Assembly (NCBI RefSeq): GCF_040954835.1
Contig: NC_090708.1
Coordinates: forward strand, 26,982,001 to 27,046,000
Direction of reading: 5' to 3'
Origin: Lepisosteus oculatus
Taxonomy: Eukaryota; Chordata; Actinopteri; Semionotiformes; Lepisosteidae
Length of the DNA stretch: 64,000 nucleotides
The translations under genes and the position numbers were made by a program. Positions 1-64,000 of this stretch are shown here, one piece after another. The notes beneath the pieces were generated by a model. The model was not told the origin of the DNA, made no database searches, and was given only the letters and a program-made list of their open reading frames with translations. The stretch's first letter is position 1. The number at the start of each line of letters is the position of its first letter.

Positions 1-39
1 GAATCTATAAAATGTTTTGACATATTCATCCATACATTT

Positions 40-790
40 CTTAACCTCTATGTCCATTACTATGTCAAGGGGTAGCTGGAGCCTAAACTGACAAGCAACA
101 GGTGCAAAACAGGATACAGCCTGGATGGGACACACCACTCTATCACAGGGAAGACAGATATGAACATATTCATGCTCACACTCAGAACAGAGCCAGTTTA
201 CCCACAAGCCAGCTAACCTATGAGAATGTTGTAACGAACAGTTCTTTCCAGACCCTATGCGGACGACACAATCCGAAGAAGTGGGGAAACACTAGGAAAA
301 CGTCATGCAGGAATACGGGGCTGAAAACAGGGCGGCGTGTCCAAAGTGCTCTGGTGCACGGGGGAGGTGTGGCCGAGGCAAACAATCCAAAAACAATCCA
401 TAGAGGGAATCCAAAACACAAGAATAAGTCCATTGCCAGGTGATCCATCCATCAAGGAATTAAAAACCATGAACTGAGTTGGAACCGGCGGACAGGGAAC
501 AGGAACAGGGGTTAAAACCTTAACGGGACCAGGCAATTCCAGGTCCCGGACTCGCACGGTGTGGAAACCAGATGCAGAGCCAGGATGAGCGTCTGCGCCT
601 GGCTTTTAAGGTGGGCTGGGAAAAGGGATCAGGTGCACAGAATTAAGTCTAAAGTGAAGGGCTGGAGCACCCTTAAGGAGGGGGGACTATAATCGTGACA
701 AATGTTTTTGGACTGTGGGAGGAAACCAGAGCACCTGAAGGAAACCCATATGAGCATGGGCAGAACATATATACAACCTCCATTCAGATA
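40..790 (-). repeat. Old dispersed repeat split by a solo LTR
   Basis: The pieces at about 40-229 and 701-790 together match the repeat at 11,940-12,190, including the phrase TTTGGACTGTGGGAGGAAACC-like sequence (shared core GGACTGTGGGAGGAAACC). This is a very common fish interspersed sequence, probably a SINE or LINE tail. The LTR at 230-700 interrupts it, so the repeat is the older of the two. Confidence 0.55.
230..700 (-). mobile_element. Solo LTR with 5-bp target duplication
   Basis: The block starts TGTAACGA and ends TCGTGACA, so it has TG...CA ends inside a short imperfect inverted repeat. The direct repeat AATGT lies on both sides (225-229 and 701-705). Length is 471 bp and no internal region is present, which is what recombination between two LTRs leaves. 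The minus orientation is preferred because that strand reads TGTCACG at its start and has a TTAAAAG TATA-like box; the orientation is not certain. Confidence 0.7.
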
Positions 791-1149
791 GCAGCTCAGG
801 AATTGAAAAGTGGTTTTAGCCTCACAGTGCTGGAAACATTCCACTCTGTACTTTTGTAATCTGGCCATCCCTTCACTTTGGTATAATGTGGCACCCCGGT
901 AGGTACAACACTTCAGACGTTCCACATACACAGTAGAGTGGGACTCCCTTTATGTGTAAAGTGATTTGGGATCCTTTGGAATGAGCTTTGGAAAAGAGCT
1001 ACATAAATGGCTCCCCATCCACCAGTGGATTTTAAATTTCTCCTAGTTTTTAAGACTCTAAAATGAAAAGGCACTCACAGGCCTTTTTCAAACCTCACCC
1101 TGGTCTTTATGATCAGGTCAATTTAATCCAACCAAACTGTGTACTATGA

Positions 1150-2140
1150 ATGACTGTGCCTTCTCTATCTCAATTCAATTCAATTCAATTTATTTTGATA
1201 AAGCGCCTTTCACAACAAGATTGCCCCAAGGCAAACAAAGCAAGTGACCATACATGCCGTGAATACAGAACAGAAAAGACCAGAAGACAGTGGAGGAGAG
1301 AAACCCAAAACTCCTTAGTAAAGAGAAAAATCCCTCTAGGGGTCCGAGGTCAACTGGCTGCCCAAACCCTTTGGGCATACTTACATTATACAATTAAAAA
1401 AAGGAAAAAATTAATAAAGGTATTAATCCATCCATCATGTATTCTGTATGTCAGTACTCCATGCAGATCTCTGTAGACCAGCAAAATCCTCCTAAACAAT
1501 AGCTACAGTATGTCCCTCTTGGATCCATGTCAGTGATGCAGCATCCAACTCAGATTGTGTCCAGCCCGGGTGCCATCCGGACATGTGAGGAGGAGAATAG
1601 GATAGATAATAGGTCAGAACAGATGTGTCTACCTGGTGGACCAACACAGAGACACACAATGGCATGTACAGCAGCATCAGCAGCCATGGTTGCAGCAGAC
1701 TATAATGTAAGGTGTGAGTAGGCTAGGCTGAAGTAATAGGTCTTCAGTCTGTATTTGAATACTGAGATTGACTCTGCTTCGCGAATATGGGTTGGGAGGC
1801 TGTTCCATAAGCTTTGGGAACCAACTAAACTGCCTTAGTTTTGCAAGTATGTTTTCTGTACTGTTTTAACATGAGAGTTATACGAGGGGCTTGTGTTTAA
1901 CATGACACCCAGGTTACGTGCTGAGTCTTTGAGGCAAGTTTTTAAATCCTCTGAGTTAAATGTTGAAGTTATAGTAGTCCTATCAGTATTGTTGCCTCCA
2001 AAAAACAGAAGCTCAGTTTTGAGTAACAAGGTTTTCACACACCCAAGTCTTTAAATCATTAATGCAATTAACTGAAGTGATAATAGACAAGTTGTAATTA
2101 GGTGTAAGCAAAATTTATATTTGAGTGTCATCAGCATATG
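1150..2140 (-). mobile_element. 3' end of a non-LTR retrotransposon (L2/Rex-like)
   Basis: On the minus strand, 2038-1835 encodes a reverse-transcriptase tail with KTELLFFGG and NLGVMLNTS, and a shifted frame at about 1840-1710 encodes WNSLPTHIREAESISVFKYRLK. Such stretches are the usual C-terminal end of L2/CR1/Rex-type ORF2 proteins. The part down to about 1150 is its 3' untranslated region. The copy is 5'-truncated and frameshifted, hence dead. Confidence 0.6.
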
Positions 2141-2159
2141 AATGAAGGTTAAAATTATG

Positions 2160-2460
2160 TTTTCGTATTATCCTACCTAGTGGCAGCTCCTCGCTTGTGG
2201 AATAGCCTCTCTGCTGATCTCAGACAAGTAGTTTCAACTAAGACCTTCAAAAGATCTCAAAACCCTTCTCTACCAGTAAGACTATCAAATTCCTGTACTA
2301 TAAACTAATAATTTCTTATATTTTTACTTCTTAGCAACTTTTAGATTCCTTAGCTTCTCTTTTAGCTTTTCTTTCATATCACTTTGAGATCTACTTTGAG
2401 ATTCACTGTAATTAAATGTGCTATGTTTTGTAAATGTATTATTATAGTAGCATTCTGCTC
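2160..2460 (+). mobile_element. 3' end of a second LINE fragment
   Basis: At about 2186-2230 the plus strand encodes [14 protein letters not shown], again the C-terminal signature of a LINE ORF2. It is followed by an AT-rich 3' region. It lies back to back with the minus-strand LINE end at 1150-2140. Only the last few dozen codons survive. Confidence 0.5.
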
Positions 2461-3355
2461 CCCTTCAGAGTTATGGACAGTGCCATTGCCCTATAACCTT
2501 GGGTCGTAACTTCCTTTCCACCTCTGTACCCACAGTACCCACTCTGTAAAGAGGGTCCGCCTTAGCACTTTGCCCTCTTTGCACCACTTGACAAGCTACG
2601 GGAGCTCCCTCTTCCTGCCTCCTGTCTATATCGTTTCTGTCAAACTGGTTTCGCCACATTGGTGTCAGTTGGTGGGATTGATTCAGGTTCCTTCCAACTG
2701 AAGGCAGAATGGAAAATGTTGAAAAACACAGCAGAAAGCCAGGACTCCCCACCTGGGGTCAAGCACAGAAAACCAAAGAATGTAGCTAAATATGCACCAG
2801 AGCTGTGCTGGGACATTGGATTCCCCCAGACCAACCAACTGAGAGGTAGGGCTGCAATTGCTGAATTTATTAAGAGCTTTAGGAGTGAAATTACTCCTCA
2901 GAAAGAGAAAGTGAAAAGATGGTTCACGTTGTGGTTAGAAATGACGGACTTTGTCAAATGCACTGGTGAGTGAGGGATTGCAGGCTGAAGCAAGAGTAGA
3001 GCAGGCCAGATGCAATAGTCAGGAAAGGTTGGGGCATTTAGAGAGGCCTAGGAGAACAGGCCGTGAAGCAGGGAGGCTGAGTTAGTATTGCAACCGGACC
3101 ATGCTGTCGGCTGTGGGGCATTGCACATTGAACAAGGCACCTAGAAGGCTTTTAATAGGAGGTTTGAATTAGTCCTTGACCTTAACAGCTGGACAGAAGA
3201 CAAAAAAGGCTGTAGCTAGTTGGTGTGCACACATAGAGGTTCAGGATTCTGCACGACTTGTCGTGGGATGAAGTTAGGAGTTTTGAAGCTCTCCTAGAAG
3301 GTTTCAATTACCATTTTGGTGGGGCTGAAACAACGCTGGTGATGTATGAACCATT

Positions 3356-3679
3356 TGTCATGGATATCGGAAAGGACAAACCATGAAGAGGCAGGAGAGC
3401 GTAGAAGACCCTATGAGTAGCGACGAGATGGGGGGTTAGCCCTGGCTCAGCTCTTCAGGAAATGCCATATAGAAACCTATGCCCTCAGGTAGCAGACGTG
3501 GGGCGACCTGGTGCTAGGTGGGTCTCAGGACATCCAAACGCCAATGCTGAGCCAAGGCAGACTGAAAGACCCGGAAATATATAGTCCCAGAGAGAGAGAA
3601 ACACCGAAAGGACAGCAAAGAACCGGAAATGAGAAACAGGACAGAGAAGAAGCGCCCTCTGGCTGCAGAGGGCATGACA
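3356..3679 (-). repeat. LTR (3' LTR in element orientation)
   Basis: TGTCATGG...GCATGACA. It aligns along its length with 4710-5037 and lies beside the purine tract at 3680-3700. Confidence 0.75.
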
Positions 3680-4079
3680 GTACCCCCCCCCACCCCCCTT
3701 CATGGCCGGCTCCTGACACCCATACTAATAAATGAGCTGCACAGCACTGGGGGGAGGAAAAACCTCATTTAACTGAAAGGAATCCTCCGGGAGTCCACGG
3801 CTGAGAGCTACCCCCTCCTCCAGGGTATAAACCTTTATTGGGTAGAGGAAGGGGGGGTTGAGTAGAGCTCTGGAGACTTAAAACAAAAAAGTACACAATC
3901 ACAAACACAACAGACAAAAACCTGGGAAAGACCAGGGAGACAAACCACAAAAAACAGATAGGAACCAAAGTTCTGAGACACATGGAGCAGGGGGGAACCA
4001 AATAGGAAGGGAAAACAGAAAGAAAAAAATCAAAACAACGGTCAAAAAACAAGAATAAAAAACAAAAAACCCATGGGAA

Positions 4080-4625
4080 ATAATACGGCAGACTGGGCAA
4101 TAGGCACGTACACATTCCAACGCTGATATTGGAGTGGACAACCTGAGGAAAGCCAGACTGTAGTCCACTTACAGACACAGATGCCAGGAGTGATATCCAG
4201 CAAAAGGAATGGAGGAACGGCAGAAAACTCACCAAACTAACGCCGATATCAGAGTGGACAACCCAAGGAAAGCCAGGCACAGGACCCACTCACAGGCACG
4301 GATCTCTATCATCCTAGCGTTAATCCCGCATCAGCAGGGTCCGCTTGTCAGCACGCCCGTCTCCATTTGGTGGTTTGAACCAAATCTTTGAGCTGATGTT
4401 GCCATTAAATGCGACCGAGAATACTCCAACTGGCGCGTCGCTCTGCGTGCCGTCTGAGGCTCACAGGCACGGATGACTGGAGTGATATCCAGCAATTAGG
4501 ATGGGAGAGCCAGCTCAAAATTCAAAATTCAATCACTGATATCAGAGAGATCGTACCCGAGGAAAGCCAGGTACAGGACCTGCTTACAGGCACGGAAGAT
4601 CTTAGTGATATCCAGCGATTAGAAT
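4080..4625. repeat. Degenerate tandem repeat inside the LTR element
   Basis: About four imperfect units, each with a 'GATATCAGAG', 'GGAAAGCCAG', 'CAGGCACGGA' and 'GTGATATCCAGC' block in the same order. The open frames across it look like low-complexity shadows and not genes. Confidence 0.6.
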
Positions 4626-4709
4626 AGAGGAACTGAAAAAAAAAAGCCCAGAGAAAAAGAAAAAACTGCGGAAAAAGGCGCTCGCGGGGTCGAAAATGGC
4701 TCAGCATTC

Positions 4710-5037
4710 TGTCACGGATGTCGGAAAGGACAAACTGTGGAGTTTGCAAAGAGCAAAGAAGACCCTATGCATAGTGGTGAGATGGGGGTTAGCCCGGGCT
4801 CAGCTGTTCAGGAAATGCCGTATACAGTAGAAACCTATGCCTTCAGGTAGCGGATGTGGAGCGACCTGGTGCTAGGCGGGTCTCAGGACATCCGAACGTC
4901 AATGCTGAGCCAAGGCAGACTGAAAGACCCGGAAATATATAGTCCTAGAAAGAGAGAAACACCGGAAGGACAGCAAAAAAACGGAAATGAGAGACAGAAC
5001 AGAGAAAGAGCACCCTCTGGCTGCAGAGGGCGTGACA
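4710..5037 (-). repeat. LTR (5' LTR in element orientation)
   Basis: TGTCACGG...GCGTGACA. Partner of 3356-3679 and followed directly by the right-hand CCATT duplication. The minus strand carries a TATA-like box. Confidence 0.75.
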
Positions 5038-5849
5038 CCATTCAAACATTACATGCAACAGCTTGGAAAAAGGATGGGGTGCTCTGCCACAGACATTATC
5101 TATCTACCATGCATGGCCTATCCACGCTTCAACACAGATATCCAGGAAGAGCTAACAAATTATTGCTTCATGTATGACCTCACCCCCGACTGCCCACACC
5201 ACTAAGTATGCTTAGCAGACCCCTCAACCCTAGAAACAACCCCGTAGAAATCTGAAGAAGTGGAGTAGATCTTCCAGGAGCATACACTGTCCCCCAATGC
5301 CTGCTGTAGACATTGAGATTAGCACACCACATAGTCTAAGCTCTACCTGGAGGTTACTGAAGGTGAGGAGAGTTGGACTTCATTGGGGGTCCCAGGCCCA
5401 GCTAGCCTCCAGGGAGGGTCCACTTGTCAGCTAGGAGGCCTGTTTGAGCACCTTTAGCACTGAATGGCTCTCTGAATTCACAGGCCAAGTGCAGACCAGC
5501 TCCTTCTCAGCTCCACCTATGCCAAAAAGCTACTTTGGCGACATCCCCATCAGTGAAGGTTTCCATATGGCCAGCACACTGGAGAGGGAGATGTGCATCA
5601 CCGCAACATGGCCAAACCATGGGACCAGCCCAGGAAGATGACATGCCACCTCAAACCTCAACCCTGGTAGACACCACTTAGTGGAGCCCAAGCCCAGAGA
5701 CAAGAACGGCAGTGATCTAGACCATGTGACAGAGAACTGCAAAGCTGTACTCAGTGAACTTAATACAGAGGGTGGGATCCTTTTTAAGCCACCACATCAG
5801 TGGAATTAGTGGAATCAGTGGAATTAACATCCAGGAAGACAAAGTTAGT

Positions 5850-6250
5850 GTAGTATGGGAGTGGCCAGAGCCCTTCAACCTGGAGCAACTAAGAACCTTC
5901 TAAGGGGTGGTACTGCACTACCATTGCTTCATGGCAGGCTTGGCCACTATCACCTCTGCCCCTTATGAGCTCACTTGGAAAGGTGAAGAGTTTGAATAGA
6001 TGGATGTGGCAGTAGGCCTTTGACACATTGTGCAATGCTCCAATCGTATTTGCTCCAGACCTCAGGCTTCAATTCATCCTTGACATAGATATCAGAGATG
6101 AAGGACTGGGAGCTGTACTGTTGCACAACTCGGATGAGGGAAAATGAGTCATTGTGTCTTACAGTGAGATACTGACGCCCACAGAACGCAAGTATTGTGT
6201 AACCTTCTGTAACACTATTGTTTAGTCCTGGCTGTCATGGATGCAATATA
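5850..6250 (+). pseudogene. Gypsy pol fragment: RT end and RNase H
   Basis: The plus strand reads the RT-connection phrase EPFNLEQLRTF at about 5865, then the RNase H start LQFILDIDIRDEGLGAVL at about 6068, then a TPTERKYCV block at about 6180. These are standard Ty3/gypsy pol landmarks in the right order. Several in-frame stops and shifts show it is not functional. Confidence 0.7.
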
Positions 6251-6759
6251 ATACTTCTGTCACCATATCTGTGGGCTTTCCATCATCCTCCACACACACC
6301 ATGTGACTCTCCTTTGGATTCTGTCGTTTAAGGGGCCCGAAGATCAGGTTGTTCATTGGATCACCAAGCTACAGGTCTTCCAGTTCATGGAGCAGCACAG
6401 ACCTGGACAGCACACTCAGAATACAGATACCCTGTTGCAACAACCCCCGTTGCAAGAAGACAGCACTGAACGCAACAAGAGGAATGAGAGCGAGAGCGAA
6501 AATCACAAGCTGAGAGAAGACCCCAGACTGGGAGAAGACACGGGAAAATGACCCCAAACTACAGCTGGACCAATGGTGAGTGCAAGACGGGACATGACCT
6601 ACCTGGGAAGAACTTACGGGAGAACAGCCATCCACTAAGGTCCTCTGGGAGCAGTGGCCAGGCTTGGGACTGAGCAAGGAGCTCCGTAGTGGTGTTGGAT
6701 ACACCCCACATCTGGAGAGCCACTATGGCAGGTAGTCATACCCACTGCATAACAACCCC

Positions 6760-7290
6760 AGGTCTTGAGAGCCCACCATGGGCCGCAAAGAGTGAGGGCA
6801 CTTTGGTGTTTCTTAGATGCTCTAATGTCTCCAGCAAGCCTTTTACTGGGAGAACATCCAGCATGATGTAGAAGTTTATACCACAATTTTAATGCTTGCA
6901 ACACCAGGAATGGCCCCACAGAATAGTCGAGAGCTGCCCTCTAACCCTTTCCTAGGAGAGTACCAATGAAGTGGGTGGTGGTGGACATCCTGGGACCAAT
7001 TCTTAATATATTAAGAGGCAAATAGTTCGTGCTAGTCCTGATTGACCACTTTATGCGCTGACCAGAAGCTTACGTCCTGCCAGACCAAGAGACCAAAACC
7101 GTGTGTGATGCACAGAAGGTTCTTCAGTAGGTTTGAATTCCCTTAGGAGATCCTCTCCGATCAAGACAGAAACTTCAAATCCAGGGCATTCTCCACTATG
7201 TACCAGCAGCTGGGGATCAAGAACACATGGACCACTACTCTGCATCCCCAATGAAATGGATTAGTTAAACAGTTAAATAGGATTCTAGGA
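6760..7290 (+). pseudogene. Gypsy pol fragment: integrase zinc finger and core
   Basis: A degraded HHCC zinc-binding region (FYWENIQHDVE at about 6840) is followed by the catalytic core: VVVDILGPI at about 6980, VLVLIDHFMR at about 7030, PEAYVLPDQETKTV at about 7065 and a decayed end at about 7200-7290. The order and spacing fit a Ty3/gypsy integrase. Stops and frameshifts interrupt it. Confidence 0.75.
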
Positions 7291-7489
7291 ATACAACTGT
7301 GCCTGGTGGTAAGCCAGCACTGTGCTCCTGGCCTGTCAGACAGTGATGCAGGACTCAACAGTGTGCACACCTGCTCTCCTTATACTGGGGTGGGAACTGC
7401 AGATCCCCCCGCGAAAATGGCATTTTGCACCTCATTGGACCATCCTCTGATGACTGAGGGCCCTAAGCACACAGCCAAGCTGCAATGGT

Positions 7490-7670
7490 GCACCAGTTTA
7501 AGGAGAAGCAGGCGCATGCAGGAGAACAGAGATACAAGTGCAATTATGATATCAGGGCAAACTACAGACTGTACAGTTTCCAAGAGAAAGTTGGATAAGT
7601 CCAAGGCAGCCATCAAAAGCTCAAGGCTAAATGGGTGGGCCCCTGCAAAGTGATTAAACTACACAACAAG
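7490..7670 (+). pseudogene. Gypsy integrase C-terminal fragment
   Basis: The plus strand encodes KLKAKWVGPCKVIK at about 7620-7660, the GPY/F-type module found near the end of gypsy integrases, with stops nearby. It is the last recognisable pol piece before the second LTR-element remnant. Confidence 0.55.
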
Positions 7671-8551
7671 ACACCAGAAAGACATGAATAATCACAGGGC
7701 GGCTCCTGAGACCCAAAAAAGAGCTGCACAGCACTGGGGGGAGTAAAAACCTCATTTAACTGAAAGGAAACCTCCGGGAGTCCACGGCTGAGTGCTACCC
7801 CTCATTCGGGGTAAAAAAAACTTAATTGAGTAGAGGAAGAGGGGCTGAACTGGGCTCCGGAGGAGCAAGACAAAAAACTAGACCGAACAAGTAAAAAATC
7901 ATGAACAACAAAAATAAACCCTGACGGAACAGGGGAACAAACAACACATAAGGGCATGGAAGCCCAGACCAGAGGGCATGATAGCCCGGAGCCAGGGAGA
8001 CCAGAGGGCATGGGAGCCCGGGACACACAAAACACATTAAATAAAACAAAATCACACACAACAAAATAAACCCTGACGGAACAGGGCAACAGACCACACA
8101 TAAGGGCATGGAAGCCCAGACCAGGGGGTGTGGGAGCCCGGAACACGGAAGCAGCAGGGGGCGTGGGAGCCCGGGACAGAGGCAAAACAAGCAACGAATA
8201 TAAACAGGGAAACCAACAACACGTAAAAGAAATAACCCCCAACAGATAGGGAAGAGCAGGGGGCATGGAAGCCCAGAACCAAGAATAAAGAAAATAAATT
8301 CCAGGAAACAAAAAGGAAAAAAAAAACACTTGCGGGGTCTAGAGTAGGCTCAGCATTCTGTCATAGATGTCTGAAGGGACAAACCGTGGAATGGCAGGGG
8401 AGTGATAAAGACCCTATGCATAGCAGCGAGACGGGGGTTAGCCCAGGCTCAGCTGTTCAGGAAATGTCGTACACCAGAAAGACATGAATAATCACAGGGA
8501 ACTAGGAACAGGAGAGAAGTCGACCACCCTCTAGGTGTACTGGGTGTGACA
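7671..8551 (-). mobile_element. Decayed relative of the 3356-5037 LTR element
   Basis: 7720-7870 matches 3733-3880 and 8300-8470 matches 4640-4830, so interior ends and LTR are shared. The right LTR is 8359-8551 (TGTCATAG...TGTGACA) with about 130 bp deleted; only a 29-bp piece (7671-7699) remains of the left LTR. The interior core (7915-8285) is a different tandem repeat, with units carrying CCCTGACGGAACAGGG and GGGCATGG(A/G)AGCCC. No coding capacity is seen. Confidence 0.6.
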
Positions 8552-8711
8552 GGTTATTAGTCTGTTTGATTAAAATTTATCATAGATGCTTTTTACTTAC
8601 AGTCCTTATTAGTGAACAAAAAATATGGATGCAATTGAGACCATGTTTTGTAAAGCAGTATGCCAAACCACAGGTTGAAGGGGAGGATATATATTAAAAA
8701 AAGTGGTTTTG

Positions 8712-8935
8712 TTTAGGGTGGCATGGTGAATAGCAATACCGCATCACAGATCCTGGGACCTGGGATTGATTCTGGTCTGGGGCACCTTCTGCATGGAGTC
8801 CTCATGTTCTGCCTATGTCCAAGTACATCTTTTGCCAGGTGTTCTGGTTTCCTCGGACAGACCAAAGACATGATTTCTGTGTTAATTGGTGTCTCTAATT
8901 TGTTCCCTATGTGCATGAATGCGTGAATATGTGTG
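8712..8935 (+). repeat. SINE-like dispersed repeat
   Basis: The segment has the familiar fish order GGGTGGCATGGTG, GGATTGATTC, CATGGAGTCCTCATGTTCTGCC, GGTTTCCTC, ACAGACCAAAGACATG and TAATTGGTGTCTCTAA. It is related to the repeat tails at 9,890-10,075 and 11,940-12,190. Probably a tRNA-headed SINE with an L2-like tail. Confidence 0.5.
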
Positions 8936-8977
8936 TTCTTTGCTGGACTTGAATCCTGTCCAGAATCCTGTCCAAGT

Positions 8978-9262
8978 GGTAAAGGACGGTGCAGTGTCTC
9001 TGTGGCTAAGGCTCTGCATCTGTGGCTGGAAGGTTGCGGATTCGCATCCCATGGCCAGCAGAAGAATCCTACTCTGTTGGGTCCCTGAGCAAGGCCCTTA
9101 ACCCCAACTGCTCCAGGGACGCCATATAAATGGCTGACCCTGCACTCTGACCCCAAGCCTCTTTCTCCCTGTCTGTGTGTCTCATGGAGAGCAAGCTGGG
9201 GTATGCGAAAAGACACATTCATAATACAAGAAATTGTATATGGCCAATAAAGTGATCTAATT
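8978..9262 (+). mobile_element. tRNA-derived SINE, copy 1
   Basis: A tRNA-like head with A-box-like GTGGCTAAGGCTCTG and B-box-like GGATTCGCATCC is followed by a family-specific body (CTCTGACCCCAAGC, GAGCAAGCTGGGGTATG) and the tail GGCCAATAAAGTGATCT. Two further copies lie at 35,105-35,362 (minus) and 59,862-60,110 (plus). Confidence 0.75.
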
Positions 9263-10600
9263 ATATTATCACCTACCCATCGTCTGACAGCTTAGATTCA
9301 GCTCAGCCTGGTGGATTAGATGGTTATGGAAGACATATGGATGTTTCTGTACAGTATATGTAGTGTGTCTGCTTTCTCATTCATTTCAATATCATTGCCC
9401 AAGCCTATATATGACAGCTTCACATGAAACCAGAAAACGCCAGGTAGTCAAAGGACTCAAGGCTGGATTTACCAACACTTACTAATACTTGTTCTACCAC
9501 TCTCATACTTGAGTTCACAGGTGTCAAATGTTCTCTTCCCACCCCCCCTGATGGTAGAATCAAAAAGTAAAATGGGAGTATAGTCACCTTATGCCTCCAG
9601 AGCTCATTTCTATAGCCTGTACCAGTAAGATTTTCTCCCAGACCTTCTGACTACAAGTCCTCTGCAGCACTGCTGTTCTGTTGCACTGTACAGATAAAGT
9701 GCTTGTGTGGCACGCCATTTATTACATCATTTCCAAAACCATGTGAACAGCATTATGGAATTTACTAAGCTTTCTGTCATGTCACATAAACTGACTACAT
9801 ATTGTATTACAGTTCCAGTCATTTTGTGCCAGGGCATCTTCTGAGCACATGCAAACACACATCAATAACTTTAAAATAAAAAGTGACATATAGTATGTTA
9901 GCATGTTCTCCCCAAGTTTGGAAATTGGCTTCTGGGTAAATTGGCCCAGTTGTGGACGTGTGTGTGCCCTGTAATGGACTGGCATCCCATCTATGGATGG
10001 GTGTACCCAGCCTTGCACCCACTGTGTACCAGTATATGTGTAGATTTCCTGCGACCCTGAACTGGATGAATAAATGCTATTAGAAATTAGAAATGTTAAT
10101 TTTTTTAAAAAAAAAGCAAATAAAAACGATAAAATACTCCAAAATCCATTGCATTTTTTTTTTTTTGCATTTCAGGCGGCTAACAGATCCAGAACACCGG
10201 CTTATGTGTACATATGTTAATACATTTCACAAGCACGACAGTAAAGGGGTGGAAACCAACCCAATATTTTTAGTTTTTAACACCAGTTACTAGAACCCCT
10301 CCCCACTGCATTAAAATCTGTAATCAGTCTATCACACGCACAGAAACCACCAGCCAGTGGTTATTACGGGTGTCCAGGAATCATGAAAGCAACTTTATTA
10401 TATCTTGCTAAAACCCAGTAACGTAATAACGTAATAATAAAGCGAAACAAAGCATTAATGCATATCATACTTTACACATATATCATACATATCTCGGCGT
10501 TACGCTTTAAACGCATTTTACGCGTTTACGATGAAATGGTGAAAGACCTGGCACGTACACACATTTCAGGTGAAGAGCACATACAGTACATTTGAAAAAA
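9263..10600. other. Intergenic, no gene seen
   Basis: No reading frame here has homology that I recognise. 9,890-10,075 is a dispersed repeat tail (GGACTGGCATCCCATC). The rest is AT-rich single-copy-looking sequence. Confidence 0.5.
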
Positions 10601-10800
10601 GCCCGTATCTCAGGATTTTTCCGTCATTGGCGGTTTAAGTAATATAGTTCCAACGTGAAAGATTTCATGGGTTGCTTGGGCAGTTGAAAAACTACGCCTC
10701 CCAGAATGCAGTGAGTCAAGCGCAGTACAGGAAGTGGATTTTTTTATTGTGGCAGACTAGTAGTAGTAGTGTTATGCGGAGATGTGGAGTAGAATTTTTT
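10600..10800 (+). promoter_or_regulatory. Candidate N6AMT1 promoter with ZNF143/THAP11 motif
   Basis: ACTACGCCTCCCAGAATGCA at 10,691-10,710 fits the ACTAYRNNNCCCR motif with its ATGC extension, bound by ZNF143 and THAP11 at many vertebrate promoters. An ETS-like CAGGAAGTGG follows at about 10,728. It lies 2.5 kb upstream of the first coding exon of N6AMT1, so a noncoding first exon is implied but not located. Confidence 0.5.
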
Positions 10801-13241
10801 GTATATCAAACGTTTTAAATATAAATGATAACTAATTTACATTATGCATTTGCAGGTTGATGTATGCTGTAGCTACATAAGCCTCTGTTTAGAATTAATA
10901 TAATACAGTACAGTTTACCTTTTTGATGGTTTCGCATGAAAGGACTCTGTTAACAGGTATATCGTATTTTACGTAAGTAAGACGATTCTGACTTTTAGAT
11001 TTTGTTTCTGATTTTATTTAAATAAACTGAACAATGAATTGCGTAGAGAACTCCAGGAAATGGAATCAATTGAAAATAAAGGATACATTTAGCTTTACTG
11101 TGGTACTCGCGGAGACGCACGTATATTAATCTATATAAAAAACTTTTTTTAAAACCACGTTACACATAGTATTCGTGTGATGTAGCAGTAGTAGGGTGCT
11201 ATAATTCATAATTAACATTAAACAAAGTCTTATAACATTTTATACAAATTAGTTTTGTTCTGGGTGGAAGTCGAGACAATCGTGTGTTAATTTCAGTAGC
11301 GTGCAGCGGATTTTACAATCTTCATTAGGGTGTCACAAATATAGTTTAAACCGATAGATCTTTCGCCAGTCGTTACGTATTATAAAGTTTTATTTAAAAA
11401 ATAAAAACAAGTGAGGGTAATTTTTTTATTATTTATATTCGAAGCAGCTTATCCCACACCGATCAAAACAGGAGCTGCGGCTACTGGCTGCCTCGGTAAT
11501 GCCTGTTAAAAGCATTTCAGCCCCCAGACATATGTTAAAAGACCCAAATAGGGCTTATGTCGTCGAAATTCCTTGTTAATTTCTGGGGGTGTCTGGCGGC
11601 CTTCCTGGCATTTCGGGGCCACACGCAGCGGCCTTGATTTAGATGTATGTGTCCCCTCCTCTCTGTATTTGACTTAATCATTACAAAGCTTTTGTGGTAT
11701 ATTCAACGTACTCTAGCCGATTAAGTTGTTCAGGAGAAAATCTTAAAACAAAAGTGCGGACGTTATGTGGCCTCTAATCACCACTATATAACCGATGAAA
11801 TCACATTTATTTTAAGTTCTACTAAAGCTAGGCTACCAGAAAAACAATTGTAAGAACTAAAACAGTCTATAGTAAGAATATGAAGCACTGATATCAGCAC
11901 CCTGTACATATGTATAGTTTGTAGTGAATAAGTGCAATCCATCCATGCATTTTCTAACTGTTCTTCCAATTCACGGTCTCAGGGGAGCCGGACTCTACAC
12001 CTTCAAGCAACAGGCGCAAAGCAGGATATACCCTGCCACACACACTGACACGCAAACACTATACCAGGGCCAATTTTCATAGCAGCTAATTAACATACTA
12101 GTATGTCTTTGGACTGTGGGAGGAAACCCTTGTGAACATGGAGCGAACATTTTAAACTCCACTGAGTACCTCAGCAGATCAACCCAGGGCCTTGGCACTA
12201 ATCATGGTGTCACGGATTGAAGGTGAGAGATCAGAGGTGCTGCTTCCTGGTCACCATTCCTTCACTCAAGAGCGTGACTAGATTTTTTAAAGGTCCCTTT
12301 TGACCACATTCAGAAAGTAAGTTGTGTTGTGTTGGCTGCCACTTTCATACTTTGGAAACAGACACTAAATATTGCATAATCAAGGGAATATCTATCTGTA
12401 GGTGCAGTGTGTCCTGCCAGAGCCAGAATGAATCTGCTGTTTCTTTGGCAGATCCTAGCCCACTTACCCTTAGGGTACAGCTAAAACTAGTGTTCCTTCA
12501 GGAAATTGTGTAAAATGTCAACATGTTAGAAAAGATATTGCTGCTCTGGATTCAGTCCAGAGAAGAAAATGCATTCTAGAGCTTAAAGAGATGTCTGACT
12601 GACAGACTGAAGGATTTGAATCTTTTTAGTTTTGAACAGACTACAAAGGGTACCTGATTCTAGTCCTCAAAGGGATTTTGCTCAGTGGACTTCTTCGGTA
12701 TCGTGGAAACACAAATCAGAAATCAGAAAGCACCAGTGGAAACTGAGGGACAAGTGCAGTTCAATCAGAGAACAGTGGGTGTTTCTTTACAAAAAAAAAT
12801 GTGGGAATATGAAACAAGCAGTGTTTTTCAAACAAGAAATGTCTGGATGGTGTTGGCTTTGAATTAGCTACTAATTATCAAATGGTCCAGACAGCTCCAT
12901 CTAGTTTGTTATCTTATGTTCTTAACACAAGTAGTACAGAGGTCATTTATAATATAAAGGGTCGACCTTCCCAGGGGGACGCCTGGGGGAATTATATCAC
13001 AATAGTCTCCTATTACATCTGGTTATTTTTATAGGGACTCTTAAATTAGCCACCTTTGAGATGTAACGTCCTGGATGAATTTGTTTAATCATGTTATTTT
13101 CCTTAAAAACAGGAGTGGCAAATAGTTCACGTACATTTTCTTCCAAGTCTGCTTGGAAGGATCTGAGGTTAGGCAGCATGCGTGTTTCTCATTCTGCGCT
13201 GTCTCTTTCCGTCTCTCCCTGTGTCATTCTACATGCCCCAG
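10800..13241. other. Presumed N6AMT1 first intron
   Basis: No coding signal is recognised. It contains the minus-strand dispersed repeat at 11,940-12,190. A long pyrimidine tract leads to the acceptor ...CATGCCCCAG at 13,241, suggesting that the exon with the start codon is spliced to an upstream noncoding exon. Confidence 0.45.
11940..12190 (-). repeat. Dispersed repeat tail
   Basis: It shares GGACTGTGGGAGGAAACC and the AGCAACAGGCGCAAAGCAGG stretch with the split repeat at 40-790. Confidence 0.5.
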
Positions 13242-13249
13242 GTGCAGTT

Positions 13250-16200
13250 ATGTTGCCCACCCCCGTGTGCGCCCATGTGGGGCGTGGGCCCTTCTCCGAT
13301 GTGTATGACCCTGCAGAGGACTCCTTCCTGATGATGGACGCACTGGAGCGGGATGCGGAGATGCTGCGTCGGCTGAAGTAAGCGGTCTCCCTTTCCTTTT
13401 CAGTGTATGATACTTAACAGATACTGACTCCAGGACAGCCATTTTCCTCTTATAGCTGGCAGAGGAGTGAGTGGCTCATATTCTCCTGTCTGATTTGCAG
13501 GCAGCACTGCTATGGATTCACAGAAATGTTGGCAAATTACTTGTTAATTACTTATTCCATTTATTTCCTCGCTATGGTTTTGACTGTTTTGAGCAGTGCA
13601 TACCCACATTCTGTCCAGTCTGACTGTCTTGCACTACAGTTGCCTTTCTCTCCTGGAACTCATCCAGCTAGAACATAGTCCGTGTATCTATTAAACCCAG
13701 GGTCAAGATATTGTGACTGGATTCTGAATCACTGGGAAACTGAGTAGTATTGCAAGGCAGTTTGATTTAGGAGGTGCAGGCACATGTACAGAAAACTCAA
13801 TTGAAACAGAAAAGCAGAAAATATACTATACTGCAAGCAGTCCTTGGACTTCTGTTCCTAAAAATATGGCCAAAAGCTGAAATGACATACAGTAAGTTGA
13901 GATTGAAATTTAATAGAAAAACAGTAACATAATAGGCAGTTACATTCTTCACCAAGGGACCGATATGCAGCATTTTATAGATTATATAAAGAAAATATGC
14001 ATTGATTGTTGATTGCTTTAAGGCCTGTGCACATCTTGCATTTGCTTTAAGAATTGTGTTCTGAGTTGTATGTACCACATTCAGTTGCCTTCAGAATTTG
14101 CAATCCTTTCTAATTGATATTACTTAAAATATTTATTTAAAGCATATTGACATTACTTAAAGGATAGAATGAAAATGCTACACAAATTGTATTCATTTTA
14201 TCCTAAAGAACAATGCTCTAGCGTTTAATAAGTCTAGAGGTTTCACACTGCAGCATGTCCAGATGCAGACTGGGTGGTGTCTGTATCGTTGCACACAGTA
14301 TTTCCATGTTGTGTCATAGAAACAGGTCAATCCTCCGTGAGTAGTAGTAAGTGGGAATTGGAGACCTGTGTGTTGAGGCTGTATTTAACATCACCAAGTC
14401 TTCAACTGCTAAATCGTGAAGTAAATGCAATCCCTGTAGTAGTGTATCTCTGTCATGAGATCAGCAGGTTGCTAATGGAGGTCACTGTTTGTCTTCAGCC
14501 CGTCTGTATGTCTGGAGGTGGGCAGTGGCTCTGGTGTACTTTCTGCATTCCTGGCCTCCATCGTGGGACCTAAAGCAGTGTATTTGTGAGTCTACCTCAA
14601 TGAGTTCATGTCTTCATGAAACCATGGTCTCAATACCACCCCCTCAGGTGCTGACCTAGATCAGTAGTATTTGAAATGAAGAACTTGAGTGACTTTCAGC
14701 AGCTGTTTCCTGTATTTCACTGTGTTCCCTGTGCTGTTCAAAGTCTTGGGAATCAGTCAGAACAGGATGGTATGCCCCTGTGTTGTGTGTTCATGTGAGC
14801 TGAGATTTCTGTCCTCTGCAGCTGTACAGATGTGAACCCTGCAGCAGTGCTGTGTACTATGGAAACTGCTCGCTGTAATGATGTCTCCCTTCAGCCACTC
14901 ATCACAGACCTGGTGAGCACTGTTCTGTCACTGCGTACTGCACTCCTGCTTTTGGTGTTTTCTCTCATGTTACACTTGTTTCTGAGTCTCTCATCATAGC
15001 TCTGCGTTAACAACAAATTTAACCTGTGCAAGTGTCTCAGCCCTAACTGCTTCACTCACTCTAACCTGGCCTCTCAGCTTTAGGCATTAGTCCAAACTCC
15101 TTCTCAGAATTGAGTTTGGTTGTTGAGTTCTAACAACTGACCTATGCTGCCTCCCTCTCTCACAGTCTCGGCTCTAACTGCTATCCCATGCTGCCTCCCT
15201 TTTTCAGCTGTACCTGCTATCCCACACTGCCTTCCTCTCAACCAGTCTTGGCTCTAAGTGCTATCCAACACTACTGCTTCTCTCTTTAACCACGGTCCCA
15301 TACTGCCTTTTTTCCCATTTCTTGGCTCTAGCTTCTATCCTTTGCTGCCTCCCTCTCTCTCTGTCTCAGCTGTAACCGCTGTCCCACAGTACCTCCTATT
15401 CATGGCTTTACCTGCTGTCCCACACTGCTTCTCCCAGTCTTGGCTCTACACACTGTCCAGTACTGCCACTCTCTCCAGTTCCTGAGTTCCTGTTGCTACC
15501 TTGTCTTCCCTCCTTCTCCCAATCCCTGAGCTCCTGCCTCTGTTTTCAGTCCGTGCTGACCAAGTACTGTTTTTCTGTCACAGGTGGAAGCTATCCTGCC
15601 CAGGCTGCGGGAGAACGTGGATGTCCTTCTCTTCAACCCTCCCTACGTTGTGACCCCCACAGAGGAGGTGAGAAGACGGCCCTGCACACCAGGTCTGCAG
15701 CTGCATTGTTTCCAGTGCTGTTGCCATGGAAATGAGTGCTGCTTGCCCTTGACAGGAGAAGCAGACTGATAACGATGTCTGAAGGGGACAAAATGTTTTT
15801 CATTTTACATTTTATCTTTGTAAGCATACGTCATTAGTGAAGAGGAGAAAATGTGTATTGCTTGCTGCAGAAAAGTGAAGCATTTCAGAAGGATTAGCTT
15901 AATGGTCCTGTCTCTCCATTCACAGGTGGGCAGCCATAGCATCGAGGCTTCCTGGGCTGGGGGCAGGCGTGGCCGAGAGGTGATGGACAGGCTGTTTCCA
16001 CTGGTGCCACAGCTGCTGTCCAGCCAGGGCCTTTTTTACTTAGTTACTGTGCAGGACAACGACCCAGGTAAGAAGTGAGGCCTGTTTTCTGCTAGTTTAA
16101 GATGGACATTCTTTCTTAAGAGTAAAAATGTTGTTTTAAAACATACAATTCAAAGTTACTTGTTTACATCCCTTTATGCCTGTTGTTAAATATGAGCGTT

Positions 16201-16750
16201 AAGGTTACATTATAGATGAAATGCACTTGTTCCTCCAGTAACAGATTTAGGTCACGATGTTAACATCCATAGAATTTCTCATGCCTGGTCGTTTTGGGAA
16301 TCTGACAAACACAACGGAGCCAGAACTGTGAATGCAGAAATTTGCAGGTGCAGTGCGCTGACTTGGATGTAGCCAAATAATGCAGTGCACTGACTTGGAT
16401 GTAGCCAAATAGCATGTTTTACAATATAATTGTTTCTATAATATGCTTTACTGTGTTACTGAGTTACTGAGTCTGTGTATAGATTTAACAGGGTTACAGA
16501 GGGGGATGTAAGAAAGATTCTCCAGATCTGATTGGTTAAAATTACCAAGTGTTACCCCTGTTCTGTAGAATCACGTAAGCTATCTGCCAATCCTGCTTGA
16601 TGGGAAGGCAGCCAGTGCATTCACTGCTTCCTTCGTTTTGCAGAGGAGATACTGCAGTTGCTGGGGCAATCTGGGCTACGGGGTGAGGTGTGTATTTCAC
16701 GTCAGGCAGGACGAGAGGCCCTGTCTATCCTGCGCTTCTGCAAATCCTGA
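13250..16750 (+). CDS. n6amt1: N6AMT1 (HEMK2), eRF1 glutamine methyltransferase
   Basis: Catalytic subunit of the N6AMT1-TRMT112 complex, which methylates the GGQ glutamine of release factor eRF1 using S-adenosylmethionine; other substrates are claimed in the literature. Six coding exons: 13250-13377, 14499-14585, 14822-14912, 15584-15667, 15926-16067 and 16644-16750. All junctions are GT-AG and phases match, giving 212 residues (human about 214). Motifs: N-terminal HVGRGPFSDVYDPAEDSF; SAM-binding EVGSGSGV at residues 49-56; the catalytic NPPY at 120-123 in exon 4; WAGGRRGREVMDR in exon 5. The start at 13,250 is the first ATG of its exon and places the conserved HVGRG motif near the N terminus as in the family. 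Convergent with GART. Confidence 0.96.
15140..15480. repeat. Degenerate pyrimidine-rich tandem repeat in an N6AMT1 intron
   Basis: Imperfect units of roughly 45-55 bp repeat the words GGCTCTA, TGCTATCCCA, ACTGCCT and CCTCTCTC. The array ends about 100 bp before exon 4 of N6AMT1. Low sequence conservation between units makes the copy number uncertain, around seven. Confidence 0.5.
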
Positions 16751-17183
16751 CCTGGCTCCACTGGAACAAGAGCTCCAGAAGTACACCATCTCTCCCTGCT
16801 GGAGCAAGGGCAGTGCACTCACTGCTCAAAAGACTACAGCACCCAGTATGCAGGGCTTCATGCTGCTCTTCCCTGTCCTGTGGGCATCGGGACTCCAAGA
16901 ACCCACAGCATTTTGGATTAAGGAGAGAATGTTACCTGAAACAGTGTGCGGTTTGGAGGCTGTGTTGCAAGGCCAGTGACTTTCAAATGACTGTCAGATG
17001 TTTAAAGAAGAATATGGTTCCTGGCTCTATGAAGTCCCACGCTATAGGTACAGGGGTTGTCAGGCAGTATCACAATCCAGAGACTGGGTTGCACGCCTCT
17101 GAAGACGGGGGCAGATAACAGCTCAACACCTGCAGCAGCCCTGTCTACTCTTTTCCTATAATGTGTAGTTATATTAATCATGA

Positions 17184-17189
17184 AATAAA
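17184..17189 (+). terminator. N6AMT1 polyadenylation signal
   Basis: AATAAA about 430 bp after the N6AMT1 stop codon, followed by a T-rich stretch. It is the first canonical signal downstream of the stop codon that I found. Confidence 0.65.
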
Positions 17190-18368
17190 GTTTTATTTTT
17201 TTTGATTAATAGAATTCCTATTGGAAAATATTAGTGTATCAGATCTTGATTCTCTGTTCTGTTAATTAGAGCTCATGTAGAGGAAATGACCTCTTGCCTG
17301 GAATGACCCTTGTTAACTTTTGTTGCTCTTCACTGAGGATGAAAACAAAGGTACAGCTTTTCTGAACAGCAAGGTGGAGGGTTCTTCAGGTACAGATCCA
17401 CTTCAGAAGGTGTTAGTCTGAATTGCTAGGCCACAAGCTGTACTATAACTATCACGGTAGAAATTTAGGTAAGGGCATGAATATATAAAAGTAGTTTTTA
17501 AGCAATCAAATAGTTCATTTTAAAAACAACTTGCTCAATATTTCTTTGATATTCCATGATAAATGGTGGCAGGGACATTTTATTTCTGAAGTCTGCTGAC
17601 CTTGAAATTTTAGTAACAGAAATATAAAATATTCACTTATACCTACTACACACAATATGGACAACATGCTCACTTTTTTAACCAGGGAATTTTTAATGTA
17701 GAATGGAACCATGTGCCTTGGGGAAAAAAAAAGATGGGGATATCTATCTGCAAGAGGCATTTCAGCACCAGGTATTGAGTAGTACTCAGTAGTACTCTGT
17801 GTCACACCTTTAAATTTAACCACTTTCCATCACAACATGACAGAAAGTTGAGAACTAGTGACTACTTTTTTTCAGTGAGAACCATAATTTTCATTTGCTT
17901 ACACTCATACAAACACACATTTACTTTCCATCTTTGAAGGACTACGGATGCTACACAAACATCATGCACTTGTACCATTTTTCAAGTGTTCCCTGCTTAA
18001 AGGATTCTGGCATCTAAAGTAAAAAAGGGATGTTTTAGAGAAGCCTGCTAGGGATGTTCTCATCCTGACCTTACAGAATCACCCATGTAGTTGACCCCAC
18101 GATGTGCATAAGAGATATGAAGACAGTGTGGATGGCTGAGGTGTTACTGGGGAGGGAGAATCATACCTGAGGACCAAGTTGAGCAATGATGATTGGAGAG
18201 TGGGGGAGATCTCTGGGTAAGAGCCAGGCGTGCTGTTATCAGTGGGATGCGTCTGGTTTCTGGGTGGATTCAGCTAGTTAGCAACCTGCTTTTGGTCTAG
18301 GGGATGGCTTTCATGGGGATTCTTTTCAGATGGAGCTTTGTTATGAAAGGGGAATCACAAGAAAACAT
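17190..18368. other. Intergenic gap between convergent N6AMT1 and GART
   Basis: No coding homology, RNA gene or named repeat is recognised. This 1.2-kb stretch separates the two 3' ends. Confidence 0.5.
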
Positions 18369-18374
18369 TTTATT
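18369..18374 (-). terminator. Candidate GART polyadenylation signal
   Basis: TTTATT on the plus strand reads AATAAA on the minus strand, about 285 bp past the GART stop codon. It sits in a TTTATTGATCCCA stretch that resembles a common fish repeat motif, so it may be repeat-derived. Confidence 0.5.
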
Positions 18375-18655
18375 GATCCCAAAATGACCATGGTAGCTAA
18401 AGAAATCATGTTAGAGCCTCGTTATTTGTAATGACAAGATGTTACTTAGAAAGTGGCCCTACAGCTAAAGTGGCAACTGGTTGGCCAGTTGGGGTCGTGG
18501 TTTTCAGTTATTCTTCGGCCAGACTCACATGCTGCTGTTGTTAGATGTGTTAGTGGGGAGGGGTCAAGTTAGAAGAGGGATTTGTTTTGCGGAAATATCC
18601 TTTTATAGAGGAGGGGAACGATGAGTTACTGAGATGTTCAGTCTGTGGTTGAGGT

Positions 18656-37386
<18,731 letters not shown>

Positions 37387-37756
37387 TCACTTTGGTGAAC
37401 CAGAACATTTACCACAATGCCCCTCAAATTGGAACAGTCCAGACTAGAAAGAAGGAGGAGACAACACTTGAACAGAACAAATGAACACATTCAGACAGAC
37501 TGAGAGAGCCCTAGCACTCAAAGACCTCGAATGGCAGAAAGAATATTTACATAGAGCAATGAAAATTATTATACAACTGTTAAAAAAATCTAAATTACTA
37601 CAATTACCCACTATCACATCACTAAATAAAAACATGCAGTACAACCCTTCAAAACCAGTACAAAGAAATCTGCAATCTGGGTATCGTTTTGGATACATTA
37701 AGTATTAGTCAGTTATACTCCCCTAAAGCTTTTGTGGAACTCTACAGAAACCAATA

Positions 37757-38110
37757 AATATGACAACATAAGATCATGAAAAAGGAGGCCATGTGTGCAT
37801 TCTAGCCTGTTTGATAGTTAATTGATTCAAAAATCTCATCCAGCCATTTCCTGAAAAAAAAAAAGAATAGGGTTATCAGCTTCAACCACATGGCTGGGTA
37901 GTTTGACTAGACTCCCACAACTCTTTGGGTTAAGAAGTGCCACTCTTTCACATAGTTTCCACTTGCGTTCTCTGGTTCCTGTTTCATTGCTCAAACCCAA
38001 TGCACTGACTTTGTCAATGCTTTGGAGGATTTTTAATACTCAGGACACCTTGTCATCTTGCCTATTCAAGACGAAAAAAGTTTGGTTTGTCAATAAAGAA
38101 GATTCACTGA
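37757..38110 (+). repeat. Dispersed repeat in GART intron, copy 2
   Basis: Related to 33,436-33,740 (see that entry). It contains CTCATCCAGCCATTTCCTGAA and GTTTGACTAGACTCCCACAACTC-like words, with the core GACTCCCACAACTC. Confidence 0.55.
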
Positions 38111-41100
38111 ACTTGTAGCTTACTAGCCCAATCAGCCATTCCACTGACAGGTAGGCAGACACTCCAGAGAAACTATATAGATTTACTGCCCCCACCACTC
38201 CAAAAATTATTCATACTTTATTCATAAACTATTAATCAACACAGGGCATTCTGGTGCGTTTAATTTTCTAACCAGGCAACTTAACTGCATGCAGGACTGA
38301 CCTATAGAAAACATCAAACACAGCATATAACATTTTTAAAATGTCAGTTCTGAATTACAGCCTAACCGTGACCTTTCAGACAGAAGCAAATCACTGACAT
38401 CTCCCGTTAATAAGCATCACTCACGTGGGACTAGTCTCCCATTAAAAACACTTTTGTCCTTAAATCTTTCAGCAGTGTAAAAGGACACCAGTGTATAACT
38501 GCCACACTCATGGGCCCTTTTCATATAGATGCTAAATATCAAACAGGAAACACGTGATAATTCCTCTAGGATATTATCTTTGGGAGCCAAACTGGACAGA
38601 TTACATTACACAGAGCTCATCAATGCTATAGGCATATATCTAAGTAGCTTGTTCCAGTCTCCATCAACCCTTTGTGTTAATAGTTTTATTTTGCACTGAA
38701 GATGCAGCATTCTGATCATCCTGAAGACTATTAAACAAGTTCTACAACTGGTGCCAAAGCACGGATGAAATCTAATTGGGGAAATGAAAATATACTCATA
38801 GGCACAGGCTTAAATGAGAACTGCTTCCCAATTTCTCAGACCCGGTATTCTAGTCTAGAAGGTATTGCAAAATGTACACATTTCTAATTAAATGCAAAAT
38901 TGTGAATTTCATATACGTACTGTACAGCTGCAATGTAGTCACTGACAAATTAGAAACTGCTGGTCTTGCCACAGGCAAGAGCGAGTATTTGCGCAAATTC
39001 TGATGTAAAAGCGGCCCTTCCTGCTCACTAGTCGCAGCAAGTCAATGAGAAACAGTCTCCTAACAATATTAATTCCTTTCTTCTCTTTTTTATGTTGTAT
39101 ATATTTTAAACAATACTTCACTGTCGAGCATTTGAGACATTTTAGTGGTCGGATAAAACTGAGGACTGGATCAGCAGAAAGTTCAACAGTTTTCTTTTCC
39201 AAGGGATCGTCAACTAGCCAAGAGATGGGTAATAAACATGGACACTGATGTTGCCCATCGACAAGTTTCTTGGCGAGATTCAGCATGAGGTACAATCGAA
39301 TAAGTACGGGTTGTGCAGCAGAAACTTCACCCCAGAAATGTTCAAAAGTCATCTGCATGCTGAGTTAAGTAGTATTTGCCGACAAAACCATCTCTAAGTC
39401 AATATGTTGAACACAATTCAATTGCACTTAAATCAGCTGTTCAGACGACAGCACGGTCTATGGTGCAACAAGTTCTCCAACAATACAAGTCCTGCTATGA
39501 TTTTTTTTCTTATAGGTGTGATACATCATAAAATAACCACCAAAGTAAATGACAGAGCACTTTTGCAAAACTTGAAAACAAATGTCTATTTTAGCTGGTT
39601 TGCAGGTTGGTCTTTTTTGCAATACTTAAAAAGTATCTAAAAAACAAGTTGGCTTCTATGTGTCGGTTTCATTAAACAATTTTAAAATAAATAAAGTTGC
39701 ACAATTTGCTTGATCTAAAGGTAACAGGACTGCTCTCGCATCACTGGAAGATTTGTTGCTTCGTTCTGAATCACAGACAATGACGTCTTTAAAGGAGCTA
39801 CGCACACATTGAAATGGCCTCTTTTGTGATGTAAATTGGAGGTTGTACACATTATCTTGCACTTGGTAATTTCATTGTGGTTGGAAATGCACTCATCATT
39901 GCCAATTCATTATAAACCCCAAATGTAAAAATAGGGTTGCAGTTCCCCTTAAATGTCAATCCAATGCTAGAATGCTGCAAACATCTTCTAGTCAATCCTG
40001 TATTCCTAGCTCTACACACTGAGGTTTGCAGTTACCGTATCTGGATTACTGCAGGAAAGGCTCTTCAAACTTGTCTTGGTTCTAAATGACACCTTCTGCA
40101 GTCGTGATTCACTTGCAATCCACAGGGAGCTGTCAGGCAGGGGATGAATGAGGAATCGGGAATCAGGAACTAACCCAGGATGAACTTCTGGCTAGAAGAA
40201 GGGGCTGATCCGCACACCTAATATTTATTGCATTGTCCTATCTCACCGACTCCGATTCTGGGACATCATTCAAGTTTCCAGGACACTCACCAGGGATAAT
40301 CAGTTTCCTAAAAAAGAACGGGTGGTAAATCGTGTCCTTATAAAACCTGGGAATATTTCTTAACCAGTTTGACAGTTCTGTATGTAAACAATACAACACA
40401 CGTCAGTTTTTAAGCCCGTAGCTGGTTGGAGAGAGATTTTTGTTTTAAAACTTGCATGTCCCACTAAGAATTCATCTAAATCTCACCAATAATGCTGGCA
40501 ACTAGAGACATGAATTTAGACGGGCAACTTAGATTCCCGTATGAATACAGTGAATACAAATAATCACTGAAAGAAGAGGTTAAGGTCTACCTCTGACCTA
40601 CACTCATGCGGTTATCACTACTGATTTGGGTAATTGGAATTTGTCAATGCGATTGTGCAATTTTTAAACTCGTCCACCCTTCTTACAATCTCTTTTTACA
40701 GACCTAACATCAACACATCTCTCAAGCCTAGACAGGGGGGCGCGATTTTACTGTTGGAATGTAGCGTTTTAACTCGCTGTGCATGACTTCTCATTACAGT
40801 AATTGCAAAATTCGTCGGCTCATATGCGCCTCACGAGGTCAGAGAAGACGAAATGTCATTTCAGTAAAAGAAAAAATATATATGCAAATAATCTTTCCCT
40901 AGACAGTCAAATCACTCATAAACACACATTTTTACTCTTGTGTTCCAAGAGTTGCAGGTTTTAATCCAAAGTAAAAAGATATGATTACCGGGGTTCTTCC
41001 TATATTTCTGAAGCAATTTACCTGTCCAAGAAGACATTGATCGTGTCTATCATGCATTTTGATGTACTTTTAATTAACTGACCCATGCATATATTTAAAT

Positions 41101-41326
41101 GAGCTCTAGGCGGCTCATTTAAATTGTTTCTTTCTTGGGCAATTTTACAAATTGCAAATTATGAGTCGTATATAAATACATTATAAAGTTTAACATTCAT
41201 ATTAAACTCGAGTCATGGAGTTGAGAACGCACACGTTTAACAAAGCGGGAAACAATCGTGTCCAAAGTAAACTCAAAGTAATACTATTCTCTCAAAACCA
41301 CACGTGCAAACCCCAAAAGTTATTAC
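38111..41326. other. Presumed first intron of GART
   Basis: No exon, RNA gene or coding homology is recognised in this stretch between the proposed first exon and the exon with the annotated start codon. Confidence 0.4.
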
Positions 41327-41502
41327 CTGAAAGTTAGGGGACGCGCCTGAGGCTTTGTGAATGTAGCGGCCAGCAGTGCTTTCCGGAACGTTGGTGGGAT
41401 AACACTTCGTATGCAGGGAGTCCCAAATGTTGCAGCGTCTTCCTGCACAGATACGGAACTGAAGCACACAGCAAACGCCTCGTGCTGCGAGTTTGAACAC
41501 AT
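41327..41502 (-). other. gart: Proposed GART first exon, with in-frame upstream ATG
   Basis: The minus strand has a good donor, CTTTCAG|gtaataac, at 41,327/41,326. The exon holding the annotated GART start is preceded by ctctctctcag|AGACATGG (37,328/37,327). Joining the two places an ATG at 41,502-41,500 in the same frame as the GART start, with 60 extra codons and no stop. It could simply be 5' untranslated sequence. The 5' end of the exon is not known. Confidence 0.5.
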
Positions 41503-41599
41503 GGGGAGGGGGCGGTGAACTATCGAAATAAACCTATGACATCATTATCTAAATCCAACACAATGCACTCGTGTACTTCTAACTAATCGTGCGATCTCC

Positions 41600-41710
41600 C
41601 TAGTTTTGTGTCGCAAAAAACGAATAAGTTTGGATCACGTCTTTTCTCCAACACAGCATGCTTACAGAGCATCATGGGGGATGTAGTTTCCCAAACCACG
41701 TGTTGTATTT
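41600..41710 (-). promoter_or_regulatory. Candidate GART promoter
   Basis: The minus strand of 41,669-41,687 reads ACTACATCCCCCATGATGC, fitting ACTAYRNNNCCCR (ZNF143/THAP11). A CACGTG E-box at 41,697-41,702 lies next to it; MYC/USF-type factors bind such boxes at purine-synthesis genes. Position just upstream of the proposed first exon supports the role. Confidence 0.55.
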
Positions 41711-41763
41711 CCTTTTCTAGCGCCAGATCTGGTCAAATCAAAGCAAAACCTGTATAGCACCTT

Positions 41764-41764
<1 letters not shown>

Positions 41765-41796
<32 letters not shown>

Positions 41797-41797
41797 T
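41765..41797. repeat. (AAT)n microsatellite
   Basis: About eleven AAT/ATA units. It forms the 3' tail of the adjacent minus-strand 5S-derived SINE. Confidence 0.8.
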
Positions 41798-42350
41798 GCT
41801 TACACTTATATAGCACTTTTCTGGACGCTCCACTCAAAGTGGTTTACAGGTAATGGGGACTCCCCTCCACCACCACCAATGTGCAGCATCCACCTGGATG
41901 ATGCAACGGCAGCCATAGTGCGCCAGAATGCTCACCACACATCAGCTATCAGTGGGGAGGAGAGCAGAGTAATGTAGCAAATTCATAGAGGGGGATTATT
42001 AGGAGGCCATGATTGATAAGGGCCAATGGGAAATTTGGCCAGGACGCCGGGGTTACACCCCTACTCTTTTCGAGAAACACCCTGGGATTTTTAATGACCA
42101 CAGAGAGTCAGGACCTCGGTTTTATGTCTCATCTGAAGGACGGCGCCTGTTTACAGTATAGTGTCCCTGTCACTATACTAGGGCATTCAGACCCACACAG
42201 ACCACAGGGTGAGCGCCACCTGCTGGCCCCACTAACACCTCTTCCAGCAGCAACCTTGGTTTTTCCCAGGAGGTCTCCCATCCAGGTACTGACCAGACTC
42301 ACACCATCTTAGTTTCAGGGGGTTGCCAGTTGTGAGTTGCAGGGTGATAT
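41770..42350 (-). mobile_element. 5S rRNA-derived SINE, second copy
   Basis: On the minus strand the head at the right (ATATCACCCTGCAACTC, GTCAGTACCTGGATGGGAGACC) matches 5S rRNA, with the body running left to the (AAT)n tail. It aligns with 23,118-23,655 over its length, for example TTTTTAATGACCACAGAG and GACTCCCCTCCACCACC-like words. Confidence 0.8.
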
Positions 42351-43054
42351 TTAACCTTAATTCAACAGATCTCTGCAAAATGTGGTATTTACAAATTTGA
42401 GAATAACCTTCATGATTTTTTTTTATAAGTCAACCTTTTCTCATTAACTTTCATTTTAACACTATTGTCATATTTAATTTGTAGTATTTTGTATTTCTAT
42501 CAAGATTTCAATTATGATTTTTGTAAATCTTATTGACATTTTCTTTCATTGTATTCAGAGAACTTTAGGATTGCTTTGGCATGAAAGGCACTATACAAAT
42601 AAAGAAATAAAGATGACAGTGTTTCAAGTCTTTTCATTTAATCTATTCACAATCTGTATCTGAGATTAAGAGAAATCAAACCAGAGGAAGTATGGGAGTG
42701 AAGCATAATTAAGCCTTATTGCACGTTATTTAAGATGGTCAAGAGTTGGGATGGAGAGCTCCAGTAATACAATCTGATCAGGGTGAAAGGAGGCTGTGTG
42801 AGAAGCGAGGAAGTCTGGTATCACATTTTTCAGTTTGAGTCTTCTGCGGGGTAACTCTCTAAGAACAGACAAGCATCCCCCTGCCCATTGATCCCCGGTG
42901 CTTCATCAACTCATAACAGGTGATCAAGGGCGTGTTCTGGTTTTCCAGCACATTAATCAATTAAAATCAAGTACAGTCTTCTGCCTGCATGCTCCTTCCT
43001 CTCCATGGCTCATGAGAAGCAGTACAGAGGTTGCAGAGGGGTTCAGTGTAGCCT
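42351..43054. other. Intergenic gap
   Basis: Between the SINE upstream of GART and the 3' end of the peptidase-like gene. AT-rich, no coding homology seen. Probably includes the 3' untranslated region of the minus-strand gene. Confidence 0.45.
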
Positions 43055-46000
43055 CTAAGCGCAGACTCTGAGGGTGTCCGAATGCAGCAGGGGCAGATCG
43101 GGGGCGAGGAGAAGCTCCTGTCCAAGGGCGGTGTCTTTCAGGGCAAACAGAGTGACTCCTGACTTGTATGCTGCTGGGATCACAATGTGCGTCATTCTGG
43201 GGTCATTCTCTTCCTCACGCACCATCTGCCTTACCTGGCCTGCCACAGGACACAGTATATTGTGATACACAATACTAGTAATCGTCATCATCATCATCAA
43301 GTGCAAGCTTCACAACATGAAAAACACTACCTATGAATTGAACTTCACGGCAGAAGTGATAAATTTAGTTTCTATTAAAAAATGTAAAAATTAAATTAGT
43401 AATTTAATTAAATTAAGAAAAGTACAAAAGCATTATAAAACTGGCAAGGCAGCTTTGAAGAAGGGCCTAGGGCAGTAACTAATAATGCTCCTGGAGGCCA
43501 AAACAGAAAAAACATAGAGATGAAGTTTGAAAGAGACTGACAAATGGAGAAGCTAACAGTCAGGCCCTGGGCTCTTCTCACCTGCCACGTCTAGAATGTC
43601 CCAGCAGGGGTCAGTGTGTCCCTGAGGCAATACCGAGACCGGTGTATCAGCTGTCAGCCTCTGCAGGACATCCTCTCTCCTCACCAACAGCACCGAATCA
43701 CTGCACAGACGCTGCTGCACCACCTGAGCGCTCACTGGAAATACACACACTGATCACAGAGAGTTTCACTGGAAATACACACACTGATCACAGAGAGGCT
43801 CACTGGAAATACACACCGATCACAGATCAGGTTTACTGGAAATACACACACTGATCACAGAGAATCTCACTGGAAATACACACACTGATCACAGAGAGGC
43901 TCACTGGAAATACACACACTGATCACAGAGAGGCTCACTAGAAATACAAACACTGATCACAGAGAGTCTCCCTGGAAATACAAACTGATCACAGATCAGG
44001 CTCACTGGTCATACACATGCTGATCACAGAGAGTCTCCCTGGAAATACACACACTGATCACAGAGAGTCTCACTGGAAATACACACACTGATCACAGAGA
44101 GTCTCACTGGAAATACACACACTGATCAGAGAGAGGCTCACTGGAAATACACACACTGATCACAGAGTCTCTCTGGAAATACACACACTGATCACAGAGA
44201 GGCTCCCTGGAAATACACACTGATCACAGATCAGGCTCACTGGACATACACATGCTGATCACAGAGAGTCTCCCTGGAAATACACACACTGATCACAGAG
44301 TCTCACTGGAAATACACACACTGATCAGAGAGAGGCTCCCTGGAAATACACACACTGATCACAGAGTCTCACTGGAAATACACACACTGATCAGAGAGAG
44401 GCTCCCTGGAAATACACACACTGATCACAGAGAGGCTCACTGGAAATACACACACTGATCATAGAAAGTTTCAATGCATACAGTAATTGATATTTAATTG
44501 AAAAGGGTCTCATTGCAAGCACACACTGATCAGAGAGGGTCTCTCTGCACACACATAATGACTCAGTGCTGAGTCAAACACTGCATTCAAACACTGACTG
44601 AACATGATTTCAACCTTAAATCCTTTACAGAACAAACAGAGAGAACTAAAGAAGAAAAACAGTTGTGTCTCAGGGACAGGCCAGTCGGTTCCCACCACTG
44701 CAGCTCACTCACCCACATCCAGGGGGTTTGTCATGTAAACGGCACTGGGTGTGACGCCAAAGATGAGTTGGTGGTGCCAGGCATCAGGCACCTCCTCACC
44801 CTCGGGCACTGCCAGCTGCATGTTCATGGTGGCAACAGGAACAGCACCCTTCCGGATCCATGAGGCCAGCCAGGGTACCAGAGCCAGCTGCCGGGATGGG
44901 TGGAGTGGGAAAAACCGGCCCAGCACCCGTCCACCACTTGCCCTCTCCGCACCCTCCACCAGCTGCTGGTGTGTGGCCCCTGGAAAAACACACACTGATC
45001 ACAAAGGGTCTCACTGGAAATACACACACTGATCACAGAGAGTCTCACTGGAAATACACACACTGATCACAGAGAGTCTCACAGGGAATACACACACTGA
45101 TCACAGAGAGTCTCACAGGGAATACACAAACTGGTCACAGAGAGTCTCGCTGGAAATACACACATTGATCACAGGGAGTCTCGCTAGAAATATACAAACT
45201 GGGACAGCAGAAAGACATACACAAGCCCTCAGCCCTCAACCCTGAACAGCACAGCATGGACTTCAACACCACCAGACCCAGAGGATCGATACCAGTGGTT
45301 CCAACCACATCCTCAGTTACATTTATGGTCTAATTATTTTATTAGCTGCATAACTGGAATATAAGTCCAATTAAGCTCCAAGGTGGTTTATAGTTAACTG
45401 TACCTTAAATGCCTTGTGTAATCACCTGTAAAAGACCTTAAGAAAAATCCTATCTGTGTCTAATTTAGAAAACAATGAGGTTAATTGTCTAATTGAAGAT
45501 TCAGGTCAGAACAAAGACTAAAAGACACAAGGCCTTTCAGCAACAGAGTCTGAGACTCCTGGTTTATAAGACTCTTTAAATCAGCAATATATTAAGACTT
45601 GAGGGAAGGCAATGATCACTTCCAGTCAGCTCTCGTAAACAATGAGCACAGGGTAAATGAACACTGACAATCGTTTGCCTGCGAAGGTGCAGCTGTCCCT
45701 ACTCTGCACTGGTACACTAGGACTGTGCCCAACACCTCCAAATGCAGCTCCTGTCTCTGGGACCTCGCAGTGTCCAGGCTCACTGTCGCTCAGTGCTCAA
45801 CGTTCCACACTCTGCTGCTGACAGACTGAAGGCACAGATCACAGACCACTGGGAGGCGCTGTCCCACACACAAGGACACGGCATCACACTCAACTTGGGG
45901 CTTTATTAAGATTTTTACACTTTTTTGTCAGTTGAATTCAGTTGAGGCTGTTGCTTCAGGATGGTTTCCACAAAACTGAATATGAAGCTGGACAAGAGTA

Positions 46001-46594
46001 ATAAATCCCCCCACGTAATTAGACTCGTTAATGAATTAACTGAGAGCCTGGATTGGGAGCCTGAAAGACTGCAGGCACTGTGGCTGACACCCCTTGCTCT
46101 TAAGAATGTATGTTCTAATGCGAACGTGTTCTGGCAGAGAACACGTAATAAGAACATGTGCGACCTGTTCATGAGAACGTGAGAGCAAAACAATCGCGTC
46201 TGGGTCAGCTTCTTTCACAATGCCCGTATTGAGTTAGTATTTTGACTAACGCCTAGAGGCCACTTTAAACATGATTTCTCCTCCTCCGTGGACCTTATCC
46301 GCTGTCAGTACTGGAACAAAAAGGAAAGCTCGTACCAGCCTGGCTCCGGGAGAGCAGATACTCCGGGAGAGGGGCCTCGTTTTGACGCAGGCGTGTCTGG
46401 ACGCAGCGGTCCGCGTCCTCGGCCGTCACGCTGATCCCCAGGACCTGCAGCACGTCCACTACAGCAGTAGCCCCACATGCCGACGCCCCGATCTGGAGGG
46501 TCTGCCGCTGCACGGCCTCGTCTATCGTCCACAGCATCGCGGCAGCTCCCTCCTCCCCCTCACTGTTGTATCCATTTCCCCCGTCCAACTCCAT
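43055..46594 (-). CDS. Unnamed gene, predicted C39-like papain-fold peptidase
   Basis: I do not recognise this gene by name. Four exons on the minus strand: 46336-46594, 44713-44979, 43582-43734 and 43055-43239. All introns are GT-AG and phase 1, and the model gives 287 residues. Residues 34-46 read QIGASACGATAVV: a Gln six residues before Cys40-Gly, the usual start of C39-like cysteine peptidase folds. Residues 152-161 read DAWHHQLIFG and 168-175 YMTNPLDV, matching the His and Asp/Asn-Pro positions of that fold. About 110 further residues follow without a known domain. No signal peptide or membrane segment is seen. The start at 46,594 has G at -3 and +4; the frame is open upstream to a TTTCTGCAG acceptor at about 46,660, so a noncoding first exon is likely. 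The peptidase activity is inferred from motifs only. Confidence 0.8.
43735..44480. repeat. 34-bp minisatellite, array 1
   Basis: About 22 tandem units of 34 bp, core CTGGAAATACACACACTGAT on the plus strand, with degenerate ones to about 44,560. In the orientation of the surrounding gene each unit ends TGTATTTCCAG, and the exon-proximal unit supplies the acceptor of exon 3 (43,734). Confidence 0.9.
44980..45205. repeat. 34-bp minisatellite, array 2
   Basis: About 6-7 units of the same 34-bp repeat as array 1, ending exactly at the acceptor of exon 2 of the peptidase-like gene (TTTTTCCAG at 44,988-44,980). Confidence 0.88.
45206..46335. other. Rest of intron 1 of the peptidase-like gene
   Basis: No exon, RNA gene or named repeat recognised. 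The donor after exon 1 is CTG|gtacga at 46,336/46,335. Confidence 0.4.
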
Positions 46595-46999
46595 CCCCCC
46601 GGGGCTATGAAGTCCAAGACCAGACAGCCAGCCCAAGCGTGGGACTAGAGCCCGGCACTGCAGAAACAGACACAGTGGTTCATGTGTTAACACCAACAAG
46701 AGGTAACATGAAGATTCAGTTTCTAGTTGTCAGAAAAATCTCTGTATGCTGATTTGGGTGGTCTGTAAAAACGGGAGTAAACCGATCTTCATATAAAATA
46801 AATATTCTTTAATATAATAACAATCAAAGATGTTGCCGCTTCAAGAAGCGTTTGAAATCACAAACCAGACGAGAAAATGTTATTTTTATATTCATTTATT
46901 ATGTTCAATAGATGTACTGAAACCCAGTTCATTTAGTTATCGTAAAACACAAATGTTAAAGAGTTACGAGGCTTCGAAAATAGTATCCCTGAGTAACTT

Positions 47000-47300
47000 C
47001 TAACACTCGTTCAACCAAACGTGTTCATCGGTTTCGTGGCCTATCGATAATGTGTTTTTTTTTATTTCTGAAGTAAATCAGGATCAATAGAAGTTCACCT
47101 CTTTCTGCAGATCATTTCAGATCCATTACAGTCCAAACAGCAAACCTGAACCGTTCTTCTGCTATTTTTAACACACAGCTGCGCTTCCTGTATATTATTC
47201 ATGATTCGCTCTCATTGGACAGGGTCTCCGTCTCTTGTCACTAGTCTCTAAACTAGGCATCACGTGAGAGGAAGGGCCTTGAGTTCGAGAGTCTGGAGGA
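47000..47300 (-). promoter_or_regulatory. Candidate promoter of the peptidase-like gene
   Basis: The minus strand has a CCAAT box (CTGTCCAATGAGAG, about 47,222-47,209) followed by CAGGAAGCGCAGC (about 47,190), an ETS-like site. It is 400-600 bp upstream of the proposed coding exon. No TATA box is evident. Weak inference. Confidence 0.3.
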
Positions 47301-47376
47301 AGAGGGGGTGGTCGGCAAAACCAGGCGTGCCAGTTTTAGACCACGAGTCTGGGTCAGGGTTTCTTACCAAAAAGTG

Positions 47377-47470
47377 AGAAATGATAATAATAACAATAAC
47401 AATAAAATGTATTTTATATAGCGCTTTTAAAGGTGGCTTCTCAAAGCGCAAGTTCTCAAACTGGAAAACA
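47377..47470 (+). repeat. Short (AAT/AAC)n plus 'TATATAGCGCTTTT' repeat
   Basis: AATAATAACAATAACAATAAAATG followed by TATATAGCGCTTTT and CTCAAAGCGCAAG is a common fish repeat end. It resembles the tail of the 5S-derived SINE at 41,770-41,850 (TTATATAGCACTTTT). Confidence 0.5.
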
Positions 47471-47790
47471 GTTGAATTAAAGCTTAATACGCATAAATAT
47501 AGCATACATATAGAACAAAAATGATTTGGGCTGGATATTAATTTTAAAACAAGTTTGAACAAAGTTGCAGTGCTCATATAACCTGTGTTTTTTATTTATC
47601 GAAGCGAATCTTCAGTTTACTTTTTGTCGATTACCTGTACTTTTTCTGAATATGTATACATGCCTAACATTACAGATGACAGAATATTGTCAATATTCCC
47701 GTTTATTAATTTATGTAATGCAGATAGAATAGTGTTAGGCGAATCACCGTTGACTACATAGACCACAATGCCACTGCAAATGTTACGATG

Positions 47791-47845
47791 TACTACTAAT
47801 CCCATAGTGCATTAAGGACAGATAAACTACATATCCCACATTGCA
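47791..47845 (+). promoter_or_regulatory. Paired ZNF143/THAP11-type motifs, candidate DNAJC28 promoter
   Basis: ACTACATATCCCACATTGCA at 47,826-47,845 fits ACTAYRNNNCCCR; ACTACTAATCCCATAGTGCA at 47,793-47,812 fits with one mismatch. They lie 33 bp apart. The nearest downstream plus-strand gene is DNAJC28, whose coding exon begins 3.7 kb away after an acceptor. A bidirectional role with the minus-strand peptidase-like gene is possible. Confidence 0.5.
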
Positions 47846-47849
47846 CTTT

Positions 47850-50800
47850 TACATAATAAAGTCGATAGTTTTTTCTCTTTTTATGTTTAGGCAGTTGGCA
47901 CTTTTCTAGGTAATCGATTCAGAAAAGGTGTGAACATAGAAGACTGGCTTTTTGTGAGCGAATCTGAAGCTCTTTATTTGCTTTAATGCATTTCTGACAA
48001 GGTTAGTTGACAGCGGTCTGTTTTACCTTCGTCTTTCTGACTTTTGCACCTTTAAAGGCACTACTTTAGGAAATCACAGTACATTGAGGTCAACCATACT
48101 GGTAGAAACCCTTTGTTTCGTTATTGCTCCGCCTGTGCTTTTTACTGCACAAACATTGAGTGTCACTACTGCAAAATATAAAGTGTAATTTGCTGTTACG
48201 GACTTGAGATATTATTTTCTGAAGTGCAATACTGTCGTGCAGTACCCGGGACAGTTCTTGCTGCATTTTGTGAACTCTGCAGTTCTGTAATTATGTAACG
48301 GTGAAAACTAGATTTTCATTATGATGTACCAGTATTGATTGCTTTGCGTATTTACAGTTACAGTTTTGCTTTAGCAAATAAAATTAGTTTTAATCTTTAC
48401 ATTTCCGGTTCTGTAGGACAGGTTTAGCATTTATGGTACTATATTATCGAAATGGCAATACAATATGTTAGGGGGTTATACTATAAATCTACTTAGGTTT
48501 TAAGGATAGATATTTGCTGAGTAAGTAGATAAATTAACAAACACCTCAGCAGGAATGAAAACCAGGTGTCTCACTGACCTGTGAGAGTGGGATTTAAAGG
48601 GATTTTATTTCTGGCATTGTAGGGTCAGCAATTGAATATCACAGGGCAGACAATCCCAAGCCCAGTCCTGGATGAATGTTGTCTTTGATTCAGTTTGATA
48701 TCTTCATGTCTGATAACAGTATTATTCCCAGCTGTATGTGTTTATCAACAAGCAATTAACTAGCAAGAGCTGTTTATTCAGAAATTACAGCAAGTTAAGG
48801 GGAGCCTTTTTGAAAAGTATCTGTGTGCTGAAAACAGCTGTTTTAGATAGATAAGACTTTATTGATCCTGAAGGGAAATTGATTAAATTTTAACCTGTCA
48901 AAAACGGAATTGGAATAAAAACCCACAGAAACGCCAGCCCTCCAGGGCCAGGATTTACCATCCTAGACCCTGCTGAACAGGAAGGCATCAGGTGTGCAAC
49001 TCAATGTCGTATTCTTTTTGGGAATGCTTTTAGGTAGTACAAAGGCACAGAGGTAAAAACTGCTGCCTCACACCTCCTGGTTTTCTTAAGGGTCTCCTGT
49101 TTTTTTATTTTTTTTCTGGTAAAATAAACTTCATTTCACAATAGTTACAGTTAGGAACAAGTAAAGGTTTGTTCCACGCTGAAAAGAGAAGAAAGGAAAC
49201 ACGACATTACGGCTTGTTGTGTTTCCTTTCTTCTCTTTTCAGCATGGAATAAACTTTTACTTGTTCCTTTGCAGCCTGCGCATGCTGACGCAGCTCCCTA
49301 CGTGAGCTATCTTGCAATGAGTACACATTCTAACAAAGCCATGCGATCTCTACTATATTACAAAAAGTTATTAAAAGGCGATTGTCTTTTCTCAATCCGA
49401 GGAAGTGGATGCTAGGCCTAGACTTATAAAGTGCATAATAAAAGAGTTCCTCCAAGCCCTACCACTTGCTGTTGTCCTCTCTGTCCTGCCTCTGGAACTG
49501 CGGTCGTCCAGTCCTCCCACAAGAGCTCAAAGGAACAGGGATTTCCTCTTTAGTCCCTATACAGTCTTAGGCCACAGTCTCCAGCGCTCCTTGGCCATGG
49601 GGAAGCCCCATTTGGCGATGTTGCGTTTCACCCTTCCTCTGTTTTTCAAGGACATGTCTGGATTGATTGGCATCTCTTAAGTCATGCCCCTACATCTGTG
49701 TGTGTGGATGAGCTTTGAAATTGACTGTTATCCCATCTAGGGTGTATCCTGCTAGGTTGGGCTCTGGCTCGCCACAAAAAAAAGTGGTTATTTAAAACCA
49801 CTGTAAAGTTGGTAATATGTTTCAACATGTATAAACCAGAGTCTGAATTCCTGAAATTGTACAAGCGTAAAGATTTCAGGAACCATGAATTCCAAATTAC
49901 GTAAACTAAGTTGTAAAATGAAACTGCAAAACTAAGTTCAAATAGATTTTTGATTCCTTTTGTCAGTGATGCAGACTGAGCAGCATAATTAAGCCTGTTT
50001 ATTTTTTTGTTCTGTGACATTGCAATACAGGCCTGAGCCCACAGACGGCAGCAAAGCTCGTCATAGTCCAAAATTCAAAACTGTAATCAGCTCAGCAGTT
50101 ATCTGTTAAAGTCTTTAGAAAATACCTCGGATTAGCAAGGAGCAATTAGCCACAAACACCAACATTATACTTGTGTCACAGCTTCTTGTAATGTGTGTGC
50201 AGGTCATTTCTTACCTTCTTTGGAATAGAATTGAAGGCATTTCATCAAGCAAGGGTTTAGAGCATTTAAAATTGCACAAAGGGTTGGAGGAGTGTGGAAC
50301 AAGCTACCCATGGAAGCTGTTGAAGGTGATACTCTGGATATACCCTGGATTATTATATGAAACAGCTGGAACAGATCTTTGGATCATTTAGCTACAAACT
50401 ACTACTAGGGACATCTGAATAGCCTCCTTTTGTCTGTAACTGTTCAAAGTTTTTAGATGTATTCCAGACCAATTTATCAGAAGATATGTTCCATGCCGGG
50501 AAAGGAAATCAAAATGCAAGAAGAACTAAAGTTCCCAAATTAAAAGAGAAAAAAAATGTTTAAAGAGGTATTTCTTCTGATCTCTCCAATTCTGTGGAAG
50601 AGAGCTACGCTTTTTTAACAATTATTTTTTTCTGTTAAATGCAGGGATTTTACTGTAAGTATAGAAAAAGGAGTCACATTCCCAATATACTACTACTGCT
50701 AATAATATAGTTATACCCGCTAAGATTCTGTTATTTAGGTAACATTTTTAATAGATTGAAATTTGTTTTTGGCATGTTGTTTGCAAGAAACACACATACA

Positions 50801-51571
50801 CACGCCAACAACTATCCATTACAATCCTGTACAGTTACAGGATTAGAATACTGTAAATATTCATGAATACAAATGCATTCAGTAAAATATCTATAGCAAT
50901 TTTTATTTTTTTCATGAGATAGTTTGTGGTAATGGGAAGAATAATTATAGCAATTGTGAGTATCATAAGATTTCAGGTTTTGTCATTGGTGTGGCTTGAA
51001 AAGAGACTATATCAAAGTCTTCAGGCTGGAGGACTTAATGGATTGAATTACTTTTTGACAAAACATGTTATGAAAAATGCAGAGCCCTAAACATGATAAA
51101 TGAAACTGGATGGGAAGAGTTTGAGTGGGGAGCTGCATCAGCATGTGTTAAATGCAAAGTGCAAGCTGAGCATAATTTTAATTCTTACTAGGAGAAAAAT
51201 TAAACACTTATATTTCAGCATGGATTAGCTCTAGATCATAAGACTGGTAAAAGTAGACTAGTGTATCTTTGACTCATGCATGCCATTGTTGCAGATTCAT
51301 GTGACATGTTTCCTTTTAATGATCTTATCTCAGGTTCATCATTATTTTTTTCTTGTAATAAATCTTGTACAGTATTACATTTCAGAGGCACCAAACACAA
51401 AATAGAATGATGCTACTGGATGCGAGTTTTGTTATACAACTTAAAATGAATGAAAATGCTAATGTAAAACAAATATTCTTGTCACGGTCTCATACGAGGT
51501 GTTTGCCTCTTTGTGGCTCCCTTACTCTTTTCACGATTTCATGAATCTGATTTTCTTCTGTCTTAATTGGC
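47850..51571. other. Presumed DNAJC28 first intron
   Basis: No coding exon recognised. It contains a TTTATTGATCCTGAAGGG repeat at about 48,860, the inverted repeat at 49,153-49,268 and a LINE-like dispersed segment at about 50,240-50,420. A noncoding first exon ending CTGACAAG|gttagttg at about 48,001 is possible but unproven. Confidence 0.35.
49153..49268. repeat. Long inverted repeat (50-bp arms, 16-nt loop)
   Basis: Arms 49,153-49,202 and 49,219-49,268 are reverse complements with a few mismatches; the inner 30 bp (around GAAAAGAGAAGAAAGGAAAC) is nearly exact. The right arm continues into a dispersed repeat also present at 26,497-26,625, so this looks like two copies of one family meeting head to head. 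Confidence 0.8.
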
Positions 51572-51606
51572 AGCTGAGTTGCTCCTCAGCTGGAGTGTCA
51601 GTGAGG

Positions 51607-52737
51607 ATGAGCTGCTCCTGGCTACTGTGGCATCTTGCCCTGGAGGTCCACGAGGCCCTGTTGCCCTTCCGATGTCCCCCTGCCCGCTGGCTGGCGAGTT
51701 ACAGGATGAACCCCAGCTTGCAGGACAGTTACCGCCTGCTGCAGCTGTCCAGGGAGGGGGGCAGCAGCCCTGCCGAAGTGAAAGAGGCCTACCTACGGCT
51801 CGCCAAGCAGTACCACCCTGATAGCGGGGCTCTCTGTACCGACCCGCACAAGTTCTCCCAGCTGGTGGCGGCGTACCGAGCCGTGTTGGCACACCTGGCG
51901 CAGCAAAACGAGAAGGCGCGCCAATCTGGGGAAGAAGAGGAGGAGGAGGAAGACGGCAAGTCCAGGCTGCAGGCACCACAGCACAGGCAGTACCTCAGCT
52001 TTGAGGGGGTGGGCTTGGGCACGCCCAGCCAGCGAGAGCGGCAATACCGTCAGTTCCGAGTGGACCGGGCCACGGAGCAGGTGCTGGACTACCGTCGCCG
52101 GGAGTTTGAACGGCAGGCAGGGGAGGAGGGCGCGTTGATGGCGCAGGAGGTGCGGCGGAGCAGCCGGCAGGTCAAGATCACGCAGGCGGTGGAGCGGCTG
52201 GTGGAGGACCTCATCCAGGAGTCCATGGCTAAGGGTGACTTCAGCAACCTGCGCGGGGCAGGCAAGCCTCTCGGCAAGTTCAGCCACAACCCCTACGCTG
52301 ACCCCATGACTCACAACCTCAACCGCATCCTCATCGACAATGGCTACCAGCCGGAGTGGATCGTGGCGCAGAAGGAGATCCGCGAGACGGTAGACAAGCT
52401 AAGGGCCAGGCTCCTGGCGTCAAGGGGCCGGCTGGGGGACCCCCTCTCCCCTGCGGAGCAGCGGCTTTGGCAGCAGGAGTGTAAGGCCTTTGGCGAGGAG
52501 CTGGCCAAGCTCAACAAGAAGGTGGACAACTTCAACCTCATCGTACCCTTGCTGAGCCGTCAGATGGTGCACTTCAGCCTAGAGAGGGAGCTGAAGAGAA
52601 CCCTGTGCGCTGACCAAGAGCTGAGAGCAGAGAGGGAGAGGGAAAAGGAGAGGAAGAAGGCCAAAGCTGACAAGTCTCAGCACACCAAACCCACCAAACC
52701 AGGCCTTTTCTCTTGGGTGCACAGTCTGCTCAAATAA
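51607..52737 (+). CDS. dnajc28: DNAJC28, J-domain protein with DUF1992
   Basis: DnaJ (Hsp40) family member C28. J domains stimulate Hsp70 ATPase; the exact role of DNAJC28 is little known. The coding region lies in one exon, 376 residues (human about 388). A strong acceptor, TTCTGTCTTAATTGGCAG at 51,555-51,572, means the open frame upstream of it is intronic, so the first ATG of the exon (51,607) is taken as the start. The J domain covers about residues 40-100 with the HPD motif at 70-72 (KQYHPDSG). An acidic stretch follows (109-115). The DUF1992 domain begins about residue 190 and includes DFSNLRGAGKPLG and NPYADPMTHNLNRIL. The C-terminal tail is Lys/Arg-rich. The hydrophobic, Arg-containing N terminus could be a mitochondrial presequence. 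Confidence 0.95.
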   Translation: MSCSWLLWHLALEVHEALLPFRCPPARWLASYRMNPSLQDSYRLLQLSREGGSSPAEVKEAYLRLAKQYHPDSGALCTDPHKFSQLVAAYRAVLAHLAQQNEKARQSGEEEEEEEDGKSRLQAPQHRQYLSFEGVGLGTPSQRERQYRQFRVDRATEQVLDYRRREFERQAGEEGALMAQEVRRSSRQVKITQAVERLVEDLIQESMAKGDFSNLRGAGKPLGKFSHNPYADPMTHNLNRILIDNGYQPEWIVAQKEIRETVDKLRARLLASRGRLGDPLSPAEQRLWQQECKAFGEELAKLNKKVDNFNLIVPLLSRQMVHFSLERELKRTLCADQELRAEREREKERKKAKADKSQHTKPTKPGLFSWVHSLLK

Positions 52738-52875
52738 ACACTGACCAATCCTCATGTACTGTGGTTCCGCGTGGGTGTAAAGGATTCAGTCCAAAAACGT
52801 GTCCTGAAAGTTGTGGTTCATTGTAAGGTTATTATATTGTTTTGAGATTTTATGTGCACTTTTGTGGTGAATTCA

Positions 52876-52881
52876 AATAAA
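52876..52881 (+). terminator. DNAJC28 polyadenylation signal
   Basis: AATAAA (CAAATAAACC) about 140 bp after the stop, followed by a T-rich region. Confidence 0.7.
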
Positions 52882-54433
52882 CCTTTTAATATATTAAAAT
52901 TGTCTTTTAATTTCAATTTTATGTGCGCTTTTTTATCTGGAATCTTTCTTCACAGGTGTGTATTCTTTTTTTTTCTTGAAGACTGCTGTCCTGGTGTCAC
53001 AAGTGTCTTCAGTGTCTGGATAACAGGAACAATGAGTGGTAACAACAGAGCAGAAAACTAGATGTATTGTAATAAAGTGATGCTTTCTATAATGTTTGCT
53101 TGATCAGTGCACCTCTTACAGGAAGAGATATGAGCTGTTTAATGAAGGATACAGTTGTTGTCTGTGTAATAAAAAGAGACTACGGGCAATGCAGGCAACT
53201 CTGCAGTTCCCCAGGCCTGCCACTGTGAAATGGCTTGGTGTTCTGTGCTGTCATTGTGTGTGACTGGCGTCTCCAGCTGGTGCTGGTCTCAGTGGATGTA
53301 CTGTTGTTCTCAGCCACAATCCATGCCTCGGAGACAGTGTGTCTTCTCTTGGTGTCAGGGGTGCCGTCTGACCATCCTTGGAGGCCCCACAGCAGAGTAC
53401 TAATTAAATCAGCCAACTGTGGACCAGATCTTGTCCCAGGGGTCAGGGCCCAAGAGGACACTGTCTTTCCCTGCCAAGGCAGATGATGGCAATCGCCTAT
53501 CTTAACAGGTTCGCTTGGGAATCTGCCTCACTGCTAGTGGTGGATTTTATCTGCAAGCTCTATAGCAGAGTTTCCATCAATGCTGGAGTGATACAGAATG
53601 ATTGTGTTTTTGGTGTTCAAAGTTCAAAGTCAGTAAATGTCCTTTTTATAATTCCATTTCCTTATAATTGAAGAACATTATTTCTATATGGTGTAAAAGA
53701 GAAAATACAACCCAGATGACTGTTAACTGGCAAAACTTAGATGCTACCTGGTGACTAAGGACTGATAGGAAGACCTGTAACAGTGCAGGTTGGGAATTCC
53801 CAGTTTTTCTGCAGTTCAGCACTAGTCCAGCAGATGACACTGTTGTTCACAAGACACAGTTTGTCGATCAAGTCAGTTTCCCTTTCTACATGCCGCTCAG
53901 CTATATAGGTCTGTATTTCATATATATTTTAATGTTCAGATATGTTTGTAGCAGTTCATGTCATTACAATGCATCTGCTATTGTCTAAATATGTATCTGT
54001 TTTCTTAGGAAATAAGTTTTACATTTTTTTTCTTTTAGTAGCTCCTTACATTTAAACAGAAGTAGTGCCTTGTTCTTTGTGACAGAGTGCTTGTTATTTT
54101 TCTTTCTTTTACTGAATGTGAAATACTCCAATATTTCCCTCTACCCTTCTGGTATGTTTGAGAGTGTGTATGTGATACGAATGAAGTGTGAATGATACTT
54201 ACCCTTTTTGTTGTTTCCCTAAAATCACTGCAGTGTTTTCCCCATTGGAGTATTGTATTGTGTTGATCAAATGGCCACCAGTCACCTTTCCTGTTTGTAG
54301 TATCACACAAATGTTACTGACAAACAAAGGTTACTGGTGAGCCATCTATAAATAACCGATGTAAGGTTAGTTGTTTTTTTTTGAATGATTAAATACTTTA
54401 TTTTGGTCAAACTGCCTATCTCTGTTAAGAAAA

Positions 54434-54671
54434 TGTGAACGAGTCCCTTTAAGAGGATGGTCCTTAGAAGAGGAGGGTCTATAAAAGGGACTGGGAGAGC
54501 TCAGTATGGGGAGGGTGCCATGGAGGAAAGGTGTGGAGAGTATTCTTGTGAGGGTTTTTTTTTTTTGTTATCCCTATTTTGATGGCAATAAATCCAGTTT
54601 TGTTTGCATTTGAAGACTGCTGTGTGGGAGTTTCTTTTCTTTTGAGCCAAACCTGGTCACTCGGCCAGTGA
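54434..54671 (+). mobile_element. Candidate solo LTR
   Basis: The segment runs from TGTGAACGAG to GCCAGTGACA (TG...CA ends). It has a TATA box, CTATAAAAGGG, at 54,480-54,490 and AATAAA at about 54,588, spaced as in an LTR's U3-R-U5. I see no 5-bp target duplication, so the boundaries are uncertain. Confidence 0.4.
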
Positions 54672-55381
54672 CAATCTTCTAATCACAAAGCATCCTAAAG
54701 CAAAATAAAGGAGTCACCCACCCCATGAGACATTCCATTCATCTAAATGCAGCATAGTTCATACAATGCAGATCGAGTAGAAAAAGTAAGAACGGTTTCA
54801 AAAATTGAATTTAAGGATTTCTGGAATACCAGCCAGTAGAATCAGAGCATGAGATTTAGCCAGTTGTTCCCAAATTGGTAAATTGGTCCAAATCAGGTGG
54901 TAGTGAGTGAGAGGTCTCTGAGAGCTATTTTAAAATGAAGAAATACAGACAGTTCTGACTCCTGGAGGGCTTCTCATTGTAGCGCATAATTCGTATTTGA
55001 AACATTAAATGCACCAATTTTACCCTGTATTACATTGCACAAGCTTTGTCTTTTCATGTTTCGATGCATCAAGAGACACGAATACTAATGAAGGCTTAAA
55101 CCGGGGAAGCAAGCAAAAAACAATTGTGTTCTCTGACTGTAAAACACGCGTTGTTTCAAAACACGTGCAATATTGTAGGCTTCACGATGGCAATTCATTA
55201 ACATCCTTCCTTCATAGCAAATGTACAAGATCAGTTTGAAAGCGTTAAATATTCAGTGTCTCCTTAGGTTTATTTCTAATTTTCTGCTGAAAGATTATTG
55301 CGGCTCAAGAGAAAAAGCGCAGAAGATCTAAAAATCTATTTTCTGTGAAAAAAAAGCACATCTCTACATGCCAACCCACGT

Positions 55382-55454
55382 GGGCCAGCGGTGCAATGGG
55401 CAATGCATCTGACTACGGATTCGAAGATTCCAGGTTTGACTCCTGGCTGGCTCC
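55382..55454 (+). pseudogene. tRNA-Arg(ACG) pseudogene
   Basis: 73 nt, the same length as vertebrate tRNA-Arg-ACG. The anticodon arm CTGACTACGGAT and the T-arm region CCAGGTTTGACTCCTGG are kept. Several differences from a functional gene are CpG to TpG/CpA changes, including the T-loop TTCGA to TTTGA, and the D-loop GGATAA is GGGCAA. No oligo-T terminator directly follows. It may be a decayed gene or a SINE head. Confidence 0.6.
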
Positions 55455-58287
55455 CTGGTGTGCTCTTCACTCCGCTGCTGAGTAGATGCCTGGTTTTTAC
55501 ATCCTTAAAACAGCTAAGAGAATAATGAGGTCCAGATAATCAGAATTTGGTACAGGGCAATGTGAAAGAAACCAATGCTTGCCGTCCTTCTTCATAGCAA
55601 AATGTATGCAATATCCGACAAAAGAGAAAACCAGCATTTCGCAGATGGCTTTTGAATGTTTCTTAAGGGAAACCAATACAATATGTCCATGAGGTATGTC
55701 TAAAACATCTTCAAGTTCATTGGATAACCATTACTAAACGACCCACGTAAAGTAGGAGATAGCAGTAGGAGAGGATATGATTTCCTGTGCAATCTGCAAC
55801 GTCATTCTTATTGAACTCAGATATTCTGTGCATCGACGTAATATCTGTAAGGTAAGGAAGGAAAAATCAAAATGCCAAGACCAACTGCAGTCTGTCATTT
55901 GAAGACTGTAACATGCACAATGTGTACTAATCGAATCTTGTGCCATCGTGTCATTTAAGAGTATAAGAAAACCCACAAACTGGAGTTGAAAAAAATATAG
56001 ATACAGGATTTAACAGGAAACAGGTACTGAAATTGATGTGAAAATAGGTGCTCAAACTGGACCGATGTGGCTGGATTGTTTCCAACAAGATATATTCTTC
56101 TAAAATATCACTTAGCCAAATGAGAGGTATTTGGGTGGAAAAAGGTGCCATTATAACCTTGAAAATGTTCAGTTTACAGTTCAGTTTTTACTACAAAAGC
56201 CCAGCATACTGCAAAACAAACACATTTTGGGGGTAAAAATGCTGTAGCAAGTAACAGACCTAATGTAACACCACACGAGTCAGCCAGGATTTAAAGCTAA
56301 AACATTCAGGTCCACAGTCAGACATGTTATCCCTTATGCCACTGGCCTACAATGGCTACTCTGTCTGGTGTGTGCACAACCTTTTCCATGTGCCTGCCTG
56401 CTGCTCTTCATTTTTATGACGTTTTTGCTGTTATACTAAGTACCGTAATTCCTGTGCACAAACTGACAGATATCTCTAAACCTGGCAGAGTGAGACAAAG
56501 ATTCTACTGGGTGCAGGATGAGGCCAGGACAGTTGTCTTTCTAAGTGTGCAAAAGATATTTCCAATACAACAGTTGAAGCCTGACATATATCTTAGTCAG
56601 TAAGGTGGTAACCTCTTGTCCCCTTAAGGCATGCTGTACAAGAAAAGAATGAGGTCTGGGCGTCTCAATTGTGGATTAAAAATGTGACCATATAGTAATA
56701 AAAGTACAAAGCATTATGACGTACACTTAAAACTTTGTAGTGTAGTGAGATTGCTGATATAAAATTGTCATGCAGGTGGCTGAAATATTTCAGTGGTGGT
56801 GATGTTAGTCATTCCACAGATTGCTAATGGCTTTGAGATCCTTTTGGAATGGTATGCGCTTTGTAATATAAATGCAAGGTATTGGTATTATAATGTATTT
56901 TTTATCAACAATAACATTCAACTTTGTTTCTTTTTTGCCTCTTTTAATTAATCCTCTTCTGGCTCTCTCTGTAATTAGAAAAAAAAAACAATCCTATCAC
57001 TGAATCTCACTAACAGTAGACTAAAAGGTCTATAAAATCTATGAATGATCTTTCTTAAACTTTATTTGTAAGACAGTAATTGTCCAAACTAATTTCAGAT
57101 TTATATTCCTAAACATAGTATTCCAAAAGGAGATACAAGAAGGTTTAAAATATAAATAGCACAAATTCCTAATATAATTATTATTGCATTTTTTTTCTTT
57201 TATATTTACTTCATCCAAAAGTTAATTTTCAGGAATAGCATCAAAGTTTATAATATATTCACAGGGAGTGATAGGAATCTTAATTGTTTCCCAATATTCT
57301 GTATATGTAAACAGTCTGCCCTCTTCATTTAACAATAAGGCCACTAGCCAGATTTTGTTATCATACCAAGTTGGAAAAAATATGCTTTTATTTTTTTACT
57401 TTATATCTTTATTTTTCCAAAAATAAAATGTATTTGGTGAAACGTTGCGCTTATCTATTGAATTCCAACATAATAAAACTTGTTTATGAAAGTTAGATAA
57501 TTTAAGAGGAATTCTATTAATATCAAAATTACATTTTATCAAAAATTCAAGATCACCTATATATTGAAAAATCAACTTGGGAATACAATTCCATATATTA
57601 TTTTTGTTTATAGTATAATTTCTAATCCAACTGCCTTGAAAGATAATAATAGCAGCATAAAAATCTAAGAAAATCAATCCACCGTGATTCCTAGGTTGAG
57701 TTAGAAGAGATTTTCTTATATAATGAGGTTTATTTTTCTAAGTGAAGTTATCATTAATCATTAATAATATACTTAGGGACATCCAATGAAAGAGAAACAT
57801 ACAAAGCAAGAAAACCCTTCTGCTTTTGATAATAAAACCCAACCTGTCAGACACAAATCTCTCATTAAACAAGACTGAAATCTCTTCTTTGTTTTGTCTA
57901 AGATAGGCTCAAAATGGAATCTACATCTTTCATCCTGATCTTTAGAAATTATGATCCCTAAATAACTCACCACCTTTTTTTCAGGTATATTGTCAACAAC
58001 AGTCCTTAAGAGAGAATAAATCAAATTTATTTATAATTAAATATAATCCTGACACCAAAGAAAATGTACCTACTTTATGTCTGTTGCCTTATCTTATGCA
58101 AGATGACAAATTTTAATTTCTCTACCTAAGATATGAATTCCTTTCATAACACTATTATTATTATAAAGAGCTAAAGCCTGAGTTACTAATAAAAACAAAA
58201 AGGAGAAATAGGGCATCCTTGTCTAATACCTCTACCAATATCAAATCTTGGATAAATCCCATGATGTAATTTACAGTAGCTGAACTA

Positions 58288-58956
58288 TTATAACAATATA
58301 AATACATTTAATAACATTCTGAAAATATAAAAACCAAAAAATTCCAAACATTTAAAAATAAATGTATGTTCTACCGTATCAAAAGCCTTATAAAAATCAA
58401 GTAGAAGTATATAACTTTCGTCTTCTATAAAATCACTATAGTCTATCAAATCCAAGATTAGACTAATATTATTGCGTATATGTCTACCTTTCATAAACCT
58501 AGATTGTGTCTCCTCAATACTCTGATCTAAACCTTTTTTCAATCTATTTGCAAATATCAACGCTAATAATTTGGCATCATTATTCAATAGTGTAATAGGC
58601 CTCCAATTTTCTAAGATTTTGGGTTCGGGAATAAGAGAAATCACACCCTGTTTTAAAGAGGGGGGCATTTATTTCTTTTGTATAGATTCATTAAAAACAT
58701 CACATTAAAAAATCTGTAAATTTATCTTGAAAAACGTAAAGAATTTACTACTTAACCCATCATTCCCAGGGGCTTTATTATCTTTTAATTTCTTAATATT
58801 AATCTTAACTTCATTTTTTGTAATCTGTTGATCACAATAATATTGAAATGCCTCATCTAGCATCTGGCATCCTTCCTTATAGAACATAAAAAAACATCCA
58901 TTTTGAGATTCTCCTTCCTTGCTGAATATAGTTTTTTTTGTAAAAATCAGCATCAT
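58288..58956 (-). pseudogene. L1 ORF2 reverse-transcriptase fragment
   Basis: Two consecutive frames contain DNKAPGNDGLSSKFF, LIPEPKILENWRPITLLNN, SRFMKGRHIRNNISL and LLLDFYKAFDTVEH, RT motifs of the L1 clade in order. A frameshift separates the halves near 58,690, and the catalytic YADD-type block is not found intact. Confidence 0.75.
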
Positions 58957-59861
58957 AAGAGGCTATTTCTCTAGGATTATCTAAAATAGTACCATTAATA
59001 TTTATTTTTTTTCATTGAATTAAACTCAGATTTCTTTTATCTTCTAAATTATAAAAGTATTTAGATTTATTTCTCCTTCTACCATATATTATCTTCTCAA
59101 TCTTACAAACGCACCTCCTGCTTTATCTTCATAAACCTGATCTAACTGCAACTGAAGCAAATTTAGTTTATCCTTAACTTCTTGATTATAATTTGTAGTT
59201 AAAGTGAGATCAACTATATCTTTAATAATCTTCTTTAGAATTAAGTAAACCTTTTCTTCTTTTAATTGCAAGTTGTCTTATTTTGAACTTAATAAATTTC
59301 CAATTCTGAGAAAATGATTTATCCCGTAAAGCTTCTTCATAACTCTCTCTCATCACTGAAGTAGCATCCTTAACAAATTGTTCATCATCCAAGAGATACT
59401 TATTAAACTTCCAATAATTCGGGTTTTAAGGTTTTAAAGGGCCAGACGTACAAACCGATAAAAAAATCCCCTTGTGATCAGTCAATACAGCTGGACTCAT
59501 ATTAACATCAATAGTAAGACTTTTTAATTCTTTCTAAATCAACCACAGATAAATTTTTTGTTTTGAGAAATTACAATAACACCATGAAAATTGTCTTACT
59601 CCAGGGTTCAGACATCTCCAAATGTCACTTACCCCCAAACCCATACACAAGTTTTCCAATTCCAATGATTCCCTAATACTATCTACCCTTAGGGGCCATC
59701 TATCTAAGGATAGATAGATGTTTTATATTAATCTCTAACTCTTGAAAAAAATGTTTATTTTGTGATTTGCTATTGGTAGCACATACATGAACAATTACAT
59801 ATGGCTTTTTATCAGTCAACTATTAATAATATCCACCATCCAGAATGATGTCCGTTATAAT

Positions 59862-60110
59862 TTTGGGGCAGAATGGTGGCACTGTGGCTAAGGATCTGTG
59901 CCTGTGGCTAGAAGGTTGCCAGTTCAAATCCCACAGCCAGCAGAGAAATCCTACTGTGTTGGGCTCCTGAGGTGCCATACAATGGCTGACCCTGCACTCT
60001 GACCCCAAGCTTTTCTCCCTGTCTGTGTGTCTCACAGAGAGCAAGCTGGGGTATGTGAAAAGATAATTCCTAATGCAAAAAATTGTAAAGGGTTAATAAA
60101 TTGATGTTCT
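59862..60110 (+). mobile_element. tRNA-derived SINE, copy 3, nested in L1
   Basis: Same family as 8,978-9,262: head with GGTTGCCAGTTCAAATCCC, body CTGCACTCTGACCCCAAGC and GAGCAAGCTGGGGTATG, tail GGGTTAATAAATTGATG. It interrupts the ORF2 region of the L1, so it is younger. Confidence 0.78.
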
Positions 60111-60542
60111 TATTATTAATCACAAATTTTCCCCTTAAAGTTCCCCTTTAAGATAACAACACCAGCTGAATGATTAGTAACACTAGAAACATTAGTAACA
60201 CTAGAAATCCAAATATCATCTCCCCATTGACTTGTCCAAAACTGAAAATCAAACTGACTTGAGTGTGTTAATTGTAATTGTAAAAAATAAGTTTGCTCTC
60301 TTCCTTTTACGAAACACGAAAATCCCCTTTCTTTTAACTATATTAGGAATACCTCTGGCATTAATCAAGAAAATAGAAAAAGACAAACACAACACAGAAA
60401 AAATTCTTGAAAAAAAACTTACCAAACTAACTGCGAGTTTTCAAATCTGCATAATAAGAACCCTTAAAAGTGACTACAACACAAAGTGTTCAACACTAAG
60501 CAAAATAATAACAGTTACAGTGAAATCTCTTGTACTGGACAG

Positions 60543-60782
60543 TCACTGGCCGCGGATATCCTTCCCGTCAACGAACGCCCTCATGCCTTCCCTTCGCATG
60601 GCTTCTATCTGGGGCCACAGCTGATTCCTGGTGTCCCTGTCAGCAGCAGACAGATCCTCTGTGAACCTCAGGTTTTTGGCATTCAGAAACCTGTTCCTTC
60701 TGGCCGCTTGCCACAGCATGTCCCACGTCGTCCTTCTAATAAATTGTATAATAATTGCTCTGGGCTTTACAAGTACAGACAT
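60543..60782 (-). pseudogene. L1 ORF1 C-terminal domain fragment
   Basis: The minus strand encodes RAIIIQFIRRTTWDMLW, LRFTEDLSAADRDTR and MRAFVDGKDI, the RNA-binding and C-terminal part of fish L1 ORF1 proteins (transposase_22 family). The coiled-coil part lies upstream, split from the N-terminal part by the Tc1 element. Confidence 0.7.
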
Positions 60783-61015
60783 GTTGACTCTCCCGATGCG
60801 ATGAACACTGTCAATAGATTAAATCAAATCCTCCTCCTGGCCTGGCAGCACTGCTTTACATACAGTATGTCCTTAACTTTAGCAACACTGTCTGCAATTC
60901 ACAACAACTTTAAGTTACATCTACGGTGGTGCCTTTCAGCTTCATTGACATCTTGTTCAAGAGCTTTAATTCTCTTTTCTTGCTCTGTATTTATCTGTCT
61001 AAGAGATTTTATTTA

Positions 61016-61228
61016 CAGTGCCTTGCGAAAGTATTCGGCCCCCTTGAACTTTTCAACCTTTTGCCACATTTCAGGCTTCAAACATAAAGATATAAATTTT
61101 TTATTTTATGTGAAGAATCACCAACAAGTGGGACACAATTGTGAAGTGGAACGAAATCTATTGGATTTTTGAAACTTTTTTAACTAATAAAAAAATGAAA
61201 AGTGGGGCGTGCAAAATTATTCGGCCCC
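61016..61228 (+). repeat. Tc1 left inverted repeat
   Basis: 213 bp, reverse complement of 62,433-62,645 with no difference that I can see. The outer and inner ends both contain a (T/A)TTCGGCCCC motif, the likely transposase-binding direct repeats. Confidence 0.92.
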
Positions 61229-61406
61229 TTTACTTTCAGTGCAGCAAACTCACTCCAGAAGTTCAGCGAGGATCTCTGAATGATCCAATGTTGTCCTAAA
61301 TGACTGATGGTGATAAATAGAATCCACCTGTGTGTAATCCAGTCTCTGTATAAATGCACCTGCTCTGTGATAGTCTCAAGGTTCTGTTGAAAGCACAGAG
61401 AGCATC

Positions 61407-62426
61407 ATGAAGAGAAAGGAACACACCAGGCAGGTCCGTAATACTGTTGTGGAGAAGTTTAAAGCCGGATTTGGATACAAAAAGATTTCCCAAGCTTCAA
61501 ACATCCCAAGGAGCACTGTGCAAGCGATCATCTTGAAATGGAAGGAGTATCAGACCACTGCAAATCTACCAAGACCTGGCCGTCCCTCTAAACTTTCAGC
61601 TCAGACAAGGAGAAGACTGATCAGAGATGCAGCCAAGAGGCCCATGATCACTCTGGATGAACTGCAGAGAACTACAGCTGAGGTGGGAGAGTCTGTCCAT
61701 AGGACAACAATCAGTCTTACACTGCACAAATCTGGCCTTTATGGAAGAGTGGCAAGAAGAAAGCCATTTCTCAAAGATATCCATAAAAAGTCTCGTCTAA
61801 AGTTTGCCACAAGCCACCTGGGAGACACCCCAAACATGTGGAAGAAGGTGCTCTGGTCAGATGAAACCAAAATCGAACTTTTTGGCCACAATGCAAAACG
61901 ATATGTTTGGCGTAAAAGCAACACAGCTCATCACCCTCAACACACCATCCCCACTGTCAAACATGGTGGTGGCAGCATCATGGTTTGGGCCTGCTTTTCT
62001 TCAGCAGGGACAGGGAAGATGGTTAAAATTGAGGGGAAGATGGATGCAGCCAAATACAGGACCATTCTGGATGAAAACCTGTTGGAGTCTGCAAAAGACC
62101 TGAAACTGGGACGGAGATTTATCTTCCAACAAGACAATGATCCCAAACATACAGCAAAATCTACAAAGGAATGGTTCACAAATAAACGTATCCAGGTGTT
62201 TGAATGGCCAAGTCAAAGTCCAGACCTGAATCCAATCGAGAATCTGTGGAAAGAGCTGAAAACTGCTGTTCACAAACGCTCTCCATCCAACCTCACTGAG
62301 CTCGAGCTGTTTTGCAAGGAAGAATGGGCAAGAATTTCAGTCTCTCGATGTGCAAAACTGATAGAGACATACCCCAAGCGACTTGCAGCTGTAATCGCAG
62401 CAAAAGGTGGCTCTACAAAGTATTAA
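61407..62426 (+). CDS. Tc1-family transposase, intact
   Basis: 339 residues, the normal length for Tc1 transposases. Residues 1-110 hold two helix-turn-helix DNA-binding regions (RQVRNTVVEKFKAGFGYKKI; RRRLIRDAAKRPMITLDELQ) joined by the GRPR-like PRPGRPSK at 55-62. The DDE catalytic triad is Asp152 (LWSDETKIELFG), Asp243 (QQDNDPKHTAKS) and Glu278 (PDLNPIENLWKEL), with 34 residues between the last two: the DD34E signature. The Gly-rich KHGGGSIMVW (185-194) is present. No stop or frameshift. The enzyme cuts and pastes the element at TA sites. Activity is likely but untested. Confidence 0.95.
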   Translation: MKRKEHTRQVRNTVVEKFKAGFGYKKISQASNIPRSTVQAIILKWKEYQTTANLPRPGRPSKLSAQTRRRLIRDAAKRPMITLDELQRTTAEVGESVHRTTISLTLHKSGLYGRVARRKPFLKDIHKKSRLKFATSHLGDTPNMWKKVLWSDETKIELFGHNAKRYVWRKSNTAHHPQHTIPTVKHGGGSIMVWACFSSAGTGKMVKIEGKMDAAKYRTILDENLLESAKDLKLGRRFIFQQDNDPKHTAKSTKEWFTNKRIQVFEWPSQSPDLNPIENLWKELKTAVHKRSPSNLTELELFCKEEWARISVSRCAKLIETYPKRLAAVIAAKGGSTKY

Positions 62427-62432
62427 CGCAAG

Positions 62433-62645
62433 GGGGCCGAATAATTTTGCACGCCCCACTTTTCATTTTTTTATTAGTTAAAAAAGTTTCAAAAATCCAA
62501 TAGATTTCGTTCCACTTCACAATTGTGTCCCACTTGTTGGTGATTCTTCACATAAAATAAAAAATTTATATCTTTATGTTTGAAGCCTGAAATGTGGCAA
62601 AAGGTTGAAAAGTTCAAGGGGGCCGAATACTTTCGCAAGGCACTG
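62433..62645 (-). repeat. Tc1 right inverted repeat
   Basis: Partner of 61,016-61,228, ending GCAAGGCACTG next to the TA duplication. Confidence 0.92.
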
Positions 62646-62900
62646 TAGTTTTTTAAGAAACCGGCCTCTTTAACAAAAAATCCACAGATTTGTTTAAGAT
62701 TTCTTTTCATTTTTTTCAAGTGCTCTGCAACCTTTGTTATCGTGCCAAGAATGTTTGCCTGCACTTCTTCCAGCATCACGTCACTTTTCCCTCTCTTGGC
62801 TGGGGGTGGGGGGGGGATTCCAATTCCTCCTCAGGGAGCAGAGTTGCAGACTCAGCACCGGCGCTCACATACTGTATGAGTGCATCTCCCTTATCACTTG

Positions 62901-63516
62901 CACCTGCTTATCACTTGCAGGCGAATTAGTCCAAAGGAAGTCCAAAGGGGGTAGTAAGGTACAGTCCAACATCCAGAAACTGGGAGATCCATCAGAGACG
63001 CAGATGGTTAAAAACAGGAACAGAGAACTGGAACCAGGAACACGAAAGGTTAAAAGCATAACAGGACAAGGAGCTCCGAGCCCCAGACTCAGAGGTCAGG
63101 ACGCTGTGATGAAGCCTGTGCCCTCGGGCTACTCCTGTGCCCGGTGGTAAGCGGGCTTCAGGGTTCCCTGGCTTCCGGGTGTCCGTCTTCCCAAGCTAAA
63201 CCTGGAACTATGGAGTACCAGGCTTAAATAATGGAAAGGGAATGAAAAACAGCTGACACAAATAAAACTAAGAACAATACGGAAAAGGTAGAAGGGATGA
63301 TGACAGTAAGACAAACCCCACCACCATTAATTTCACAGTATTTCAAACTTCTGCTCAAAGAAGTGTTCAGATGTGACGCTGAGGCTGTGAGGTTTGAGCT
63401 TATGCAATTTGCTGTAAGGTAAATCACCTTACAACAAATTGCAAAAGCTCAACCCTCACAGCTAAACCATTTTTTCATTTGGCAGGGAGGCTAATTTATT
63501 TAACATTTTAATGTGT
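62901..63516. repeat. Unclassified dispersed repeat region
   Basis: Words such as GGAACAGAGAACTGGAACC and AGCATAACAGGACAAGGAGC resemble LTR-type sequence of fish, but I see no paired ends. No gene found. Confidence 0.3.
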
Positions 63517-63551
63517 AATTAATTAATTAATTAATTAATTAATTAATTAAT
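63517..63551. repeat. (AATT)n microsatellite
   Basis: Nearly nine perfect AATT units. Confidence 0.9.
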
Positions 63552-64000
63552 ACTCTGTACTCACAGTTGATTAACTGTACTTATAAAAATCATCCAAATA
63601 ATTACTTTAGACAGCGACAGTGTATGAAAACTGTACATTTAGTTCATTGGGAATTCTGTCCATTTTCAACCGTATCAAATTTCAAATTTGTATATAAAAA
63701 AACAAGTATTTTTTTTTTAGGTACACTTGAAGGAAGTTGTTATTTGGCATTTTTTAAATAAATTAACAGTTAACAAATTAACAAATTAATTTGTACAAAG
63801 TCTTGGGGAATAATTAGTGTTCTTCAGGAGCAGTACTAGGTATCAATGCATCAGATAACTATGGATACATACCCTGAATAGACTATATTAAATATAGATG
63901 TCAAATTACATTAACATCACTCTGTATAATACAGGGTTAGTCAAAATGTTGTTGACAAGTACAAGCCAATTATTTTACTAAAGTTTTGTTTTCTCTTCTA
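63552..64000. other. AT-rich intergenic end of window
   Basis: No reading frame or RNA gene recognised. Confidence 0.5.

Follow-up and report, generated by a model that had tools for sequence, protein, structure and literature searches.

An unnamed four-exon gene between GART and DNAJC28 in Lepisosteus oculatus with a minisatellite at two splice acceptors and a plausible C39-like cysteine-peptidase motif

We analyzed a window of 64,000 nucleotides from the 1.2 Gb genome of Lepisosteus oculatus (contig NC_090708.1, C13, positions 26982001-27046000), in which an unnamed gene on the minus strand is flanked by GART on one side and by DNAJC28 on the other. The genes and exons of the window are as follows, with position 1 being its first letter:

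23752-24171 and 25124-25495, minus strand: GART exons, AIRS_C matches to two frames
43055..43239, minus strand: exon 4 of the unnamed gene, 185 bases including the stop codon TAG
43240..43581, minus strand: intron 3, 342 bp, GT-AG, phase 1
43582..43734, minus strand: exon 3, 153 bases
43735..44712, minus strand: intron 2, 978 bp, GT-AG, phase 1
44713..44979, minus strand: exon 2, 267 bases, encoding His155 and Asn171-Pro172
44980..46335, minus strand: intron 1, 1356 bp, GT-AG, phase 1
46336..46594, minus strand: exon 1, 259 bases from the start codon to donor 1, encoding Gln34 and Cys40-Gly41 (putative oxyanion-hole residue and nucleophile)
51463-52734, plus strand: DNAJC28, DJC28_CD and DnaJ matches
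61374-62423: Tc1/Sleeping-Beauty-type transposase frame with HTH_Tnp_Tc3_2, DDE_3 and HTH_SB domains

Further peptides located in the sequence from 21453 to 32597 are ones that we take to be GART-like. A first-pass annotation of this DNA had placed the unnamed gene next to GART, which is right in that GART (21.5-32.6 kb) and DNAJC28 (51.5-52.7 kb) flank it; the interval from 33 to 43 kb is only partly annotated. A plus-strand frame at 13079-13378, in which no Pfam match was found, presumably resembles the start of N6AMT1. The transposase frame runs for 350 codons without interruption.

The four exons of the unnamed gene join at GT-AG sites into 287 codons and a stop. This bore out the four phase-1 exons and 287-residue frame of the first-pass annotation, with the coordinates exact and the gene on the minus strand. 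Introns 1-3 have the donors GTACGAGC, GTGAGTGA and GTGAGAAG, which match the donor consensus at 6, 7 and 8 of 9 bases, and the acceptors TTTTTCCAG, TATTTCCAG and GTGGCAG, with pyrimidines at 9-10 of the 16 bases 5' of each; the splice sites are moderate. Both exon 2 and exon 3 begin and end in phase 1, a symmetry by which skipping of either retains the frame. The lengths of all three introns are multiples of 3. Upstream of the ATG the frame stays open as far as 46729 (46595-46729) and holds an acceptor-like CTGCAG, through which an additional upstream exon may be joined. The 1.5 kb that follow the stop codon contain three ATTAAA sites and no AATAAA.

Composition and frame statistics were examined over the joined coding sequence. 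GC content by codon position is 0.71/0.44/0.70, the exons are richer in GC than the introns (0.57-0.66 versus 0.36-0.45), and GC increases at exon 1. Shuffling the coding sequence 2,000 times never gave a stop-free version (mean 9.0 in-frame stops per shuffle). We also scored the exons with a small codon model, for which 585 codons of the GART and DNAJC28 exons served as the training set. The frame of the gene exceeded the other two same-strand frames in all four exons, but against the antisense frames it led in exons 1 and 2 only, with one antisense frame scoring higher in exon 3 (0.31 versus 0.03) and exon 4 (0.22 versus 0.05). The whole coding sequence scored 0.38 bits per codon compared with 0.21 +/- 0.07 for 500 composition-matched shuffles; since the shuffle maximum was 0.41, this score by itself is not beyond the shuffles. 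Judged by its sequence, the unnamed gene between GART and DNAJC28 looks like a real animal gene.

Two of the introns carry the same 34-bp minisatellite, in both cases directly at a splice acceptor:

43730..44465, no strand assigned: 21.9 copies of the minisatellite in intron 2, extending past the exon 3 acceptor and 5 bases into exon 3
44980..45201, no strand assigned: 6.5 copies of the minisatellite in intron 1, up to the exon 2 acceptor

The acceptor is part of the repeat unit. In intron 2, TATTTCCAG is found exactly in 18 copies other than the exon 3 acceptor, and intron 1 has three exact copies ahead of the exon 2 acceptor. A search of the whole genome with a 29-base core of this unit, allowing up to 3 mismatches, gave at least 23 matches, and all those reported lie in intron 1 (5) and intron 2 (18). 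Because 34 is not divisible by 3, gain of one unit would shift the frame. This arrangement resembles the 'mirages' of amphioxus, described in the part of that report used here as tandem repeats across exon-intron boundaries that leave regular splicing seemingly undisturbed (PMC3087553). In a literature search for a fish counterpart only the amphioxus paper surfaced, which is no evidence of absence. The minisatellite observation is firmer than the C39-like reading developed below, and it raises a separate question, namely how splicing selects the right acceptor among many near-identical copies.

The protein contains Gln34, Cys40-Gly41, His155/156 and Asn171-Pro/Asp174 at the positions given in the first-pass annotation, which had likened their layout to C39-like peptidases. 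Gln34 and Cys40 are 6 residues apart, His155 and Asn171 are 16 residues apart, Gly41 and Pro172 are present, and Cys40 lies 115 residues from His155. The same two spacings are found in LahT (Gln21/Cys27 and His101/Asp117; PMC6363468), in CvaB (Gln26/Cys32 and His105/Asp121, with Pro122 critical too; PMC3335142), both as given in parts of the respective reports, and in ComA as read off its PDB sequence (Gln11, Cys17-Gly18, His96, Asp112-Pro113). The order and C39 spacing of Gln, Cys, His and Asp/Asn agree between the protein and these three enzymes, with Asn as the third residue versus their Asp. Because only His155 and Asn171 fit the 16-residue spacing, we favored this pair as catalytic residues over His156 and Asp174, which were rejected. 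The full pattern Q-x5-C-G plus H-x15-[DN]-P occurred in 44 of 200,000 shuffles of the protein, and the motif without Gly and Pro in 7,850 of 200,000. When ungapped blocks around the Cys and His of two ComA proteins were slid along the sequence, exactly this register came first among the 262 and 260 positions, respectively, with block scores that were themselves equaled by 17 to 132 of 1,000 shuffles. Papain uses Asn as its third residue. How much the Gln matters is contested for C39 enzymes themselves: in the portions of the reports cited, the substitutions Q26A and Q26N affected CvaB only minimally (PMC3335142), and Gln21 lies 4.3 A from the oxygen in the LahT structure (PMC6363468).

Searches with family, profile and structure methods gave a different picture. 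When the 287-residue protein was compared with Pfam-A by hmmscan (E up to 10, with HMMER filters that discard most matches above E about 0.1), PF03412, PF13529, PF09778 and PF21646 were all unlisted and no ABC transporter domain was found. NCBIfam yielded no relevant match and PHROGs none at E up to 10, and the weak rows returned by family models were unrelated (WH2_Lhr, E 0.14, from Pfam; MADS3, E 0.085, from NCBIfam). There was no match by sequence in the PDB at E up to 10. Unforced MAFFT alignment left the catalytic residues unaligned, and hhalign to ComA and to the GUCD1 of the same genome aligned stretches other than the catalytic ones, with scores matched by 15 of 100 and 5 of 100 shuffles, respectively. 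A single-sequence structure model (mean pLDDT 35.9, pTM 0.22) has residues 42-51 as a helix, followed by strands 156-163 and 166-170, which is the order expected, at very low confidence; Foldseek of this model against the PDB returned 707 matches at E <= 10 and none at E <= 0.001. With a mean pLDDT of 35.9, neither the model nor its PDB search bears on whether the protein has the papain-like fold of clan CA, in which the catalytic residues are neighbors in space. What carries the C39-like assignment is the order and spacing of the motif residues. Thus, of the layout proposed in the first pass, the residue order and the Gln-x5-Cys and His-x15-Asp/Asn-Pro spacings hold, while family models fail to recognize the protein and the hhalign scores stay near those of shuffles. 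We consider the C39-like reading of the protein plausible, if unproven.

The gene is present once in its own genome as searched: exon 1 has a single genomic match, and the protein matches its own four exons. Two other matches (E 1.85 and 4.05) were rejected as paralogs. In the prokaryotic and viral contigs, exact peptides drew out 36 prokaryotic stretches and 1 viral stretch, and looser motif patterns drew out 107 prokaryotic and 65 viral ones; none of these was confirmed as a relative. These scans detect relatives that have short peptides in common and a tblastn match, and distant bacterial C39 proteins would therefore escape them. Against plasmids, tblastn gave three weak matches at E 0.5 or worse and no relative below E 0.5; one of these (H2), taken as a chance match, falls opposite to the strand of an annotated gene. 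No paper on this gene was found among the open-access papers listed for the terms used. Human papain-like proteins number 192 in a 2023 survey (PMC10318531), and the gene was not recognized, by name, among those named in the section of the survey used here, which names a part of them (PMC10318531).

We give about even chances to the reading that this is a functional animal gene whose product is a cysteine peptidase of C39-like papain fold, soluble and intracellular, which would cleave a specific cellular protein. Points for a peptidase are the spacings shared with LahT, CvaB and ComA, the 44 of 200,000 shuffles with the full pattern, the register chosen by the ComA blocks and the similar pattern in GUCD1 (see below). 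The sequence itself shows the exon structure, the intact frame and the order and spacing of the residues, and no second copy was found; fold, activity and substrate are inferred. The protein is predicted to be soluble because its N-terminus reads as acidic and, by eye, has no obvious signal or membrane segment. In the proposed mechanism the nucleophile that attacks the peptide carbonyl would be Cys40, positioned where a helix begins, and His155, on a later strand, would be the base that activates Cys40. Asn171, followed by Pro172, would orient and hold the His155 imidazole, and Gln34 would line the oxyanion hole and stabilize the oxyanion. The product of this chemistry would be the cleavage of one specific cellular protein, for which ACTMAP serves as our working analogy.

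That the exon chain arose by chance or is a decayed, non-functional gene seems very improbable to us. The moderate splice sites, the location of two acceptors within repeats and the lack of a relative in the prokaryotic and viral scans are compatible with it, as are the antisense frame that is ahead in exons 3 and 4 and a whole-sequence codon score inside the range of 500 shuffles. Against these stand 287 stop-free codons with consistent phases, the GC bias by codon position, the GC contrast between exons and introns and the increase in GC at exon 1. If the gene is real, the protein could have a different fold and the motif be coincidental. The motif was picked by eye from a long window, its reduced form is not rare (7,850 of 200,000 shuffles), and support from families and profiles is lacking (Pfam, NCBIfam, PHROGs, PDB, MAFFT, hhalign). 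However, both spacings match exactly, Gly41 and Pro172 come in addition, and ungapped block placement chose the same register, and we regard coincidence as somewhat unlikely.

A papain-like fold could also serve another purpose than proteolysis, with the protein acting as an acyltransferase (like BtrH_N) or as a catalytically weak or inactive scaffold. Consistent with this, papain-like families include the acyltransferase domain BtrH_N and inactive members, according to the survey section cited (PMC10318531), and the third residue here is Asn, while changing Asp121 to Asn abolished the secretion activity of CvaB in the part of that report used (PMC3335142). On the other hand, Gln, Cys, His and Asn-Pro are all there and are spaced as in active enzymes, and we judge a role other than peptidase to be unlikely. 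Returning to the peptidase reading, a more far-reaching version of it would have vertebrates possess a C39-like peptidase other than GUCD1 and ACTMAP, kept in fishes, missing among those human papain-like proteins that the 2023 survey section names, and dedicated to processing one cellular substrate. We offer this version tentatively and consider it rather doubtful. If the fold and activity are as proposed, a vertebrate genome would contain an uncharacterized C39-like peptidase with no assigned substrate.

Among known systems, a close resemblance is to the C39 bacteriocin-processing peptidase domains (PF03412) of ComA, LahT and CvaB, all of which share Gln-x5-Cys and His-x15-Asp/Asn with the 287-residue protein. 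Cys-Gly is common to the protein and ComA, and the Pro that follows Asn here follows Asp in ComA and CvaB. In contrast to these enzymes, Asn replaces Asp, Cys and His are separated by 115 residues versus 79 in ComA, the PF03412 model gives no match and no ABC transporter domain is found. The single-domain C39 peptidases of Peptidase_C39_2 (PF13529), which have more structural decorations as described in the cited section of the survey (PMC10318531), are matched neither by the protein nor anywhere in a six-frame search of the genome (0 matches; 4 of 14 control genomes were matched, 3 above the cut-off). The first-pass annotation had called such peptidases best known from bacteria, a fair description, but the same genome also matches the vertebrate papain-like proteins GUCD1 and ACTMAP. 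GUCD1 (PF09778, Guanylate_cyc_2, papain-like), with matches above the cut-off on contig C22, likewise has Q-x5-C-G and a His ahead of Asn-Asn-Pro. It differs in its locus and in a His-Asn distance of 17 or 18 versus 16, and the protein has no significant sequence similarity to it and does not match PF09778. ACTMAP (C19orf54) is also at another locus, where its C-terminal family PF21646, unmatched by the protein, matches on contig C3. Human ACTMAP is described, in the part of the report used here, as a cytosolic cysteine protease of actin maturation with catalytic Cys132 and an AlphaFold model that resembles bacterial cysteine proteases (PMC13367750). It sets the precedent that an orphan peptidase of such a kind can prove to process a major protein.
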